Source of the DNA: Cytobacillus oceanisediminis
GTDB lineage: Bacteria; Bacillota; Bacilli; Bacillales; Cytobacillaceae
Length of the DNA stretch: 64,000 nt
Reading direction: 5' to 3'
NCBI RefSeq assembly: GCF_004366035.1
Contig: NZ_SOEE01000006.1
Span: forward strand, 186,001 to 250,000
Shown here: one piece after another, positions 1 to 64,000 of the stretch
Layout: each line of letters begins with the position of its first letter
Numbering within the stretch: the first letter of the stretch is position 1
Position numbers and translations under genes: made by a program
Notes under the pieces: model-generated
What the model was told of the DNA's origin: nothing
The model's input: the letters and a program-made list of their open reading frames with translations, nothing else
The model's database searches: none

Positions 1-381
1 AAATATGTGGGAACTCTGGGAAGCGCCGCGATTAAAATTTTTAATATGGAGCTCGGAAGAACGGGACTTTCCGAGGAGGATGCAAAAAAGCTTGGCGTCA
101 GCTATACAACTGAATTTGTGAAAGCCACAGATCATCCGGGCTATTACCCGAATCAGACCCCTATCTGGATCAAGCTGATCTGTGAAAAAGGAACAAACCG
201 AATCCTCGGAGCCCACGCCATCGGCAATAAAGGGGTGGTCCTGCGAATCGATGTATTTGCCGTTGCCATCCATAATCATATGGCAGCAGAAGAACTTGGC
301 ATGGTGGATCTTTGTTATGCCCCGCCTTTTGCGGGTGTCTGGGATGCTGTCCATATCGCATGCAACGCAGCGAAAAAATAG
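1..381 (+). CDS. cdr: CoA-disulfide reductase-like flavoprotein, C-terminal part (5' end outside window)
   Basis: The reading frame is open from the first base, so this is the C-terminal ~126 residues of a longer gene. It matches the dimerisation domain of FAD/NAD(P)-linked disulfide oxidoreductases. The segment YAPPFAGVWDAVHIACNAAKK-like ending (residues near the C-terminus: YAPPF, VWDAV) and the HPGYYPN stretch are typical of the CoA-disulfide reductase/NADH oxidase branch, which keeps CoA reduced in the cytoplasm of Bacillus-type bacteria. The active-site cysteine and FAD-binding part lie upstream of the window. A terminator follows directly. A related NADH oxidase/polysulfide reductase is the main alternative; the subfamily call is by memory of the C-terminal motif. 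Confidence 0.75.
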   Translation, partial: KYVGTLGSAAIKIFNMELGRTGLSEEDAKKLGVSYTTEFVKATDHPGYYPNQTPIWIKLICEKGTNRILGAHAIGNKGVVLRIDVFAVAIHNHMAAEELGMVDLCYAPPFAGVWDAVHIACNAAKK

Positions 382-386
382 ATTAA

Positions 387-420
387 AGTCAGCGGAAACG
401 CTGGCTTTTTATTTTTTTTA
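387..420 (+). terminator. Intrinsic terminator after the CoA-disulfide reductase gene
   Basis: An 8-bp stem with a GAAA tetraloop (arms 387-394 and 399-406, one G-T pair) is followed by a run of T's with a single A. Confidence 0.85.
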
Positions 421-482
421 GGAGGTTTTTGTAAGAAGTTGTTGAATATTGTCCATTTAAAATCCCTTTTATGGAGGCTGAA

Positions 483-830
483 ATGTTTACAAGAATCGAT
501 ACAGTCTTTCTGCAGGTAACTGATTTTGGAAAAGCCATTGATTGGTACAGCACAGTGCTTGGTTTCCCGGTAAGATGGAGGGATGACCGGGGAGGGTATG
601 CAGCTTTGGAAGTCGGGGAAACACCTTTAACACTTGTCCGTTCTGAAAAAGTAATTCCTTCCTCCCATTTGCCATTTAACTTTTATGTTTCCGAAATTGA
701 TGAAGCACATCAGCATCTGGCAGGGCATAAGGTGAAAGCAGGTCCAATCCAGGATGATGGAACGGTAAAGTGGTTTGAGTTTGAAGATCCTGACGGCAAT
801 AAGCTGGGCGTATGCCATTTTAAAGAATAA
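483..830 (+). CDS. VOC/glyoxalase superfamily protein
   Basis: Small (115 aa) single-domain protein of the vicinal oxygen chelate fold: an N-terminal DTVFLQVTDFGKAIDWYSTVLGF-like beta-alpha-beta start and the C-terminal WFEFEDPDGNKLGV motif, which is the typical last strand of glyoxalase/bleomycin-resistance-type proteins. Substrate cannot be told; many such Bacillus proteins are uncharacterised. The ATG at 483 is chosen over the in-frame ATG at 471 because the only good ribosome binding site, GGAGG at 473-477, lies inside the latter and 5 nt before 483. It stands alone between two terminators. Confidence 0.8.
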   Translation: MFTRIDTVFLQVTDFGKAIDWYSTVLGFPVRWRDDRGGYAALEVGETPLTLVRSEKVIPSSHLPFNFYVSEIDEAHQHLAGHKVKAGPIQDDGTVKWFEFEDPDGNKLGVCHFKE

Positions 831-832
831 GG

Positions 833-865
833 AAAAAAGCTGCCACACTTTAGGGCAGCTTTTAA
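833..865. terminator. Bidirectional terminator between VOC gene and convergent MFS gene
   Basis: Perfect 10-bp inverted repeat AAAAGCTGCC (835-844) / GGCAGCTTTT (854-863), with A's on the left and T's on the right, so it can serve both convergent genes. Confidence 0.85.
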
Positions 866-867
866 AG

Positions 868-2079
868 TTATGAATAAGAATCCTTCGCAAGCTTGGGATG
901 GCGGTTCATCGCTCCGAGCAGAATCAGCCCGCTCAGGATGAGGAGTAAGCTTGTGACTACGAACACTGCGGAAAAACCCAGATAGCCGGAGATCAAACCG
1001 CCGATGACCGGTCCGATGATGTTGCCGAAAAAGCGGAGGCTAGTGTTGTAGCCAAGCACCTCACCTTGCATGGCAACCGGGGCTTCCTGGCGGATATAAG
1101 CGATCCGGACAGGGATGATGCCGCCGATAGTTATTCCAAGCGCAAAGCGAACAAGAACAAGCTGCCACATGTTTGAGACAAATCCTCCCGGCAGATAAAA
1201 CACGCCTGCGAGGAAGAGGAGAATAACCAATGTTTTTATATATCCATGCTGGTCCCCGATTTTCCCCCATTGCCTGGCCATCAGCAGATTGCCAAGCCCT
1301 GCAGCCGAAAAGGCAATTCCCGCAAAGAACGCCAGATTTTCCGGTCCATGCAATTCACTGACATATAAAGATAATATAGGCTGGATGCTGAAGTGTGCGA
1401 TTTGAACAAGCGTTGAAATCAGCATAACTGTCAGCAGGACGGGATTGCCGGTAATATGCTGGATGACTGCCTTGCTTGAATAACGTGTTTTCTCGCCCTT
1501 TTTTGTTTGAACTTTGTGTTCTTTTGTAAAAAAGACCAGAAAGGCAGAAATAAAGATGGCGATGGAGGTCCATTTAAAGGTATCTGAAAATCCGAATAAA
1601 TCAGCTAGGACTCCGCCGAGAAGCGGGCCCATCAATGAACCTGTAATGCTTCCGGTCTGCAGTGTCCCCATCACCCTGCCGGCAATTTCCTTCGGAGTCT
1701 GCGTGGAAATAAACGCCTGGGACATTCCGATGAAGCCGGTAAAAACCCCCGTAAACAGCCTGAGAAAAAACAGCTGCCAGACGTTTGTCACATACCCCAT
1801 CAGGAATATGGATATGCCCATCCCGATTCCGGACAGTATCAATATTTTCCTGCGCCCAAAAAGGTCCCCGATTCTTCCCCATACAGGTGAAAAAAGAAAT
1901 GCAGTCACAAATGTGATCGCAAATGTCCACCCTGACCAATGCTGTACATAGGTTGGTGAGTGGTCGCCAAAACTTTCTATATATAACGAAATAAAGGGAA
2001 GCACCATCGTCATGCTGCCTGCTACAAAGAAATTGGCAAACCACATGATCATTAAATTTCTTTTCGTCTGTTTTATCAT
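868..2079 (-). CDS. MFS family multidrug-type efflux transporter
   Basis: A 403-aa membrane protein with about 12 hydrophobic segments. The loop after the second segment carries the MFS motif A (GRIGDLFGRRKI), and a second copy-like loop (WGKIGDQHGY) follows segment 8. The motif-C-like region GSITGSLMGPLLGGVLAD in segment 5 is typical of drug:H+ antiporters, so an efflux pump of the YitG/NorA-like group is likely; substrate unknown. Translation probably starts at ATG 2079 (MIKQTKRN), which has a GAAAGAAG site upstream; an in-frame TTG at 2100 lacks one. It is transcribed alone, convergent with the VOC gene and divergent from the symporter. Confidence 0.85.
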   Translation of the reverse strand: MIKQTKRNLMIMWFANFFVAGSMTMVLPFISLYIESFGDHSPTYVQHWSGWTFAITFVTAFLFSPVWGRIGDLFGRRKILILSGIGMGISIFLMGYVTNVWQLFFLRLFTGVFTGFIGMSQAFISTQTPKEIAGRVMGTLQTGSITGSLMGPLLGGVLADLFGFSDTFKWTSIAIFISAFLVFFTKEHKVQTKKGEKTRYSSKAVIQHITGNPVLLTVMLISTLVQIAHFSIQPILSLYVSELHGPENLAFFAGIAFSAAGLGNLLMARQWGKIGDQHGYIKTLVILLFLAGVFYLPGGFVSNMWQLVLVRFALGITIGGIIPVRIAYIRQEAPVAMQGEVLGYNTSLRFFGNIIGPVIGGLISGYLGFSAVFVVTSLLLILSGLILLGAMNRHPKLAKDSYS

Positions 2080-2264
2080 AGAAACACTTCTTTCCGGCAA
2101 ACATTTCGTTTCCCTAAATATATAATACTAAAAATTTCAAAAAAGAGGAAGAGTTATGCTATCACTCTAGTTTTTATATAGCCTGTTAACGATGATAAAA
2201 ACAGCTTTTTTATAGGACAATCGTTTTTTCTATGACATTTTTACCAGAGTCCGTGAAAAAAACA

Positions 2265-2293
2265 TTGTCTTATAACAGTATTTATTCTATAAT
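2265..2293 (+). promoter_or_regulatory. Sigma-A-type promoter for the AGCS symporter
   Basis: TTGTCT (2265-2270) and a perfect TATAAT (2288-2293) are separated by 17 bp, about 50 bp ahead of the TTG start at 2343. Confidence 0.7.
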
Positions 2294-2342
2294 TCCTAAT
2301 AGGAAAAAGATTCAGAATATATATTAAAAAGGGGGAAGTTGT

Positions 2343-3800
2343 TTGGAAGCTTTTGTTAATCAGCTAAACGGCATTTTATGGAGTACACCTGTTATTTACA
2401 CCTGTTTGGCAATAGGTTTATTCTTCTCTGTCTTAACTCGATTTTTACAGATCCGCCATGTCAAGGATATGGTACTGCTCATGTTTAAAGGGAAAAGTTC
2501 CGCAGCGGGCGTTTCATCTTTCCAGGCCTTATCTATTGCTCTTTCCGGCCGTGTAGGAACTGGTAACATCGCAGGTACTGCCACTGCCATCGCAATGGGT
2601 GGACCTGGTGCTGTATTCTGGATGTGGACCATCGCTTTTATCGGAGCAGGCAGTGCATTTGTTGAATCAACGCTGGCACAGATTTACAAAGTGAAAAAAG
2701 ACGGGCTATACCGAGGCGGTCCGGCCTATTATATTGAAAAGGGAATCGGAATTAAATGGTTTGCCGTCCTTTTCGCTATATCTGCATTGCTGGCAATGGC
2801 ACTTTTAATGCCTGGCATCCAGTCAAACTCGATCGCTCTTGGAATGGAAAATGCGTTTGGCATTGATAAAACAGTAACAGGCCTTGTCATTATCGCTTTA
2901 CTTGCGCTGATTATTTTCGGCGGTGTTAAGCGTATTGCTAATGTGGCTCAATATGCTGTACCATTTATGGCTGTGGGTTATATTTTAGTAGCTTTAATTA
3001 TTATTGGCATGAACATTGGCGAACTGCCTGGTGTTATTTCGTTAATTTTCAGCAGTGCCTTTGGTGCAGATTCCATGTTTGGCGGAATTATAGGAAGCGC
3101 GATCGCGTGGGGAGTTAAGCGTGGTATCTATTCAAACGAAGCAGGTCAGGGTACAGGCCCGCATGCTGCTGCAGCTGCTGAGGTTTCCCATCCGGCAAAG
3201 CAAGGTCTTGTGCAGGCATTCTCTGTATACATTGATACACTATTCGTATGTTCCGCAACTGCTTTCATGATTCTATTTACAGGCATGTTCAATACAGTTG
3301 GCGCTGATGGAAAGACTCCAATTGTAGAAAATCTTCCTGGAGTGGAAGCCGGCCCTGGTTTCACACAGGCTGCAGTTGAATCTGCACTTCCTGGTTTTGG
3401 TGCCGGATTTGTTGCTGTTTCTCTGTTCTTCTTCGCTTTTACAACAATTATGGCTTACTATTATATAGCTGAAACAAATGTAGCTTACTTAATTAATGGC
3501 AAGAACAGTAAGCTGGCTATTTTTATACTGAAAGTTGTCTTGCTTGCTGCAACATTCTATGGTGCTGTTAAAACAGCAGGCCTTGCGTGGGCACTTGGAG
3601 ACGTTGGGTTGGGGCTGATGGTTTGGCTGAACTTAATTGCCATCGTGATATTGAGAAAACCGGCCCTGATTGCCCTCAAAGATTACGAAGCCCAGAAGAA
3701 ACAAGGGCTTGATCCAGTATTCAATTCCAAGAAGCTTGGCATTAAAAATGCGGAGTATTGGGAAGAAGAATACAAGCCGCAGGAAGAAAAAGTATCTTAA
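2343..3800 (+). CDS. Sodium:alanine/glycine symporter, AGCS family (AlsT-like)
   Basis: A 485-aa transporter with about ten hydrophobic segments. The AGCS hallmark GRVGTGNIAGTATAI is at residues ~69-83, followed by GGPGAVFWMW and GGPAYYIEKG, and the SNEAGQGTGPHAAAAAEVSHP segment near residues 264-284. Members import alanine, glycine or glutamine with Na+ or H+. Translation starts at a TTG with an AAAGGGGGAAG site 5-8 nt upstream. A sigma-A promoter precedes it and a terminator follows, so it is monocistronic. Which amino acid is carried cannot be read from the sequence. Confidence 0.9.
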   Translation: MEAFVNQLNGILWSTPVIYTCLAIGLFFSVLTRFLQIRHVKDMVLLMFKGKSSAAGVSSFQALSIALSGRVGTGNIAGTATAIAMGGPGAVFWMWTIAFIGAGSAFVESTLAQIYKVKKDGLYRGGPAYYIEKGIGIKWFAVLFAISALLAMALLMPGIQSNSIALGMENAFGIDKTVTGLVIIALLALIIFGGVKRIANVAQYAVPFMAVGYILVALIIIGMNIGELPGVISLIFSSAFGADSMFGGIIGSAIAWGVKRGIYSNEAGQGTGPHAAAAAEVSHPAKQGLVQAFSVYIDTLFVCSATAFMILFTGMFNTVGADGKTPIVENLPGVEAGPGFTQAAVESALPGFGAGFVAVSLFFFAFTTIMAYYYIAETNVAYLINGKNSKLAIFILKVVLLAATFYGAVKTAGLAWALGDVGLGLMVWLNLIAIVILRKPALIALKDYEAQKKQGLDPVFNSKKLGIKNAEYWEEEYKPQEEKVS

Positions 3801-3813
3801 TAGAAGATAAGAG

Positions 3814-3842
3814 ATGTCCGGCTGAAGCCGGGCATTTTTTTT
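3814..3842 (+). terminator. Intrinsic terminator after AGCS symporter gene
   Basis: 9-bp stem (3814-3822 with 3827-3835, one G-T pair), tetraloop TGAA, then eight T's. Confidence 0.85.
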
Positions 3843-3874
3843 GTAGAGATATGATAGGTATTATTTTTTGAGGC

Positions 3875-3965
3875 GGATAACTGTTTCGCCCAGCGCCTGC
3901 CCCCTCAGGGTCACAAGCATGTCTAGTTGCGGTTCTTAGGGGTGGGCGAGGTGCTTCAGATTTTC
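3875..3965. repeat. Dispersed intergenic repeat, short copy
   Basis: About 90 bp that match a longer element at 29494-29720. Shared blocks, in the same order, are GATAACTGT, the stretch GGTCACAAGCATGTCT, TTGCGG(T/C)TC, and the end GGGC(G/A)AGG(T/C)GCTTC..TTTTC. The left half is nearly colinear while the middle ~140 bp of the longer copy is missing here. It lies between a terminator and the candidate PhoP site of phoX. I recall similar GC-rich elements scattered through Bacillus-type genomes, but no name can be given. Confidence 0.65.
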
Positions 3966-3970
3966 TTGAT

Positions 3971-4047
3971 TTTACAATCTTTAAACTTCTTTTACAATTT
4001 TCAGGTTATTTCTTAGCATTCTCTTAATATTCATCTTTTAGTATTGT
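3971..4047 (+). promoter_or_regulatory. Candidate PhoP-binding region and promoter of phoX-tatA-tatC
   Basis: TT-rich hexamers close to the PhoP half-site TT(A/T/C)ACA recur at 10-11 bp spacing: TTTACA 3971, TTAAAC 3981, TTTACA 3991, TTAGCA 4013 and TTAATA 4024. A possible -10 (TATTGT) is at 4042-4047, about 65 bp before the start codon. The spacing fits the tandem arrangement known for Pho boxes in Bacillus, and the downstream gene is a phosphatase; several hexamers are imperfect. Confidence 0.5.
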
Positions 4048-4109
4048 ACTTGGGCTTGATACATAAATACGATGCAAACATTATTAAATAATATGAAGAG
4101 GTGCTTAGG

Positions 4110-5750
4110 ATGACTGAATTGAATCGCCGCAAGTTTTTAACATATGTGGGTACAGGTGTGGGAGCTTTGACAGTAGCTTCGACAGGTTTGGGGGCAATGG
4201 TTCCAAAAGCGGAAGCTAAGGGTGTTGAGGCAGCCTCCCATTTATTCGGATTCCAGAAGAAAATCTCTGGTTTGAATTTTAAGCCGATTGGCCCGACAGA
4301 TAAAGACGACCTTGTTTTGCCGCGTGGATACAAATACGATGTTGTGGCAGCCTATGGAGATGTCATTAACAAAAAAGGCGATACATTCGGGTTTAACAAT
4401 GACTTTACATTATATTTTCCAATTGATAAGGACAAGCGTGGCCTCTTATGGGTGAATCATGAATATTCAAGCGATCTTTTTGTTCATGGTATAAGGCCGG
4501 CAAATGGCAAGTATACGGCAGCGCAAATTCAGAAAATGCTATATAACCAGGGAGGATCGATTATCGAGGTATACCGTGATAAAGAAGGTACCTGGAAAAT
4601 GGACACGGATTCCAAATATGCGCGCCGTATTACAGGCTTGACTCCGTTCCAGCTTACAGGTCCTGCTAAAGGTTCAAAAGCAGTGGGCGGTGCAACGAAT
4701 GTACAGGGGACTTTTGCCAATTGTTCTGGGGGCATGACATTGTGGGGTACGGTTTTATCAGCTGAGGAGAATTTCGAATCAACCTCAAAGGATGCAGGAT
4801 TAAATGAAACACATTATGGCTGGATTGTGGAAATTGATCCGTTTGATCCTAATTTCAAGCCACGCAAGCACACCGCCCTTGGTCGCTTCAACCATGAAAA
4901 TGCAGCAGTCGGCCTGACCAATGACAATCGGGCTGTGGTTTATATGGGTGATGATAAGAAAGATGCATGCGTGTATAAGTTCATCAGCAAAAATAAATAT
5001 GTAAAATCCCGCGGGAAAGCCAACGCAGACCTTCTTGAAGAAGGGACACTTTATGTGGCCAATATGGGCAGCGGAAAATGGGTGCCATTAACTATCGAAA
5101 ATGTGCAGAAAGCTGTCAAGGGGAATGCAGATCTTTTAAAGAAATTCCAAACACAGGCCGATGTGACTGTTCACTGCCATGAAGCAGCTCTTCTTGTTGG
5201 CGGAACACCTACTGACCGACCAGAAGATGTGGAAATAAGCCCGTTCGATAAAACGGTATTCATTGCCCACACCAACAATGATAAACATGGCAACTTCCAC
5301 GGCCATATTACTAGATTCATCGAAGAGGGAGATGACTTGGGTGCACTGACTTTTGATTTTGAAATCTTCGCAGCCGGCGGAAAACAGAGCGGCTTCAGTG
5401 CACCTGATAATCTAACTTTCGATAGCCTTGGCAATCTATGGACGGTAACAGATATGTCATCTAGCAAGCTGAATACAGGAATCTACACGCATTTTGCCAA
5501 TAATGGCATGTTCGTCATCCCGACTATCGGAAAAAATACCGGCGAAGCCTTTCAGTTTGCTTCAGCTCCCGTAGAAGCAGAACTAACTGGACCATCCTTT
5601 ACACCAAATGAAACAACCCTGTTCCTGTCCATTCAGCATCCGGGAGAAGAGACGGAAGACCTGAACAAATTGACAAGCAAATGGCCGCACCGCAAGGGAG
5701 ATACGATGCCGCGCCCGGGAGTTGTGGCAATTACAGGCTTCAAATACTAG
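4110..5750 (+). CDS. phoX: PhoX-type alkaline phosphatase, Tat-exported
   Basis: A 546-aa secreted protein. The first ~35 residues are a twin-arginine signal (R6-R7 in NRRKFLTYVG, a hydrophobic stretch, then a cleavage-like MVPKAEA). The rest matches the PhoX/DUF839 phosphatase family: LWVNHEYSSD, FNHENAAV, VVYMGDDKKDACVYKF and the GFSAPDNLTFDSLGNLW segment are family-typical. PhoX enzymes bind Ca2+ and Fe3+ and release phosphate from organic esters outside the membrane. ATG 4110 is preferred to GTG 4101 because AAGAGGTG lies at 4096-4103. The stop codon overlaps the ribosome binding site of tatA nine bases downstream, so the three genes form an operon, the counterpart of phoD-tatAd-tatCd in B. 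subtilis. Confidence 0.88.
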   Translation: MTELNRRKFLTYVGTGVGALTVASTGLGAMVPKAEAKGVEAASHLFGFQKKISGLNFKPIGPTDKDDLVLPRGYKYDVVAAYGDVINKKGDTFGFNNDFTLYFPIDKDKRGLLWVNHEYSSDLFVHGIRPANGKYTAAQIQKMLYNQGGSIIEVYRDKEGTWKMDTDSKYARRITGLTPFQLTGPAKGSKAVGGATNVQGTFANCSGGMTLWGTVLSAEENFESTSKDAGLNETHYGWIVEIDPFDPNFKPRKHTALGRFNHENAAVGLTNDNRAVVYMGDDKKDACVYKFISKNKYVKSRGKANADLLEEGTLYVANMGSGKWVPLTIENVQKAVKGNADLLKKFQTQADVTVHCHEAALLVGGTPTDRPEDVEISPFDKTVFIAHTNNDKHGNFHGHITRFIEEGDDLGALTFDFEIFAAGGKQSGFSAPDNLTFDSLGNLWTVTDMSSSKLNTGIYTHFANNGMFVIPTIGKNTGEAFQFASAPVEAELTGPSFTPNETTLFLSIQHPGEETEDLNKLTSKWPHRKGDTMPRPGVVAITGFKY

Positions 5751-5759
5751 GAGGTTATC

Positions 5760-5945
5760 ATGCTATCAAATATCGGGATACCAGGATTAATTATTGTTCT
5801 AGTGCTGGCGCTGATCATTTTCGGCCCAGCCAAGCTTCCTGAAATCGGCAGGGCATTCGGCACAACCCTGAAAGAATTCAAGAAATCCACACGCGAACTT
5901 GTTTCAGACGAACAGCCGGAAGAAAAGAAAAAAGAATTGCTATAA
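5760..5945 (+). CDS. tatA: Twin-arginine translocase subunit TatA
   Basis: A 61-aa protein with the TatA architecture: a short N-terminus, one membrane helix ([15 protein letters not shown]), the [14 protein letters not shown] hinge with its conserved FG and P, then an amphipathic helix and a charged tail. It would oligomerise with TatC to move folded proteins such as PhoX. AGGAGG lies within the phoX stop region, 5 nt before ATG. It closely resembles the second TatA at 63779-63997 but has a shorter tail. Confidence 0.95.
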
Positions 5946-6000
5946 GAATGAATAGGGAAGGGAGAGATATCTTCCTTCCTTTTATAGTGAGGTGATTAAT

Positions 6001-6726
6001 ATGAATAATGAGGCAGTAAATGTCCTCCAGCATTTTGAAGAGCTTCGGAAGAGGCTGATGATTATAGCGGCTGTCTTTATAGCGTTCTTGGCAATATCCT
6101 TTATTTTTGTCAGCGATATTTACCAGTGGCTGGTTAGGGATCTGGACTTTAAATTGGCTGTTCTCGGTCCTTCTGAGATTCTATGGGTCTATTTTATGCT
6201 TGCGTCTGTTGTCGCCATTGCAGCCGCCATCCCGGTGGCTGCCCATCAAATCTGGCTGTTCGTCCGCCCGGCGCTTACCGGAATGGAGAAAAAGGTGGCT
6301 TTATCCTATATTCCCGCGTTATTTTTCCTGTTTATTACCGGTATAGCATTCGGATATTTCATTCTTTTGCCGCTGGTTCTGAATTTTTTAATGGCCTTAT
6401 CCGGAGATATGTTCACCGCTTTTTTTACAACGGAAAAATACTTTCAATTCGTGCTGCATTTAACACTGCCATTCGGCTTTCTGTTCGAGCTTCCGGTTGT
6501 GATTATGTTCTTGACCAGCCTTGGCATCCTCAATCCCTATTCGCTGCAGAGGATAAGGAAGTATGCCTATTTCGTGCTGATTGTGGTTGCGATTTTAGTT
6601 ACACCGCCTGATTTTATTTCAGATATATTGGTCACATTGCCTCTCCTGCTGCTGTACGAGGCGAGTGTGAGCCTGTCCAAAATCATTTATACCCGAAAGC
6701 AGAAAAAGCAGGCTGTTTTGCAGTAA
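6001..6726 (+). CDS. tatC: Twin-arginine translocase subunit TatC
   Basis: A 241-aa protein with six membrane segments. The N-terminal HFEELRKRLMI signature (residues ~12-22) and the periplasmic-side/loop motif IWLFVRPALTGMEKK are the conserved signal-peptide-binding parts; KYAYFVLIVVAILVTPPDFISD is typical of segments 5-6. ATG 6001 follows a GAGGTGA site; the in-frame GTG at 5992 is inside that site. The 55-bp gap after tatA contains a modest GGAAGG/CCTTCC hairpin that may tune expression. Placement after phoX suggests a dedicated phosphatase-exporting system of the TatAdCd kind. Confidence 0.95.
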   Translation: MNNEAVNVLQHFEELRKRLMIIAAVFIAFLAISFIFVSDIYQWLVRDLDFKLAVLGPSEILWVYFMLASVVAIAAAIPVAAHQIWLFVRPALTGMEKKVALSYIPALFFLFITGIAFGYFILLPLVLNFLMALSGDMFTAFFTTEKYFQFVLHLTLPFGFLFELPVVIMFLTSLGILNPYSLQRIRKYAYFVLIVVAILVTPPDFISDILVTLPLLLLYEASVSLSKIIYTRKQKKQAVLQ

Positions 6727-6750
6727 CTTTAAATTAAAATCAAAACAGAA

Positions 6751-6784
6751 AAAAGCTTGGACTGTAAATGTCCAAGCTTTTCTA
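6751..6784. terminator. Bidirectional terminator between tatC and subtilisin gene
   Basis: Perfect 12-bp stem AAAAGCTTGGAC (6751-6762) / GTCCAAGCTTTT (6770-6781), 7-nt loop, A/T tracts on both sides. Confidence 0.9.
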
Positions 6785-6792
6785 TTATTCTC

Positions 6793-8049
6793 TTACTTTA
6801 CACGCGGGAAGCCAAAGCCTGATGCATAATCGTCACCCGCTGCAGCTCCTGTTCCGCCAAGAATATCATTTTGCTTGGCCCGATTCTGAAGCTCGGTGCG
6901 AAGCTGGGTGTGGCTCATGGATGGATTCTGAGCCCAGATCTTAGCAGCTAATCCGGATACATGAGGAGTAGCCATGGATGTGCCGCTGATTGTGCTGTAG
7001 CTGCCATCATACCATGTGGATTCAATTGCTCTGCCTGGTGCAGACAGCTCGACATCACGCTCCTGGATCAGGTAGTCGCCATCAGTAGCAGGGTTGCCCC
7101 TTGATGAAAAATCTGCAACACGGTATGAACCATTTTGCTGAACATTTTCCAGAGCAGCCACTGCAACAGCATTCACCAATGCGCCAGGATAGCCAATCGT
7201 GTTATCGCCAGGACCATCATTTCCGGCAGCAGCCACTACCAGGACACCTTTGCTGTAGGCGTAATCAACTGCGTCTGCAATCAATGTGCTCTTAGAGCTT
7301 GAGCCTAATGACATGGAAATGACCACTTTAGATCCTGTGCGGACCGCTTCATCGGCCGCATGCTTTATAGCACCGGCTATGTCATCAGAATACCCTGATC
7401 CTCTGTCATTTAACACCTTATATGCCCAGAGATCTGCTTCTGGAGCTACCCCATAAACACCTTGTCCGTTAGCACCGCCATGAGCCAGTACAGTACCTGC
7501 AACATGTGTGCCGTGTCCGTTCTTATCCCCGCAGCTTCCGTCAATTAAAGGGGTCTTTCTTTGAGTAAAGTCCTTACACTGTTCAGCTTGTCCGGCAAGA
7601 TCAGCATGTGCTGTATTTACCCCTGTGTCCAGCACGGCAACCTTTACCCCGTTTCCGCCTGAAGTGCTTTGGATGGAGCTATCATTATAAATGGCCTCAA
7701 TTCCCCAAGGTGTACCGTCTGCCGGAGCTGATGCAGCCCCCGATCCAGGTTTTGCAGCGGTCACAGGTGAGTTCTTCACTTCTTCAACTTTATCAATCTT
7801 TAAGTTTTTATTTTTTAAAAGTGCCTGATACTGTTTAGCATTAACCGTAGTAGTAAAACCATTCTGGCCAAAATCCCATCGTACTCCATAGTTCGATTTT
7901 GCCTTTGCCTTTTCTGCGCTTGGGCCCTGAATGACGACCCGATAGGTTTCATTGCTCTCAACCTGCTGACCGAACGCTCCTGACGCAAATACAGATAGTC
8001 CCATGGCTGCACTTAGTATTGCTGACCCAATGACTCTTTTTTTCTTCAT
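6793..8049 (-). CDS. Secreted subtilisin-like serine protease (S8 family)
   Basis: A 418-aa preproenzyme: signal peptide to about residue 27, an I9-like propeptide to about 110, then the S8 domain. The catalytic triad is D141 (VAVLDTGVN), H179 (NGHGTHVAG) and S358 (SGTSMATPHVSG), with oxyanion N277. Two cysteines, C158 and C173, lie 15 residues apart between Asp and His and could form a disulfide, a trait I recall from the subtilisins of Antarctic and sphaericus-type bacilli, which this sequence resembles more than subtilisin Carlsberg. No C-terminal anchor. Start ATG has AGAGGAGA upstream. Transcribed alone, divergent from the alcohol dehydrogenase. Confidence 0.95.
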   Translation of the reverse strand: MKKKRVIGSAILSAAMGLSVFASGAFGQQVESNETYRVVIQGPSAEKAKAKSNYGVRWDFGQNGFTTTVNAKQYQALLKNKNLKIDKVEEVKNSPVTAAKPGSGAASAPADGTPWGIEAIYNDSSIQSTSGGNGVKVAVLDTGVNTAHADLAGQAEQCKDFTQRKTPLIDGSCGDKNGHGTHVAGTVLAHGGANGQGVYGVAPEADLWAYKVLNDRGSGYSDDIAGAIKHAADEAVRTGSKVVISMSLGSSSKSTLIADAVDYAYSKGVLVVAAAGNDGPGDNTIGYPGALVNAVAVAALENVQQNGSYRVADFSSRGNPATDGDYLIQERDVELSAPGRAIESTWYDGSYSTISGTSMATPHVSGLAAKIWAQNPSMSHTQLRTELQNRAKQNDILGGTGAAAGDDYASGFGFPRVK

Positions 8050-8216
8050 CCAAAATCTCCTCTCAGAATATGTATGGTTACAGCTAAAAAGCTGTGACTC
8101 TATTATATTTACAAAATTCAGAATAATTAAACTGGTCTTTTGTACTATTTTACTAAATTAAAAGAATTTTAACTTTTAAGGAAAATATTTCAATTCATAA
8201 ATTGGATATAAATGGA

Positions 8217-8241
8217 GTTACTTGAGCCCCGAGGAGGGTAT
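8217..8241 (+). promoter_or_regulatory. Candidate sigma-B promoter for the alcohol dehydrogenase gene
   Basis: A perfect sigma-B -10 hexamer GGGTAT (8236-8241) lies 13 bp after GTTACT (8217-8222), which shares GTT with the GTTTAA -35. It is 32 bp before the start codon. The weak -35 keeps this tentative. Confidence 0.4.
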
Positions 8242-8272
8242 AGCCTAGTAAGTGAATAAAGGAGTGTGAAAT

Positions 8273-9406
8273 ATGAGAGCAGTAACCTACCAGGGAGCGA
8301 AAGATATTCAGGTAAAAAATGTGGAGGATCCCAGAATTGAAAAGCGGGATGATGTCATTGTCCGGATCACGTCAACCGCCATTTGCGGATCGGACCTTCA
8401 TTTATATCAGGGTAATATGCCATTGCGTCCCGGTTATGTTATCGGGCATGAACCCATGGGAATCGTTGAGGAAACAGGTCCAGATGTTACACGGGTAAAA
8501 AAAGGCGACAGGGTCGTCATCCCATTTAATGTATCGTGCGGGCATTGCTTCTATTGCCAGCATAATATGGAAAGCCAATGTGATAATTCGAATCCGCATA
8601 ATGATTCAGGCGGCTACTTTGGCTATACCGAGAAATACGGAAACCATCCGGGCGGTCAGGCAGAGTTTCTAAAGGTGCCGTTTGGTAATTTCATGCCATT
8701 TGTTATACCGGAAACGTGCGAACTGGAGGATGAATCACTGCTTTTCTTATCGGATGTTCTGCCGACAGCCTATTGGAGCGTGGAACATTCAGGCGTTAAA
8801 GCGGGAGATACGGTCGTCGTCCTCGGCTGCGGTCCCATCGGTTTAATGACCCAGAAATTTGCCTGGATGAAAGGAGCTAAACGGGTAATTGCAGTAGATC
8901 ATCTTGATTACCGCCTCAATCACGCCAAGCTTACCAATGATGTGGAAGTCTATGACTTTACGAAATATGATGACATGGGAGATTATCTAAAAGAAATCAC
9001 CCAGGGCGGAGCTGATGTCGTCATTGATTGCGTCGGCATGGACGGGAAGAAATCCGCTGTTGAAAAAATCGAGCAGAAGCTTAAGCTTCAGGGCGGAACG
9101 CTGGGCCCGATTCAAATCGCGACGAAAGCTGTCCGCAAATTCGGAACTGTCCAGCTGACGGGTGTGTATGGGCTGACATATAATATGTTCCCGCTGGAGG
9201 AATTTTTCTCGAGAAACATCACCATTAAAATGGGCCAGGCCCCTGTGGTGCACTACATGCCTGAGCTATTTGAAAAAATAACGAATAAGGAATTCGATCC
9301 GAAGTCTATCATCACTCATCAGATACCGCTAGAAGAAGCTGATCGGGCGTATAAGATTTTTAATGACCATGAAGATGATTGCATTAAAGTCATCTTAAAG
9401 CCTTAA
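8273..9406 (+). CDS. Zinc-dependent alcohol dehydrogenase (AdhB/formaldehyde-dehydrogenase-like)
   Basis: A 377-aa medium-chain dehydrogenase. The catalytic zinc ligands are C38 and H59-E60 (ICGSDLHLY, GHE), and the structural zinc lobe is C89-x2-C92-x2-C95-x7-C103. The NAD-binding motif VLGCGPIGL lies near residue 182. The length and the insert after the structural zinc site (GYFGYTEKYGNHPGGQAEFL) match the formaldehyde dehydrogenase/dismutase-like branch that includes B. subtilis AdhB. It would oxidise alcohols or aldehydes with NAD(P) in the cytoplasm; substrate unknown. Monocistronic, with GGAGTG before ATG, a possible general-stress promoter upstream and a strong terminator downstream. 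Confidence 0.88.
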   Translation: MRAVTYQGAKDIQVKNVEDPRIEKRDDVIVRITSTAICGSDLHLYQGNMPLRPGYVIGHEPMGIVEETGPDVTRVKKGDRVVIPFNVSCGHCFYCQHNMESQCDNSNPHNDSGGYFGYTEKYGNHPGGQAEFLKVPFGNFMPFVIPETCELEDESLLFLSDVLPTAYWSVEHSGVKAGDTVVVLGCGPIGLMTQKFAWMKGAKRVIAVDHLDYRLNHAKLTNDVEVYDFTKYDDMGDYLKEITQGGADVVIDCVGMDGKKSAVEKIEQKLKLQGGTLGPIQIATKAVRKFGTVQLTGVYGLTYNMFPLEEFFSRNITIKMGQAPVVHYMPELFEKITNKEFDPKSIITHQIPLEEADRAYKIFNDHEDDCIKVILKP

Positions 9407-9411
9407 CAAAC

Positions 9412-9446
9412 AAAAACCGGCCAGGATATACCATGGCCGGTTTTTT
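9412..9446 (+). terminator. Intrinsic terminator after alcohol dehydrogenase gene
   Basis: 12-bp stem AAAAACCGGCCA (9412-9423) / TGGCCGGTTTTT (9434-9445). Confidence 0.9.
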
Positions 9447-9477
9447 GAAGTTTAAGAATATAACATAATATACATGT

Positions 9478-9498
9478 TTCGACATAAACGTATATAAT
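9478..9498 (+). promoter_or_regulatory. Candidate Spo0A box overlapping the kinase promoter
   Basis: TTCGACA (9478-9484) is the exact reverse complement of the 0A box core TGTCGAA. It sits 8 bp upstream of a perfect TATAAT (9493-9498); the -35 is poor (TACATG at 9471-9476, 16-bp spacing). A box between the two elements would suggest Spo0A control of the kinase gene that follows. A 7-mer can occur by chance. Confidence 0.4.
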
Positions 9499-9544
9499 AG
9501 TGCTAAAGACACATTATTAATAGAGTTAACCAAGGAGCATTGAA

Positions 9545-10783
9545 ATGAAAGGCTTTAACCAACAGACTTTGATAAAAGAAGAAACAAAAGCAGTTAAGCT
9601 TTTTATATGGCTATTCTATATTATATTAACACTTTATGATTTGTTTTATTATTATCTGCTTCCCCTCAATACTGGCGTCAGTATCGGGCTGCCAAAGGGC
9701 GGGCTTGGATGGGTTTATTATCTGGCTATTATCGCGCTCTTGCCCTTAGCGCTGTATTTAATCAGGACAAACCGCCCTTTTCAGATAAAATACTTATTTT
9801 TTGCAGGTTTTTTCCTAATAGATTTTAGTAACAGCATGCTTATCTATTTCGGTGAGTCGAAGGAATTTCAGAGCGGGAGCGCAGTAGAACTTTTATTTAT
9901 TATATTTGCGCCTATATTTGTGAATAAGCGTTATTTTTGGATAGTAACCGGCGGAATGATTGCAAAGTATCTTCTGGCTGGGTTACTGTTGAGCAGCCAA
10001 AATGTAATGGTGCCAATCGTGCTTATGGCCATTTTTTCAAGTGTTTCATATGTTTTGCTTAACCGCTTCTATTCCTATATTCACTCGCTGACACATGTTT
10101 TCCAGGAGCTCCGTCAGACTGAAAAGCTGGCTGCTGTCGGACAGATTGCTTCGGCAGTCGGCCATGAAGTAAGAAATCCTTTAGCAGCATTAAGAGGATT
10201 TACTCAGCTGCAGATGGAAAAACATCCTGAAGACCAGGACCGCTATAAGATCATGATTGAGGAAATCGACCGCATTAATCTGATTGCCGATGACCTTATG
10301 ATACTAAGCAAGCCAAGGCTGCCGATGTTTAAAAAAGTAGAACTGAATGCAGTGATTAACTATGTTATCTCGATCATACATGAACAGGCAGCCAATCAGA
10401 ACATCCGTCTTGAAACAGAAAATCTGGAAGCTGTTCCTAAAATTCAGTGTGACGAAAATATGCTGAAGCAGGCTTTTATTAATTTGGTCAAGAATGCGAT
10501 GGAATCTATGACAGAAGGCGGAACGATCCTGATTTCGGCCAAAGTGGCGGAGGGTGGACAGGTTTTAATCAGCATTAAGGATGAAGGCTGCGGGATCGAT
10601 GCTGAAAATATGGAACGGGTCGTGGATCCATTTTATACAACTAAACCGGATGGAACCGGTTTAGGGCTGATGGTAACCAAACAGATTGTGGATGAACACA
10701 AGGCGGGAATCACGTTTGAAAGTGAAAAGGGGAAAGGGACAATTGTGAACCTTACTATTCCTATAGAGCAGACAACCCAATAA
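9545..10783 (+). CDS. Membrane sensor histidine kinase, sporulation-kinase type
   Basis: A 412-aa kinase with six or so membrane helices in residues 18-175 and almost no extracytoplasmic domain, similar in plan to KinB. The phosphoacceptor is H207 in the H-box AVGHEVRNPLAALRGF, the HExRNPL form typical of the kinases that feed Spo0F. N-box NLVKNAMESM, G1 DEGCGI and G2 GTGLGL are all present, so the ATPase is intact. There is no response regulator gene next to it, as expected for an orphan sporulation or stress kinase. A possible Spo0A box in its promoter fits the same pathway. The signal sensed is unknown. Confidence 0.85.
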   Translation: MKGFNQQTLIKEETKAVKLFIWLFYIILTLYDLFYYYLLPLNTGVSIGLPKGGLGWVYYLAIIALLPLALYLIRTNRPFQIKYLFFAGFFLIDFSNSMLIYFGESKEFQSGSAVELLFIIFAPIFVNKRYFWIVTGGMIAKYLLAGLLLSSQNVMVPIVLMAIFSSVSYVLLNRFYSYIHSLTHVFQELRQTEKLAAVGQIASAVGHEVRNPLAALRGFTQLQMEKHPEDQDRYKIMIEEIDRINLIADDLMILSKPRLPMFKKVELNAVINYVISIIHEQAANQNIRLETENLEAVPKIQCDENMLKQAFINLVKNAMESMTEGGTILISAKVAEGGQVLISIKDEGCGIDAENMERVVDPFYTTKPDGTGLGLMVTKQIVDEHKAGITFESEKGKGTIVNLTIPIEQTTQ

Positions 10784-10860
10784 AAGAATTCAGGGGAGGT
10801 AATGTACAGGGCAGACCTGGAAAATAGTAACTGACATTAAAATAATATATTCGAAATCGT

Positions 10861-10891
10861 GCAGCATCCTATGAGGGTGCTGTATTTTATT
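10861..10891 (+). terminator. Intrinsic terminator after the kinase gene
   Basis: 9-bp stem (10861-10869 / 10875-10883, with G-T pairs), 5-nt loop, then ATTTTATT. It is 80 bp after the stop; the bases between hold a strong AGGGGAGG followed by only a 10-codon frame. Confidence 0.65.
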
Positions 10892-10909
10892 AGGTAAATA
10901 GGCTTCTTT

Positions 10910-10943
10910 TTTACAGAAATTTAATAATTTTTACATGTTAATT
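10910..10943 (+). promoter_or_regulatory. Possible Pho-box-like repeats upstream of the YfkN-like gene
   Basis: TTTACA (10910), TTAATA (10921), TTTACA (10930) and TTAATT (10938) are spaced 8-11 bp. They resemble the sites ahead of phoX, but they lie about 40 bp from the only -10-like sequence (TAGAAT near 10984), farther than normal for PhoP, and the region is AT-rich. Confidence 0.3.
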
Positions 10944-11036
10944 CCGACTAATTGCTCATTCTCAAATAAGTCTAAAAATAGATAGAATTATGAATGTTAT
11001 CATCCTAATCTACTAAAATTGAGGAGATGTATTCAT

Positions 11037-14000
11037 TTGAAAAAGCCTATGCGCAAACTTGGAAAGACGATCCTCGCAACAACGATGGCCCTATCTGTCT
11101 TAGCAGCTCCTATTTCATATAGTTCTGTCATGGCGGCAAAGCCTGATCATGCAGGGAAACCGGAACATAAATTCAGCCATGAAGTAAGCCTGCGGATATT
11201 GGGAACAACAGATATACATACACACCTTTATAACTATGATTACTATAAAGATGCCGAAACCATTGAATTCGGTCTGGCTAAGACAGCTACCTTAATCAAA
11301 CAGGCAAGAAAAGAAGCAAAGAATACATTATTATTTGACAACGGCGACTTAATTCAGGGAAATCCGCTTGGCGATTATAAAGCAAAGGTAGATAAGCTTG
11401 AGGATGGGGAAATGCATCCTGTATTCAAGGCTATGGAGCTATTAGATTATGATGCCGCTACCGTAGGAAACCATGAATTCAACTATGGCCTCGATTATTT
11501 GGATGAGGTTTTGGATGATTCGCCTTTTCCTTATGTAAATGCCAATGTCTACAAAGACGACGATGATAATAATCCAGAAAACGATAAAAATTACTTTAAA
11601 CCATATAAAATCATCAAGAAAAAAGTCGTTGATGAAAAAGGAAGAAAACAGGTCATTAAGGTTGGGGTTATCGGTGCTGTGACTCCGCAGATTACACAAT
11701 GGGACAAAGCCAATCTTGATGGAAAAATCATTACGAAAGACATTGTAAAATCAGTAGAAGCTAATATTCCTAAAATGAAAGAAGAAGGTGCAGACATTAT
11801 CATTGCACTTGCGCACTCCGGCATGGGAGACGCAGCATATGCTGAAATGGAAGAGAATGCAGCCTACGACTTAACAAAAGTAAAAGGCATTGATGCGGTA
11901 ATTTCCGGACACAACCATAAGAATTTTCCGGGGGATTTCACCGATCTTCCTGGAGTGGATACAGTAAAAGGAACGGTCAATGGGGTGCCGTTCATCATGC
12001 CGGGCAGCTGGGGCAATCAGCTTGGCGTTATGGACCTGACCATTGCCAAGGTGAAGGGCAAGTGGCAGGTTAAGGAGTCTCAGTCGTCATTAAGGTCTAT
12101 TTTTAGAAGCTATAAAAATGAAGCCGGTGCCACAGTCAAGGAAAGCCTTGCAGAGGCTGATCCTGCTATTTTGAAAGCTGTAAAGGAAGAGCATGAAGGC
12201 ACCGTGAATTATGTCCGCCAGCCTGTCGGGGAAACAACAGCTGATATCCACAGCTATTTTGCACTTGTAAAAGATGACCCGTCCATTCAAATTGTGACGA
12301 ATGCACAGAAGTGGTATATTGAGAAGCAATTAAAAGGAACACCAGATGAGAATACACCAGTGCTTTCAGCAGGAGCCCCTTTTAAAGCTGGGGGACGCAA
12401 CGGGGCAAGCTACTACACTTATATCCCTGAAGGCACAATCGCCATTAAAAATGTAGCCGATCTATACCTGTATCCGAATACAGTTGCAACGGTAAAAATT
12501 AAAGGTGCAGATGTGAAAGAATGGCTTGAAATGTCTGCAGGCCAGTTCAATCAGATAAAAGAAAATGAAGCTGGAGAACAGTCACTCATTAATAATGACT
12601 TTCCTACCTATAACTATGATGTAATCGATGGTGTGACATATGAGATCGATGTAACAGAACCTGCTAAGTATGATAAAGATGGCAAGAAGGTTAATGCTGA
12701 TGCAAACAGAATCAAAAATCTTCAGTATAACGGAGCACCTATTGATCCAGATCAGGAATTCATCGTTGTGACAAATAATTATCGGGCCAGCGGCACTTTC
12801 CCTGGAGTTAGAAACAACACGGCAGTAGAGCTTTATCCGGATGAAAACCGACAGGCGATCATTGATTACATCCGTGAAGAACAAACCATCGATCCTTCTG
12901 CAGATGCCAATTGGTCATTTGCACCGGTTGCCGGTGAAGTAGATGTAACGTTCGAATCTTCACCGGATGCAAAGGATACGATTGCTGCAGGAAGCGGAAT
13001 CGGCTATGCGGGGGAAGCAGCCAATGGCTTTGCGAAATATTCACTTCAATTCCCTGAGCCCAAGCCGTTTGAAGTCCAGCTTTTGGGGATCAATGATTTC
13101 CATGGCCAGCTTGATACATTTAATTCAGGATTGAATGCGGGTGGAATTGAGTATTTAGCTGCACACTTAAAACAGCGTGAAGCAGAAAATCCTAATACAA
13201 TCATGCTGCATGCAGGTGATGCAGTAGGGGCAAGCTCCCCTGTTTCGGCCCTTCTGCAGGATGAACCAACAATTAAAATGCTTAATGAGATCGGCTTTGA
13301 CCTGGGAACCGCCGGAAATCATGAATTTGATGAAGGTGTAGACGAAATGCTTCGCCTAATTAATGGCGGGGCCCATCCTAAAACTGTTGAGAAGTATGGC
13401 GAGTTTGAAGGAGCAAGCTTTCCGTATGTTGCAGCTAATGTAGTGGATGAAACAACAAAGAAGCCAATCCTTGATCCCTATGTAATTAAAGAAGTAAATG
13501 GAGTGCCAGTCGGCTTTATTGGCATTGCCTATTCCGATACTCCTGGAATTGTTACGCCAAGCGGAACGGCTGGTGTAGAATTCACGGACGAAGTGGAAGC
13601 TATCAACAAGTACACCGCTGTGCTAAAGGAGCAGGGAGTTAAATCCATTGTGGTCGTTACTCATAACCCTGTAAAGTCCGATATAGATGGGTCTAATCCT
13701 CAAGAGGAGCTCGCTGACATTGCAAATGCAGTTGATGATGAAGTGGATGTGATGTTTGGCGGCCATAACCATCAGTACACAAATACTATTGTGGACGGAA
13801 AATTGCTTGTTCAATCTTATTCCTATGGAACTGCTTTTTCCGATGTGGACTTAACAATTGATCCAGTGACAAAAGATATTGTTGCTAAAAAGGCTGAAAT
13901 CGTAAGCGCCACACGTGACATTGAACCAGATGCAGAAATTAAGCAAATGCTTGATGCTTATATTGCCGATGTTGCTCCGATTTTAAATGAAGTCATCGGT

Positions 14001-14555
14001 CATACTTCTACAGGTGTTACGAGAGAGGTAAATGCTGATGGAGAATCTCCGATGGGCAACCTGATTGCAGATTCCATGATTGCGCAGACCAATACCGATT
14101 TTGCCTTCATGAACTCAGGCGGCGTCCGTGCAGGCATTGATGCTGGAGATATTACGTGGAAAGAAGCTTTTACGGTACAGCCTTTCGGAAATGACCTTGT
14201 GACATTGACATTGACCGGTGCCCAGATAAAAGAACTTTTTGAACAGCAATGGGGTTCAAAAGAAAGAATCATGCATGTTTCTGGCTTAAAGGTGACGTAT
14301 GATTCTTCGAAAGCTGCTGGAGATCGGATCGTTTCTTTAGTAAAGAACGATGGAACGCCAATCGCTGCAGAGCAAGAATATTCTGTGACGGTAAACAACT
14401 ATATGGCTGATGGCGGAGACGGCTATAGCGCCCTTTTAAACGGCAAGAACCGCACTGTGGATATCGTCGACCTTGATGCTTTAATCAATTACATCAAAGA
14501 ACAGAAAGAAGTAAACCCAGCGGTTGAAGGAAGGATTACAAAATTGAATAAATAA
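11037..14555 (+). CDS. Secreted double-domain nucleotide phosphoesterase/5'-nucleotidase (YfkN-like)
   Basis: A 1172-aa protein with an N-terminal signal peptide and two tandem metallophosphatase plus 5'-nucleotidase C-terminal units. Unit 1 has GTTDIHTH (~residue 58), DNGDLIQG, GNHEFNYG and SGHNHKN; unit 2 has GINDFHGQ (~682), HAGDAVGAS, GNHEFDEG and GGHNHQYT, followed by GNLIADSM and NSGGVRAGID. B. subtilis YfkN, with the same layout, degrades 2',3'-cyclic nucleotides and then the nucleotides to nucleosides and phosphate. No LPXTG or other anchor is seen at the C-terminus. TTG 11037 is chosen because GAGGAG is at 11021-11026; a TTG at 11019 overlaps that site. Fits a phosphate-scavenging role with PhoX. 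Confidence 0.92.
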   Translation: MKKPMRKLGKTILATTMALSVLAAPISYSSVMAAKPDHAGKPEHKFSHEVSLRILGTTDIHTHLYNYDYYKDAETIEFGLAKTATLIKQARKEAKNTLLFDNGDLIQGNPLGDYKAKVDKLEDGEMHPVFKAMELLDYDAATVGNHEFNYGLDYLDEVLDDSPFPYVNANVYKDDDDNNPENDKNYFKPYKIIKKKVVDEKGRKQVIKVGVIGAVTPQITQWDKANLDGKIITKDIVKSVEANIPKMKEEGADIIIALAHSGMGDAAYAEMEENAAYDLTKVKGIDAVISGHNHKNFPGDFTDLPGVDTVKGTVNGVPFIMPGSWGNQLGVMDLTIAKVKGKWQVKESQSSLRSIFRSYKNEAGATVKESLAEADPAILKAVKEEHEGTVNYVRQPVGETTADIHSYFALVKDDPSIQIVTNAQKWYIEKQLKGTPDENTPVLSAGAPFKAGGRNGASYYTYIPEGTIAIKNVADLYLYPNTVATVKIKGADVKEWLEMSAGQFNQIKENEAGEQSLINNDFPTYNYDVIDGVTYEIDVTEPAKYDKDGKKVNADANRIKNLQYNGAPIDPDQEFIVVTNNYRASGTFPGVRNNTAVELYPDENRQAIIDYIREEQTIDPSADANWSFAPVAGEVDVTFESSPDAKDTIAAGSGIGYAGEAANGFAKYSLQFPEPKPFEVQLLGINDFHGQLDTFNSGLNAGGIEYLAAHLKQREAENPNTIMLHAGDAVGASSPVSALLQDEPTIKMLNEIGFDLGTAGNHEFDEGVDEMLRLINGGAHPKTVEKYGEFEGASFPYVAANVVDETTKKPILDPYVIKEVNGVPVGFIGIAYSDTPGIVTPSGTAGVEFTDEVEAINKYTAVLKEQGVKSIVVVTHNPVKSDIDGSNPQEELADIANAVDDEVDVMFGGHNHQYTNTIVDGKLLVQSYSYGTAFSDVDLTIDPVTKDIVAKKAEIVSATRDIEPDAEIKQMLDAYIADVAPILNEVIGHTSTGVTREVNADGESPMGNLIADSMIAQTNTDFAFMNSGGVRAGIDAGDITWKEAFTVQPFGNDLVTLTLTGAQIKELFEQQWGSKERIMHVSGLKVTYDSSKAAGDRIVSLVKNDGTPIAAEQEYSVTVNNYMADGGDGYSALLNGKNRTVDIVDLDALINYIKEQKEVNPAVEGRITKLNK

Positions 14556-14562
14556 CAGGAAG

Positions 14563-14592
14563 GGAGCATCAGAGCAGTCTGATGCTCCTTTT
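14563..14592 (+). terminator. Intrinsic terminator after the nucleotidase gene
   Basis: 10-bp perfect stem GGAGCATCAG (14563-14572) / CTGATGCTCC (14579-14588), then TTTTCTTT. Confidence 0.9.
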
Positions 14593-14709
14593 CTTTATCC
14601 CCTTAAAATAGGTCTAGGAACCCATTTTTCCTCTTCGGGACCAATGAATTGATCACAATTACCTACTCAAATGTTATCAAAATATGAAAATAACAGTATT
14701 GTTAGACTA

Positions 14710-14738
14710 TTAAAAACTTTATGTTAGTTTGATAGAAT
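14710..14738 (+). promoter_or_regulatory. Candidate promoter of the M6 protease gene
   Basis: TTAAAA (14710-14715), 17 bp, TAGAAT (14733-14738). The -10 sits in GATAGAATTA, which also occurs upstream of the YfkN-like gene (near 10981-10990). The -35 match is weak. Confidence 0.35.
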
Positions 14739-14787
14739 TAATCTCGCACTTCGAAAATTCAGAAAGACTAAATAGGAGGCTTTAATA

Positions 14788-17178
14788 ATGAGTCATAAGA
14801 ATAAACCTTTTAAGGTTGTATCTTCCATTACAGCCAGCACGATGATGGCAGCTGCACTATTTGCGGGATCTTTTGCCGGCACAACAGCAGCTCCTTCAAA
14901 AGCTTCAGCAGAGGAACTTTCTGCACCGATTGATTTGAATATTGTGAATGAAGATCGGCTGGGAAAGGCCTTAAAAGAAAGAGGATTAGTTAAAAAGGAT
15001 GCTTCCTCAAAAGAAATAGAAAAAGCAGTAAAGGATTACATAAATGAAAAACAAGGTGAAAAGCAGCCTGGAAGTACAGAAAATAGTCATGATCACACTG
15101 ATGAATTTGACAAGAAAACAAAGGACTTCTTAACGACACAAAAAGAAAAGCTGACAAAACAGCTGAATAAGGGGCATAAAAACTATAAAAAGGGAAAGCC
15201 GGACGGCTATGTTAAAGTGGATTCGGCTAAAGAAGCAAACTACAATGGCAGTGTCAGAACAGATAAAGTTCTTGTGCTTTTAACTGAATTTGAAGATTTC
15301 AAGCATAACAATGTAACACAGGAAGAGGGCTACATGTACGCTGATGATTTCAGCAAAGAGCATTATGAGAAGCTGATGTTTGGCGATAATGAATTTGAAT
15401 TATTTAATGGAGATAAAGTCAAAACGTTTAAGCAGTTTTATGAAGAACAATCCGGCGGCAGCTACACGGTGGATGGCACTGTTTCAGAATGGCTCACAGT
15501 TCCTGGAAAAGCAGCCGACTATGGTGATGATAGCCCTAACGGAGGTCATGATAATCTATCACCTCTTGGACCTCGCGACTTAGTAAAAGAGGCTTTAAAA
15601 GCAGCTGTAGACGCTGGAATGGATCTTTCAGAATACGATGAATTTGATCTATATGATTTAGATGGAGATGGAAACTTTAACGAGCCTGATGGATTGGTTG
15701 ACCATCTCATGATTATCCATGCCGGTACAGGACAGGAAGCTGGCGGAGGTAAACTGGGTGATGATGCCATCTGGTCTCACCGCTGGACGCTTGGCGGAGT
15801 ATTTGCAGTTCCGAATACAACTGCCAGGGTAGATTATTGGGGAGGAAAAATGGGCGCATATGATTATACGATTCAGCCTGAAGACGGAGCTGTCGGGGTG
15901 TTTGCCCATGAGTTCGGCCACGATTTAGGATTGCCGGATGAGTATGATACGCAGTATACCGGTCAAGGTGAGCCGGTTGCTTCCTGGTCCATCATGAGCG
16001 GCGGAAGCTGGAACGGCAAAATAGCAGGTACTGAGCCAACAAGCTTTTCACCGCAAAACAAAGAATTTTTCCAAAAAGGCATGGGCGGAAACTGGGCCAA
16101 TATTATGGAAGTAAATTATGAAGATATTGATAAAAAAGGCTTGGCAGCTGTTATTGACCAAAGTGTAACCAAATCTAAAAACCCGGGAATTGTAAAAGTA
16201 AATCTTCCTGAAAAAGAAGTAAAGGGAATTGCACCTGCGTTCGGCGAAAAATATTACTACAGCACAAAAGGCGATGACCTTCATACCACTTTGACGACGC
16301 CTGAATTTGACTTAACAAATGCGGAGACAGCTGCCTTCAATGCGAAAGTTTATTATGATATTGAGTTTGATTATGATTATTTAACTGTTACTGCAAAAGC
16401 AGCCGATGGGACAGAAGGTGAACTCGACGTAATTGGTGATGATGATACGGATGGCGATGCCCGTGCTGAATCTTCAAAAGGACAATGGGTAGATAAGACA
16501 TATGACTTAAGTGAATTCGCCGGTAAAAAAGTTAGCCTGACATTCGAATATGTAACAGATGGCGGATTGGCATTAGATGGATTTGCTATTGATAATATTT
16601 CGGTAACGGCTGATGATAAAGTTATTTTTTCCGACGATGCTGAAGGCGAGTCTCAGATGACTCTTGACGGATTCATTGTTTCCAGCGGAATCAGTTATGC
16701 GAAGAACCATTATTACCTGGAGTGGAGAAACTACGCAGGTTCCGATACGGCTCTTGCCCACTCAAGAGGAGTAAAATATAACACTGGTTTAGTTGTTTGG
16801 TATGCTGATGACAGCCACACAGACAACTGGGTTGGCGTTCATCCGGGAGAAGGTTTTCTTGGAGTGGTGGATTCACATCCTGAAGCCATTACTGGTCTGA
16901 TAGATGGAAAAGAAACAGTATCTCAAAGCACAAGATATCAGATTGCAGATGCTGCGTTTTCCCTGGACAAAGCACCCGCGTGGGAAGTAAGCTCGCCAAC
17001 CCGCGGTGATTATGACTACCCAGGTTTAAATGGAATATCTGTTTTTGATGATTCTAAAGCATACATCAACAGCCTCATTCCTGATGCAGGACGAATTGTT
17101 CCGGAACATGGCCTGAAATTCCAAGTGGTCGGTGAAGCAAAGGACAACTCTGCTGGAGCCGTATGGATTCACAAGTAA
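14788..17178 (+). CDS. Secreted M6 metalloprotease, immune inhibitor A type
   Basis: A 796-aa preproprotein. Signal peptide ends around A41 (SKASA|EE), followed by a charged propeptide to ~residue 140. The metzincin-like zinc site is H374-E375-F376-G377-H378 in [14 protein letters not shown], which is the M6 signature; [11 protein letters not shown] follows as the Met-turn. Residues ~490-640 look like the MAM/jelly-roll-like VEG region of InhA with acidic, Ca2+-binding-like segments ([13 protein letters not shown] earlier, near 291). InhA proteases of the B. cereus group degrade host and self proteins; in this organism the role is probably general extracellular proteolysis. AGGAGG 9 nt before ATG; strong terminator after. 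Confidence 0.92.
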
Positions 17179-17183
17179 GATTT

Positions 17184-17221
17184 AAAGGTGCGAATGCCAG
17201 AAATGGCTTCGCACCTTTTTC
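17184..17221 (+). terminator. Intrinsic terminator after the M6 protease gene
   Basis: Long stem AAAGGTGCGAA (17184-17194) with TTCGCACCTTT, plus an inner GCC/GGC pair set around a 6-nt loop, then T's. Confidence 0.9.
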
Positions 17222-17342
17222 TGTTAAGGGTGGACAACTTCCTGCCTATAAGCTAGTATCATTACCGATACTAGTTTTTTCCGATTTTCGGCTATACTAA
17301 TAAATATCTGATTAAACGCGATAAAGTTAAAAGGAGTTACCC

Positions 17343-18467
17343 ATGACACAATCTATCATTCAAAATATGAAGCCATTTATCCAGGAGGCATGGAAAAAAT
17401 CTGCATTTGCACAGCCAACGACCGTTCAGGCAGAGGCGGTTCCGCTGGCTTTGGAAGGCAGGGATATTATTGCGGAGTCCCCGACTGGAACAGGCAAAAC
17501 ACTTGCTTACCTGCTGCCGGTCCTTGAAAATATTGACCCGGATAAACAGGCGGTTCAGGCCGTCATTTTAGCTTCTTCACAGGAGCTTGTGATGCAGATA
17601 TTAAGCGAGATCCAAAAATGGGCAGAAGGCAGCGGGATTAAAGCCGCTTCTTTTATTGGCGGAGCCAATGTGAAAAGGCAGCTTGAGAAATTGAAAAAGC
17701 ATCCGCATATCGCTTTGGGTACGCCAGGACGGGTGCTGGAGCTGATTAAACAGAAAAAGCTGAAAATGCATGAAGTAAAAACGGTTGTTCTCGATGAAGG
17801 AGATCAGCTTCTCGTTCCAGAACACGCTCAGACTGTCCAAAATATTGTTAAATCTACGCTTAAAGAACGCCAGGTCCTGCTATTCTCAGCCACACTGCCT
17901 CCGGTTGTTGAACAGCTTGCGAAAGAACTGACAGCTGATGCTGAAGTGATTCGTGTTGAGAAGGATGAAACCATTCAGGCTGCAGGTGTGGACCATATTT
18001 ATTTTGTAGCAGAAGCACGGGACAAAATTAAAATGCTCGAAAAAATCTCAAGACTCGAGGACATTAAAGCATTGGTATTCGTTAAGGATATTGGCAACCT
18101 GACTGTCATGGCCGAAAAGCTTGATTTTAAAAGCATCTCTTCAAGCACCCTGCACAGCGATCTGAGCAAATTCGACAGACAGAAAGCAATCAAGAACTTC
18201 CGCACCGGCAAAACCAATATGCTGATTGCTACAGATGTTGCAGCAAGAGGGCTGGACATCAAAGGAGTAACCCATGTTGTGCATTTTGACTTCCCGAAAG
18301 ATATGAATCAGTATGTCCATCGCTCAGGAAGAACAGGAAGATTCGGCGCAAGCGGAACCGTTATCTCTCTGGTTACTGAAAGAGAAGAGCGCGAACTTAA
18401 GAAAATGGCAAAAGAACTAGGTCTCACTGCAGAAAAGAAAGTAATGCGCGGCGGCCAAATCGTATAA
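17343..18467 (+). CDS. yfmL: DEAD-box-family ATP-dependent RNA helicase with DEGD box (YfmL-like)
   Basis: A 374-aa minimal helicase, the size of B. subtilis YfmL (involved in ribosome assembly). Motifs in order: Q-motif PTTVQAEAVP (25-34), Walker A SPTGTGKT (46-53), GG (106-107), TPGR (127-130), motif II D151-E-G-D154, SATLPP, then the second domain with STLHSDLS, ATDVAARGLDIKGV and HRSGRTGRFG. Motif II is DEGD, not DEAD: the third residue is Gly. The catalytic Asp and Glu and last Asp are kept, so ATPase activity is still expected. No RNA-binding C-terminal extension. Stand-alone gene with AAAGGAG upstream and a terminator after it. Confidence 0.88.
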   Translation: MTQSIIQNMKPFIQEAWKKSAFAQPTTVQAEAVPLALEGRDIIAESPTGTGKTLAYLLPVLENIDPDKQAVQAVILASSQELVMQILSEIQKWAEGSGIKAASFIGGANVKRQLEKLKKHPHIALGTPGRVLELIKQKKLKMHEVKTVVLDEGDQLLVPEHAQTVQNIVKSTLKERQVLLFSATLPPVVEQLAKELTADAEVIRVEKDETIQAAGVDHIYFVAEARDKIKMLEKISRLEDIKALVFVKDIGNLTVMAEKLDFKSISSSTLHSDLSKFDRQKAIKNFRTGKTNMLIATDVAARGLDIKGVTHVVHFDFPKDMNQYVHRSGRTGRFGASGTVISLVTEREERELKKMAKELGLTAEKKVMRGGQIV

Positions 18468-18477
18468 AGATCAAACA

Positions 18478-18514
18478 GCCAGGCACCTATATCAGTTGGT
18501 GCCTGGCATTTTTT
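18478..18514 (+). terminator. Intrinsic terminator after the helicase gene
   Basis: 10-bp perfect stem GCCAGGCACC (18478-18487) / GGTGCCTGGC (18498-18507), then A and seven T's. Confidence 0.92.
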
Positions 18515-18594
18515 TATATAAAGGAATTTATCCTTTTCTAAGCGAATTAGTAAGTGGAACTTTATTTAACTAAAGAATAAGGGGAATCTAAATA

Positions 18595-20070
18595 ATGGAG
18601 AATCCAAGGCTAAAGAGTTTTCATGATGACTATCTGCTTGAGGCGACGATAGATGAATTGCAGGAAAAAATGCAGAATGGGGAAATTACCTCCAATGAAC
18701 TTGTATTAATGTACATGAACCGGATTGGACAGCTGGATAAAAACATTCATTCTGTTTTAGAACTCAATCCGGATGCACTGCATATTGCAGCGGCTCTGGA
18801 TGCGGAAAGAGAAGAGCAGGGGCCGCGCAGCACTCTTCACGGCATTCCGATATTGTTAAAGGATAATATCGATACAGGGGACAAAATGCAGACAACTGCA
18901 GGTTCTCTCGCCTTGAAGAATCATTGTGCACAAAAGGATTCGTATGTGGCCTCTCAATTAAGGCAAGCGGGAGCCGTCATTTTAGGAAAAACCAATATGA
19001 CAGAATGGGCCAATTTTATGACGGAAGGGATGCCAAGCGGATACAGCTCAAGAGGCGGACAGACGCTGAATCCATATGGGCCGGGTAAATTTGATGTGGG
19101 AGGCTCCAGCGCAGGATCTGGTGCAGCCATCGCCGCTAATTTTGCGGCCGCTGCCATTGGAACGGAGACATCAGGTTCCATTTTAAGTCCAGCCAGCCAG
19201 AATTCTCTCGTTGGAATTAAGCCGACAGTCGGACTTGTCAGCCGAACCGGCATTATTCCAATTGCCCATAGCCAGGATACTGCTGGTCCTATGGCGAGGA
19301 CGGTTAAGGATGCCGCCTTATTATTGAACGTGCTTGCAGTACCTGACGAAAATGATCCGATTACCATGACAAATAAAGATCTGCAGGGCAAGGATTTTAC
19401 CGTTTTCCTTGATGAAGCCGGCTTGCAGGGTGCTCGAATCGGCATTGCCAGGGAGACTTATTTTGACTACCTAAGTTCTGAAAAGCTCTCAGTTATGAAT
19501 AAGGCAGTAAGTCATATAAAAGAGCTGGGGGCAGAGGTGGTGGACGATGTCGTGATTCCATCTACAAAAGAGAAGTGGAGCCGAGATGTCCTGACATATG
19601 AATTTAAAGCGGATTTGAATGCTTACCTGAGAACAGTCGCACCGCATCTTAATATTCGCACCCTGTCCGATGTTATTAATTTTAATGAAAATAATAGCGT
19701 AAAGTGCTTAAAATACGGCCAATCCCTCCTGATTGAAGCGGAGGAATCAAGCGGAAATTTGACGGAAATGGCCTATATAGCTGCACTTGAGAAGGATATT
19801 TATTTTTCAGGAGAGAAGGGCATTGATTACGTGATGAAAGAGCATCGTCTCGATGCCATCGTGTTCCCGAATAATTATGGAGCAGGCATTCCTGCAAAAG
19901 CGGGATATCCATCCATCACAGTACCGGCCGGCTATACCCCTGAAGGAGAGCCTGCGGGCATTACATTTACAGGGCTTGCCTATAGTGAGCCTCTCCTTAT
20001 TAAGCTTGCTTATGCATTTGAGCAGGCCACCAAGCATAGAAAGGCTCCAGAACTTGGAGTGCTGGCATAG
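18595..20070 (+). CDS. Amidase signature family hydrolase
   Basis: A 491-aa cytoplasmic amidase. The Ser-cisSer-Lys triad is readable: K89 in ILLKDNIDT, S171 in GGSSAGSGAA and the nucleophile S195 in GTETSGSI, with the 24-residue spacing between the two serines that the family requires. The protein lacks the GatA context (no gatB or gatC nearby), so it is probably a catabolic amidase that splits an aliphatic or aryl amide; similar genes are common in Bacillus with unknown substrate. Starts at ATG with AAGGGGAA upstream. Followed 62 bp later by a small gene that may be cotranscribed, as no terminator lies between. Confidence 0.9.
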   Translation: MENPRLKSFHDDYLLEATIDELQEKMQNGEITSNELVLMYMNRIGQLDKNIHSVLELNPDALHIAAALDAEREEQGPRSTLHGIPILLKDNIDTGDKMQTTAGSLALKNHCAQKDSYVASQLRQAGAVILGKTNMTEWANFMTEGMPSGYSSRGGQTLNPYGPGKFDVGGSSAGSGAAIAANFAAAAIGTETSGSILSPASQNSLVGIKPTVGLVSRTGIIPIAHSQDTAGPMARTVKDAALLLNVLAVPDENDPITMTNKDLQGKDFTVFLDEAGLQGARIGIARETYFDYLSSEKLSVMNKAVSHIKELGAEVVDDVVIPSTKEKWSRDVLTYEFKADLNAYLRTVAPHLNIRTLSDVINFNENNSVKCLKYGQSLLIEAEESSGNLTEMAYIAALEKDIYFSGEKGIDYVMKEHRLDAIVFPNNYGAGIPAKAGYPSITVPAGYTPEGEPAGITFTGLAYSEPLLIKLAYAFEQATKHRKAPELGVLA

Positions 20071-20132
20071 AATAACGGCCGGTTAATTGACTCATACTAC
20101 TTCTGAAAAACAAAAAAGGAGCAGATGAGAAT

Positions 20133-20267
20133 ATGGGCAGAACTAAACTCGGCAACGGCAATGCACAGCGCAATAACAATAAACACAGACCGCAGCGCAC
20201 AAGTGAAGAGCTTGTTGAATTCACAACCGGAAGCAAAGAAAAGAAAGAAAACAACGTGCAGGACTGA
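20133..20267 (+). CDS. Small basic hydrophilic protein (44 aa), unrecognised
   Basis: A 44-codon frame starting MGRTKLGNGNAQ and ending ENNVQD. It is rich in Asn, Gln, Arg and Lys with a central SEELVEFTTGS stretch and no membrane segment. GGAG lies at 20118-20121, 11 nt before ATG, and the stop is followed at once by an intrinsic terminator, which argues that it is a real gene. The composition recalls small spore or DNA-associated proteins of Bacillus, but I do not recognise the family with confidence. An overlapping frame from ATG 20125 runs through the terminator and is less likely. Confidence 0.6.
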   Translation: MGRTKLGNGNAQRNNNKHRPQRTSEELVEFTTGSKEKKENNVQD

Positions 20268-20268
20268 T

Positions 20269-20303
20269 GAAAAAATTCCCCTTTTTAAAAGGGGGATTTT
20301 TTG
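20269..20303 (+). terminator. Intrinsic terminator after the 44-aa gene
   Basis: Stem of A/T pairs plus CCCC/GGGG (20271-20281 with 20291-20301), loop TTTTTAAAA, T tract on the right. Confidence 0.8.
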
Positions 20304-20330
20304 TTGCCGCCAGACACCAAGAAAAAAGGC

Positions 20331-20510
20331 TGTCTGAAAATAAAAAGGTCTATCCGAAAAAAAATGAGCTTTCTGCAAGTAAAATCCAGCTAGCCGAAAG
20401 TAAAAGCAGTGCATAATCTCTCAGGCGGCCAGATTTATTAAGTAAAAGTGCTTCCGCACATTAAAACTGGGATATCTGCACAGAAAAATTCTTATGTGCA
20501 CATAAATCGG
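20331..20510 (+). repeat. Degenerate 20-bp-period intergenic array (array 3)
   Basis: The gap between the small gene and the Rieske oxidoreductase holds at least seven diverged units in 20-bp register: four from 20331 to 20410 and three from about 20454 to 20513. Each has a pyrimidine-pyrimidine-G core followed by A's and TAAAA, for example CTGCAAGTAAAA (20373-20384), CCGAAAGTAAAA (20394-20405) and CCGCACATTAAAA (20454-20466). Bases between these two blocks are less clear. No open frame of note lies here. The core resembles those of the arrays at 33855-34274 and 58371-58566. Confidence 0.55.
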
Positions 20511-20565
20511 AACTATTTCCATACCAAGCAAGTGAATCCTCGCGAAAATGCGGATTAATCCATAG

Positions 20566-20600
20566 AAAAAGACAGTTTTCTCAGGAGAACTGTCTTTTTT
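20566..20600. terminator. Bidirectional terminator before the Rieske oxidoreductase gene end
   Basis: 12-bp stem AAAAAGACAGTT (20566-20577) / AACTGTCTTTTT (20588-20599), with a T tract on each strand. Confidence 0.85.
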
Positions 20601-20607
20601 CTTCAAG

Positions 20608-22134
20608 TTATTCTTCAACCTTTTTCAGAGGCTTGGCAGCTGGACCTTCAACGACTGTTCCGTCATAGGAGAAGCGGGAGCCGTGGCATGGGCAGTCCCA
20701 GGTGCGGTCACCGTGGTTCCATTCGCATTCACATCCCATGTGGGTGCAGGTTGTATCTACAAGATGGAGGCTGCCATCAGGATCCCTGTAAGCACCTGTC
20801 CTCTTGCCATTGATCATCACGACTCCGCCTTCATCATGAGACAAATCTGCTGTTTCTTTAGGCACAAATTCAAGCTTCCCTTTAATCAGCTGTCCAGCTA
20901 CATCGGTATTGGCAGCAATTAATTTTTTGATGCTGGGGTCAGCTTGAAATCTGGATGGCGTAAACAGCTCGGCATAAGGGTTGTCCCTTTCCATAATCTG
21001 ATCTTTTATCAGCATGGCGGCTGCTGTCCCGTTTGTCATTCCCCATTTCCGGTAGCCGGTTGCGACAAAGATATTCTTCTGTTTGGACGTAATTGGGCCG
21101 ATATACGGGACTTTATCGAGCGTATATAAATCCTGGGCAGACCAGCGATAAGGATAATCGGTTATGCCGAGCACCTCTTCCGCAAAGACTTCAAGGGCTT
21201 CGTAATGCTTCATCGTATCTGGTCCATGGCCGGTCTTGTGGCTGTCGCCGCTCACTAAAATAAGTTTGTCTCCGTTATAGGGAGTGTACCTCAGTGAGCG
21301 GGTTGGTGAATCGGCACTATAATACATGCCTCCAGGAAAATCCTCTTTGGTTTTTACGCCAAGTACATAAGATCTTTCCGGAGATAATCTTGCAAAATAA
21401 AAACCTTTCATATCCGCAAAAGGGAAGTGGGAAGCAGAAATAACATATTTGCATTTCAGGCGATGGCCTTCTCTGGTCACGACATCAGGCAGGCTGCCTT
21501 CTTCAATGTCTGCGGCTGTTGTATTTTCATAAACAATACCGCCCAAATCCACAAAGTCTTTAAGAAGCTTTTTCAGGTATTTCAGCGGATGAAACTGGGC
21601 TTGATCAAGCATGGAGAGCACCGCTGTTGTGTTGATGTTAAAAGGAATGCTCTCTTTCATTCCGCTTGGAATTCCGAGTTTTTCGTATGCTTGCCGCTCT
21701 TTTTCAACTTTTCGTGCATACTCTTCTGAAACAGCATATATGATTGCTTCTTCGTTGCTGAAATCACAATCAATTTGTTTTTCTGATACAATGTTCCGGA
21801 CAAATTCTATAGCATCTCTTGAAGCCTGATAATAAAGTTTGGTTTTTTCCTCGCCGAAATGACTAATCAATTCATCATAAATTAATCCATGCTGTGCTGT
21901 TAATTTTGCTGTCGTATGGCCGGTAGTACCGTTTAAGATATTGCCGGCTTCAAGAATGGCCACTTTATAGCCTTCTTTGGCAAGAAGGTAACCCGCTGTA
22001 ATGCCTGTGATGCCGCCGCCTACAATTGCAACTTCCGTTTGAGCATCTTCTCTGAGCTTATCGAAGGCCGGAAGTTCCTCCTCCCTCCAATAAGGCTCTG
22101 GATATTGGGGCGTTTTGTGATTGGATGTCGTCAT
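20608..22134 (-). CDS. yhfW: FAD-dependent oxidoreductase with C-terminal Rieske domain (YhfW-like)
   Basis: A 508-aa fusion: residues ~30-400 are a DAO-type FAD domain with the dinucleotide-binding motif VAIVGGGITGITAGYLLA and the GHTTAKLTAQHG segment; the last ~90 residues are a Rieske [2Fe-2S] domain with ligand pairs CTHMGC and CPCHGS. This is the layout and length of B. subtilis YhfW, whose electron donor and substrate are unknown. The start at 22134 (MTTSNHKTPQ) is chosen because AGGAGG lies 7 nt upstream; an in-frame ATG 11 codons earlier lacks a site. Monocistronic on the minus strand. Confidence 0.9.
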   Translation of the reverse strand: MTTSNHKTPQYPEPYWREEELPAFDKLREDAQTEVAIVGGGITGITAGYLLAKEGYKVAILEAGNILNGTTGHTTAKLTAQHGLIYDELISHFGEEKTKLYYQASRDAIEFVRNIVSEKQIDCDFSNEEAIIYAVSEEYARKVEKERQAYEKLGIPSGMKESIPFNINTTAVLSMLDQAQFHPLKYLKKLLKDFVDLGGIVYENTTAADIEEGSLPDVVTREGHRLKCKYVISASHFPFADMKGFYFARLSPERSYVLGVKTKEDFPGGMYYSADSPTRSLRYTPYNGDKLILVSGDSHKTGHGPDTMKHYEALEVFAEEVLGITDYPYRWSAQDLYTLDKVPYIGPITSKQKNIFVATGYRKWGMTNGTAAAMLIKDQIMERDNPYAELFTPSRFQADPSIKKLIAANTDVAGQLIKGKLEFVPKETADLSHDEGGVVMINGKRTGAYRDPDGSLHLVDTTCTHMGCECEWNHGDRTWDCPCHGSRFSYDGTVVEGPAAKPLKKVEE

Positions 22135-22346
22135 ACCCTGTCCTCCTGTAACATTATATTCATTCATAATTTTTCCTGCAAACCCTATTCCTATACAAAT
22201 TCTCCTTCTCTAACCATACCCATTAAATTGTTAATTAATCAGGAGGAATGACAAATCAGGCTCTCCACTGTTTTTTTCATCATTTCTGGATAAAATGTGC
22301 AGGCCGAGAAAAGATATACAGTATCGAATGTTAATGGGGTACAGTC

Positions 22347-22580
22347 ATGATTACATTTAGCTATCTGAGCATTTTTCTGCTATTAACTATATTAGCTGCA
22401 CTTTTTGATATGAAAATATTTGATTATACGATCTGGGAATCTTTGAGGAATTTACTGTATACAGAGATTGCCACTGGAAGAATGATCGTTATTGTTTCTG
22501 TACTTATTGGACTGCTTTCAAGTGCAGTCATTGATTTTCGTCTCTTTAAAGCGAAAAAAAAAACAGGCTCATCCAGTTAA
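22347..22580 (+). CDS. Small two-helix membrane protein at the head of the germinant receptor operon
   Basis: A 77-aa protein with two hydrophobic helices (residues ~5-25 and ~46-64) and a basic C-terminus (KAKKKTGSSS). The ribosome site is modest (GGGG 9 nt before ATG). It ends only 10-55 bp before the GerB-type gene, so it is very likely the first gene of the operon. Small 2-TM proteins of this size are known as D subunits of germinant receptors in bacilli and as YfkS in the yfkQRST operon, which suggests a receptor-modulating role; that is inferred from size and position, not from sequence identity. Confidence 0.75.
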   Translation: MITFSYLSIFLLLTILAALFDMKIFDYTIWESLRNLLYTEIATGRMIVIVSVLIGLLSSAVIDFRLFKAKKKTGSSS

Positions 22581-22634
22581 AGGAACCGCTTGGACATGCT
22601 AACTGAACGTACATTTAAAAGGGATTGGTGTGGA

Positions 22635-23756
22635 ATGTTAAAAGAGAATATCTCTCTCAGCCAGCTGCTGACATTGTTGATCAATTTCCTTTTAGGAAGC
22701 GCCATCGTTGTCGGAGTAGGCGGGGATGCCAAGAAAGATGCCTGGATTGCAATAGCAGCCGCCATAATGATAGGGTTTGGAATCATGCTATTCTATTACT
22801 TCCTAATTAGCCGTGTGCCAGGACAAAATTTTTTCGAGATTATGGAGTTTGGCTTTAAAAGGCCGATAGCAATCATTTTTTCTATAACTTACGTGGTTTA
22901 TTTCTTATACCTTGCCTGCAGGGTGGTCCGCGATTTTGGTGAATTAATTGCTTCGGCCATTCTGCCGTCGACACCGATTGAAATTATCTCGCTAACTATC
23001 TGTCTGCTGATGGCCTATATTTTATATCTCGGTCTTGAAGTCCTTGGCAGAACTTCGGAAATTTTTACTCCTTATTTATTCGGATTTTTGTTTCTTCTAA
23101 CCATCCTATTATTTGCAAGCGGCAATGCCAATTTATATGAGATTAAGCCAGTGCTCGGAGATGGGCTTAAGCCTGTTTTGAATGCGCTATTTCCAACATT
23201 GATCGTGTTCCCTTTTGGCGAGCTTATTGCATTTACACTCATTCTTCCAGTTGTAACCAACTTTAAATATTGCCTGCGTGTGTCCATGCTGGGAGTGGGA
23301 ATTGCAGGTTCGCTTTTATTATTTGCGATGTTTCTGATGATTGTCACACTGGGGGCTGATGCTTTGCAACGTTCCAATTTCCCCATGCTCAGCTCAGCTC
23401 GTGAGGTCTCCATCGGCAATTTCATTGAAAGAATTGATGCGCTCGTTGTTTTTATTATGATGCTGGGGATTTTGGTTAAGGGCTCTGTGTTCATGTTTGC
23501 AGGGTTGAAAGGCCTTGAGTACACCTTCCGTCTTCCTTATAGGTATTTTTCATTGCCGGTAGCCATGATTGTTTCATCATTTTCTATATTGATATCAGTG
23601 AATTTCGGTGATCATTGGCAGGAGGGGCTTGAGATAGTTCCATACTTTTTGCACTTGCCATTGCAGTTCGGACTGCCATCACTTCTGCTGATCACAGTTT
23701 TATGGAAGCGGCGAAAGAAAAAGGCTAAACCCGGCGTGAAGGGGATGAAGTTTTGA
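22635..23756 (+). CDS. Spore germinant receptor B subunit (GerAB-type permease)
   Basis: About 373 aa with ten membrane helices of the APC superfamily Spore_permease type. Typical is the ISLSQLLTLLINFLLGSAIV opening of helix 1 and the E-rich FPFGELIAFTLILP segment near helix 6. B subunits carry the germinant binding pocket in the inner spore membrane. The start is uncertain: ATG 22635 gives the usual short N-terminus before ISxxQ, while TTG 22590 has the better AAAGGA spacing (5 nt) and would add 15 residues. Overlaps the next gene by 4 nt. Gene order B-A-C differs from the common A-B-C order. Confidence 0.88.
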   Translation: MLKENISLSQLLTLLINFLLGSAIVVGVGGDAKKDAWIAIAAAIMIGFGIMLFYYFLISRVPGQNFFEIMEFGFKRPIAIIFSITYVVYFLYLACRVVRDFGELIASAILPSTPIEIISLTICLLMAYILYLGLEVLGRTSEIFTPYLFGFLFLLTILLFASGNANLYEIKPVLGDGLKPVLNALFPTLIVFPFGELIAFTLILPVVTNFKYCLRVSMLGVGIAGSLLLFAMFLMIVTLGADALQRSNFPMLSSAREVSIGNFIERIDALVVFIMMLGILVKGSVFMFAGLKGLEYTFRLPYRYFSLPVAMIVSSFSILISVNFGDHWQEGLEIVPYFLHLPLQFGLPSLLLITVLWKRRKKKAKPGVKGMKF

Positions 23757-25339
23757 GTATTCTTAAATCACTATTAAAAATGCGCAAAAAAGAATATCCT
23801 GTTCAGCCTCAGGAAGCTGCTGAAACTGGCCCAGATCTTAAAAGCATGAGTCTGGAACAGCTGAAAAAAAGAATAAATGCAGAGTTCGGGAGCACGGTTG
23901 ATTTAAGCATGGATGAGCTGAAAACAGAAGGGAAAGATGCTTTGCTTATCTATCTTAAAACTATGATTGATACAAAATTATTAAAGGAAACGATTCTTCA
24001 ATCACTCAGCGTGAAGGAGGATGGCATTGAGTTAACAACGGAGGACGATCTGAAATCACTATGTAAGGAGAAATTTGGAGGGGCAGGCTACCAGCTGGTT
24101 GAATCGTTCGATGATATCATTACTGCTCTGCTTTATGGAAACATCATTATTATTTTTAAAGATATGGAAAAAGCGCTTTCCCTTTCCATGGATTCAGGTG
24201 AAGACCGGTCTATAACAGAGCCAAGCACCCAGACGGTCATTAGGGGGCCTAAGGATGGGTTTGTGGAATCGATCTCAACAAATGTAAGGCTGCTGAGGAA
24301 AAGAATTAAAAATAAACATCTTCGTTTTGAAAAATTCATCATTGGATCTGAGACTAATACCTCTGTATACATCGGGTATATGAAAGGCATATCAAATGAG
24401 AAGATCGTTCAGGAAGTCCGCAAAAGACTTGGCCAAATCAAAGTGAACGCCATCTTCGAATCTGGAAATATTGAAGAGCTGATTGCAGACAAATCCGCCA
24501 CACCTTTTCCGCTTGCACTGAATACAGAAAGGCCTGACTCAGTAGCATCCAATTTGCTTGAAGGGAAAATCGCCATTCTTGTTGACGGGACTCCTTTTGT
24601 GCTGGTGGTTCCGGCTGTTCTGGTAGATTTCTTTTCCATTGCAGAAGATTATTATCAAAACTTCATGATGGGAAGCTTTTTAAGAATGATCAGGTATTTA
24701 TCGTTTATGATTGCCTTGATTACGCCATCCTTATATGTCGGGATTTTAACCTTTCATCATGAGCTTCTGCCGACACCTCTGCTTCTCGGGATCATTGCAC
24801 AGCGGGAAGGAGTGCCGTTTCCGGCAGTCATTGAAGTGTTATTGATGGAAGTTACCTTTGAGATCCTGCGTGAAGCCGGTGTTCGAATGCCTAGGGCTGT
24901 AGGGCAGACTGTTTCAATTGTAGGAGCTCTCGTCATCGGACAGGCTGCAGCTGAGGCAGGGATTATATCAAACATAATGGTCATCATTGTCGCCATTACA
25001 GCCATCGCCAATTTTGTATCACCCACTTATAGTTTTGCTGCAGCAGCAAGACTATTAAGATTCCTGCTGATCATTGTGTCAGCCTTTCTGGGCCTGTATG
25101 GAGTCCTGATTGTTCTTGTTTTTATTGTCGCCCATTTAAGCTCTCTCAGATCCTTTGGTGTTCCGTATCTTTCACCGGTTGCGCCTTTTATCATTGAGCA
25201 GCAGAAAGATGTCTTTTTCCGATTCCCGATTTGGAGTATGAGGAAGAGGCCAGCTTATCTAAAGTCACAGAATCCTGAGAAATTTCCAAAGACCGGGTCG
25301 CCTTCTCCTCCTCCAATGGAAGGAGAGCAGTCCAATTGA
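23753..25339 (+). CDS. Spore germinant receptor A subunit (GerAA/GerKA type)
   Basis: A 528-aa protein: a hydrophilic N-terminal half (~residues 1-285) followed by five or so membrane helices and a proline-rich basic tail, as in GerA-family proteins. The conserved ILVDGTPFVLVVPAVLVDFF, GSFLRMIRYLSF and EILREAGVRMPRAVGQTVSIVGALVIGQAA stretches are diagnostic. A subunits oligomerise and are thought to form the ion-release channel. Translation starts at a TTG that overlaps the stop of the B gene (TTGA), with GAAGGGGATGAAG just upstream; the coupling implies fixed stoichiometry. Confidence 0.93.
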   Translation: MSILKSLLKMRKKEYPVQPQEAAETGPDLKSMSLEQLKKRINAEFGSTVDLSMDELKTEGKDALLIYLKTMIDTKLLKETILQSLSVKEDGIELTTEDDLKSLCKEKFGGAGYQLVESFDDIITALLYGNIIIIFKDMEKALSLSMDSGEDRSITEPSTQTVIRGPKDGFVESISTNVRLLRKRIKNKHLRFEKFIIGSETNTSVYIGYMKGISNEKIVQEVRKRLGQIKVNAIFESGNIEELIADKSATPFPLALNTERPDSVASNLLEGKIAILVDGTPFVLVVPAVLVDFFSIAEDYYQNFMMGSFLRMIRYLSFMIALITPSLYVGILTFHHELLPTPLLLGIIAQREGVPFPAVIEVLLMEVTFEILREAGVRMPRAVGQTVSIVGALVIGQAAAEAGIISNIMVIIVAITAIANFVSPTYSFAAAARLLRFLLIIVSAFLGLYGVLIVLVFIVAHLSSLRSFGVPYLSPVAPFIIEQQKDVFFRFPIWSMRKRPAYLKSQNPEKFPKTGSPSPPPMEGEQSN

Positions 25340-26529
25340 GAAAACATGGTGTGATGTTCGCCGCCTTTTTGACGGCTATACTGCTCTCTGGGTGCTGGGA
25401 TCAGAGAGAGCTGGGTGAAATAACCGTTGTGACAGGAATGGCTGTGGATAAGGGCGAGGATGATAAGTATACTCTGACTGTAGAAGGCATAAATGCAACA
25501 GAATTGAATAACCGCACCGCCAGCGGAAATGCGCCATCTATTGTTTATTCTGCTGAAGGAAACTCTCTGGCAGAACTGACTTATAGAGTGAATGAAGGGA
25601 TTTCCAGGCATTTGATCTATTCCCACATGCGCACTTTGATTATTGGAGAGGAACTTGCTAAAGAAGGCATAATTGACTTTATTGATTTTCTGGAGAGAAA
25701 CCGGGAAATCCGGGATGATTTTAATATTCTGATTGCAAGAGGGGGAAAGGGATCGGATGTATTAAAAGTGACGTATCAATTTCAGAAATCTACCTCTTTA
25801 AAATTGCACACTCAGCTGGACACCATGATGAAGGATTGGGGTGGAGACCCAGGAGTGAGGATGAATGATGTCATTACAGCCTGGACCGCCCCGGGACGAC
25901 AGCCTGTAATGGCGGCTGTCAGTATTAAGGGAGACCCGGAAGCTGGCCCCAGTGCGGAAAATATGATGAAAGTCACCCCGGATGCTCTTGTCATCCTGGA
26001 CTCACTGGCTATATTCAAAGGTGATAAGCTGGAAGGATTTTTGACATTGGAGGATTCAAGAAATTACTTATGGATCCAGAATAAAATCAATAAAACATCA
26101 ATTACCGTAAAATGCAGTGAAAGCCAGTATATGGGGCTTAGAGTATATGATACAAGGACAAAGATTAAAGGGAAACTCGAAAATGGAAAAGCAAAGATTA
26201 ATATAAAAATCAGAGCAGAGGCCTATATTGACGGGACTCATTGCAACGATCAGTTTGATAAAGCAAAGACATATAAAGAAAGTGGGGAAACTGCCCAAAA
26301 ACAGATTAATGAAATGGTCACAAAAACGATTGAGAAGGTTCAGGAGGAATATGGCACCGATATTTTTGGTTTTGGTGAAGTTGTGATGAGGCAGGATTAT
26401 CAGAATTTCAAAAAAGTCAAGAAAAGCTGGGATGAAAAATTTGCTGAAGCTGATATAAATGTAGACACAACTTTAATTATCCGGCGAACAGGCATCAGGA
26501 CTAAAAGCTTTCTGAATGAAGTAAAGTAG
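25336..26529 (+). CDS. Spore germinant receptor C subunit (GerAC-type lipoprotein)
   Basis: A 397-aa lipoprotein with a signal peptide and lipobox LLSGC (C20), then the family-typical CWDQRELGEITVVTGMAVD. The rest is the three-domain GerAC fold; QISRHLIYSH-like and EYGTDIFGFGEVVMRQDY segments are conserved. It would sit on the outer face of the inner spore membrane, bound to A and B. Start TTG 25336 overlaps the A gene stop by 4 nt, with AAGGAG at 25319-25324. No clear terminator after it. Expression in the forespore by sigma-G is expected from the family; no convincing -35/-10 could be assigned upstream of 22347. Confidence 0.93.
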   Translation: MRKHGVMFAAFLTAILLSGCWDQRELGEITVVTGMAVDKGEDDKYTLTVEGINATELNNRTASGNAPSIVYSAEGNSLAELTYRVNEGISRHLIYSHMRTLIIGEELAKEGIIDFIDFLERNREIRDDFNILIARGGKGSDVLKVTYQFQKSTSLKLHTQLDTMMKDWGGDPGVRMNDVITAWTAPGRQPVMAAVSIKGDPEAGPSAENMMKVTPDALVILDSLAIFKGDKLEGFLTLEDSRNYLWIQNKINKTSITVKCSESQYMGLRVYDTRTKIKGKLENGKAKINIKIRAEAYIDGTHCNDQFDKAKTYKESGETAQKQINEMVTKTIEKVQEEYGTDIFGFGEVVMRQDYQNFKKVKKSWDEKFAEADINVDTTLIIRRTGIRTKSFLNEVK

Positions 26530-26653
26530 AGATCTTTTCCTTCATTGACGCATAAAAGCTGTATTGATATAATTTTTTTATAATTCAGCTAATTTTCGCA
26601 TTAAAGGTCTGGGCATTGTCCAGCCCTTATTTCTTTTAAAGGGGAAAGGCCAA

Positions 26654-27790
26654 ATGAAATTCGAGACTTCTGTTCTGCACTTGAAAAATAAGAGCAATCG
26701 CAAGATTAAAAGTAAAGTAACACCGATCTATCAAACTTCCGCCTTCGCATTCAATGATCTGGATGAGCTGGAGGGATATTATCAGGGAAACGGCAATTAT
26801 CTTTATTCCCGGGTCGGCAATCCGAATACGGATGAGCTTGGTGAATTAATTGCCACCCTGGAAGGAGCACCGGCCGGGACGGCTGCCTCATCCGGTTTAT
26901 CCGCCATTCTGGCGGGAGTTCTTGCTGTGGTAAAAAGCGGCGACCATATTGTGGCAGCAGATGACCTGTACGGCGGCAGCTTCCATTTAATCAAGGAAGA
27001 GCTGACACAGCTAGGTATAGAAGTAACCGTTGTTCCTTTTTCTGATGCTGTGCATGTAGAGGCAGCCATACAGGAGAATACAAAACTTCTTTATTCTGAA
27101 TCCATCACAAATCCTTTATTGCGGGTGGAAAACCTTGAAGAAGCCGTCCGCGTGGCTAAGAAGCATAATCTCGTAACCCTGATCGATAATACATTTGCCA
27201 CTCCATATCATTGCCAGCCTTATTTGAAAGGTATTGATTTAGTCGTCCATAGTGCAACCAAATACATAGGCGGGCATAGCGATATTACAGCAGGTGTCCT
27301 GGCTGGAGATGAAGAGCTGATTGGAAAAGCACGCGGAAAAATTGTAAACCTCGGGGCTAATTTAAGTCCGTTTGAAGCCTGGCTGACATGCAGGGGAGCG
27401 AAAACTCTGGCTCTCAGAATGAAGCAGCAGTCAGCAAATGCTACAAGAGTGGCAAGGGCATTAAAACAAAATCAAGAAATAAAAAATGTCTATTATCCTT
27501 TTCAGCACGGTGAAGAGGGGTTCGGCGCCATTGTTACGGTTGAATTGGCTGACAGTGCTGATGTGAATGAGTTTTTTAAAGAGCTGGGGTGGATTAAAAT
27601 TGTACCGACACTCGCAGGTGTTGAAACGTCCGTATCCCATCCGCTGACAACATCGCACAGGGCACTGCCTCCTGAAGTATGCAGGGAACTCGGCATAACC
27701 AAGCAGTTGGTGCGGATATCCATCGGAATTGAGCATGCGGATGATATCATTGCGCAGCTGAATAAGGCTATTATTCGGAGTCTGGGATGA
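26654..27790 (+). CDS. Cys/Met metabolism PLP-dependent enzyme (cystathionine gamma-synthase/lyase type)
   Basis: A 378-aa fold-type I PLP enzyme. The Schiff-base lysine is K203 in HSATKYIGGHSD; YSRVGNPNTDELGELIATLE, SSGLSAI and LIDNTFATPYHCQP are the other family motifs, and SxSHPLTTSHRALP near the C-terminus is the substrate-carboxylate site. It acts in transsulfuration or direct sulfhydrylation of homoserine esters. Which reaction (MetI, MccB or an acetylhomoserine lyase) cannot be decided by reading. No SAM riboswitch (S-box) was recognised in the 124-bp gap upstream, so methionine control by that route is unlikely. It ends 3 bp before a convergent broken gene. Confidence 0.85.
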   Translation: MKFETSVLHLKNKSNRKIKSKVTPIYQTSAFAFNDLDELEGYYQGNGNYLYSRVGNPNTDELGELIATLEGAPAGTAASSGLSAILAGVLAVVKSGDHIVAADDLYGGSFHLIKEELTQLGIEVTVVPFSDAVHVEAAIQENTKLLYSESITNPLLRVENLEEAVRVAKKHNLVTLIDNTFATPYHCQPYLKGIDLVVHSATKYIGGHSDITAGVLAGDEELIGKARGKIVNLGANLSPFEAWLTCRGAKTLALRMKQQSANATRVARALKQNQEIKNVYYPFQHGEEGFGAIVTVELADSADVNEFFKELGWIKIVPTLAGVETSVSHPLTTSHRALPPEVCRELGITKQLVRISIGIEHADDIIAQLNKAIIRSLG

Positions 27791-27793
27791 ATA

Positions 27794-28284
27794 TTAGATG
27801 CTCTCAAGCTGGTCAAACAGCCAAAACTTCAATAAAACCAAAAAGGTAACAGTTAAGATGAAGTTTTTCAAGCTGAAAGTCAATTTACCATCCCTGGGCA
27901 GAACAATCCCCATTGAAACCAAGTACCAGAACCACCTCTTATTGGTCAATCTATTCGGGTTAGAGAAGTGCCCTTGCTGTTTCTTTTTATTTTCATGACG
28001 GGCCCAGAGAAGCACAACGATAATATCTAAACAAGAGCAAATGGAAATGGCTGTGATCACAAAGGTATTGGATGGCTGCCAATTTCCTTCATTCTCAGCT
28101 TCTTTCATTTCCCGTTTGTGCTTCTGAATCTGGAGTTCTTTTGAAAAAGCAGAAGAAATTTCTGAGGTTTTTCTTGTAGAAAAGAAGGATTAAGGATGAC
28201 AGCCGCAAAAATTAAACAGCATAATAACGCAAAATAAATGATAAAAAACATAAAAGTTTGCTTGCTGGAACGGTTGTTTTGCAT
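27794..28284 (-). pseudogene. Frameshifted membrane-protein gene, unknown family
   Basis: Two frames on the minus strand appear to be one gene. The first (28284 to 28105, 59 codons) starts with ATG 8 nt after GGGAGG and encodes MQNNRSSKQTF, a membrane helix and NPSF. The second, in the -1 frame and open from about 28178, reads TSEISSAFSKELQIQKHKRE and continues through two more membrane helices to a stop at 27794; its first usable ATG (28108) has no ribosome site. The join lies near 28150-28178, where short T and A runs occur. Either the gene has a one-base indel or the sequence has an error. Without the shift it would encode roughly 160 aa. I do not recognise the family. Confidence 0.65.
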
Positions 28285-28455
28285 CTGGAAAAACCTCCCT
28301 TTAACATGATCGTACCATTTTTAACATTAAAATATTGGAAACGGATGTTACGAAATATTGAATAACTGTAAAAAAATTCAAGGTGTAGTTTAGGAATGAA
28401 GTGATTCCTTCCATTAAATACTAAGGTAACAGTATTTTAGGAAGGAGCTGACACT

Positions 28456-29265
28456 ATGCCTGAACTACCGGAAATGGAAACCTACAGAAGGCTGTTAACG
28501 GAGCAGCTGGCCCGTAAAGTCATTACTGATGTAGAAGTAAATCGGGAAAAGTCCATCAACATTCAGCCTGCCCAATTTAAAAGTCAGCTGATAAATTCGC
28601 AAATAACCGAAATCACCCGAAGGGCTAAACATCTTATTTTCAAGCTGAGTTCCGGTAAAAATATGTTGCTGCACCTGATGCTGGGCGGCTGGATGTATAT
28701 TGGCAGCGAATCGGACAATCCTGACCGCACAAAACAGGTTATTATTTCTTTTGGAGATAAAAAGCTCTATTTTATAGGACTAAGACTTGGCTATCTGCAC
28801 TTGCTGACAGACACAGAGGTGGAAAAGGAGCTTTCAGATCTTGGACCGGAGCCTCTGGGTCAAACGCTGGGATTTCCGGCCTTCCGCGAACTGATTGGAA
28901 GCAGAAGAGGCATGCTGAAAACGACATTCATCAATCAGCAGTTTCTTTCGGGAATCGGCAACTGCTACAGTGATGAAATCTGTTTTGAGGCTGGGCTGCT
29001 GCCTATGAGAAAAGCAGATGAATTGAATGAGGATGAAATAAAAATTCTGTATCAGTCCATGAAGGGCGTCTTAACCCGGGCCATTCAGTTTGGGGGGTAT
29101 ATGGAAGAGCCTTTGTTTAAAGGAGATGCCAAAACCGGGGGGTATAATGAGCAGTGCAGAGTGTATGACAGAGAAGGAGAACAATGCCTCCGCTGCAGCA
29201 GCCCTATAGTGAAAGAAGAAATATCTTCCCGGAAAACGTTTTACTGCGCAAATTGCCAAAACTAA
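28456..29265 (+). CDS. Fpg/Nei-family DNA glycosylase/AP lyase
   Basis: A 269-aa base-excision repair enzyme. It begins MPELPEMETYRR, so after Met removal P2 is the catalytic imine-forming residue and E3 the acid, as in the family. The helix-two-turn-helix segment FLSGIGNCYSDEICFEAGLLP is near residue 160, and a C-terminal zinc finger uses CRVYDREGEQCLRC and FYCANC. Unlike canonical MutM it differs in the lesion-recognition region, so it may be an Fpg-like paralogue rather than the main 8-oxoguanine glycosylase. AAGGAG 9 nt before ATG; a bidirectional terminator follows. Confidence 0.9.
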   Translation: MPELPEMETYRRLLTEQLARKVITDVEVNREKSINIQPAQFKSQLINSQITEITRRAKHLIFKLSSGKNMLLHLMLGGWMYIGSESDNPDRTKQVIISFGDKKLYFIGLRLGYLHLLTDTEVEKELSDLGPEPLGQTLGFPAFRELIGSRRGMLKTTFINQQFLSGIGNCYSDEICFEAGLLPMRKADELNEDEIKILYQSMKGVLTRAIQFGGYMEEPLFKGDAKTGGYNEQCRVYDREGEQCLRCSSPIVKEEISSRKTFYCANCQN

Positions 29266-29266
29266 G

Positions 29267-29297
29267 AAAGAGGCTGCCTTTCCTGCAGCCTCTTTTC
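29267..29297. terminator. Bidirectional terminator between glycosylase and small membrane gene
   Basis: 11-bp stem AAAGAGGCTGC (29267-29277) / GCAGCCTCTTT (29285-29295), 7-nt loop. Confidence 0.85.
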
Positions 29298-29298
29298 C

Positions 29299-29442
29299 CT
29301 ACTCTTCCGGATCACTCTGAATCCTATCAACTGTCGTCGAATCACGGGAATCCATTGCCCCCTTTAAAAAATGGACAAGCATAAATCCGGCCAGTCCCAA
29401 AGAAACCATAAAACCGATTGTAATTGCCCACATTAGAGCCAT
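29299..29442 (-). CDS. Small single-helix membrane protein (47 aa), unrecognised
   Basis: A 47-codon frame: MALMWAITIGFMVSLGLAG, one membrane helix to about residue 25, then a short acidic tail ending RIQSDPEE. GGGAGG is 7 nt before the ATG, and the stop abuts a terminator that works on this strand. The signal-anchor shape (short N-terminus outside or inside, charged tail) is common among Bacillus small membrane proteins of unknown role. No family name can be given. Confidence 0.7.
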   Translation of the reverse strand: MALMWAITIGFMVSLGLAGFMLVHFLKGAMDSRDSTTVDRIQSDPEE

Positions 29443-29493
29443 CCTTTAACCTCCCTATTTTCATAAGATAGAAAGTATAAAATATTGAACGTC

Positions 29494-29720
29494 GATAACT
29501 GTCTAGCTTCTGCACCTGCCTTCTCAAGGTCACAAGCATGTCTTGTTGCGGCTCCTAGGGACTCGGGGTCATTAACCGTTTACTTTCAGAAGGAATTACG
29601 CCCTTCTTACAGGAACCGTCTTGTGCTTGAGGCCCCCAGGATGGGGGTCATGCAGACATAGCCAAAGGACGTGGCGCTTTTAGTCTGCGTTCCTTCGTGG
29701 GCAAGGCGCTTCCGCTTTTC
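29494..29720. repeat. Dispersed intergenic repeat, long copy (~227 bp)
   Basis: GC-richer than its surroundings, starts GATAACTGTCTAGCTTCTG and ends GGGCAAGGCGCTTCCGCTTTTC-like; both ends match the short copy at 3875-3965. The inside holds GGCCCCCAGG/ATGGGGGTC and other pairing segments, so a folded RNA or DNA structure is possible. It fills most of the 438-bp gap between the small membrane gene and rraA; the rest (29721-29880) shows no convincing gene, although a 90-codon frame crosses it out of phase with rraA. Confidence 0.7.
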
Positions 29721-29880
29721 TGAACTAAGAGCGTTTCCTTACTAAAAGGTATATGCCTGAAATCTTCAATCTTTTCCTTTCGATTATTAAAAAAGGAAGG
29801 GAACAGGCTGCTGCATATCGAAATAAAGAGGATGGCATAAAGTGTTTTACAGCCAATAGCGCTAAAGGAGGAGATCTCTT

Positions 29881-30360
29881 TTGGATTTCAAAACGGCCGA
29901 TTTATGTGATGACCACAGCAAAGAACTGCTCATTTGTCAGCAGGAGTTTAAATCTTATGGGCAAAAAAGAAAGTTTTCGGGTCCCATTTCGACGGTTAGA
30001 GTGTTTGAAGATAACGTGCTGGTAAAAGAGGCACTGGAGTCCATTCCAGAGGAAAGTGTACTGGTGGTGGATGGCGGCGGATCAAAAAGATGCGCCTTAA
30101 TGGGTGACCGGCTTGGTGAAATTGCTCAATCTCGAAAGCTTGCCGGTGTGATCATTTATGGGTGCGTCCGGGATACAGTGGAGCTTGGAAGACTTGATGC
30201 AGGCATCTTGGCACTCGGCAGCAATCCTTTAAAAAGCAGAAAAGAAGGAAAAGGGGATCGAAACATCCCTGTTACGTTCGGCGGGATTGACTGGAAGCCG
30301 GGAGAATATGTCTATGCAGATGAAGATGGCGTGATAGTCTCTTCAAAAGCCCTCATCTAA
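29881..30360 (+). CDS. RraA-family protein (HMG/CHA aldolase or RNase E-regulator-like)
   Basis: A 159-aa protein covering the whole RraA fold. It starts [21 protein letters not shown], has [22 protein letters not shown] (metal/substrate loop with G-G-x-x-R-C-A-L-x-G-D) and [15 protein letters not shown], and ends with the [14 protein letters not shown] motif. In proteobacteria RraA binds RNase E; in other bacteria relatives are 4-hydroxy-4-methyl-2-oxoglutarate/oxaloacetate aldolases, and since Bacillus has no RNase E an enzymatic role is more likely. Start is TTG with GGAGGAG 8 nt upstream. Monocistronic, with a terminator. Confidence 0.88.
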
Positions 30361-30365
30361 AGCTG

Positions 30366-30396
30366 AACACCCGCTGATAAGCGGGTGTTTCCTTTT
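30366..30396 (+). terminator. Intrinsic terminator after rraA-like gene
   Basis: 9-bp stem AACACCCGC (30366-30374) / GCGGGTGTT (30381-30389), then TCCTTTTT. Confidence 0.85.
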
Positions 30397-30450
30397 TATA
30401 GCACTTTCCTGCTTAACACAGAATACCGTATTTAAGAGGGGGTGCATCAT

Positions 30451-30708
30451 ATGTTTATGATCTTTATACTATTTTGGGCAGTCGGGATTTATCTTTTGTT
30501 CCGCAGCAGGAATGAGGAAGAAGAGCATTTGATCCTGAAACTGATTGGTTATTATCTATTAGGCACATTTACTTTTAGCGTTAATGGCATTGTTTTGCCA
30601 GTTGGTTTTATAATCAGTTTGTTCCTAAAGCCCCGGCAGAATAGAAGCGTGAAGCGCGGCTCTGCGATCTTCGGGCTGGTAATAATGGTCATCAGCCTTT
30701 TTTTATAG
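30451..30708 (+). CDS. Small membrane protein (85 aa), unrecognised
   Basis: Three hydrophobic helices (about residues 2-16, 28-52 and 69-84) joined by charged loops (SRNEEEEH and KPRQNRSVKRG). ATG 30451 has GAGGGGG 8 nt upstream; GTG 30442 lies in that site and would add three residues. No conserved catalytic motif. It stands alone between the RraA-like gene and the convergent VanW gene. Function unknown. Confidence 0.7.
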   Translation: MFMIFILFWAVGIYLLFRSRNEEEEHLILKLIGYYLLGTFTFSVNGIVLPVGFIISLFLKPRQNRSVKRGSAIFGLVIMVISLFL

Positions 30709-30762
30709 TGCCATTAAATTAGTCAGATTTGGATGCCTGCCTGAATGCAGCTAACAAAGCTA

Positions 30763-31698
30763 TCAGTTCTCTAAAACTGCTTCCTTTTCAATGCTGATTT
30801 CTTCCGGCAGCATTGTTGAAGCTTTCGGGACCTGGCGGGGCTCATAGTCAATTTCATCAGAGGAGTATACTCTGATTACCACCTGGCCATGCATAGCTTT
30901 TGCCCGAATAAGCAGGGGAGAACTATAACGGTTTTTAAATGTGAAATCCGGGCCATACCAGCTTACGGTTGCATCCCGGCCAGGCGGTACATAGGGAACC
31001 TTTTTGCTGTGGGAATAACGCTCGATCACATTGACTCCTGCCCGGTCAACTGCATTGAACAGAGTGGAGGATACCTGGCAGATCCCGCCCCCGATGTCTT
31101 CTGACAGTTCTCCTCTAACGATAACCGGAGCACGCTTATAGCCTTTCCCCGCCGTTCTTTTGCCGACAGCACGATTAAAAGAAAATACTTCATCCGGAAA
31201 AACAACATAATTATCAAGGGCTTCGGCTGCAAGCTTAATATTATGGGAGCGTGAGGCGTTATTCGGATTAAAATACGTAACATACTGGCCGATCATTTTA
31301 ACTCGGATATGGGATATAAGATCCCGATCCACTCTCGGGTAAACAGGGAGCGTTGGGATTTCAATTCGAGCTGGCCCGTTATTATAAAAATATTTATAAA
31401 AAATATCAGTGAATGCTTTGCGGTGCAGTATTTTTCCAGGGTTCTCAGCAACGACACGTCCGCTTTCGCCTATGTACGCGTTCCTAGGCGGAATATACGT
31501 CTGGCGATTTAATTTTTCCAGGAGCTGTTTGAACCGTTCACCGTCCACTAGCGAAAGCCCGGGAAACGGCAGTTCATATTCCGTCCTGTTGACCCTTGCA
31601 ATGGATTTACCGTCATTTTCAATGGATAAGTCATCAGGAAGACTGGCAGTTTGTGTTTGTGTTAATAGCATGATCCCCAATACCCATGAGAATTTCAT
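30763..31698 (-). CDS. Secreted VanW-domain protein (YoaR-like)
   Basis: A 311-aa protein with an N-terminal signal-like helix (FSWVLGIMLLTQTQTASLP). The C-terminal half is a VanW domain: FPDEVFSFNRAVGKRTAGKGYKRAPVIVRGE, then GGGICQVSSTLFNA (the conserved GGGxCQxS motif) and HSKKVPYVPPGRDATV. VanW proteins are found with vancomycin clusters and, more often, alone in spore formers; they are thought to act at the cell wall or to bind peptidoglycan-like ligands, but activity is not established. GGAGGTG precedes ATG. Divergent from the terpene cyclase gene. Confidence 0.88.
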   Translation of the reverse strand: MKFSWVLGIMLLTQTQTASLPDDLSIENDGKSIARVNRTEYELPFPGLSLVDGERFKQLLEKLNRQTYIPPRNAYIGESGRVVAENPGKILHRKAFTDIFYKYFYNNGPARIEIPTLPVYPRVDRDLISHIRVKMIGQYVTYFNPNNASRSHNIKLAAEALDNYVVFPDEVFSFNRAVGKRTAGKGYKRAPVIVRGELSEDIGGGICQVSSTLFNAVDRAGVNVIERYSHSKKVPYVPPGRDATVSWYGPDFTFKNRYSSPLLIRAKAMHGQVVIRVYSSDEIDYEPRQVPKASTMLPEEISIEKEAVLEN

Positions 31699-31920
31699 AT
31701 CGCTGGCGCACCTCCGCCCTTAGTATGGGCAGGAGAGAATTGTTTCATGTGCCAAAAAAATGATTGATTACAGCTGCCATGAAGCCATGTCATCATGCCC
31801 CTGACTGCTGCATCCTTCTCTGTCCGTTAGAAAGTCCTTAGCACACTCTCCTGGAAGGTCGAATTCTTTAATTGATTAAGGAATATAGTGTAATAAAACT
31901 TTAGTGAGGGAATGAGGAAT

Positions 31921-33804
31921 GTGCAGCTAGTCAAGGCAGAAATTAACCGGCTAACTGATTTGCTGAAAAGCAGCCAATCACAGGATGGCTCATGGGCGTA
32001 TCCGTTTGAAATTGGAATCATGACTGATGCTTATATGATTATCCTGTTGAGGACGCTCAAAATGATGGATGAAGAGCTAATTCAGAAACTGGCGGAGAGA
32101 ATAGAAAGCCGCCAGGAAGAGAGTGGTGCCTGGAAGCTTTTTAGAGACGAAAAAGAAGGGAACTTATCTTTAACCATTGAATCCTATTACGCCCTTTTAT
32201 ACTCAGGCTATAGACAGAAGAATGACCCGCATCTGACAGCTGCACAGAAATTTATTTTATCAAAGGGCGGGATAAAAAAAGCAGGGATGTTTACAAAAAT
32301 CATGCTTGCCATGACAGGCCTATATCCATGGCCGGCCGTTTTTCCAGTCCCTATCGAAATTGTGCTGCTTCCTCCATCCAGCCCAATCAGCATCTACCAG
32401 CTTTCGAGCTTTGCCAGAATACATCTCCTGCCGGTGGTCCTGCTTGGCAGTAAGAAATTCAGGCGAAGAACGGAAAATAGTCCGGATTTGGGTGAAATCT
32501 ATGGAACAAGGGACAGGGAAGAACTATGGGAAGAAAGCCGTTCTGATGAATGGAGAAAACTTGTTGACGTTCTTACCGGTATGGCCGAAAGCTTAATTGG
32601 ATTACCTGAGCGGCTCCGCAGCATGGCATATGAGGGAACAAAGCAATATATGCTCGAGCGGATTGAACCGGACGGAACATCATTAAATTATTTCAGCAGC
32701 ACTTTTTATATGATTTTTGCCCTCCTCGCTCTCGGCTGCTCTCCCAAAAACCCAGTCATCATTAAGGCGGTGAAGGGATTAAAGGGAATGTCCTGCACAA
32801 TAGATGGACATATCCATTTTCAGTTAACAGACGCTAAAGTATGGAATACCGCTTTAATTTCCCACGCCCTCCAGGAGGCAGGTGCAGATGAATCAGATGC
32901 GGCGATTCTAAAGGCGAATAACTATTTGCTTTCAAGACAGCAAACCCGGCATGGAGACTGGACGGTCCACAACCGCAAGGGAGTTCCTGGAGGCTGGGGA
33001 TTTTCAGACTTTAATACCATGCATCCAGATGTGGATGATACGACCGCCAATCTGAGGAGCATTCACAATCAAACAGGAAAAGCTGCCAAGAAATCCAGGC
33101 AGAAAGGAATACAATGGGCTCTATCCATGCAAAACCGTGATGGGGGATGGCCGGCATTTGAAAAAAATGTCGATAATCCCCTGCTGAATCTAATTCCCAT
33201 TCAAGGAGCAGAGTTTATTCTCACTGATCCATCCACAGCAGATTTAACAGGCAGAACGATTGAATATTTAGGTACCTTTACTACAGGAGCTGAAACTTCA
33301 ATTAAAAGAGGAATAGGCTGGCTGAAAAAGAATCAGAGAATAGACGGTTCCTGGTATGGACGCTGGGGAATTTGCTTTCTGTATGGAACCTGGGCAGCCC
33401 TTACCGGCCTCGCCGCTGCAGGGGAAAAGGGAGATGAGGAGTACATTAGAAAAGCGGTTGAGTGGCTGAAATCTGTTCAAAATGAAGACGGCGGCTGGGG
33501 AGAATCCTGCAGAAGCGACATTGAAAAACGCTATGTTTCATTGGGAAGCAGTACATTAACACATACTGCCTGGGCCGTTGATGCTTTAATTGCCGTTTCT
33601 CATGAAAACAGCCCTGAGATCAGAAAAGGCATGGCTTTCCTGATTCGCGAAGGCCAAAGAAATGACTGGACGACAGATTACCCAAAAGGGCAGGGAATGG
33701 CCGGTTTCCTATACATGCATTATCACAGCTACCGGTATATTTGGCCGTTATTGGCACTAGGCCATTTTGAAAAGAAATTCATGCAAAAAGGAAGCTCCGA
33801 ATGA
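31921..33804 (+). CDS. sqhC: Squalene-hopene/sporulenol cyclase
   Basis: About 627 aa, the normal size of bacterial triterpene cyclases. The catalytic acid motif is D370-V-D-D373 in HPDVDDTT, and QW repeats (QxxxGxW) recur, for example QDGSWAYPF, QTRHGDWTV, QNRDGGWPAF, QRIDGSWYGRWG and QNEDGGWGES. In B. subtilis SqhC makes sporulenol/sporulene from a C35 terpene in spores; classic hopanoid formation is the alternative. The membrane-dipping hydrophobic segment around LYPWPAVFPVPIEIVLLP fits a monotopic protein. Start choice: GTG 31921 lies 10 nt after GTGAGGG, while ATG 31912 has no room for a ribosome site. Confidence 0.92.
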   Translation: MQLVKAEINRLTDLLKSSQSQDGSWAYPFEIGIMTDAYMIILLRTLKMMDEELIQKLAERIESRQEESGAWKLFRDEKEGNLSLTIESYYALLYSGYRQKNDPHLTAAQKFILSKGGIKKAGMFTKIMLAMTGLYPWPAVFPVPIEIVLLPPSSPISIYQLSSFARIHLLPVVLLGSKKFRRRTENSPDLGEIYGTRDREELWEESRSDEWRKLVDVLTGMAESLIGLPERLRSMAYEGTKQYMLERIEPDGTSLNYFSSTFYMIFALLALGCSPKNPVIIKAVKGLKGMSCTIDGHIHFQLTDAKVWNTALISHALQEAGADESDAAILKANNYLLSRQQTRHGDWTVHNRKGVPGGWGFSDFNTMHPDVDDTTANLRSIHNQTGKAAKKSRQKGIQWALSMQNRDGGWPAFEKNVDNPLLNLIPIQGAEFILTDPSTADLTGRTIEYLGTFTTGAETSIKRGIGWLKKNQRIDGSWYGRWGICFLYGTWAALTGLAAAGEKGDEEYIRKAVEWLKSVQNEDGGWGESCRSDIEKRYVSLGSSTLTHTAWAVDALIAVSHENSPEIRKGMAFLIREGQRNDWTTDYPKGQGMAGFLYMHYHSYRYIWPLLALGHFEKKFMQKGSSE

Positions 33805-33822
33805 TCGGGACTTCCTTTTTTA
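33790..33822 (+). terminator. Intrinsic terminator overlapping the end of the cyclase gene
   Basis: GGAAG..CCGA pairs with TCGG..CTTCC (two mismatches inside) around AATGA, followed by six T's; the left arm is within the last codons. Confidence 0.6.
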
Positions 33823-33854
33823 TTGGCTTATTAATTTGGGTTTTTGCGGTGTTT

Positions 33855-34274
33855 GAGAATTCGCTCATAACATTGGAAATTCGCCGATAAAACCGAGAAT
33901 TCGCTCATAACATTGGAAATTCGCCGATAAAACCGAGAATTCGCTCATAATATTGGAAATTCGCCGATAAAACCGAGAATTTGCTCATAACTTTGGAAAT
34001 TCGCCGATAAAACCGAAATTTCGCTCATAGCTTTGGAAATTCGCCGATAAAACCGAGATTTCGCTCATAACTTTGGAAATTCGCCGATAAAACCGAGGTT
34101 TCGCTTATAACTTTGAAATTTTGCCGATAAAACCGAAATTTCGCTCATAACTTTGAAATTTTGCCGATAAAACCGAAATTTCGCTCATAACTTTGAAATA
34201 TCGCCGATAAAACTGAGAATTCGCTCATAACTTTGAAATTCCGCCTAAAAAACAGAAATTCTGGCTCATGAACC
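33855..34274 (+). repeat. Tandem array, 40-bp unit made of two 20-bp halves (array 1)
   Basis: Ten full 40-bp units (33855-34254) and a 20-bp partial unit, in perfect register with no indels. Each unit is two related 20-mers: one with the core TTCGCTCATAAC, the other with TTCGCCGATAAAACC. Left-hand units are almost identical; they drift toward the right end, where the last unit is degenerate. 40 is not a multiple of 3, all frames contain stops, and there is no spacer-like unique sequence, so it is neither coding nor CRISPR. It fills the gap between the cyclase gene and the convergent M50-like gene. Confidence 0.95.
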
Positions 34275-34280
34275 TGCTCA

Positions 34281-34793
34281 CTATTTTTTCTCCTCATCAA
34301 TCAGCTGGCAGTCTGCTGAGGAATCATCTTTATTTTTATTAAACCAGAGCTTGTACATAGCCTTCCCGTCACTAAGTGTGCCATCTGCCATATCCATTGG
34401 CAGCAGGGCGAAAAAGACGTAATAAAAGGAGAAATATACAAATTGGTACCACAGCATGCTAGCATCCAGAATGCCCAGCTGGATTAGGTAATTCACAATA
34501 AAAATGCTGCCTATGTTAAAAATAGACCCTCCTAAAAAGATAAGAGATTTGGTCAGTTTATTGCTGTATTTTAATGCTGAAAACTCACATCCTCCATACC
34601 AGAAGTAAAACCGTCTAACCTCTAAAAACCTCATTGAGAATAGGATTTTGCCTGTGCCAATAATAACACGGATCCCTCTTCCGCCAAAAATGCCTGCAAA
34701 GAATATATGACCTAATAAATGAATCAGTGTGACTACCGGGTAAACCACAAAAAAGGCTTGAATGAATTTCAAAAAATCATCATACCCAAACAT
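34281..34793 (-). CDS. Membrane protein resembling an inactive M50 (site-2-type) protease
   Basis: A 170-aa membrane protein with four or so helices. Helix 1 contains VVTLIHLLGHIFFAGIFGG: the pattern and surroundings match the HELGH zinc motif of M50 intramembrane proteases, but here residues 25-29 are H-L-L-G-H, with Leu in place of the catalytic Glu. Near residue 131 LPMDMADGTLSDG recalls the second S2P motif (LPxxxxDG), with Asp kept. The likely reading is a catalytically dead relative, or a new membrane family. AAGGAGG 7 nt before ATG 34793 decides the start over a longer in-frame option. Right against the repeat array. Confidence 0.65.
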   Translation of the reverse strand: MFGYDDFLKFIQAFFVVYPVVTLIHLLGHIFFAGIFGGRGIRVIIGTGKILFSMRFLEVRRFYFWYGGCEFSALKYSNKLTKSLIFLGGSIFNIGSIFIVNYLIQLGILDASMLWYQFVYFSFYYVFFALLPMDMADGTLSDGKAMYKLWFNKNKDDSSADCQLIDEEKK

Positions 34794-34952
34794 TGGAGGA
34801 CCTCCTTTTCCATAGATGTATGAAAAATCTGCGCTATGCAGCTTCATTATTTGTTTGCCTACCCCATGTGTACCCTGCATTTTTCCCCATTAACGTACAT
34901 TCTTTTTCCATATTTCCCATCTGGATTGTAAGGGGCCGACCATCTGCTACGT

Positions 34953-34993
34953 CTCAGGTCTTATTTGAAAATAAAGCTGAGGCTCGTTATAGC
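34953..34993 (+). promoter_or_regulatory. Candidate promoter with overlapping inverted repeat for the envelope-stress operon
   Basis: TTGAAA (34965-34970), 17 bp, TATAGC (34988-34993). An imperfect inverted repeat with perfect outer arms CTCAG (34953-34957) / CTGAG (34977-34981) and inner CTTATTT..AAATAAAG covers the -35. This could be a binding site for the operon's own LiaR-type regulator, but the position on the -35 is not what is known for LiaR. Confidence 0.35.
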
Positions 34994-35040
34994 ATTTACA
35001 CAATACAGGTAAGATGAAATCAAGAAAGGAGGAAACGAAA

Positions 35041-35388
35041 ATGAAAAAACTTGGATTACTGATAGCAGGTGGAATTGCAGCTATGGTGCTGGTTTCAAAT
35101 CTTGGACCGATCGTGGGTCTGGCGGTAAGCGCGGCGATTCTATATTTTGTGTTTAAACAATTTTTAAAAGCAGAAAGCACAATGGCAAAAATCGGCTATG
35201 GAATCATCGGGTTCATCGCATTGATGGCCACCGCTTCCAACTTCCCGGCAATTTTAGGGCTCGCAGCTGCATACGTTCTATATCTGGTCTATAAAAAGTG
35301 GAACGATTCAAGCTCAAGTGTAATGGAAGAAGACAATGACCCTTTTGCTAACTTTGAGAAGCAATGGGCGGATTTAAACAGAAACTAA
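35041..35388 (+). CDS. Small membrane protein opening the Lia-type operon (lmo0954-like)
   Basis: A 115-aa protein: two to four hydrophobic stretches (KLGLLIAGGIAAMVLVSNLGPIVGLAVSAAILYFVF and IGYGIIGFIALMATASNFPAILGLAAAYVLYLVYKKW) that look like an internal duplication, then an acidic tail DNDPFANFEKQWADLNR. Its place just before pspA/liaH matches LiaI in B. subtilis, the membrane anchor that recruits LiaH, but the sequence looks more like the lmo0954 family of Listeria. AGGAGG 8 nt before ATG 35041; an in-frame ATG nine codons upstream overlaps that site. Only 16 bp to the next gene. Confidence 0.75.
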   Translation: MKKLGLLIAGGIAAMVLVSNLGPIVGLAVSAAILYFVFKQFLKAESTMAKIGYGIIGFIALMATASNFPAILGLAAAYVLYLVYKKWNDSSSSVMEEDNDPFANFEKQWADLNRN

Positions 35389-35404
35389 AAAAGGAGAGAT
35401 AGAT

Positions 35405-36037
35405 ATGGCAAACCTATTAACGAGAATCAAAGATACAGTAATGGCAGACCTTCATGAAGTGTTGGATAAAAAGGAGAAAAAGAATCCAATCGCACTCTTA
35501 AACCAATACCTTCGTGAATGTGAGCGCGAAACCGAAAAGGTCCGCAAGCTTTTGGAACGTCAATATACATTGAAAGAAGAGTTCACCCGAGAATACGAGC
35601 AGGCGAAAAACCTTGCAGACAAACGCAAGCGCCAGGCAGAAGTTGCATCGCAGGCAGGTGAGGAAGAACTCTATCAGTTTGCAGCTCAGGAGCATATGCA
35701 GTATGAAGAGCGTGCCAGCCGTTTGAAGGATCTCCTGAACCAGGCTGTACAGCAAATGGGTGATCTTGAAAGAAAATACGAGGAAATGAAGCATAAACTG
35801 AAGGATATGCATATCCGCCGCATGGAGCTGATGGGCCGTGAAAACATCACACGCGCAAATCACCAAATGGATAAGGTGCTTGATCAAAACAATGATAAAA
35901 ACTTTACAAGATTCCAGGAAATCGAATCCTATCTTGACCGGCTTGAACATCAGGTGAAAAGCTCCTATCACCGGAGCACAATCGATGCCCGCATCGCACA
36001 GCTGGAAAAAGAGCTTGAGAAGAAGCCTGTATTGTAA
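35405..36037 (+). CDS. liaH: PspA/IM30 family protein (LiaH-like)
   Basis: A 210-aa protein that is almost entirely alpha-helical coiled coil, starting MANLLTRIKDTVMADLHEVLDKKEKKNPIALLNQYLRE, the typical PspA helix 0/1. Charged heptads continue to the C-terminus with ESYLDRLEHQVKSS. PspA/LiaH proteins form large rings or rods on the inner membrane face and protect it during cell-wall antibiotic stress. The DNA on the opposite strand has a long open frame, an effect of the coiled-coil codon pattern. AAAGGAGAG upstream of ATG 35405. A 190-bp gap separates it from liaF. Confidence 0.9.
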   Translation: MANLLTRIKDTVMADLHEVLDKKEKKNPIALLNQYLRECERETEKVRKLLERQYTLKEEFTREYEQAKNLADKRKRQAEVASQAGEEELYQFAAQEHMQYEERASRLKDLLNQAVQQMGDLERKYEEMKHKLKDMHIRRMELMGRENITRANHQMDKVLDQNNDKNFTRFQEIESYLDRLEHQVKSSYHRSTIDARIAQLEKELEKKPVL

Positions 36038-36226
36038 TATTTGATATCAAGTCAGAAAAAGTTTGTAACATGCAAAATACAAAAATGAAGCCTGCCTGTA
36101 TTATCTTTTTCTCAAAAAAGATAAAAACTCTTTCTATTTTATGAACAAAAAATGGTATTCTAAAAAGGCGTAGGGATACTGCGCCTTTAATTGATCATTC
36201 CATATACACAAAAGGGGGGATGCCAC

Positions 36227-36961
36227 ATGAACTTTAACAACAAAAGCGATTATATGAGCTGGATTATCATATTGGGCATTGTCTTTCTCTTTGTGGAAAT
36301 AGCCTTTTTTAATAGCGGTGTGATATTCTCTCTTCTTGTGCCAATTGGAATGGTATATATCGGAAGGAAGAGGATGCCTAAGAGCTCCGGAAAATGGCTT
36401 TTCTGGCTTGGACTAATTTTTCTGCTTATCAATATTTTCAGCATGATGACGCTGAAATTTTTCCTGCTGGCTATTTTAATTCACTTGCTGATTCAGTTTG
36501 GGCAGTCCAAAAAGGAACCTAAACGGATTCAGCCGGAGTTCAAGGAACCGGCAGTGAATCTCCAGAAAGAAACAGTCATAAAAAAGAATCCTCTTTTTTC
36601 CAATATATTTGTCGGCCAGCAAAAAACACCTGAGCAAGTATACGAATGGAATGATATAAATATCCAGACCGGCATAGGTGATACGGTCATAGATTTAAGC
36701 TATACGGTTATTCCCAAGGGAGAAACCGTTATTTTCATCCGGAACTTCATCGGAAATGTGCAGGTGCTTGTTCCCTATGACGTGGAGGTTAGTGTCAGCC
36801 ATTCAGCCATTGTGGGTAAGGCCAGAATATTAGAGCATGAAGAATCAAAAATGTTTAACCAGCTCCTTCAGCTTCAGACTCCAGGCTATGATCAATCAGG
36901 ACAGCGTATTAAGATTTTCACTTCACTTGCAGTCGGGGATATCGAGGTGAAGCGCGTATGA
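36227..36961 (+). CDS. liaF: LiaF-type membrane regulator (YvqF-like)
   Basis: A 244-aa protein with about four N-terminal membrane helices (residues 10-85) and a C-terminal soluble domain of the DUF2154/toast-rack type: IFVGQQKTPEQVYEWNDINIQTGIGDTVIDLSYTVIPKGETVIFIRNFIGNVQVLVPYDVEVS-like strands. LiaF keeps the kinase LiaS inactive in unstressed cells. ATG 36227 has AAAGGGGGG 8 nt upstream. Its last codon overlaps the kinase start (ATGA), so the ratio of LiaF to LiaS is translationally linked. Readthrough from pspA or a promoter in the 36038-36226 gap are both possible. Confidence 0.88.
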   Translation: MNFNNKSDYMSWIIILGIVFLFVEIAFFNSGVIFSLLVPIGMVYIGRKRMPKSSGKWLFWLGLIFLLINIFSMMTLKFFLLAILIHLLIQFGQSKKEPKRIQPEFKEPAVNLQKETVIKKNPLFSNIFVGQQKTPEQVYEWNDINIQTGIGDTVIDLSYTVIPKGETVIFIRNFIGNVQVLVPYDVEVSVSHSAIVGKARILEHEESKMFNQLLQLQTPGYDQSGQRIKIFTSLAVGDIEVKRV

Positions 36962-37974
36962 GTATCATTCAGCGGCAAATTGCCTGGGGAGCGGGCATGT
37001 CCCTTTTTATTCTTGCTGTCCTGACAGCTTCTTTTTTTACGATGTTTCCTATTCCCGGCTGGCGGGATCTGTGGGAAACGGAAATACTCGATATTCCGTT
37101 TATCCTATTTGTGCCGAGCGTAAGCCTGGCTCTTGGCCTGATTTTTGGATTATTGTCAGGCATTTACTGGCGCCGGCAGCTTTTTGCAGTAGATACAATG
37201 CTCCATCAGGTGGAGGAAGGACGCCAGTTGGATGTGCAGGAAACAGGTAAAGAATTGCATTCTATAGCAGTCAGGGCCGAAAAGATTCAAAAACATATGA
37301 CAGATCAGGCAAAGATTTCTCAAAAGCTGGCAAATGAAAAAGCGGAAGATATCGAGAACCGAATGCAGGAAATCGTTTCCCAGGAACGGAACAGGCTTGC
37401 ACGCGAGCTTCACGACTCTGTCAGCCAGCAGCTGTTTGCAGCATCCATGATGATGTCCGCGATTACTGAAACCCAGCAGGATCCGGAAGAAAGGCAGGCA
37501 AAACAGCTGAAAATGGTGGAAGAAATGATCCATCAGTCACAGCTGGAAATGCGTGCCCTGCTCCTGCACCTTCGTCCAGCGGCCCTTAAGGGGAAAAGCC
37601 TGCAGGAAGGAATTGAAGAGCTTCTGGTCGAATTGCTTCAAAAAGTAGCGATGGAGATTGAATGGAAGGTAGAGAATTTTCCGCTTGATAAAGGGGTGGA
37701 AGACCACCTATTCCGCATCCTCCAGGAAGCTGTATCCAATACACTCCGCCATTCCAAATCGCAAAACCTTGAAGTGCTCCTGATTCAAAGAGATGATTAT
37801 GCCATTCTCCGTGTGGCTGATGATGGAGTCGGTTTTGATGTAGAGGAAACGAGGGCTGGCTCCTACGGTCTTCAGAATATGTATGAACGTGCCGCTGAAG
37901 TTGGCGGAAGCATGAAAATCGTCAGTGTAAGAAACAAGGGAACCCGTCTTGAAGTGAAGGTTCCGATTATGTAA
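36958..37974 (+). CDS. liaS: LiaS-type sensor histidine kinase
   Basis: A 338-aa NarL-group kinase: two membrane helices (about 7-30 and 46-68) enclosing a very short outside loop, a HAMP-like linker, then HisKA_3 with phosphoacceptor H152 in ARELHDSVSQQLFAASMM and an HATPase domain (EAVSNTLRHS, ADDGVGFD, GSYGLQNMYERA). This is the intramembrane-sensing layout of LiaS/VraS, which respond to lipid II-cycle antibiotics. Overlaps liaF by 4 nt and precedes its response regulator by 45 nt. Confidence 0.92.
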   Translation: MSIIQRQIAWGAGMSLFILAVLTASFFTMFPIPGWRDLWETEILDIPFILFVPSVSLALGLIFGLLSGIYWRRQLFAVDTMLHQVEEGRQLDVQETGKELHSIAVRAEKIQKHMTDQAKISQKLANEKAEDIENRMQEIVSQERNRLARELHDSVSQQLFAASMMMSAITETQQDPEERQAKQLKMVEEMIHQSQLEMRALLLHLRPAALKGKSLQEGIEELLVELLQKVAMEIEWKVENFPLDKGVEDHLFRILQEAVSNTLRHSKSQNLEVLLIQRDDYAILRVADDGVGFDVEETRAGSYGLQNMYERAAEVGGSMKIVSVRNKGTRLEVKVPIM

Positions 37975-38019
37975 ATAATATCTGCTGTTAGGCAAGACTA
38001 AATTCTGAGGGTGAGGCCA

Positions 38020-38652
38020 ATGATTAAAGTTTTATTTGTGGATGACCATGAAATGGTTCGGATTGGAGTGTCTTCCTATCTTACGGCACAGCCGGATATT
38101 GAGGTTATAGGAGAAGCGGATAACGGGAAAACAGCAATCGATCTGGCACTCGAATTGAAGCCGGATATCATTCTGATGGATCTCGTCATGAAAGAAATGG
38201 ACGGTATAGAAGCGACAAGAAGAATCATCGAGCAATGGCCGGAAGCTAAAATTATTATTGTTACAAGCTTCCTTGATGATGAAAAAGTTTATCCGGCTTT
38301 GGAGGCAGGGGCGACAAGTTATATGCTGAAAACCTCGAAAGCCAGTGAGATAGCTGAGGCAGTTCGTTCGACCTATCATGGACAATCGGTGCTGGAACCG
38401 GAAGTGACCGGCAAAATGATGGTGAAAATGAGGCAGAAAAATCACCAGCTGCCCCATGAAGAGCTGACGAGCCGAGAGATGGAAATTCTTCTTTTAATGA
38501 CACAAGGCAAAACGAATCAGGAAATCGCCGACGAACTTTTCATTGCCTTAAAAACAGTCAAAACACATGTGAGCAATATATTAAGCAAGCTGCAGGTGCA
38601 GGACAGAACCCAGGCAGTCATTTATGCCTTCAAGCACTCGCTGGTTAAATAA
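38020..38652 (+). CDS. liaR: LiaR-type response regulator
   Basis: A 210-aa regulator: receiver domain with DD(9-10), phosphoacceptor D54 ([12 protein letters not shown]), T82 and K104 regions, followed by a LuxR/NarL-type HTH ([43 protein letters not shown]). In the family it activates the lia/psp genes and itself. ATG 38020 is chosen over GTG 38011, since GAGGGTGAGG precedes it. A strong terminator 8 bp after the stop closes the operon. No liaG gene is present between pspA and liaF. Confidence 0.93.
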
Positions 38653-38659
38653 ATGTTGG

Positions 38660-38690
38660 AGAGCTAATTGTGATATTAGCTCTTTTTATT
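38660..38690 (+). terminator. Intrinsic terminator of the Lia-type operon
   Basis: Perfect 9-bp stem AGAGCTAAT (38660-38668) / ATTAGCTCT (38675-38683), 6-nt loop, then TTTTATTTTT. Confidence 0.9.
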
Positions 38691-38781
38691 TTTGCCTATA
38701 AGATGAACCGGAAAAAAATGATTCAGAATCGGCTCATGAGGGTAACAATAAAACCAAACAAAAAAATTAGGCGGTGATGAA

Positions 38782-39732
38782 ATGTCTGTGATTGCTTTAT
38801 TGAAAAAAGGAAACAAATCATCGGGAATGGCAGCAATCGGAAATACGGCATTGGCGATTGCTAAAGGGCTTGCAGCTTTTGCAAGCGGGAGCGGGGCCAT
38901 GCTTGCCACAACCCTCCATTCCCTTGCTGATGCACTGAACCAGGGTTTTGTATTTTTTGGCAGTGCGCTTGCCGAAAAGGCGCCAACCAAAAGATTCCCT
39001 ACAGGATTTGGCCGGGTGATCAATCTGTTCGTATTAATTGCCGTTATCGTCATTTCCATCATGGCCTATGAAACGCTACATAAAGGCTGGGAATTAACTC
39101 AGCATCCAAAGGAATCAACCGACCTCTGGCTCAATGTAGGAGTTATGCTTCTTGCCGTTGCTGTCGATGGATTTATTTTATTGAAGGCCATGAAAGAAAT
39201 CGGCCATGAAACCAGGAATCCTGCCAAAGGATTTGGCATTGTGCCTGTTGCTTTTAAAAATGTAAGGCTGGCCTCCCCTCCAACGCGGCTGGTCTTTTAT
39301 GAAGATATTATTGCGACATTTGGCGCCTTGCTTGCCCTTGTTTCGATATTAATTGCCCATTTTACAGGACTTTACTTCCTGGATGGAGTCGGCACGATAT
39401 TAATTGGGCTGCTTTTGGTGGGTATCGCTGTAAAAATCGGATTTGAAAATACGCTAGGCCTGATTGGTGTAGCGGCACCAAAAGATATTGAAGACCGGAT
39501 CGCCCAAATTATTCTCGGAGATCCTCAGGTCGTGGATATTAAACAGCTGCGGCTGATTCAGGAGGGAAGAAGATATCATGTGGAAGGTTACATTGAGCTG
39601 GTCGAAGGCCTCACACTTGCCGATGCGGATGATATAAAAATTGGTGTAAGAAATCAGCTGCTTGATGACCCTGATATCAGTGACGTTACACTTGGCATCC
39701 TTGAGACAGATCAAATCCAAACGTGGAAATAA
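38782..39732 (+). CDS. Cation diffusion facilitator (CDF) family metal transporter
   Basis: A 316-aa protein with about six membrane helices and a C-terminal cytoplasmic domain. Helix 2 carries the metal site HSLADALNQ (HSxAD), and helix 5 has YEDIIATFGALLAL, the EDxxA form of the branch that includes ZnT9-like and some bacterial CDF proteins, instead of HxxxD. This may change metal choice (Zn2+, Mn2+ or Co2+ cannot be told). The C-terminal domain has VDIKQLRLIQEGRRYHVEGYIEL, typical of the CDF dimer domain. GGTGATG upstream of ATG; a terminator follows. Confidence 0.85.
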   Translation: MSVIALLKKGNKSSGMAAIGNTALAIAKGLAAFASGSGAMLATTLHSLADALNQGFVFFGSALAEKAPTKRFPTGFGRVINLFVLIAVIVISIMAYETLHKGWELTQHPKESTDLWLNVGVMLLAVAVDGFILLKAMKEIGHETRNPAKGFGIVPVAFKNVRLASPPTRLVFYEDIIATFGALLALVSILIAHFTGLYFLDGVGTILIGLLLVGIAVKIGFENTLGLIGVAAPKDIEDRIAQIILGDPQVVDIKQLRLIQEGRRYHVEGYIELVEGLTLADADDIKIGVRNQLLDDPDISDVTLGILETDQIQTWK

Positions 39733-39738
39733 TATTGA

Positions 39739-39770
39739 AAAGGAATCCCGCACCAAGGGCTTCCTTTTTT
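39739..39770 (+). terminator. Intrinsic terminator after CDF gene
   Basis: 10-bp stem with one mismatch (39739-39748 / 39756-39765), then six T's. Confidence 0.8.
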
Positions 39771-39906
39771 AGCGATTATAACTTTTTCCTTATCCGTGGA
39801 CCCCTGCTTCTAAAAAATGCGCATTATGCTGGAAAAGTATCCATTGCTTTTAAATTGAAGAAATATTAAAATAAAACTAACTTATTTGAATGGAGGTGGA
39901 GAAGAG

Positions 39907-40041
39907 ATGAGTGGAACTGTTTTGGCACGTGGTGAATGGATTGAATTCCTGACTATTTACCGTGCAATTTTTCATGGTTTTGCTGTTTACGGGACAAGTC
40001 TGCCCTTTTTTAGCAAATTTCATATGAAAACAAAACAGTGA
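39907..40041 (+). CDS. Possible small protein or leader peptide (44 aa)
   Basis: A 44-codon frame MSGTVLARGEWIEFLTIYRAI.. ending HMKTKQ, with GGAGG and GGAGAAG just before ATG. It has a moderately hydrophobic centre but no clear membrane helix or known motif. It sits in the 630-bp region ahead of the ABC-F gene; a weak hairpin with eight T's follows at about 40068-40100. It might be an independent small gene, or a translated part of the ABC-F leader. Real status uncertain. Confidence 0.4.
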   Translation: MSGTVLARGEWIEFLTIYRAIFHGFAVYGTSLPFFSKFHMKTKQ

Positions 40042-40193
40042 GAACATCTCTTTAACGCCATTATAAAGAACGGTGAAGGGAGCTTCTTCAAGCGCTCTTT
40101 TTTTTATCCCGTTTAATTGTGGGAAGCTTCGCAATAGAAATCTTGATGCGTTAAGCTTCCAATAAAAGTCCGATTAAATGAACTCAGTATAAA

Positions 40194-40362
40194 GCTGCCG
40201 CATTTTGGCAGCAACTGGGTGGCCGGCGCATTGCCCCACAGTTAACTGGGGCCGAAAACCGTCCAGTAAGAGCTTCATTTTATCAGATTTTACCTAGGCC
40301 ATAGGAGTATGTTTCCTATGGCTTTTTTTATGTATATTTTTATAAATTTGGAGGAAAAATCT
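40194..40362 (+). promoter_or_regulatory. Structured leader (candidate attenuator) of the ABC-F gene
   Basis: The 170 bases before the start codon hold a perfect 6-bp hairpin GCTGCC/GGCAGC (40194-40213), a GCCCCA/TGGGGC hairpin around CAGTTAAC (near 40233-40252) that competes with an upstream ACTGGGTGG, and then a full intrinsic terminator (40298-40329) only 34 bp before ATG. A 4-codon frame (MNSV) lies at 40178-40192 without a clear ribosome site. Premature termination relieved by ribosome-targeting drugs is known for several ABC-F genes of Bacillota, so the same control is inferred here. Confidence 0.55.
40298..40329 (+). terminator. Leader terminator upstream of the ABC-F gene
   Basis: Perfect 9-bp stem GCCATAGGA (40298-40306) / TCCTATGGC (40314-40322), 7-nt loop, then seven T's. 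It precedes, rather than follows, a gene. Confidence 0.88.
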
Positions 40363-42243
40363 ATGATTGCATGCAGCGCACAGCAAGTCGGAAAAAGTTA
40401 CGGCGGAAATACAGTGTTTGAAAATATCTCCTTTGAAATCCATGAGAGGGATAGGGTTGGTTTGACAGGAAGAAATGGAAGCGGAAAAACGACTCTGTTC
40501 AAATTGCTCGCTGGAGCAGAAGTCCCGGATACCGGGAAAATTCATTGGAGAAAGGGGTGTGAGATTGGCTATCTGACACAGATTCCGGACTATCCGGCAG
40601 GTATGAAGGCAATTGATGTTTTAAAAACAGCTTTTACTTATTTGCTGGAGATGGAAAAAACGATGAAGAAAATGGAAAAGCAAATGGCGAATGAAACGGT
40701 TCCGGATCAATTAACTAAACTTATTGGAGAGTACGGAAAGCTGCAGGATCAGTTTGCACTGAACAATGGCTATGAAATGGATAGCAGGATAGACCGCATT
40801 TCAAATGGCCTCGATATCAGCAGTCTTCTGAACAAGGATTTCAGCAATCTAAGCGGTGGTGAAAAAACAAAGGTATGCCTCGCCCACATGCTGCTGAAAA
40901 GCCCGAATCTGCTTCTGCTGGATGAGCCGACCAACCACCTGGATATAAAGGCAGTCGAATGGCTGGCTGATTTTATAAAGAATTATGAAGGGACAGTAGT
41001 GCTCATTTCACATGATCGGTATTTTTTAGATGAAACGGCCAGCAGGATTCTGGATTTGGAAGATGGAGAAATCACCCTTTACCAGACAAACTATTCAGGC
41101 TTTGTAAAAGAGAAAGAGGAAAGGCTGATGAGAGAGTTTCATCAATATGAGGAACAGCAAAAAAAAATCAAGAAGATGAAGGAAGCCATCAAGAGGTTAA
41201 GAGAGTGGGCCAATCAATGCACCCCGCCTAACGCGGGCCTTCATAAACGGGCAAGCAGCATGGAAAAAGCCCTCCATCGGATGGAGAAGCTGGATCGCCC
41301 TGTATTAAACCGCAAAAAAATGAATATGGATCTTGAAGCATCGGAGCGGAGCGGAAAAGATGTGGTCTTAATGAAAGAAGTAAGCAAGTCTTTTGGGAGT
41401 AAGCACTTATTCCAAAACGTCAGCATGCACATCCAATTCCGCGACCGGACCGCTATTGTCGGTGATAATGGGACAGGGAAATCGACTTTGGTCAAAATGA
41501 TTCTGGGAGAGCTGCAACCTGATGCAGGGGAAATTCGGAGAGGGAGCAACTTGAAAGTCGGCTATTTGTCACAGCATGTTTTTGCAGATGCTGATGATCA
41601 ATCGGTAATGGACGCCTTTAGAGAAGGGCTTGCTGTAACTGAGGGAGAGGCACGCCATATTCTGGCCGGTTTCCTCTTTTATGGCTACACTGTTTTTCGT
41701 AAAGTTTCACAATTGAGCGGCGGTGAAAAAATGAGGCTTCGGCTGGCTCAGCTTATGCACAGGGATATTAACTTTCTTATTCTTGATGAACCGACCAATC
41801 ATCTGGATATCGAATCTAGAGAGGTACTCGAAGAGGCACTGGAAGGATTCAATGGAACCATTTTGGCTGTCTCCCATGACCGTTACTTTATCAATCGAAT
41901 ATTCAGCAAATTATGCTGGATTGATCAAAAAGAACTTCATTACTATGAAGGGAATTATGATCAGGCCAGAAAGAAAATGGAGGATAGATGGAAAGAAGTG
42001 ATTGAAGCTTCTGCTGTGAAAAAGGCTAAAATAGCAGCTGTTTCTCCGAAGAAAAAGGATAAAATGCAGGAAACAGCGGAATTGGAACACGCAATTGAAA
42101 AACTTGAAACAACTCTTATGAAATTAGAAACGGTTCTGGAATCGGAAATGCACCTGGAGAAACTGCAAACAATTTATAAAGAAAAAGAAGAGCTTGAAAA
42201 GAAGAGGGAAGTGCTATACGGAAAATTGGATGCTATTTTATAA
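40363..42243 (+). CDS. ABC-F family ATPase (ribosome-protection type candidate)
   Basis: A 626-aa cytoplasmic protein with two ABC domains and no membrane helices. Domain 1: Walker A GRNGSGKT, signature LSGGE, Walker B LLLLDEPTNHLD. Domain 2: GDNGTGKS, LSGGE, FLILDEPTNHLD. The linker (around residues 245-330) is long, helical and charged, with REWANQCTPPNAGLHKRASS, as in ABC-F proteins that reach into the ribosome to displace antibiotics; a C-terminal coiled coil (last ~70 residues) is also present. Drug-resistance and housekeeping ABC-F proteins (YdiF, YfmR, VmlR types) cannot be parted by reading alone, but the attenuator-like leader favours a drug-inducible one. GGAGG is 8 nt before ATG 40363. 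Confidence 0.88.
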   Translation: MIACSAQQVGKSYGGNTVFENISFEIHERDRVGLTGRNGSGKTTLFKLLAGAEVPDTGKIHWRKGCEIGYLTQIPDYPAGMKAIDVLKTAFTYLLEMEKTMKKMEKQMANETVPDQLTKLIGEYGKLQDQFALNNGYEMDSRIDRISNGLDISSLLNKDFSNLSGGEKTKVCLAHMLLKSPNLLLLDEPTNHLDIKAVEWLADFIKNYEGTVVLISHDRYFLDETASRILDLEDGEITLYQTNYSGFVKEKEERLMREFHQYEEQQKKIKKMKEAIKRLREWANQCTPPNAGLHKRASSMEKALHRMEKLDRPVLNRKKMNMDLEASERSGKDVVLMKEVSKSFGSKHLFQNVSMHIQFRDRTAIVGDNGTGKSTLVKMILGELQPDAGEIRRGSNLKVGYLSQHVFADADDQSVMDAFREGLAVTEGEARHILAGFLFYGYTVFRKVSQLSGGEKMRLRLAQLMHRDINFLILDEPTNHLDIESREVLEEALEGFNGTILAVSHDRYFINRIFSKLCWIDQKELHYYEGNYDQARKKMEDRWKEVIEASAVKKAKIAAVSPKKKDKMQETAELEHAIEKLETTLMKLETVLESEMHLEKLQTIYKEKEELEKKREVLYGKLDAIL

Positions 42244-42252
42244 TGGCAAGTG

Positions 42253-42280
42253 AAGGCTAACAAATCAGTTAGCCTTTATT
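42253..42280 (+). terminator. Intrinsic terminator after ABC-F gene
   Basis: Perfect 9-bp stem AAGGCTAAC (42253-42261) / GTTAGCCTT (42268-42276), 6-nt loop, short T tract. Confidence 0.8.
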
Positions 42281-42364
42281 TATGCATTTTATCGAATTAA
42301 TATAAATTTAATTCAAATAAACCTTCCAGTTTTCATCTATTTCATGTATAGTAATATACAAATT

Positions 42365-42457
42365 TGAATAATTATTTAAATCTGAATAATTTTATTAGAT
42401 TTCTTTTATTAATTAAGATCTTTCTAAAGAAGAAACGCTATTCAATATTGAATAATT
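42365..42457 (+). promoter_or_regulatory. Three TGAATAATT boxes, one in a 16-bp palindrome, upstream of the sigma-54 activator gene
   Basis: TGAATAATT occurs exactly at 42365-42373, 42383-42391 and 42449-42457. The first two are 18 bp apart; the third overlaps the perfect palindrome TATTCAATATTGAATA (42439-42454), just before the ribosome site. Repeated direct and inverted boxes suggest a regulator binding site, perhaps for autoregulation. The region is very AT-rich, which lowers confidence. Confidence 0.4.
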
Positions 42458-42473
42458 TTTTCGGAGGACCCAA

Positions 42474-43850
42474 ATGAACAGCTTTTTCATGGACTGGAAT
42501 AATGACAAAGAAGTCATATCTTCAATGGAAGAAGACATTATGGTAACCAATTCAGACGGCATAATTATAAAAGTCAGTAAAGGCAGCGGCAGCCATTACG
42601 GCGTTGAACCGGAATCTCTCCTTGGCGAATCTGTTTATGATCTGGAAAGAAAAGGGGTCTTCAAGCCTGCGATTACTCCTGAAGTGTTAAAGAAAAAGAA
42701 AAAAGTCATTCTGGTGCAAAAAGCCGGCTCAGGCAAAAAGATTCTGGTTACGGGTATTCCCGTATTCAATGAAACTGGACAAATCGAACATATTGTCAGC
42801 TATTCCTACGATGTTTCAGAGCTTCTTGTTATAAAAGAATATCTGAACAGTGTCGAAGAAGAAATGGCCAGGGTGAAGAGCGAGCTGGATCTCCTGCGCA
42901 ATAAGAGCATCAAAATGGATGGCATGATAGCTGACAGTCTGGCGATGAGAAATATAGCCGAAACCATCAGAAGAATCCGGGATGTAGATGTCACAGTCCT
43001 GCTCCTTGGTGAATCAGGTGTCGGAAAATCGGCTCTCGCCAAATGGATTCATCAAAACAGTACGCGAAAAGAGGGACCATTCATAGAAGTAAACTGCAGT
43101 GCCATTCCGGAATCCATCTTTGAATCTGAGTTTTTCGGGTATGAAGGCGGTGCCTTTACCGGGGCAAAAAGTAAAGGCAAAATGGGATTTGCTGAAATGG
43201 CAAAAGGAGGCACGCTATTTCTTGATGAAATTGGCGAACTTTCAGCCCATCTGCAGGCAAAGCTGCTGAAATTCATACAAGACAAGCAGTTTTATAGAGT
43301 GGGGGGAACAAAGCCTGTCCACGCAGACTTTCGGCTCCTTACGGCTACAAATAAGGATCTCGAAAAAGCAGTTGAATCCAAGGATTTCAGGCAGGACTTG
43401 TTCTTCCGGCTGAACGTGGTGCCACTGAAGATACCGCCTTTAAGGGAGAGGAAAGAGGATTTGTTTGCGCTGATTCATTATTTTCGCCACTCTATCTCCA
43501 AACGGCATAATCGGGAAAGGCAGATGGAAAGATCCCTGGTCGATCACTTGCTGCAGCTGGAATGGAAGGGAAACGTAAGAGAACTTGAAAACCTGATGGA
43601 GCGGCTTATCGTGACAAGCACAAGCCTGATGATCACGAAAGAGGACCTGCCTTATGAATACCTTATGCAAGGTAAAAAAGATAGTTTTATAGATTATCAG
43701 GGACAGTCTCTTCCGGCTATATTGGAAGATGTAGAGAAAAAAGTATTAATCAATGCAAGGAAGCGTTACCGAACCACTACTGAAATAGCGGGCGCCTTGG
43801 GGATCAGTCAGCCTTCAGTAGTAAGAAAATTAAAAAAATATGATTGTTAA
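42474..43850 (+). CDS. Sigma-54-dependent activator with N-terminal PAS-like domain
   Basis: A 458-aa enhancer-binding protein. Residues ~15-125 look like a PAS sensor (EEDIMVTNSDGIIIKVSKGS, GESVYDLE, YSYDVSEL), followed by a coiled linker, then the AAA+ domain with Walker A GESGVGKS (~178), the sigma-54-contacting GAFTGA loop (~226), Walker B GGTLFLDEIGEL, and the arginine-finger region FRQDLFFRLNV. A Fis-type HTH (TTTEIAGALGISQPSVVRKLKKY) ends the protein. All parts needed for activating sigma-54 are present. Together with the -24/-12 promoter just downstream it resembles the PAS-type GabR activator of gab genes reported in B. thuringiensis; RocR-like is the alternative. Confidence 0.92.
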   Translation: MNSFFMDWNNDKEVISSMEEDIMVTNSDGIIIKVSKGSGSHYGVEPESLLGESVYDLERKGVFKPAITPEVLKKKKKVILVQKAGSGKKILVTGIPVFNETGQIEHIVSYSYDVSELLVIKEYLNSVEEEMARVKSELDLLRNKSIKMDGMIADSLAMRNIAETIRRIRDVDVTVLLLGESGVGKSALAKWIHQNSTRKEGPFIEVNCSAIPESIFESEFFGYEGGAFTGAKSKGKMGFAEMAKGGTLFLDEIGELSAHLQAKLLKFIQDKQFYRVGGTKPVHADFRLLTATNKDLEKAVESKDFRQDLFFRLNVVPLKIPPLRERKEDLFALIHYFRHSISKRHNRERQMERSLVDHLLQLEWKGNVRELENLMERLIVTSTSLMITKEDLPYEYLMQGKKDSFIDYQGQSLPAILEDVEKKVLINARKRYRTTTEIAGALGISQPSVVRKLKKYDC

Positions 43851-43858
43851 TACATACT

Positions 43859-43875
43859 TTGGCATGAATATTGCA
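43859..43875 (+). promoter_or_regulatory. Sigma-54 (SigL) -24/-12 promoter
   Basis: TTGGCATGAATATTGCA at 43859-43875 matches the consensus YTGGCACGRNNNTTGCW at every fixed base except one (T for C). The GG and GC dinucleotides are correctly spaced. It lies between the activator stop (43850) and the aminotransferase start (43938). Confidence 0.9.
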
Positions 43876-43937
43876 TTAAAGAAAAGCAGAGCAAACATGG
43901 CATTTACCATCTAATGCAGGATTCAGGAGGGAAAAGT

Positions 43938-45257
43938 ATGAACGGAGAAAATTGGAGTCATCTTGTCGGAAACATTTCAAACTTATTGGCGCCAAGCATG
44001 GCAAAGGACCACCCGAATTTGCCGGTGGTCAAGGCGGAAGGCTGTTATTACTATGGAGTCGACGGAAAAGAGTATTTGGATTTTACATCAGGCATCGCAG
44101 TGGAAAATGTCGGACATCGCCATCCAAAGGTTGTACAGGCCATTAAAGACAGTGCAGACCAGTTGGTGCACGGTCCGTCAGGCGTTATTATCTATGAATC
44201 GATTTTGCGGCTCGCAGATGAGCTTGGAAGAATTACCCCGGGAAATCTGGATTGCTTTTTCTTTGCGAACAGCGGGACTGAGGCAATCGAAGGAGCTATT
44301 AAGCTTGCAAAGTATGTTACGCGGAGACCCTATGTTGTCTCCTTCACAGGCTGTTTCCATGGAAGGTCGATGGGGGCACTCAGTGTATCAACTTCGAAGA
44401 GCAAATACCGCAAGTTTCAGCAGCCGTCATGGCTGACCTATCAGCTTCCATATGCGGATGAGCGGGATTGCCCTTATGGTGAAGACCCTGAGGTATACTT
44501 CCCTAGAAAACTGGAAAAGGATGCTGAAACACTGTTCAAGCATCAGGTGGACCCTGAAGAGGTTGCCTGCATGATCATTGAACCGGTTCTAGGAGAAGGA
44601 GGCTATATCATTCCTCCTAAGAAATGGATGCAGAAGATCAGGGAAATCTGTGATCGGCATGGAATCCTGCTGATATTTGATGAAGTCCAAACCGGCTTTG
44701 GGCGTACTGGAGAATGGTTTGCCGCTCAGGCTTTTGATGTTGTGCCGGACATCATGGCGATTGCAAAAGGAATCGCGGCCGGACTTCCGTTAAGCGCAAC
44801 TGCAGCTTCAAAGGAACTGATGGAAAAATGGCCGCTGGGTGCTCATGGAACAACCTTCGGCGGAAATCCGATTGCCTGCTCTGCTGCTTTGGCTTCTCTT
44901 GAAGTACTAAAAACGGAGAATCTTTTGGAAAACGCAAAGCAAATGGGAGAGTATGCATTTAAGAAATTACAGAATTTAAAGTCCGAACATCCTTCAATTG
45001 GCAGTGTCAGAGGGCTGGGACTGATGATTGGCATTGAAATAATCGATCCGCAAACCGGAAAACCGGATGGAAAAGCGGTAATGGATATTCTGAACTCTTC
45101 GCTTGATAAAGGCGTCCTCTTCTATCTCTGCGGAAATTTGGGGGAAGTGATTCGGATGATTCCGCCGCTTATCGTGACAAAAGAGCAAATCGACCAGGGA
45201 CTGAAAGTATTGGAAGAAGCACTTTCAGAGCATGAAGCAGTTGTTTTCAATTCATAA
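43938..45257 (+). CDS. Class III aminotransferase (GABA aminotransferase-like)
   Basis: A 439-aa PLP enzyme of the ornithine/4-aminobutyrate aminotransferase class: [18 protein letters not shown] near the N-terminus, [34 protein letters not shown], the [18 protein letters not shown] metal of Asp for the pyridine N, and [14 protein letters not shown] with the PLP lysine, then [14 protein letters not shown]. It moves an amino group from a gamma- or omega-amino acid to 2-oxoglutarate. Control by sigma-54 fits use of an amino compound as nitrogen or carbon source. ATG 43938 has AGGAGGG 6 nt upstream; an earlier in-frame start lies in the leader. Cotranscribed with the YjiH gene (12-bp gap). Confidence 0.9.
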
Positions 45258-45269
45258 GGAGGTATAAGA

Positions 45270-46637
45270 ATGAAAGCTGAGACAAGGATTAAGCCCCAGG
45301 CTGCCACAGGAGAGTATTGGAAATTTATCATTCCATCATTAATTGGGTCGCTCCTATTTCTGGTTCCAGTTAAATTTCAGGGAGACGTAACGATTGGTGT
45401 TGGGATTTTAGCATCACTATTAGGCAATGCGTTCAGTGAACAGATGCCTGCCATTATCATTTTCATTTTAGGAATATCGGTTATTTTTTCCACCCTGACA
45501 AAAGCAGCAAAACCGGCATTTATACTGGATAATAAGTTTTTAAAAGGATTATTTGATACCGGCATTTTTGGATTAACCATGAGAATCCTTGGATTTGCAG
45601 TAGGAATCATGACTTTGTTTGAGGTCGGGCCTGAATTTATCTGGTCACGGAATACAGGCGGGGTGGTACTTTACGACCTGGCTCCCGTTTTGCTTACGTG
45701 GTTCCTGTTTGCCGGCATCCTTCTGCCGCTTTTAGTTGAATTTGGATTAATGGAGTTCATTGGGGCACTTGTCCAAAAGTTTATGAGGCCATTTTTTACA
45801 CTTCCCGGACGGTCCTCCATCGATTGCCTTGCTTCCTGGATGGGTGCCGGAACAGTAGGTGTTTTAGTTACAACGAAGCAATATGATGAAGGGTTTTACA
45901 CAAAAAGAGAAGCGGCGGTCATTGCAACAACCTTTTCGATTGCATCTGTTGCTTTCAGCCTTGTCGTTGCGAATGTGGTTGGCCTTGGCCATTTATTCAT
46001 CCCTTTTTACTTAACCGTATCTGCTGCATGTGTCGTGGCAGCATTGATTATGCCAAGAATTCCGCCATTATCCCGGAAGCCGGATACTTATTATGAGCCA
46101 GTAGGACAGCAGATTGATGAAACCATTCCAGAAGGGGTTTCGAAATTGAAATGGGGATTGGAGCAGGCAATTGATAAAGCCAGGAATGCCCCAGGTCCCA
46201 AAAAGCTATTAACCAATGGCATTGAAACCGTTTTGGATATTTGGATGGGCCTGATTCCGCTTGTTATGAGCCTGGGAGCAGCAGCCCTGATCATTGCGGA
46301 ATACACGCCTGCATTTGAGTTTATTTCATACCCGCTCATTCCTGTTTTGGAGTTTATGCAATTGCCGGAAGCAGGAGCAGCAGCACAAACCATGCTTGTT
46401 GGCTTTGCTGATATGTTCCTTCCGGCCGTCATCGGAAGCGGGATTGAGAGCGAGCTGACAAGATTTGTCGTTGCTGGCCTGTCATTAACACAATTAGTAT
46501 ACATGTCTGAAATCGGGATCCTGATCCTGCGTTCAAACATTCCGCTGAGCTTTTTGGATTTATTCGTCATTTTTATTGAAAGAACGGTTATTACTTTACC
46601 TGTTATTGTACTGATTGCACATATTTTTGTATTTTAG
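45270..46637 (+). CDS. YjiH family membrane transporter (nucleoside-recognition/GATE fold)
   Basis: A 455-aa protein with about ten membrane helices. The first GATE-type segment holds LPGRSSIDCLASWMGAGTVGVLVTTKQYDEGFYTKREAAVIATTF-like residues around 178-222, and the second has GFADMFLPAVIGSGIESELTRFVVAGLSLTQLVYMSEIG. YjiH proteins have no settled substrate; being in a sigma-54 operon with an aminotransferase, uptake or export of the amino substrate or its product is inferred. AAGGAGG lies 9 nt before ATG. A long stem terminator closes the operon. Confidence 0.85.
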   Translation: MKAETRIKPQAATGEYWKFIIPSLIGSLLFLVPVKFQGDVTIGVGILASLLGNAFSEQMPAIIIFILGISVIFSTLTKAAKPAFILDNKFLKGLFDTGIFGLTMRILGFAVGIMTLFEVGPEFIWSRNTGGVVLYDLAPVLLTWFLFAGILLPLLVEFGLMEFIGALVQKFMRPFFTLPGRSSIDCLASWMGAGTVGVLVTTKQYDEGFYTKREAAVIATTFSIASVAFSLVVANVVGLGHLFIPFYLTVSAACVVAALIMPRIPPLSRKPDTYYEPVGQQIDETIPEGVSKLKWGLEQAIDKARNAPGPKKLLTNGIETVLDIWMGLIPLVMSLGAAALIIAEYTPAFEFISYPLIPVLEFMQLPEAGAAAQTMLVGFADMFLPAVIGSGIESELTRFVVAGLSLTQLVYMSEIGILILRSNIPLSFLDLFVIFIERTVITLPVIVLIAHIFVF

Positions 46638-46640
46638 TTG

Positions 46641-46676
46641 AAAGGAGGGCGGCATATAGCCAGCCCTCCTTTTCGT
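46641..46676 (+). terminator. Intrinsic terminator of the sigma-54 operon
   Basis: 10-bp stem AAAGGAGGGC (46641-46650) / GCCCTCCTTT (46663-46672), inner GGC/GCC pairs. Confidence 0.9.
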
Positions 46677-46772
46677 TATATTAATTTTCTTAAAAGTTCC
46701 AAAAGGGCAATATATTTACGGGGCATGTCTCATATCTTATATTAGAATCTGCATTATATAAGGAGAGGCGTA

Positions 46773-48098
46773 ATGAGTAAATTCTTCAAAGGAGTCATAT
46801 TGCTTGCACTGGCTGCTTTTGCAAGCGAATGTATAGAGTTTGTGGTGAATATGGTGCTCGCCCGGGAACTTGGGGAGAGGGGACTGGGCATGTACATGTC
46901 GATTTTGCCGACCATATTTTTGATAGTGCTGCTGGCTAGTTTTGAGCTTCCGATCTCTATTTCCAAGTTCATAGCTGAAAAGGATAAAAGGTTTCATCTC
47001 AGCATGCTCCATCATGTCATCAAGCTGACCATTATCTTTACAGCGGTGTTGGTTCCGATTGCAGCGGCAATCATTCCAGTTGTCAGTGTCTTTAATGAGT
47101 ACCACCCGCTGCTGAGGTGGGTGGTGATTGGGTTCATCCCAATCGTGTCATTTTCCTCGATTGCCAGAGGCTTTTTCATGGGGAAGCATCAGATGGGGAA
47201 AATTGCAGCCTCCAATTTTCTGCGCAAATCCGTTCAGCTTCTGCTGCTCGTGGTTCTTTATCAGGCCTTTCAATTTGATGTCAATACAGCAGTTTTTATT
47301 GCATTTTGTACGTTTGTAGGAAGTGAGATTGTTGTTTTTCTCTATTTGCTGAACATGTTTATTATCCAGTATCAGCGCATTAAAAAAGAGCCATCTGAGT
47401 TTGTAAGCGGAAGAAGTGTGAGGCAGAACCTAATCTCTGTCTCAGTGCCGACGACTGCTTTGAGAGTTTTCCATGCCCTGACACATGCTGTTCAGCCATT
47501 CTTGATTAAGGGGGCGCTTTTAAAGGCAGGAGTGCCGGGAGAAATTGCAACAGAACATTTTGGAATGCTTGCTGGTGTGGCCATGACGATTGGTTTTTTT
47601 CCATCCTTCATTGCCCATTCGTTTTTAATCATGCTGATTCCGACAGTCTCTAAAGAATATGCGGATGAAAATCTGGAGGAACTTCGGAGACTTCTTCAGC
47701 AGGTATTCTTTGTCACCTTTTTATACGGGATTCCATCGGTCATTTTATTCTATTTTTTTGCACGGCCGCTGACCGAGGTGTTTTTCCACTCCACAGATGC
47801 AGCCGTGTATTTGCAGCTGCTGTGGCCATTTTTTCTGCTCCACTTTTTCATTATTCCGATGCAGGCCTATTTAATCGGCCTGGGTCTGATGAAAGATGCG
47901 TTCTATCATTCAGTCTGGTCAACCGTTGTTTCATTTACAGCCATGTTCGTGCTTGGTTCGATGCACAGCCTGCAGATGGACGGGATTATAATGGGCATGA
48001 ATATGGGAGCTGTCCTCCTGGCCATGATGCATTATGTAACAGTATGCAGAAAAATTGGCCTGACACTCTATCTTTCGCCAGCCAAGCAGTTTAACTGA
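46773..48098 (+). CDS. MOP-superfamily flippase, SpoVB/YkvU-like
   Basis: A 441-aa protein with 12-14 membrane helices. It begins with the polysaccharide/lipid II flippase pattern FFKGVILLALAAFASECIEFVVNMVLARELGERGLGMYMSILP, and later SVPTTALRVFHALTHAVQPFLIKGALLKAGVP. Length and N-terminus fit the spore-cortex protein group SpoVB/YkvU rather than MurJ. Such proteins are thought to move lipid-linked cell-wall or cortex precursors, or otherwise act at the spore membrane. AGGAG 9 nt before ATG. Convergent with the next gene across a shared terminator. Confidence 0.85.
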   Translation: MSKFFKGVILLALAAFASECIEFVVNMVLARELGERGLGMYMSILPTIFLIVLLASFELPISISKFIAEKDKRFHLSMLHHVIKLTIIFTAVLVPIAAAIIPVVSVFNEYHPLLRWVVIGFIPIVSFSSIARGFFMGKHQMGKIAASNFLRKSVQLLLLVVLYQAFQFDVNTAVFIAFCTFVGSEIVVFLYLLNMFIIQYQRIKKEPSEFVSGRSVRQNLISVSVPTTALRVFHALTHAVQPFLIKGALLKAGVPGEIATEHFGMLAGVAMTIGFFPSFIAHSFLIMLIPTVSKEYADENLEELRRLLQQVFFVTFLYGIPSVILFYFFARPLTEVFFHSTDAAVYLQLLWPFFLLHFFIIPMQAYLIGLGLMKDAFYHSVWSTVVSFTAMFVLGSMHSLQMDGIIMGMNMGAVLLAMMHYVTVCRKIGLTLYLSPAKQFN

Positions 48099-48105
48099 AA
48101 ATGAG

Positions 48106-48140
48106 AAAGCATCTCCTGTATGGGCAGATGCTTTATTCTT
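48106..48140. terminator. Bidirectional terminator after the flippase gene
   Basis: 9-bp stem AAAGCATCT (48106-48114) / AGATGCTTT (48126-48134), extended by CC/GG inside the loop; partly overlaps the end of the minus-strand gene. Confidence 0.75.
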
Positions 48141-48807
48141 TTTCCTCAATTTTTTTCCCGAATTTGCTCTCAATCGTTTGTTCATCTCCGTACAGGATAA
48201 TATGATCACCCTCTTGGAGGTCCGTAACAAGCCGGTCCTTTCTGATCTTTATTTCACCTCTTTGGATATACAGCACATTGATATCTTCGTCTTCTTCAAT
48301 CAATTCCCTTAATTCTTTATCAATGAAATCGCATGATTCATTGATGGTATAGTCCAAGACATGATCAGTATCATCCGTGAGCAGTGCTTCTCTTATCGGG
48401 AGATCGCGAAAATCAAAATGTTCTTCGAGTTCATGCTCCAGTTTCTCTGAAAGATAATCTTTAACCTTTGGCATTTTTAATAGAAAAATAATGATTATAA
48501 GGACACCGGCTGCAATAGAAATCTTGGCCGTATAGAATGCATCTGAAAGAAGGTTGCTTATGGCTGATATGATCACCGCCAATGAGAATGCCCCAAACAA
48601 AATTAAAAAAGCGCCAACTCTCCTGCGGATTGGATGGTCAATAATCAGCTCCGATTCACCTGTAGTAAATCCCGTTCCTGTAAGCATGCTGATAACCTGG
48701 AATCTTGCAATATTCCTATCAAGCCCTGTGTATGTAAAAATCAGCGTATTAATTTCGATAACAGCCAAAACGATTCCCAAATAAATCAGGATGAATAGAA
48801 CACCCAT
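48133..48807 (-). CDS. Membrane protein with C-terminal TrkA-C (RCK_C) domain
   Basis: A 224-aa protein: three membrane helices in residues 1-112, then a TrkA-C domain (DEDINVLYIQRGEIKIRKDRLVTDLQEGDHIILYGDE). Between helices 1 and 2 is ISMLTGTGFTTGESELI, which recalls the TGFTT-type pore loops of Trk/Ktr potassium transporters, although a full transporter has many more helices. It may be a small regulatory or channel-like subunit gated by a bound nucleotide; function unknown. GGAGG 7 nt before ATG. Confidence 0.75.
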   Translation of the reverse strand: MGVLFILIYLGIVLAVIEINTLIFTYTGLDRNIARFQVISMLTGTGFTTGESELIIDHPIRRRVGAFLILFGAFSLAVIISAISNLLSDAFYTAKISIAAGVLIIIIFLLKMPKVKDYLSEKLEHELEEHFDFRDLPIREALLTDDTDHVLDYTINESCDFIDKELRELIEEDEDINVLYIQRGEIKIRKDRLVTDLQEGDHIILYGDEQTIESKFGKKIEEKE

Positions 48808-48835
48808 CTTGCTTCCTCCAAAAATTTAAAATTAT

Positions 48836-48865
48836 GTAAAAAACCTAAGGAAGCCAGTCCTTAGG
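48836..48865 (-). terminator. Terminator for the 87-aa minus-strand gene
   Basis: 8-bp perfect stem CCTAAGGA (48844-48851) / TCCTTAGG (48858-48865), followed on the minus strand by six T's (48838-48843). Confidence 0.85.
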
Positions 48866-49129
48866 TCATTGCTGTACGGTTTCGTTATAGTAATTCACTG
48901 AATACATGGCACCTTCGTCAACCATCTTATTATCTTCAATATTATGCGGGTCCAGATGGCCAAGCTTTTCTGATGGCACTGTATCATTTAGGAAGCGGTC
49001 AGGAAGCATGCCCTTCATTTTAACTGCAAGAGACTGAACTTTATTTCGATTGTTTTTGCTTGCCAATAATAATATGCTCGTAATGCCAACGCCTGCTAAC
49101 AGATATGGATTTAATGGACGAGAATCCAT
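48866..49129 (-). CDS. Small membrane-anchored protein (87 aa), unrecognised
   Basis: One N-terminal hydrophobic helix (NPYLLAGVGITSILLLA), then a basic stretch (SKNNRNKVQSLAVKMKGM) and an acidic, Asn-rich tail ending YSVNYYNETVQQ. The AAAGGAGG site is 10 nt before ATG and a terminator touches the stop, so it is a real gene. It looks like a signal-anchored surface or spore protein; no family recognised. It may be read together with neither neighbour, because a terminator separates it from the TrkA-C gene. Confidence 0.7.
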   Translation of the reverse strand: MDSRPLNPYLLAGVGITSILLLASKNNRNKVQSLAVKMKGMLPDRFLNDTVPSEKLGHLDPHNIEDNKMVDEGAMYSVNYYNETVQQ

Positions 49130-49332
49130 GATTATGCTCCTCCTTTAACCAATTTGATTTGTATTTCTTGTTCTATATTTACCCGGCATAATTAAATGCA
49201 AACATTTAGTATTTATTACATTGTTTCCAGTGCTAGAAATATTTACACCTTATGAATGGTTTTATTCAGGCGGAAAGAAGGGAATTATGTATTAAATATA
49301 AAAAGGATACGATGTCAGGAAGGTAGATGGGG

Positions 49333-50271
49333 ATGGAAAAAGAATATAGCGAAGATAACTGGAACTGGTTCCGCTACGATCATTTGGAGGAAATAGATTA
49401 CCAGAAGGCTGGCGACTATAAAGATGTCTTAAAGGAATGGGCCAAGAATACGTCCGAGAATAAAACAAATGTAATGAAAATTGATACTTCAGTCCGCGAT
49501 AAGGAATTTATTAGCGGTTCGCTCATTTATCAGCAGAAAACAAAGGAGCAGCATGAAAATAGTTTGTTTCACTATTTTCTGACAAGGGAGTTTCTCATCA
49601 CCGTCAGCTTTGATTCGTCTGTCATTCAGTCTGATAATTCTATACTTTTGAAAAAAATGGATGATACTCATAGTGCGATAGATGGATTTTTCGTTATTTT
49701 GGGCGAGGTTCTAAGTGATAACATCCAGAAGATTGATAAGTTTGAAGTACGGTTAAATGAGCTGTTATGGAAAATAAAAGAGAAAAACAATATTAACCGC
49801 CTGGAGGAAATTTATGAGCTCCGTCACCAGATCCTCGTTTGGAAAAATATCATGATTCCAGTTAAGGAAATCAGGCTTGGAGTCGAAGAAACGTTTGGTG
49901 AAGGTGTTACAGAAGGAACTGAATTTAAAAGAACCTGCAAGCGAATTGAAAGGGGATATACGCTGGTCCGGGAGTATCAGCAGGAAATTGATGATCTGGT
50001 TAATTTCGAAGAAATGGTATCCATGCACCGGGGAAACGAAATCGTGAAGACGCTCACGGTCATTACCACCCTTATGACTCCGATCGCAACCTGGGGAGCG
50101 CTCTGGGGCATGAACTTCAAAATTATGCCCGAACTGGAATGGAAGTACGGTTATTTATTCTCCATTATCATTATTATTGCTTCTACAGCAGCCCTCTATA
50201 TTATGCTTGTTAAAAAAGGCTGGATGGGTGATATCCTAAGGGGAAAAAAGAAGAACTCATTCTTTAAATAA
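49333..50271 (+). CDS. CorA-family magnesium/divalent cation channel
   Basis: A 312-aa protein: a long acidic, helical N-terminal cytoplasmic part (to ~250), then two C-terminal membrane helices. The end of helix 1 carries the selectivity motif GMN in LWGMNFKIMPELEWKYGY, and the stalk helix MHRGNEIVKTLTVITTLMTPI is typical. CorA pentamers take up Mg2+ or Co2+. ATG 49333 is preferred over ATG 49327, because AGGAAGG (49317-49323) is 9 nt upstream of it. Monocistronic, closed by a terminator that also serves the convergent gene. Confidence 0.9.
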   Translation: MEKEYSEDNWNWFRYDHLEEIDYQKAGDYKDVLKEWAKNTSENKTNVMKIDTSVRDKEFISGSLIYQQKTKEQHENSLFHYFLTREFLITVSFDSSVIQSDNSILLKKMDDTHSAIDGFFVILGEVLSDNIQKIDKFEVRLNELLWKIKEKNNINRLEEIYELRHQILVWKNIMIPVKEIRLGVEETFGEGVTEGTEFKRTCKRIERGYTLVREYQQEIDDLVNFEEMVSMHRGNEIVKTLTVITTLMTPIATWGALWGMNFKIMPELEWKYGYLFSIIIIIASTAALYIMLVKKGWMGDILRGKKKNSFFK

Positions 50272-50303
50272 AGGAATGCCGTTAGAATGCGGCATTCCTT
50301 TCG
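50270..50303. terminator. Bidirectional terminator between CorA and epimerase genes
   Basis: Perfect 12-bp stem AAAGGAATGCCG (50270-50281) / CGGCATTCCTTT (50290-50301). It overlaps the stop codons of both convergent genes. Confidence 0.9.
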
Positions 50304-51232
50304 TTCAATATATGATCCAGTGTCACTTTAATCCCAGCCTCGTATGGTGTTTTAGGGAGAGTGCCAATTCTCGCTTCATATTTACTGCCATCCAATATAA
50401 CAGGCGTCTGATTCAAATACATCAATTCTGTATATTCCCTCATCATGGGATCAAAAACACCGATGGCACGAATCATCCATTTATGGACAGGTCTGAAGGT
50501 AACGCCTCTGCTAAGATGCTGAGAAACAATACTGGCTATTTCTTCTCCGGTAATGGTTCCTGCTCCAGGGATATTCCAGGCTTCACCGTATGAGTTTTCA
50601 TTCAAGGCAAGCTCGGCTAATGCTTCTGCTCCATCTTTAATGAAAATGAATTCTCTCGGTATATTGGTTTTGCCGACAAACATACCCTTATTCTTTTCAA
50701 TAATCTGGCTTAGAGTATAGTGTAGGAGTGTGTTTCCTGTATGAGGGCCGTAAAAGTCAGGGAAGTGGGCAATGATGTATGGCACACCTGAGTTTTTTAT
50801 CGCCTCAATTAAGGTTTGGCGAAGCTTGCCTTTTTTTGTGTGCGGATTCTTGGGAGAAATTTCGTTTGCAGGGCTGGATTGAAGACCATAGGAGTATATA
50901 TTATCAGTATATACAAAAGGCTTATGATGTTTGCTGCAAGCCTGCAGGATATTATTTAAGATAATTGAGAGTGTGGGATCCCAGCCCGGATAAGGGATAT
51001 TGATGGCATGAAAAACAGCATCTGCTTCGGACACTGCTTCCTCAACATCATCTGGATTCAAGGCATCACCAGAATGGATAACAGCATTTTGTCCCCAGCT
51101 TTTTTTGAAGTTAAGCAGGTTTTCTTCAGACCTTGCAAAAGCGATAGTTTTAATATTTCTGCGGCATAATGCCTCTGTCAAAGCATAGCCCATTCCGCCT
51201 GTTGCTCCTAATACTGCAGCTGTCTTTATCAT
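50282..51232 (-). CDS. NAD(P)-dependent epimerase/reductase of the extended SDR type
   Basis: A 316-aa protein with the N-terminal nucleotide-binding motif AAVLGATGGMGYALTEAL, then SDADAVFHAINIPYPGWD-like and the YTDNIYSYG segment. The usual YxxxK pair is not plain: Y in NIYSYG is followed by KLRQ further on, so the catalytic pair may be altered, as in atypical SDRs. Transcribed in the same direction as the TetR gene behind it, with a 80-bp gap that contains a TetR-type operator (51254-51272). Thus it is probably the regulator's target. Substrate unknown. Confidence 0.8.
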   Translation of the reverse strand: MIKTAAVLGATGGMGYALTEALCRRNIKTIAFARSEENLLNFKKSWGQNAVIHSGDALNPDDVEEAVSEADAVFHAINIPYPGWDPTLSIILNNILQACSKHHKPFVYTDNIYSYGLQSSPANEISPKNPHTKKGKLRQTLIEAIKNSGVPYIIAHFPDFYGPHTGNTLLHYTLSQIIEKNKGMFVGKTNIPREFIFIKDGAEALAELALNENSYGEAWNIPGAGTITGEEIASIVSQHLSRGVTFRPVHKWMIRAIGVFDPMMREYTELMYLNQTPVILDGSKYEARIGTLPKTPYEAGIKVTLDHILNERNAAF

Positions 51233-51253
51233 TTTTTATCATCCTTTTCATTT

Positions 51254-51272
51254 AATTGACCACTGTTCAATT
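51254..51272 (-). promoter_or_regulatory. TetR-type operator upstream of the epimerase gene
   Basis: AATTGA (51254-51259), 7 bp, TCAATT (51267-51272) form a perfect 6-bp inverted repeat. On the minus strand its core is TTGAACAGTGGTCAA, which differs at two central bases from the core of the site at 51902-51916. Confidence 0.7.
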
Positions 51273-51312
51273 GAGAAGAAAAATGAAAGAAATGCGATGC
51301 GATAACATTTCT

Positions 51313-51885
51313 TTAACAAGTTGCTTTTATTAAAAATTGGGCATGTGAAGAGGCGAGTTCCTTCACTTCTTCAAATGTTGTTTCCGTCCTGCAATAATGT
51401 GTGACAAAGCCATGCAAACTTAGAAAAACAGACCAAATATCCTTTATGGAGAGAGATTTTGGAGCGAGTGAATTAACCGCTTGCGCAAAATGCAGGTAGC
51501 TTTTATTTGGTCCTTCATTTAGATAGCCTTTCACATCATCATCATGAATTAAAAACATCAGCTCATAATGCTTTTGATGGGTCAGGCCAAATTGTATATA
51601 ACGGTAAAAAATGCTGAAAAGCTTGTGTTCGTTGTTTTCTGCAGATTCCCTCAGGACACTGTCGAGAACTTGATCGAGTTTTTGAAAATCGGCTTCAATA
51701 ATTTCATAAAATAAATGAGCCTTATTTTTGAAATGATAATAGATAGCACCATGGCTGCACTGAAGGGTGTCCGCAATTTTTCTCATGGATGCTGCGGCAT
51801 ATCCTTCCTGAACAAACAGGTTACGTGCTACAGAAATAATTGCTTCTTTTGTTAGTTCGTCATGGGCTGATTTTCTTGGACTCAT
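51313..51885 (-). CDS. TetR/AcrR family transcriptional repressor
   Basis: A 190-aa regulator. The N-terminal HTH is clear: KEAIISVARNLFVQEGYAAASMRKIADTLQCSHGAIYYHFKNKAHLF, the standard TetR domain ending in YYHFxNK. The C-terminal ligand domain is unspecific. Two matching inverted repeats, one 15 bp before its own start (51900-51918) and one before the epimerase gene, point to autorepression and control of its downstream partner. AAGGTGATT precedes ATG. The inducer is unknown. Confidence 0.9.
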   Translation of the reverse strand: MSPRKSAHDELTKEAIISVARNLFVQEGYAAASMRKIADTLQCSHGAIYYHFKNKAHLFYEIIEADFQKLDQVLDSVLRESAENNEHKLFSIFYRYIQFGLTHQKHYELMFLIHDDDVKGYLNEGPNKSYLHFAQAVNSLAPKSLSIKDIWSVFLSLHGFVTHYCRTETTFEEVKELASSHAQFLIKATC

Positions 51886-51899
51886 GGAATCACCTTTCT

Positions 51900-51918
51900 T
51901 ATTGAACGCTGGTCAATA
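51900..51918 (-). promoter_or_regulatory. TetR-type operator upstream of the tetR gene
   Basis: TATTGA (51900-51905), 7 bp (ACGCTGG), TCAATA (51913-51918): perfect 6-bp inverted repeat with the same arm length and spacing as the site at 51254-51272. It lies 15 bp before the start codon. Confidence 0.7.
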
Positions 51919-52029
51919 AGATTATATGATGAAGAGGATATTTTTGGCAATGTTTTTTTACTATCTATCCAAATTATTTTTATTAGCCAACAGCTTTTGA
52001 TATGCTTTACTAAAACAGGAGGGAACAAC

Positions 52030-52542
52030 ATGAATGAAACCAAAACATGCAGAGAATCTTTTACGGTAAAAACAAGCATCGTGCTTCCGCCAGACACGAA
52101 TACATACGGAACACTATTCGGCGGCAAGCTAATGGCTTATATTGATGATGTGGCAGCCATCGCGGCGATGAGGCACGGGAGAAGAAATGTCGTAACCGCT
52201 TCTACAGATTCTGTTGACTTTCTTCATCCGGTTTATGAAGGCAACTCAGTCTGCCTGGAGGCCTTTGTGACCTATACAGGCCGGACATCGATGGAGATCT
52301 TCGTAAAAGTAATTGCAGAAGACCTGCTGACCGGGGACCGAAATGTGTGTGCTATGTCCTTTTTGACAATGGTTGCGGTTGACGAGAATGGAAAGCCGAC
52401 CCCGGTGCCGACGGTTGTTCCTGAGACAGATGAAGAAAAGAGCTTATATGAATCAGCAAAAGAACGTGCGGAAATTCGCAAAAAACGGAGAAAGGACAGT
52501 GAAGCCAGGGCAAAGAAATACGGTACAGGTCTGCCCTGGTAA
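52030..52542 (+). CDS. ykhA: Hotdog-fold acyl-CoA thioesterase (YkhA-like)
   Basis: A 170-aa protein of the BACH/YkhA group: TFVKTSIVLPPDTNTYGTLFGGKLMAYIDDVAAIAAMRHGRRNVVTASTDSVDFLHPV-like start with the NxxGxxFGGxLMxxID motif (catalytic Asn and Asp), and AMSFLTMVAVDENGKP. It hydrolyses fatty acyl-CoA in the cytoplasm. The C-terminal 40 residues are highly charged (RKKRRKDSEARAKK). AGGAGGG 7 nt before ATG 52030 decides the start. The broken gene at 52557 follows after 14 bp, so both were probably one operon. Divergent from tetR. Confidence 0.88.
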   Translation: MNETKTCRESFTVKTSIVLPPDTNTYGTLFGGKLMAYIDDVAAIAAMRHGRRNVVTASTDSVDFLHPVYEGNSVCLEAFVTYTGRTSMEIFVKVIAEDLLTGDRNVCAMSFLTMVAVDENGKPTPVPTVVPETDEEKSLYESAKERAEIRKKRRKDSEARAKKYGTGLPW

Positions 52543-52556
52543 ATAGGGGGAGAAGA

Positions 52557-53154
52557 ATGGGTTCCAGAGTGATGCATAGCATAATCAACAATGAAATTGC
52601 ATCCAGAATGAAAATAGAGGACTTTTTTACTGGGGGGAATAGCGCCTGACGCTGTTTCTCCCAAAGATCTTTCCCATTTTTATAAAGGGGATACGGATGC
52701 TTACACGCGAAGAATAGATTATAAGAGCTTCCTTGATAAATACAGGAGCATCAGCCATTCACCTTACATCCTCGGTTATTACACTCACTTAATTGCAGAC
52801 CATGTCTGGCTGACAGGCTTCTATCTTCCCTGGCTGAAAAACAGAATGGAAAAAGATGACGAGGTCTTTACCCGTTATCATAATGATTTTAGCCTGTGTA
52901 ATGCAAAGCTGTCTGAACATTACGGCCCTGTGAAATTTGAGAGGAATGACAGGAACCTGCCAGACTTAGATGAAATTTCTTCCGAACAAGTCAACTTATT
53001 TCTTCCATTTGTTTTAAACGATTTTGAATACGATAAAAAGGATGCTGAGAAGCCCCTTGAAGTGTTTACATTTCAGCAGATTGTCGGATATGTTGAAACC
53101 TCTGTAGAACTGGGGATTGCAGAGTTAAAGAAACTCTCACATTTAAAAAATTAA
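52557..53154 (+). pseudogene. Zinc-dependent phospholipase C-like hydrolase gene with a +1 frameshift in a G6 tract
   Basis: The first frame starts ATG 52557 after AGGGGGAGAAG and reads MGSRVMHSIINNEIASRMKI.. up to FFTGGN, then hits a stop at 52647. Reading one base out from the run of six G's (52632-52637) the sequence goes on sensibly: GGIAPDAVSPKDLSHFYKGD, then SPYILGYYTHLIADHVWLTGFYLPW and on to a stop at 53154. With five G's the gene would be intact at about 198 aa. His residues in MHSII, SHF, YYTHLIADH are the expected metal ligands of this family. Either a real null or phase-variable allele or a base-call error. Confidence 0.8.
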
Positions 53155-53292
53155 CTCCTCATATCTTCCTAGCTTGTATTACATAATCTAGTAAAATAGT
53201 TTTAACTTTCAGAATATTAACTCTTATTTCTTGATAATCCTTTTCCTTCCTCTTAAGTTAGACGTGTAGAACATAACTGAAGGAGGATGAAT

Positions 53293-55071
53293 ATGAGAAG
53301 AGTTTTGAAAGCTAGTGTCCTAATGCTTTTAAGTATTTTACTAGTTGCCGGAACCATGCCTTTAACAGGGCAGGCAAAAAAGCCGAAGCCTGATGATGGC
53401 TATGGCGGGTATAGCCAGGTTGATGTAGGCAAGGACGGAATGGTGGCTTCAGCCCATCCGCTGGCATCAAAAATTGGGGCAGATGTCTTGAAAAAGGGCG
53501 GTAATGCTATCGATGCGGCTGTCGCAGTCCAATTCGCCCTTAATGTTGTGGAACCAATGATGTCCGGCATTGGCGGGGGTGGTTTCATGATGGTCTATGA
53601 TGGCAAAACGAAAGAAACCACCATTATTAACAGTCGTGAGCGCGCTCCAGCAGGTGCCGCACCAGATATGTTCCTGGATGAAAACGGAAAGCCGATTCCA
53701 TTTGCGGAGCGTTCAACTGGCGGTACGGCAGTCGGTGTGCCAGGCACATTAAAAGGATTGGAAACGGCTCTTGAAAAATGGGGAACACGCCCTATGCAGC
53801 AGCTGATCAGCCCTGCAATTAAGCTTGCAGACAAAGGATTTCCGATAGAATCTGTATTAGCCGATGCGATTGCCGATAATCAGGACAAGCTTGGCAGAAC
53901 GGCTGCCGGAAAAGTGTTTTTGCCTAATGGTGAACCTCTTGAAGAAGGGGACCTTCTAGTACAGAAGGATCTTGCAAAAACCCTGAAGATGATACGTGCT
54001 GGCGGGACGGACGCTTTTTATAATGGGAAAATGGCAGAAGCTCTTGCTGGTGTGGTGCAGGATTTTGGCGGATCGATGACACCTGAAGACCTTGCGGGAT
54101 ATGATGTGACTATTGACGAGCCTATTTGGGGAGATTACCAGGGATATGAAATTGCGAGCATGCCGCCTCCAAGCTCTGGAGGAGTCTTTTTGCTGCAGAT
54201 GCTGAAGATTTTGGATGATTTTAATCTATCACAATATGATTTAAAATCCTGGGAGAAATATCACCTGCTTGCTGAGACCATGCATCTTGCCTATGCAGAC
54301 CGCGCCGTATATGCAGGGGATCCTGAGTTTGTAAATGTCCCGGTCAATGGGCTCCTTCACCCTGATTATATTAAGGAGCGCCAGGAACTGATCAGCCTGA
54401 ATGAAGTGAATCCAAGCCCGGAAGCGGGAGATCCTTGGAAATATGAGAACAGTGAAGCCAATTATGAAGCAGCTGAACAGCCGAACGACCGCCAATACGG
54501 TGAGACTACCCATTTTTCCGTAACGGACAGATGGGGAAATGTTGTCTCTTATACCACAACGATTGAACAGGTATTCGGAACAGGAATCATGGTTCCAGGC
54601 TATGGGCTGATGCTGAATAATGAGCTGACAGATTTTGATGCAGTACCAGGCGGGGCAAATGAAGTCCAGCCTAACAAGCGGCCTTTAAGCTCGATGACAC
54701 CGACGATTGTCTTTGAAGATGGAGAACCTGTTCTGACAGTGGGTTCACCAGGAGGCCCAACGATTATTACATCAGTGCTGCAGACGATCCTTTATGCCAT
54801 TGAATATGATATGGAGCTAAAAGCAGCGGTAGAAGAACCTCGAATCTATACAAATAGCCTGAATTCCTACCGCTATGAAGAGGGCATTCCTTCAGAAGTT
54901 ATTAATAGGCTTAAAGGGATGGGGCATAGATTCGGTCCGAGTCCGACCACGATTGGAAACGTCCAAAGTATTTTGATCGACCGTGACAAAGGAATTTTCA
55001 AAGGTGTGGCAGATTCAAGCCGTAATGGTGCTGCCATTGGTGTTGACTTAAAAGGAAAAAGGGAAAAGTAA
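53293..55071 (+). CDS. ggt: Gamma-glutamyltransferase (secreted)
   Basis: A 592-aa preproenzyme: signal peptide (residues 1-30, ending near TGQAKK), large subunit, then autocleavage before T405 in YGETTHFSVTDRWGN, which becomes the N-terminal nucleophile of the small subunit. SRERAPAGA (substrate Arg) and the PLSSMTPTIVF and GSPGGPTIITS oxyanion/loop motifs are conserved. It transfers or hydrolyses gamma-glutamyl groups of glutathione or poly-gamma-glutamate outside the cell. A lysine/asparagine lid loop region is present in normal length. ATG 53293 has GGAGG 6 nt upstream; ATG 53287 touches that site. Monocistronic. Confidence 0.95.
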   Translation: MRRVLKASVLMLLSILLVAGTMPLTGQAKKPKPDDGYGGYSQVDVGKDGMVASAHPLASKIGADVLKKGGNAIDAAVAVQFALNVVEPMMSGIGGGGFMMVYDGKTKETTIINSRERAPAGAAPDMFLDENGKPIPFAERSTGGTAVGVPGTLKGLETALEKWGTRPMQQLISPAIKLADKGFPIESVLADAIADNQDKLGRTAAGKVFLPNGEPLEEGDLLVQKDLAKTLKMIRAGGTDAFYNGKMAEALAGVVQDFGGSMTPEDLAGYDVTIDEPIWGDYQGYEIASMPPPSSGGVFLLQMLKILDDFNLSQYDLKSWEKYHLLAETMHLAYADRAVYAGDPEFVNVPVNGLLHPDYIKERQELISLNEVNPSPEAGDPWKYENSEANYEAAEQPNDRQYGETTHFSVTDRWGNVVSYTTTIEQVFGTGIMVPGYGLMLNNELTDFDAVPGGANEVQPNKRPLSSMTPTIVFEDGEPVLTVGSPGGPTIITSVLQTILYAIEYDMELKAAVEEPRIYTNSLNSYRYEEGIPSEVINRLKGMGHRFGPSPTTIGNVQSILIDRDKGIFKGVADSSRNGAAIGVDLKGKREK

Positions 55072-55084
55072 ATAGGATATGCGA

Positions 55085-55117
55085 GAATAGCACCTTGTCA
55101 GTAAGGTGCTATTCTTC
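55085..55117 (+). terminator. Intrinsic terminator after ggt
   Basis: Perfect 12-bp stem GAATAGCACCTT (55085-55096) / AAGGTGCTATTC (55103-55114); the T tract is weak (TTCTTCT). Confidence 0.75.
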
Positions 55118-55217
55118 TGACAGGAAATGAATAGTGATTCATTTATCAGCAGGAATGTATGTTTGTTTGTTGAAATATAATTTATGGAGGCATTCATTAA
55201 AGAAGGAGGAACCTACC

Positions 55218-55544
55218 ATGGCAGTTAAAGATGAATTAAACCAGCTGGCAGATAAAATGAACGCTGATCCGGTACATATCAAGGATGAGAAAAATCGGGT
55301 ATTTCAGGTGGACCTTGAAGAAAGCGGCCCTATTCAGATTTTATTAAAGGAGGGAAAAGTCATAGTGGAAGATGGTGCTCCACATGAGCCTGAAGTAACA
55401 TTAGGACTGTCAGAGAAAAACTTTTCTAAGTTATTAAAAGATGATCTCAACACGACCATGGCATTTATGACAGGCAGCCTGAAAGTAGACGGCAAAATGG
55501 GGCTTGCCCTGAAGCTGCAGGAAATTGTAAAGAAATATCAATGA
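55218..55544 (+). CDS. SCP2 sterol/lipid-binding-domain protein
   Basis: A 108-aa single SCP2 domain: AVKDELNQLADKMNADPVHIKDEKNRVFQVDL, GKVIVEDGAPHEPEVTLGLSEKNFSKLLKDDLNTTMAFMTGSLKVDGKMGLALKLQ. The FMTGSLKVDGKMGLALKL end is the family hallmark. It should bind an apolar lipid or fatty acid in the cytoplasm; no enzymatic residues. Many Bacillus carry such a stand-alone protein of unknown role. ATG 55218 follows AAGGAGGA by 8 nt; an earlier in-frame start would add an unrelated stretch. Confidence 0.85.
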   Translation: MAVKDELNQLADKMNADPVHIKDEKNRVFQVDLEESGPIQILLKEGKVIVEDGAPHEPEVTLGLSEKNFSKLLKDDLNTTMAFMTGSLKVDGKMGLALKLQEIVKKYQ

Positions 55545-55546
55545 TA

Positions 55547-55584
55547 ATAAGGCAGCCCCTAAAACAGGAAGCTGCCTTATTTTA
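55547..55584. terminator. Bidirectional terminator between SCP2 and GNAT genes
   Basis: 10-bp stem ATAAGGCAGC (55547-55556) / GCTGCCTTAT (55571-55580), with CC/GG inside the loop. Confidence 0.85.
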
Positions 55585-56082
55585 TGATAAAAACAGTGCC
55601 ATCAGGTCTTCATCATAGTACTTTCCATCAATCTTCAGCGCGTGCCTCTCCTTTCCGTAAACCTCGAAGCCGAAAGAAGCATAAAGCTTTTTAGCAGGGA
55701 TATTTTCAGACATTACAGCCAGGTGGATTTGTTCAACCCCGTCCCATGAGCGGGCTTTTTCCAACGCTTTGCCGACCAGGCCCTTGCCAACGCCGTTCTG
55801 ACGACCGGACTCTGTAACGTACATCGCATAAATATTGGTTCGATGATTCACTTTCAATCCGGTCTCCCGTACTAAACTGACTACACCTATAAGTTTTCCA
55901 TTTTCAAATGCGCCGAAGTGAAAGGAGTTATCTGCCTTAAATCTTTCTCCATATACTTCAGGAGGCCTGCCGGCTTCCTCTTCATAACTTGAACCAAATG
56001 CTTCCGGATTCATTTTTAATCCTTCTAATCTTATCTCTTTGTAGATTTCAGCATCATCTGGACGCAGAAGCCTAATTTCCAT
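55582..56082 (-). CDS. GNAT family N-acetyltransferase
   Basis: A 166-aa GNAT: MEIRLLRPDDAEIYKEIRLEGLKMNPEAFGSSYEEE start, the acetyl-CoA binding loop YVTESGRQNGVGKGLVGKALEKA (Q/RxxGxG/A) and HLAVMSENIPAKKLYASFGFEVYG at the end. It transfers an acetyl group to an amine of unknown identity. ATG 56082 has AGGAG 9 nt upstream; the longer in-frame option starts in the ribosome-site region. Monocistronic, divergent from the small gene at 56217. Confidence 0.9.
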   Translation of the reverse strand: MEIRLLRPDDAEIYKEIRLEGLKMNPEAFGSSYEEEAGRPPEVYGERFKADNSFHFGAFENGKLIGVVSLVRETGLKVNHRTNIYAMYVTESGRQNGVGKGLVGKALEKARSWDGVEQIHLAVMSENIPAKKLYASFGFEVYGKERHALKIDGKYYDEDLMALFLS

Positions 56083-56216
56083 CCTGGACACTCCTTTATT
56101 TTTTCCTAACACTTAGATTCTAGTTAACAGGACAAACTCCTTTAACATTTTTCTAAGAAAAGTTTTTTTCTGATTGTATTAGGGAACAGGATAAAAAAAG
56201 TACAGGAGGGATTTGA

Positions 56217-56360
56217 ATGTCTCAGGAAAACAGCAAGGACTTAAAAGATATTGTAAAAGGGCAGAATTCCGGGCAGAAACAAGAACAGTCATTAAAGGAT
56301 CAGGAGCGTAAGCCGGATCAGCAAAACCGTTTGAAGGACCAGGAGAATATGAGGAAATAA
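56217..56360 (+). CDS. Small hydrophilic protein (47 aa), unrecognised
   Basis: A 47-codon frame of highly charged, Gln-rich sequence: MSQENSKDLKDIVKGQNSG, then KDQERKPDQQNRLKDQEN. A short KDQE pattern repeats twice. No membrane helix and no Cys or Trp; it would be disordered and heat-soluble, like stress or spore proteins. AGGAGGG lies 6 nt before ATG and a terminator follows the stop. Upstream, GTTTTT..GGGAAC (around 56165-56190) faintly resembles a sigma-B promoter. Family unknown. Confidence 0.7.
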   Translation: MSQENSKDLKDIVKGQNSGQKQEQSLKDQERKPDQQNRLKDQENMRK

Positions 56361-56365
56361 TTTTA

Positions 56366-56398
56366 AGAGGGAGCTATGAAGAATAGCTCTCTTTTTAA
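56366..56398 (+). terminator. Intrinsic terminator after the 47-aa gene
   Basis: 11-bp stem with G-T pairs (AGAGGGAGCTA with TAGCTCTCTTT), 7-nt loop, T tract. Confidence 0.75.
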
Positions 56399-56477
56399 AA
56401 AGGAAAAAAGATTTCCGCCCCGAATGTAAGCAATGGTTTACTCATATTGAATATACATATAAAAAGGGGGATGCAGA

Positions 56478-56651
56478 ATGGGAGTGCTGTTTGGGTTAAT
56501 TATCGCGACTCTGGCTTTCGCTTATTGGATCGACCGAAGAAGGAAAAAGATAAATAATACGATGCAAAAAGGAATTAGCCCAAGTGATAAACCGGGGGAA
56601 AGCACGAATTATACGATGGGTGATAATCATTATACTGGAGGCGGGCAATAA
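56478..56651 (+). CDS. Small single-helix membrane protein (57 aa), unrecognised
   Basis: A 57-codon frame: one N-terminal helix (MGVLFGLIIATLAFAYWID), a very basic turn (RRRKKINN), then a polar tail ending NHYTGGGQ. AAAGGGGGATG is 5-10 nt before ATG. The tail's Gly/Asn/Tyr bias resembles some spore or envelope small proteins. No family recognised; the start and stop context make it a convincing gene. Confidence 0.65.
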   Translation: MGVLFGLIIATLAFAYWIDRRRKKINNTMQKGISPSDKPGESTNYTMGDNHYTGGGQ

Positions 56652-56740
56652 CCGTGGAGTTTTGCGTTATCGGCAAGGCTCTTCTTTTTTTCCGTATCAT
56701 GCTTTCTTCTCCTGAAAATGGGAAAAGCTAAGATTGCCTG

Positions 56741-56767
56741 GTTTCTATAGGGCTTCAAAAAGGGTAT
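56741..56767 (+). promoter_or_regulatory. Candidate sigma-B promoter for the cardiolipin synthase gene
   Basis: GTTTCT (56741-56746), 15 bp, GGGTAT (56762-56767). The -10 is perfect and four -35 bases match GTTTAA. It lies 48 bp before the start codon. Confidence 0.45.
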
Positions 56768-56814
56768 AAGGATACATACATATTGTAACCTTTTTAGATT
56801 TGGAGAAGTGGGCT

Positions 56815-58326
56815 ATGAAAAAAAGAAGAGTTGAATCCCTATTTGTTTTTATCCTGATTGCATCAGTGTATACGATGTTTTTTACGGATGCCGGCCTGCC
56901 AATAAAAATCGGTGCTGTCCTGCTTTATGCAGCTGTTATTTTTATCAGCGGCTATTCCTTGATGCTCGAGAATCGCAGTCCTAACCAGACCTTGCTGTGG
57001 ATGTATGTGCTGGTGTTTTTTCCGGTTGCCGGCTATCTGTTTTATTTGTTTTCCGGGCAGCTTTATTTGAAAGGCTATCTGTTTAAAAGCAAAAGAAGCA
57101 GAGACAGGGATGAATGGAAAAGGCTGATGAAAAGAGAAGACACGCCTGATATATCATTCCTGCAGGACAGCCAGCACTGCTTTGCAAAATTCGCCAATAA
57201 TGTGGCATTGACCCCGCTAAGCACCAATTCACGGGCCAAAATCCTTAAAAATGGCGAGGAGACATTTAATGAAATCAAGAATAAGCTGCGTGAGGCAGAA
57301 GAGTTTATTCATATGGAGTATTATATTTTCCGCTCTGACAGACTTGGCAAGGAAATCATCAATATCTTGATGGATAAAGCCAGGCAGGGTGTGGAAGTGC
57401 TGTTTATTTTTGATGCGGCAGGCAGCATGGGGATTACCCTGGAGGATTTGCAGTCCATGGAGGATGCAGGTATTAAGGTAAGGCCATTTTCTCCGCTGAA
57501 GTACGGTTTTTTCAATCAGAAATTCAACTTCAGAAACCATCGCAAGATAGTTGTAATAGATGGAAAGGTAGGCTTTGTGGGCGGATTGAATGTGGGCGTT
57601 GAATACCTGGGCGAAAATGAAAAAATCGGATTCTGGCGGGATACTCATATGCTCCTGAAGGGGGAGGCTGTGTACACGCTGCATACGGTCTTTCTCTTGG
57701 ACTGGGAATATGTAAGCAAGGAAGATGTGCTGGAGGAATACAGAAATGTAAAATATCCGATAGATGATGATGTGCTCGATGGTGCGGTGCAGGTAGTGGC
57801 CAGCGGTCCCGACACTCAGCAGGGAATTATGAGTGATTTATATTATTCAATGATATCCTGCGCGACCAGATCCATTTGGATTGCCACTCCTTATTTTGTC
57901 CCCGATGAATCCATTCGTACTGCATTAAGGGTGGCTGCGGCTAAAGGAGTGGAAGTGCGCATCCTGGTCCCAGAGATCAATGACAGCTTCCTGACACAAT
58001 ACGCAAGCCGGTCCTATTTTGCTGAACTGCTTCGATATGGCGTCGAGATATATTCCTATAAAAAAGGCTTCTTGCATCAGAAGATCATTATCGTTGACGG
58101 AATCCTGGCTTCAATAGGAACTGCGAACATGGATATGCGCAGTTTCCATTTGAATTTTGAAGTCAACGTCTTCCTATACGGTGCAAGCTCCATCCGTGAC
58201 CTTGTCGCCCAATATGAGGAGGATCTGGAAGAAAGCGAAAAGATAAGCCCTGTCCAGTATTATAAACGCGGATTGGCGGAAAGATCGAAGGAATCCTTCG
58301 CCCGGCTGTTTTCCGGGGTCCTATAA
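56815..58326 (+). CDS. cls: Cardiolipin synthase (phospholipase D type)
   Basis: A 503-aa membrane enzyme: two N-terminal helices (residues ~8-60), then two PLD domains. HKD motif 1 is HRKIVVIDGKVGFVGGLN and motif 2 is HQKIIIVDGILASIGTANMD, both with His, Lys and Asp intact. It joins two phosphatidylglycerols to cardiolipin and glycerol at the membrane. Bacilli have several Cls paralogues; this one could be the main ClsA or a stress-linked copy, the latter if the sigma-B-like promoter is real. ATG 56815 follows GGAGAAG; TTG 56800 lies in that stretch. Confidence 0.93.
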   Translation: MKKRRVESLFVFILIASVYTMFFTDAGLPIKIGAVLLYAAVIFISGYSLMLENRSPNQTLLWMYVLVFFPVAGYLFYLFSGQLYLKGYLFKSKRSRDRDEWKRLMKREDTPDISFLQDSQHCFAKFANNVALTPLSTNSRAKILKNGEETFNEIKNKLREAEEFIHMEYYIFRSDRLGKEIINILMDKARQGVEVLFIFDAAGSMGITLEDLQSMEDAGIKVRPFSPLKYGFFNQKFNFRNHRKIVVIDGKVGFVGGLNVGVEYLGENEKIGFWRDTHMLLKGEAVYTLHTVFLLDWEYVSKEDVLEEYRNVKYPIDDDVLDGAVQVVASGPDTQQGIMSDLYYSMISCATRSIWIATPYFVPDESIRTALRVAAAKGVEVRILVPEINDSFLTQYASRSYFAELLRYGVEIYSYKKGFLHQKIIIVDGILASIGTANMDMRSFHLNFEVNVFLYGASSIRDLVAQYEEDLEESEKISPVQYYKRGLAERSKESFARLFSGVL

Positions 58327-58328
58327 AG

Positions 58329-58358
58329 AAAGTGCCATGAATGTGGCGCTTTTTTTTG
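58329..58358 (+). terminator. Intrinsic terminator after cls
   Basis: 9-bp stem AAAGTGCCA (58329-58337) / TGGCGCTTT (58344-58352), one G-T pair, then a run of T's. Confidence 0.88.
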
Positions 58359-58370
58359 TGAAAAACAGCT

Positions 58371-58566
58371 TTGCAAATAAAGCGGCTGAACTTGCAAATA
58401 AAGAAGTGAAATTGCAAATAAATCAGTTGAACTTGCAAATCAATAAGTGGACTGCAAATAGAGCACCAGAATGAGCAAATAGAGCATCAGAACTTGCAAA
58501 TCAATAGGTAAACCTGCAAATAGACAAAGCCCCTGTGCAAATAGAAATCCAAACTTGCAAATAACC
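58371..58566 (+). repeat. Diverged ~20.4-bp-period intergenic array (array 2)
   Basis: Ten units start at 58371, 58392, 58412, 58433, 58452, 58473, 58494, 58514, 58535 and 58555 (spacings 19-21 bp). Every unit has the core TGCAAATA (one has GAGCAAATA; two have TGCAAATCAATA), usually followed by AAG or GAG and a variable ~9-bp tail. No coding potential. It begins 13 bp after the cls terminator and occupies most of the gap to tldD. Confidence 0.9.
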
Positions 58567-58696
58567 CCATTTAAGTCTCCAGACCGATGCATAATCATCC
58601 TCCTTATTGGTCAAAAAAGGAAAAAATCATACTAAAATAAAGATCAGTACGGTATGATTAGAATAGTTTGAAAAGTTAGAAAGAGGGAGTGTTTTT

Positions 58697-60088
58697 ATGC
58701 TTTCACAATCAGTCATTAATGATGTAATTACAGCAGCCCTGGCCACTGGCGGGGATTTTGCGGAAGTATTTGTTGAGGATCGTTTTACGAATAACCTCGC
58801 ACTTCAGGGCGGGAAAATTGAAAACAGCTTATCTGGCAGGGATTATGGAATAGGCATTCGCGTGTTTAAGGGGCTGCAGAGTGTTTATGCATACACAACG
58901 GATGGATCAAAGGAAGGTTTGCTGAAAGCTGCGGGCAATGCTGCCCAAGCAGTCAGAGGAGAGAAAATCATTCAGCCTGCACAGCTGCAAAAGGAAATTA
59001 TTCCGGCAGCACATCCTATATCTCTGAATCCGCGCGAAGTGGAGAAGCTTCGCAAAGTAGATGTGATGAAAAAGGCATATGAAATTGCGAAAAACTATCA
59101 CAGCAGCATTCAGCAGGTTACGGTCAGGTATTTGGATGAAGAACAGAATGTGCTGATTGCCAACTCGGAAGGTAAATTTGTAGAAGACCGCCGGGTGCGA
59201 AGCCGTCTTGCCATTCAGTCGATTGCTGCAGAAGGAAACCAAATGCAGCCAGGATTTTATGGACCTGGAGCTCATAAAGGCTTTGAATTCATGGAAAATC
59301 TGAATCTTGAGCATTATGCCAATGAAGCTTCCCGCATCGCGGTTACGATGCTTGGGGCAGAGCCATGCCCGAGCGGAAAATTTCCTGTCATCATCGATAA
59401 TGAATTCGGCGGCGTTATTTTCCATGAAGCATGTGGACATGGCCTTGAAGCTACATCTGTGGCGAAGGAAAACTCCGTTTTTGCAAACCGGATCGGCGAA
59501 AAAGTGGCCTCAGATGTCGTTACATACATCGATGACGGGACGCTTGCCAATGAGTGGGGATCGATAACGATAGATGATGAAGGAGAAAAAGCCCGTAAAA
59601 ATGTGCTGATTGAAAATGGGATTTTAAAAGGTTACTTGATTGATAAATTCGGCGGCCGCAGAATGGGCATGGAGTCGACAGGGTCGGGAAGACGGCAGTC
59701 CTACCGCTTTGCACCGACTTCGAGGATGACCAATACGTATATTGCTAACGGCAAATCCACTCCTGAAGAAATCATTTCAAAAACAGAGTACGGAATTTAT
59801 ACAAAATACATGGGCGGCGGCCAGGTCAATACAACAACTGGTGATTATAATTTTGCCGTCATGGAAGCATATCTTGTGAAAGATGGAAAAATCGGCAAAC
59901 CGTTAAAAGGTGCTACTTTAATAGGGAATGGACCGAAAACTCTCCAGCTGGTTGATATGGTGGGGAATAATTTGGACCATGGAGCAGGCATGTGCGGTTC
60001 ACAAAGCGGAAGCATCCCTGTCAATGTTGGCCAGCCGATGATCCGTGTAAGCGAAATGACTGTTGGCGGAACAAAGGGGGGCGAATGA
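58697..60088 (+). CDS. tldD: TldD-type metalloprotease subunit
   Basis: A 463-aa TldD/PmbA family protein. The zinc motif HExxxH is H243-E-A-C-G-H248 in HEACGHGLEATS, so this is the catalytic partner. YTTDGSKEGLLKAA near the start and MGMESTGSGRRQSYRF, MTNTYIANG are family-typical. In E. coli TldD and TldE form a heterodimeric protease that trims unfolded peptides, including the leader of microcin B17. GAGGGAG precedes the ATG. The stop is 1 bp before tldE, so the two are tightly coupled. Confidence 0.92.
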   Translation: MLSQSVINDVITAALATGGDFAEVFVEDRFTNNLALQGGKIENSLSGRDYGIGIRVFKGLQSVYAYTTDGSKEGLLKAAGNAAQAVRGEKIIQPAQLQKEIIPAAHPISLNPREVEKLRKVDVMKKAYEIAKNYHSSIQQVTVRYLDEEQNVLIANSEGKFVEDRRVRSRLAIQSIAAEGNQMQPGFYGPGAHKGFEFMENLNLEHYANEASRIAVTMLGAEPCPSGKFPVIIDNEFGGVIFHEACGHGLEATSVAKENSVFANRIGEKVASDVVTYIDDGTLANEWGSITIDDEGEKARKNVLIENGILKGYLIDKFGGRRMGMESTGSGRRQSYRFAPTSRMTNTYIANGKSTPEEIISKTEYGIYTKYMGGGQVNTTTGDYNFAVMEAYLVKDGKIGKPLKGATLIGNGPKTLQLVDMVGNNLDHGAGMCGSQSGSIPVNVGQPMIRVSEMTVGGTKGGE

Positions 60089-60089
60089 T

Positions 60090-61448
60090 ATGAATCTGCA
60101 GGAATTTAAGGAAAAGCTATTTCATATTGGCGAGCAGCAGGGTTTTACAGATATGGAGCTTTATTATGAGAGAGAGGAAAAATTCGCCTGCGAGCTTTAC
60201 AAAGGGGAAATTGACTCCTACGATACCTCCGAAGTATTCGGAACCTCCTTCCGAGGCCTTTACGAAGGCAGAATGGGCTATGCTTTTACGGAGAAACTGG
60301 ATGAGGAATCCTTGTCTTTTCTGATCGAGAATGCGAAGGAAAACTCTCAATTTATTGAAGACGAAGTACAGGAAGAAATCTTTGCCGGCAGCGAAAGGTA
60401 TGAGGAAGGAAGCTATTATTCAAGTAGTCTTGCTGAAGTTACGATCCCTGAAAAAATAAATTTGCTTAAGGAAATAGAAAAGCACCTCTATGCATATGAT
60501 GAGCGGGTAACCGGAACAGATTACTTCATGCTGAGCAGCAGTGAAACGGAAAGGGTTCTTCTCAACAGCAAGGGCCTGAATCTCAGTGAAAAGAAAAATC
60601 ATGCAGGCATTTATGTATCCGTTATCGTTAAGCAGGGAGATCTAGTGAAAAATGGTGAATACTCTAAGTTTACGAGAGACTTTTCCATCTTGAATCCTGA
60701 GGAAATTGCCATGCATGCAGCAGAAGAAGCATTATCTCAGCTTAATGCCAGAAGTGCAGAAAGCAAGAAATATCCTGTATTATTGAGAAATGATGCTGCC
60801 AGCGCCCTGCTTCAGACATACATCCCTATCTTCTCAGCGGAAAATACCCAAAAAGGGCAATCGGCTTTAAAAGACAAAACAGGTAAAATCATTGCTGCAG
60901 CGTCACTGAATTTAGTAGATGATCCATTTTTAGAGGAAGGTCTGCTAAGCTCAAATTTTGACAGCGAAGGGGTCGCCACTGCCAGAAAAGTTATTGTGAA
61001 AGACGGCAGGCTTGTTACCTTGATGCATAACTGCAAAACAGCTCAAAAAGATGGTGTGGAATCTACGGGCAATGCCTACAAGGCTTCTTATAAGGGCGCT
61101 TTAACGGTAGCTCCAACGAACCTTCATGTTATTCCATCTGATCAAAGCTATGCCGAGCTGTTGTCATCTCTCTCAGAGGGTATAATCATAACCGAATTAT
61201 CCGGCCTCCATTCAGGTGCCAATACCGTATCAGGGGACTTCTCCATTGCGGCTAATGGCTATTATGTCAGAGAGGGAGAAGTGCAAAATGCAGTAAACCA
61301 AATGACGATTGCCGGAAACTTCTATGAGCTATTGAACAATATTGAAGCCATCGGCTCAGATCTGGAATTTTCGATGGGGTTCATGGCCACAGGCTACATT
61401 GGTTCGCCATCTCTATTAATCAGGGAACTGGCTGTGACGGTTGAATAA
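60090..61448 (+). CDS. tldE: TldE/PmbA-type subunit (non-catalytic partner)
   Basis: A 452-aa member of the same family without the HExxxH site, as expected for TldE. It starts NLQEFKEKLFHIGEQQGFTDMELYYEREEKFACELYKGEIDSY and ends with the conserved ITELSGLHSGANTVSGDFSIAANGYYVREGEV and MGFMATGYIGSPSLLIRELAVTVE. ATG 60090 is placed right after the tldD stop, with the AAAGGGGGGCG site inside the tldD end. No small peptide substrate gene was found next to the pair. Confidence 0.9.
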   Translation: MNLQEFKEKLFHIGEQQGFTDMELYYEREEKFACELYKGEIDSYDTSEVFGTSFRGLYEGRMGYAFTEKLDEESLSFLIENAKENSQFIEDEVQEEIFAGSERYEEGSYYSSSLAEVTIPEKINLLKEIEKHLYAYDERVTGTDYFMLSSSETERVLLNSKGLNLSEKKNHAGIYVSVIVKQGDLVKNGEYSKFTRDFSILNPEEIAMHAAEEALSQLNARSAESKKYPVLLRNDAASALLQTYIPIFSAENTQKGQSALKDKTGKIIAAASLNLVDDPFLEEGLLSSNFDSEGVATARKVIVKDGRLVTLMHNCKTAQKDGVESTGNAYKASYKGALTVAPTNLHVIPSDQSYAELLSSLSEGIIITELSGLHSGANTVSGDFSIAANGYYVREGEVQNAVNQMTIAGNFYELLNNIEAIGSDLEFSMGFMATGYIGSPSLLIRELAVTVE

Positions 61449-61697
61449 TTAAAAGATAATGGCACAATACCCCAATAGGTGGTGTGCTTTCTTTATTGTG
61501 TGAGATGTAAGATATATTTTAAAATATGCCTGATAAACCTTAAGCGATGTTAATTTAAAAACCTGCAACATAAACGTAAAAATAACTAGATATATAAATA
61601 ATAAGTTGCTGGATAAGCTGAAAATCTTCTGGAAAAATAAAGGATATTCTTTTGAAAAATAGAAATATTGCTGATAAACAAAAAAGGAGGCAATGAG

Positions 61698-62234
61698 ATG
61701 AACCCCCTTGAAACCAGCAGCCTAATTCTTCGCAGCCTTACCCTTGACGATGCACCCGAGGTGGAGGAATATGCCAGTGATTATGATGTGGCCAAAACAA
61801 CACTAAATATTCCCCATCCCTATCCAAAAGGGGGAGCAAGGGAGTTTATTACAAGCATCAAGGAAGCGGAGAGAGACGGTAAAATTGCCATTTTCGCCAT
61901 TACGAAAAAAGAGGATAATAGCTTGATAGGACTCATCAATATTACAGGCACTAATGCAAACAGGAGAGCAGAAATCGGCTATTGGATCGGCAAGCCGTTC
62001 TGGGGAAAAGGGTATGGTACAGAGGCAGCCAGAGCAGTTATTAAATATGGATTCGAAGAGCTGAATCATAACCGGATTTATGCCCTTGCTTTTACAGACA
62101 ATCCTGGATCATGGAGGATTATGGAGAAGTCAGGAATGAAGCATGAAGGAACTTTGCGCCAGCATGCGATGAAAGATGGCAGGCCTGTAGACCTGACTTA
62201 TTATGCGATTTTACGGGAGGAATATATAGGGTAA
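61698..62234 (+). CDS. GNAT family N-acetyltransferase (RimJ/RimL-like)
   Basis: A 178-aa GNAT of the ribosomal-protein acetyltransferase type: ETSSLILRSLTLDDAPEVEEYASDYDVAKTTLNIPHPYP at the start, GYWIGKPFWGKGYGTEAARAVIKYGFEELNHNRIYALAFTDNPGSWRIMEKSGMKHEGTLRQHAMKDGRPVDLTYYAI later, the full acetyl-CoA and C-terminal signature. Acceptor unknown; relatives acetylate protein N-termini or small amines. AAAGGAGG 7 nt before ATG 61698. The 249-bp gap upstream (61449-61697) is AT-rich, with a weak hairpin near 61470-61490 and no recognised gene. Confidence 0.9.
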   Translation: MNPLETSSLILRSLTLDDAPEVEEYASDYDVAKTTLNIPHPYPKGGAREFITSIKEAERDGKIAIFAITKKEDNSLIGLINITGTNANRRAEIGYWIGKPFWGKGYGTEAARAVIKYGFEELNHNRIYALAFTDNPGSWRIMEKSGMKHEGTLRQHAMKDGRPVDLTYYAILREEYIG

Positions 62235-62306
62235 GGTTCAGCCATTTGAATCCCGATCCGCATTATGTTTCAATGGAAGCAAATCATTTTTTTTATGGAG
62301 GTCCAT

Positions 62307-62588
62307 GTGAGGATCATTGCTTCCCATCCTTTTATAACAGTCAGCCGGAAGATCGACTGGAATCAGCAGCAATACATTGAAAAGGAACTTTATCTTCATT
62401 TATTTGAGGATCACATTCTTTCCCCAACTGATAAATTTCTCATTGATGAAGTTTGGGATATGTCATACAGATCTTCCAATTGCGAAATTGGTTTTCTCTA
62501 TCTTCATACCAATCGGGGACTATTCTCTTTTCAAGTAAAGTCTGAGCCAAACCAGTTTATAAATCTTTATAGAGATCTGAAAAAGTAA
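62307..62588 (+). CDS. Conserved small cytoplasmic protein, unrecognised
   Basis: A 93-aa protein starting at GTG (VRIIASHPFITVSRKIDWN) and ending NLYRDLKK, with mixed strands and helices and no membrane segment or signal. GGAGG (62297-62301) is 5 nt before GTG 62307; an in-frame ATG at 62295 overlaps it. It follows the acetyltransferase by 72 bp and may be cotranscribed. Ends inside the left arm of a long terminator. No family name can be given. Confidence 0.65.
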   Translation: MRIIASHPFITVSRKIDWNQQQYIEKELYLHLFEDHILSPTDKFLIDEVWDMSYRSSNCEIGFLYLHTNRGLFSFQVKSEPNQFINLYRDLKK

Positions 62589-62632
62589 CAAAGCCGGAAT
62601 TGTCATATACAACAATTCCGGCTTTGTTATTA
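62587..62632. terminator. Strong bidirectional terminator
   Basis: Perfect 17-bp stem (62587-62603 with 62612-62628), 8-nt loop, between convergent genes; the longest hairpin in the window. Confidence 0.92.
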
Positions 62633-62971
62633 AGCCTGTTCGGTCAGGCGTATAAGCATATGGGCCAGCTTATGCTTTTCTTCATCATTGCCAGCCTTCC
62701 ATAATTCTTTCAGAAGCTGTTCCTCGCGATTTTTTGGCTCTACATTTTCAGCCAGGTAGCCAGCTACTTTTTCCGCTGTAACCGCAAGCTGTTCCTCATT
62801 TAAACCCAGCTTTTTGCCCAGCTCGATTCTTTCAGCCAGATAGCTTTTAAATTCATCGAAACTGCTTAAAATATCTTCGGCTCTTTCATTTGACATCCTG
62901 TCCATTGCATTCTTGATATTTTTTGTATCCAATTCACCATCTTGTTTGATTACATGATCCTGTTCATTCAT
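62630..62971 (-). CDS. ymfJ: DUF3243 family protein (YmfJ-like)
   Basis: A 113-aa helical cytoplasmic protein. The conserved core is LSSFDEFKSYLAERIELGKKLGLNEEQLAVTAEKVAGYLAENVEPKNREEQLLKELWKAGNDEEKHKLAHMLIRLTE, which matches DUF3243 of Bacillus. Function unknown. TGGAGG lies 8 nt before ATG 62971; five more codons upstream in the same frame are inside that site. It follows tatC on the same strand by 64 bp and may be at the end of that transcript. Confidence 0.85.
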   Translation of the reverse strand: MNEQDHVIKQDGELDTKNIKNAMDRMSNERAEDILSSFDEFKSYLAERIELGKKLGLNEEQLAVTAEKVAGYLAENVEPKNREEQLLKELWKAGNDEEKHKLAHMLIRLTEQA

Positions 62972-63035
62972 TTTACAGACCTCCAAAAGAACGTTTTCTT
63001 ATTAAATATCCTTTTGAGGGCGAACCTAAACTTGT

Positions 63036-63764
63036 TTAAATCTCGCTGGATGGAGATTCCTGACCAGTTTTCAGTTTCTTGAATTTTAATTTTGACATAA
63101 TAACGCCAATTTCATATAGCCCGATAAGGGGCACAAGGACAAGAATCTGTGAAAATAAATCAGGAGGTGTAATTAGAGCTGATACAACAGCCATGATCAA
63201 GTATGCGTATTTCCGCATTGAGCTGAGCATGGCCGGGGTGACAATGCCAATTGTTGTCAGAAACAATAACAGCAAAGGCACTTCAAACAGAAAACCAAAA
63301 GGAATGGTCGACATCAGCAGGAAAGAAAAATACTCCCTGGCAGTGATCATCATTGCAAAATGTGATTCACCCAATAGCATTAAAAACTGATAAATAGCAG
63401 GGAATATAATAAAAAAGCCGAAGCAAAGGCCGCCGATAAAGCTGAAGAGAATAGCCGGAAAAAATATCAATGATACTTTGCTTTCTTTTTCCGTTAATGC
63501 AGGCTTCACAAATAGCCAGACCTGATAAGAAATAAAAGGAAGCGAAAGCCCAAGGCTGATGCTTCCTGCAATTCCCGTGTACAGCTTAATCACATCCAGC
63601 GGTCCAAGCATGACAAGTTCATGATCATTCACGAGCATGGGTATCAGCCTGTTGATGAAAAACAGACAAAGGGCAAAGCTGGCTAAAAAGAAAATCAGTG
63701 ATCGAATCAGCACTTTTCTCAGATCTATTAAATGCTCTACAAGGGTTTGTTCATCCGTTTTCAA
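63036..63764 (-). CDS. tatC: Second twin-arginine translocase subunit TatC
   Basis: A 242-aa six-helix protein: LVEHLIDLRKVLIRSL N-terminal signature, QVWLFVKPALTEKESK, KYAYLIMAVVSALITPPDLFSQ. Clearly homologous to the TatC at 6001-6726 but distinct in sequence; probably the TatCy-like general system. Starts at TTG 63764 with AGGAGGG 6 nt upstream. 14 bp after the tatA gene. Confidence 0.93.
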   Translation of the reverse strand: MKTDEQTLVEHLIDLRKVLIRSLIFFLASFALCLFFINRLIPMLVNDHELVMLGPLDVIKLYTGIAGSISLGLSLPFISYQVWLFVKPALTEKESKVSLIFFPAILFSFIGGLCFGFFIIFPAIYQFLMLLGESHFAMMITAREYFSFLLMSTIPFGFLFEVPLLLLFLTTIGIVTPAMLSSMRKYAYLIMAVVSALITPPDLFSQILVLVPLIGLYEIGVIMSKLKFKKLKTGQESPSSEI

Positions 63765-63778
63765 TTTAAACCCTCCTA

Positions 63779-63997
63779 TTAAAGCGGTTTATCCTTCCGG
63801 TCAGCCGTTTCGATTGAACGTGTTTTTGAATCGGCTTCCTCATCGTCACTCATAATTTCTCTGGCTGATTTCTTGAATTCTGATAAGGTCCTTCCAAAGG
63901 CAGACCCGATTTCCGGAAGCTTTTTTGGCCCAAAGATTATTAAGGTAATAACGAGGATGATAATTAATCCGGGAATTCCGATATTTGAAAGCCCCAT
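63779..63997 (-). CDS. tatA: Second twin-arginine translocase subunit TatA
   Basis: A 72-aa Tat[49 protein letters not shown], the standard helix, FG hinge and amphipathic helix, with an acidic then basic tail. The start codon is at the last bases of the window, so its promoter and ribosome site are outside. With tatC it forms the second tatAC operon of the window, on the opposite strand. Confidence 0.93.
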
Positions 63998-64000
63998 GAT

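What the first reader, a model, noticed from the sequence alone, without database searches (positions are those of the whole stretch)
33855..34274. Ten-copy 40-bp tandem array, itself a 20-bp dimer, and member of a wider repeat class
Seen in sequence: ten 40-bp units without indels, each two related 20-mers with the cores TTCGCTCATAAC and TTCGCCGATAAAACC. Two other gaps in this window hold arrays of different sequence but of the same ~20-bp period and a comparable core: TTGCAAATAAAG (58371-58566) and CTGCAAGTAAAA (20331-20510). Written together the cores fit Y-Y-G-C-(A/C)-R-R-T-A-A-A. All three are read in the same strand direction, lie just after the 3' end of a plus-strand gene, and have units near two DNA helical turns. 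Inference: a class of short-period intergenic arrays in which period and core are kept while the unit sequence turns over locally; a role in phased protein binding, 3'-end structure or replication slippage products are all possible.
Basis: partly seen in the sequence, partly recalled or inferred. Interest (0 to 1): 0.7.

Follow-up and report, generated by a model that had tools for sequence, protein, structure and literature searches.

The report
Repeat arrays matched to nuclease genes
The repeat array is one of many chromosomal strings of evenly spaced DNA sites, and each string appears to be the binding platform of its own member of a family of DNA-cutting-type proteins whose genes sit next to arrays with the same site; this pairing seems not to have been described before.

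Summary
The array is real: 21 units of 20 bp (33855-34272), ten 40-bp dimers. It belongs to a large class. In 0.84 Mb of this Cytobacillus genome, core-to-core distances pile up only at 20/21, 40-42, 60-63 and 80-84 bp. Similar arrays occur across Bacillales (75 of 117 genera sampled) but in none of the Bacillota sampled outside the order.

The core (here TTCGCTCATAA / TTCGCCGATAAA) is constant within an array, differs between arrays, and is under purifying selection while linkers drift.

The key result lies outside the window. A family of ~320-aa chromosomal proteins (PD-(D/E)XK-type NERD domain, zinc ribbon, predicted winged helix) has a 20/21-bp array beside the gene in 83 of 85 cases (controls 21 of 226). 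Each paralog has its own core. Recognition-helix residues covary with the core (0/1000 permutations). All 18 dispersed arrays tested here carry the core of one of this genome's own NERD genes; the window array pairs with a frameshifted NERD gene at contig 8, ~129 kb.

Best reading: arrays are helically spaced binding platforms for cognate NERD nucleases, several orthogonal pairs per genome. Pairing is well supported by computation; binding and cutting are inferred; the purpose (defence, DNA processing or selfish spread) is open.

The parts
33855..34272 (+). Tandem array: 21 units of 20 bp (ten 40-bp dimers), cores TTCGCTCATAAC and TTCGCCGATAAAACC; dialect of the NERD gene at G000:C8:~129 kb
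33792..33826 (+). Intrinsic terminator of the upstream gene, just before the array
   Evidence: read directly
31912..33804 (+). Upstream ORF, probably squalene-hopene cyclase (name from own knowledge); orthologs used to compare the array between species
34281..34880 (-). Convergent downstream ORF whose stop lies 8 bp after the array
58371..58566 (+). Second array, core TTGCAAATAAA/TGCAAATAGA, about 20.5-bp period, 10 units; closest to the arrays of the NERD genes at C5:92 kb and C2:225 kb
58331..58357 (+). Intrinsic terminator just before the second array
   Evidence: read directly
20326..20508 (+). Degraded third array, relative of the CTATCCGCACATAAA dialect (NERD gene at C3:193 kb)
20277..20303 (+). 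Intrinsic terminator just before the degraded array
   Evidence: read directly

Best explanation
The array is a row of head-to-tail binding sites, two DNA turns apart, for one member of a family of chromosomal nuclease-like proteins (NERD domain, zinc ribbon, C-terminal winged helix). Each genome holds several such proteins, each with its own core. Its sites lie beside its own gene, mostly upstream, and in dispersed arrays elsewhere on the chromosome. The array in this window carries the core of the NERD gene at contig 8, ~129 kb, which is frameshifted in this assembly but intact in a sister species. Shown by computation: array anatomy, selection on cores, gene-array linkage, covariation of protein and core, and the match between dispersed arrays and local genes. 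Inferred: cooperative coating of the array by the protein, repression of the protein's own gene by the upstream array, and a nuclease held at or directed from the arrays. My best guess for the purpose is a host-retained DNA-processing or defence function (about 0.4), because catalytic residues and protein sequence are conserved and no mobile carrier was found.
For: 83 of 85 NERD-family genes in about 25 genera have a 20/21-bp array within 500 bp, found without assuming a core (68/70, 15/15); control genes 21/226. Each locus has its own core. Motif similarity is 0.87 for proteins above 70% identity and about 0.38 below 50% (Mantel exceeds 500 permutations). Six recognition-helix residues covary with the motif after controlling for overall identity (partial 0.149, 0/1000 permutations); none of the eight other regions tested does. 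All 18 dispersed arrays in this genome match an own NERD dialect better than random foreign sets; set level 0.84 against a foreign maximum of 0.66, 0/5000. Core changes 6.1%, NN 8.7%, linker 19.0% between species. NN is fixed within arrays (0.85) even where linkers are random, but free between arrays (0.285). Catalytic D 51/51, E 50/51, K 51/51. dN/dS 0.07-0.26. Predicted fold is a restriction-like nuclease plus winged helix. Genomes without full-length NERD genes (G015, G016, G048, G058, G332) have 0-1 array hits.
Against: No binding or cutting has been shown. The recognition-helix test was set up after I had looked at the helix/core list. Some single columns outside the helix (72, 248) associate as strongly. 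The structure model is moderate (pLDDT 75, four sequences) and no PDB match reaches E 0.001. The cognate NERD gene of the window array is frameshifted here, yet the array has 21 good units. Two of 70 NERD loci lacked a clear array.
Confidence: 0.83

Rival explanations
1. Selfish element: an array-NERD-array unit that spreads by nuclease-triggered recombination. The dispersed arrays are 'solo arrays' left when the gene is lost between its flanking repeats.
For: 22 of 70 loci have arrays downstream, most of these on both sides of the gene (examples L145, L170, L172). 3-13 copies in the own-genus array-rich genomes, and several broken copies. Dispersed arrays sit after terminators and are mostly co-oriented with replication in Cytobacillus, as some mobile elements are (own knowledge). 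Restriction-like nuclease fold.
Against: Cores in dispersed arrays are under purifying selection. NERD dN/dS is 0.07-0.26 and orthologs stay in place across species. No match in 72,556 plasmids or 50,697 phage records. No integrase or transposase was seen as a recurrent neighbour.
Confidence: 0.25
2. Neutral minisatellites made by replication slippage, with no function.
For: Copy number varies from 2 to 21 units between species at the same site; the 40-bp dimer is amplified.
Against: Linkers are randomised while cores and spacing are kept. Cores evolve three times more slowly than linkers. The link to NERD genes is unexplained.
Confidence: 0.04
3. A 3'-end RNA element acting on mRNA structure, termination or stability.
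For: Arrays lie close to gene 3' ends (median 70 bp after co-oriented upstream genes).
Against: They start about 35 nt beyond the terminator. No excess RNA structure on either strand (mean z -0.26 and -0.51). Contexts with both flanking genes reversed, or divergent, exist. No Rfam match.
Confidence: 0.03
4. Arrays are bound by another chromosome-organising protein, and NERD genes merely sit near arrays.
For: Phased spacing and replication-biased orientation suit a nucleoid protein; RemA wraps repetitive AT-rich DNA (PMC8481266).
Against: Would not explain a different core per NERD paralog or the covariation with the NERD recognition helix. RemA sites repeat every 10 bp, not 20-21 (PMC8481266).
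Confidence: 0.08

Closest known systems
NERD domain proteins (Pfam PF08378, nuclease-related domain)
   Same: The array-linked proteins are members by Pfam score (E 1e-20 to 1e-24); PD-(D/E)XK motif conserved
   Different: The Pfam match covers only the N-terminal domain; I found no report of a zinc ribbon plus winged helix matched to DNA arrays
Plasmid iterons and partition-site repeats (Rep/iteron, ParR/parC; own knowledge)
   Same: Direct repeats about two helical turns apart, bound head-to-tail by a cognate protein
   Different: Chromosomal, many dispersed copies, nuclease domain, no replication or partition gene seen, absent from the plasmid collection
CRISPR arrays
   Same: Array next to a nuclease gene; a CRISPR-association screen lists a NERD protein as a putative CRISPR auxiliary gene (PMC10910872), which may be a glimpse of this
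   Different: Spacing fixed at 20-21 bp with only 7-9 bp of drifting linker, no cas genes seen nearby, linkers conserved between orthologs rather than acquired
REP/RAYT elements
   Same: Dispersed intergenic repeats with a cognate chromosomal nuclease-type protein
   Different: No palindromic hairpin units, no HUH (Y1) transposase domain; the protein is PD-(D/E)XK-like
RemA of Bacillus subtilis
   Same: Binds repetitive, poorly conserved AT-rich DNA and may wrap it (PMC8481266)
   Different: 7-bp sites with 3-bp gaps; LytTR-like fold; single conserved protein, no array-specific dialects

Membership tests
NERD (PF08378) proteins | Pfam NERD domain above gathering score | tested here: met
   72.6-84.5 bits against cut-off 22.1 in four proteins
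NERD (PF08378) proteins | Conserved PD-(D/E)XK catalytic residues | tested here: met
   D79 51/51, E92 50/51, K94 51/51 in non-redundant members
Winged-helix DNA-binding proteins | Three helices plus a beta wing at the C terminus | tested here: inconclusive
   Predicted H271-282, H289-296, H301-310 and a short wing; only weak Foldseek support (DsrD)
CRISPR-Cas | Repeats separated by unique 20-70 bp spacers, with cas genes | tested here: not met
   Linkers of 7-9 bp, constant period; no cas-like recurrent neighbours
Plasmid iterons | Replication-initiator gene and origin on a plasmid | tested here: not met
   Chromosomal; window array and NERD protein absent from 72,556 plasmids
REP/RAYT | Palindromic units and HUH transposase | tested here: not met
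   No structure excess; Pfam shows only NERD
Restriction-modification systems | Partner methyltransferase protecting the site | not tested
   None recurred among flanking-gene clusters, but no genome-wide search was made
Known anti-phage defence systems | Match to PADLOC models | tested here: not met
   One sub-significant hit only

The most novel reading that the evidence does not exclude
A previously undescribed, protein-addressed genome system: each Bacillales chromosome carries several orthogonal nuclease-array pairs in which the winged-helix 'address' of the nuclease and its repeat arrays have co-diversified. The arrays would be genome-wide docking platforms serving defence, fork or recombination control, or selfish spread.
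Probability: 0.6. Interest if true: 0.9.

Novelty: categorically new. Interest (0 to 1): 0.85.

Why it matters
It would explain a widespread kind of intergenic repeat in Bacillaceae and Planococcaceae and give the NERD domain a DNA target. It also supplies a natural collection of dozens of protein-DNA pairs from which a winged-helix recognition code could be read. Either of the main functional readings, a new defence or DNA-processing system or a new selfish element, would be new biology and can be tested in harmless soil bacteria.

Tried and rejected
Literal-sequence searches of papers and topic searches found nothing on these arrays. Rfam: no match to the arrays. DnaA boxes, group IIC introns, TnpB target motifs and Chi-like sites were considered from memory and dropped for lack of fit. 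RemA was considered; its sites have a 10-bp period. A strict rule 'arrays always follow the replication fork' was tested. It holds for 56 of 63 arrays in four Cytobacillus genomes, and 25 of 27 where flanking genes are convergent or divergent. Fewer of the listed arrays follow it in Neobacillus mesonae (about 6 of 9), so it is a bias, not a rule; orthologous loci make these counts non-independent. The 3.3-kb 'modules' in Oceanobacillus senegalensis are scaffold gaps (runs of N). Viral contigs gave 32 single hits in 2.9 million contigs, read as chance. Bacteroidota and other stray hits were not followed.

Full report
Observation. The array at 33855-34272 exists as described: 40-bp period, 10.2 copies, 91% match, that is 21 units of 20 bp with no indel except a final 21. 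It starts after the terminator of the upstream plus-strand gene and ends 8 bp before the stop of a convergent gene. The 58371-58566 array is also real. The 20331-20510 array is a strongly decayed relative (score 59.9, shuffled maximum 25.5).

The class. Two pattern searches found more arrays in this genome and none with reversed patterns. In an unselected sample of 0.84 Mb, same-strand core distances peak at 20/21, 40-42, 60-63 and 80-84 bp and almost nowhere else; permuted cores give 0-4 pairs. A generic pattern (GCNNATAAA repeated at 20/21 bp) hits 34 of 36 genomes of the genus and 167 of 299 genomes of the order, in 75 of 117 genera. A three-unit version hits none of the phylum sample except this genome. 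Named hits include Oceanobacillus, Neobacillus, Metabacillus, Mesobacillus, Sporosarcina, Planococcus, Lysinibacillus, Gracilibacillus, Cytobacillus and others. Cytobacillus gottheilii has the same hit positions as G017, which the tool places in the window's genus, so the window comes from a Cytobacillus species.

Anatomy and selection. In 119 multi-genus arrays, 825 of 873 unit spacings are 20 or 21 (the finder favours these spacings, but one search does not assume them). Within arrays the core positions are about 90% identical and linkers 35-40%. The two 'NN' bases in GCNNATAAA are nearly free between arrays (identity 0.285) but fixed within them (0.85), even in the 54 arrays whose linkers are random. 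In 66 species-pair comparisons of orthologous arrays, core bases differ at 6.1%, NN at 8.7%, linkers at 19.0% (core against linker p = 1.5e-43; NN against linker p = 1e-11). NN was unspecified in the search patterns, so that comparison is not biased by how arrays were chosen. At the window's own site the unit number is 21 here, 10 in two relatives, about 5-7 in two others and 2 in two more. Each array thus has its own dialect kept by selection, which pointed to dialect-specific partners.

The partner. Clustering of genes beside arrays showed recurrent NERD-domain genes (Pfam PF08378). In several loci, in three genera, the gene lies directly between arrays (Lysinibacillus L145 with 61 and 6 units; L170; L172). 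The proteins are about 320 aa, with a conserved Q-x-D...E-x-K nuclease core, a zinc ribbon and a C-terminal helical domain. An AlphaFold model (pLDDT 75) shows a restriction-like fold followed by a zinc ribbon and a winged helix. Foldseek's best, weak matches are restriction-like nucleases (R2 endonuclease region, Bax1, McrC, Card1/Can2) and, for the C terminus, the winged helix DsrD.

Linkage. I searched 56 genomes for this family. In 500 bp either side of each gene I looked for 20/21-bp arrays with no assumed core. 68 of the first 70 loci and 15 of 15 further loci have one above the 99% control level; 58 of 70 have it upstream. Non-NERD genes give 20/199 and 1/27. The cores differ from gene to gene, many lacking GCNNATAAA (for example GTTTGGACTGTAA, TTTCGTAGTGATT, GAGTTCGGTAAAA), so the true class is larger than the first search pattern. 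Genomes without full-length members have 0-1 pattern hits.

Specificity. Proteins above 70% identity share the motif (0.87), those below 50% mostly do not (about 0.38). In 51 non-redundant proteins the recognition helix keeps S-xxx-A-x-x-L-L with variable x positions. Those positions covary with the motif after controlling for overall identity (0/1000 permutations), while eight other regions do not. The helix was chosen from the predicted fold, but after I had looked at the list, and two single columns elsewhere also associate, so this needs confirming on new loci. In this genome, all 18 dispersed arrays tested match one of seven own NERD dialects; random sets of seven foreign dialects never match as well (0/5000). 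The window array pairs with the NERD gene at G000:C8:~129 kb (0.86). That gene is split by a frameshift in this assembly but intact in G005 (L306). The 58371 array is closest to the C5:92 kb dialect, with C2:225 kb second.

Mechanism. Shown by computation: spacing, dialects, selection, linkage, covariation. Inferred: the winged helix binds one core per unit, proteins line up head-to-tail along the array, the upstream array regulates its own gene, and the nuclease acts at or from arrays. Retained catalytic residues and dN/dS of 0.07-0.26 argue for an active, host-useful protein. Absence from phage and plasmid collections argues against a freely mobile element. Arrays begin about 35 nt past terminators and show no excess RNA structure, which argues against an RNA role. 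In four Cytobacillus genomes 56 of 63 arrays point with the replication fork, including 25 of 27 where flanking genes are convergent or divergent (my count). Orthologous loci are not independent, and Neobacillus mesonae shows only a weak bias.

What remains open. The biological purpose is not settled: defence or DNA processing, selfish spread with solo arrays, or chromosome/fork control. No paper in the held library describes the pairing; one CRISPR-discovery study lists a NERD protein as a putative CRISPR auxiliary gene (PMC10910872). Most subscription papers are not held, so novelty is judged on partial literature.

Noticed in passing
window 29633-29699 (-): Match to Rfam RF01690, Bacillaceae-1 RNA (64.4 bits).
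   Followed up: no
L097 (G033), downstream of the SqhC ortholog: Different array of about 52-bp units (CTGAAATCTGTGG...TTTTCGGGAATGACTCGCCTTGGGTCATTC), probably hairpin-forming; not of the 20/21-bp class.
   Followed up: no
L095 (G013), after the SqhC ortholog: Several copies of AAGCGGAGAATTTCCG(A/G)TTAA-like palindromic repeats where relatives carry the 20-bp array.
   Followed up: no
L410 and L372 (G044): Two NERD proteins 70% identical with different array cores (similarity 0.44): a possible recent change of specificity, a good pair for a helix-swap test.
   Followed up: no
L038 8943-9916, L058 10572-11522, L415, L334: NERD copies with frameshifts or stops next to otherwise good arrays: broken genes whose arrays persist, or assembly errors.
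   Followed up: partly
L043 11969-14200; L130; L347: NERD gene with an array upstream and oppositely oriented arrays 0.6-0.9 kb downstream, the same in three Cytobacillus species.
   Followed up: partly
AC-dialect arrays, e.g. L033 14766-14857, L054 18750-18842: Units extend to a 16-bp dyad TTTATCCGCACATAAA (two overlapping half-sites), unlike other dialects.
   Followed up: no
L150 / L139 (Oceanobacillus senegalensis): Apparent 3.3-kb repeated modules are arrays split by runs of N; hit counts there (363) are inflated.
   Followed up: yes
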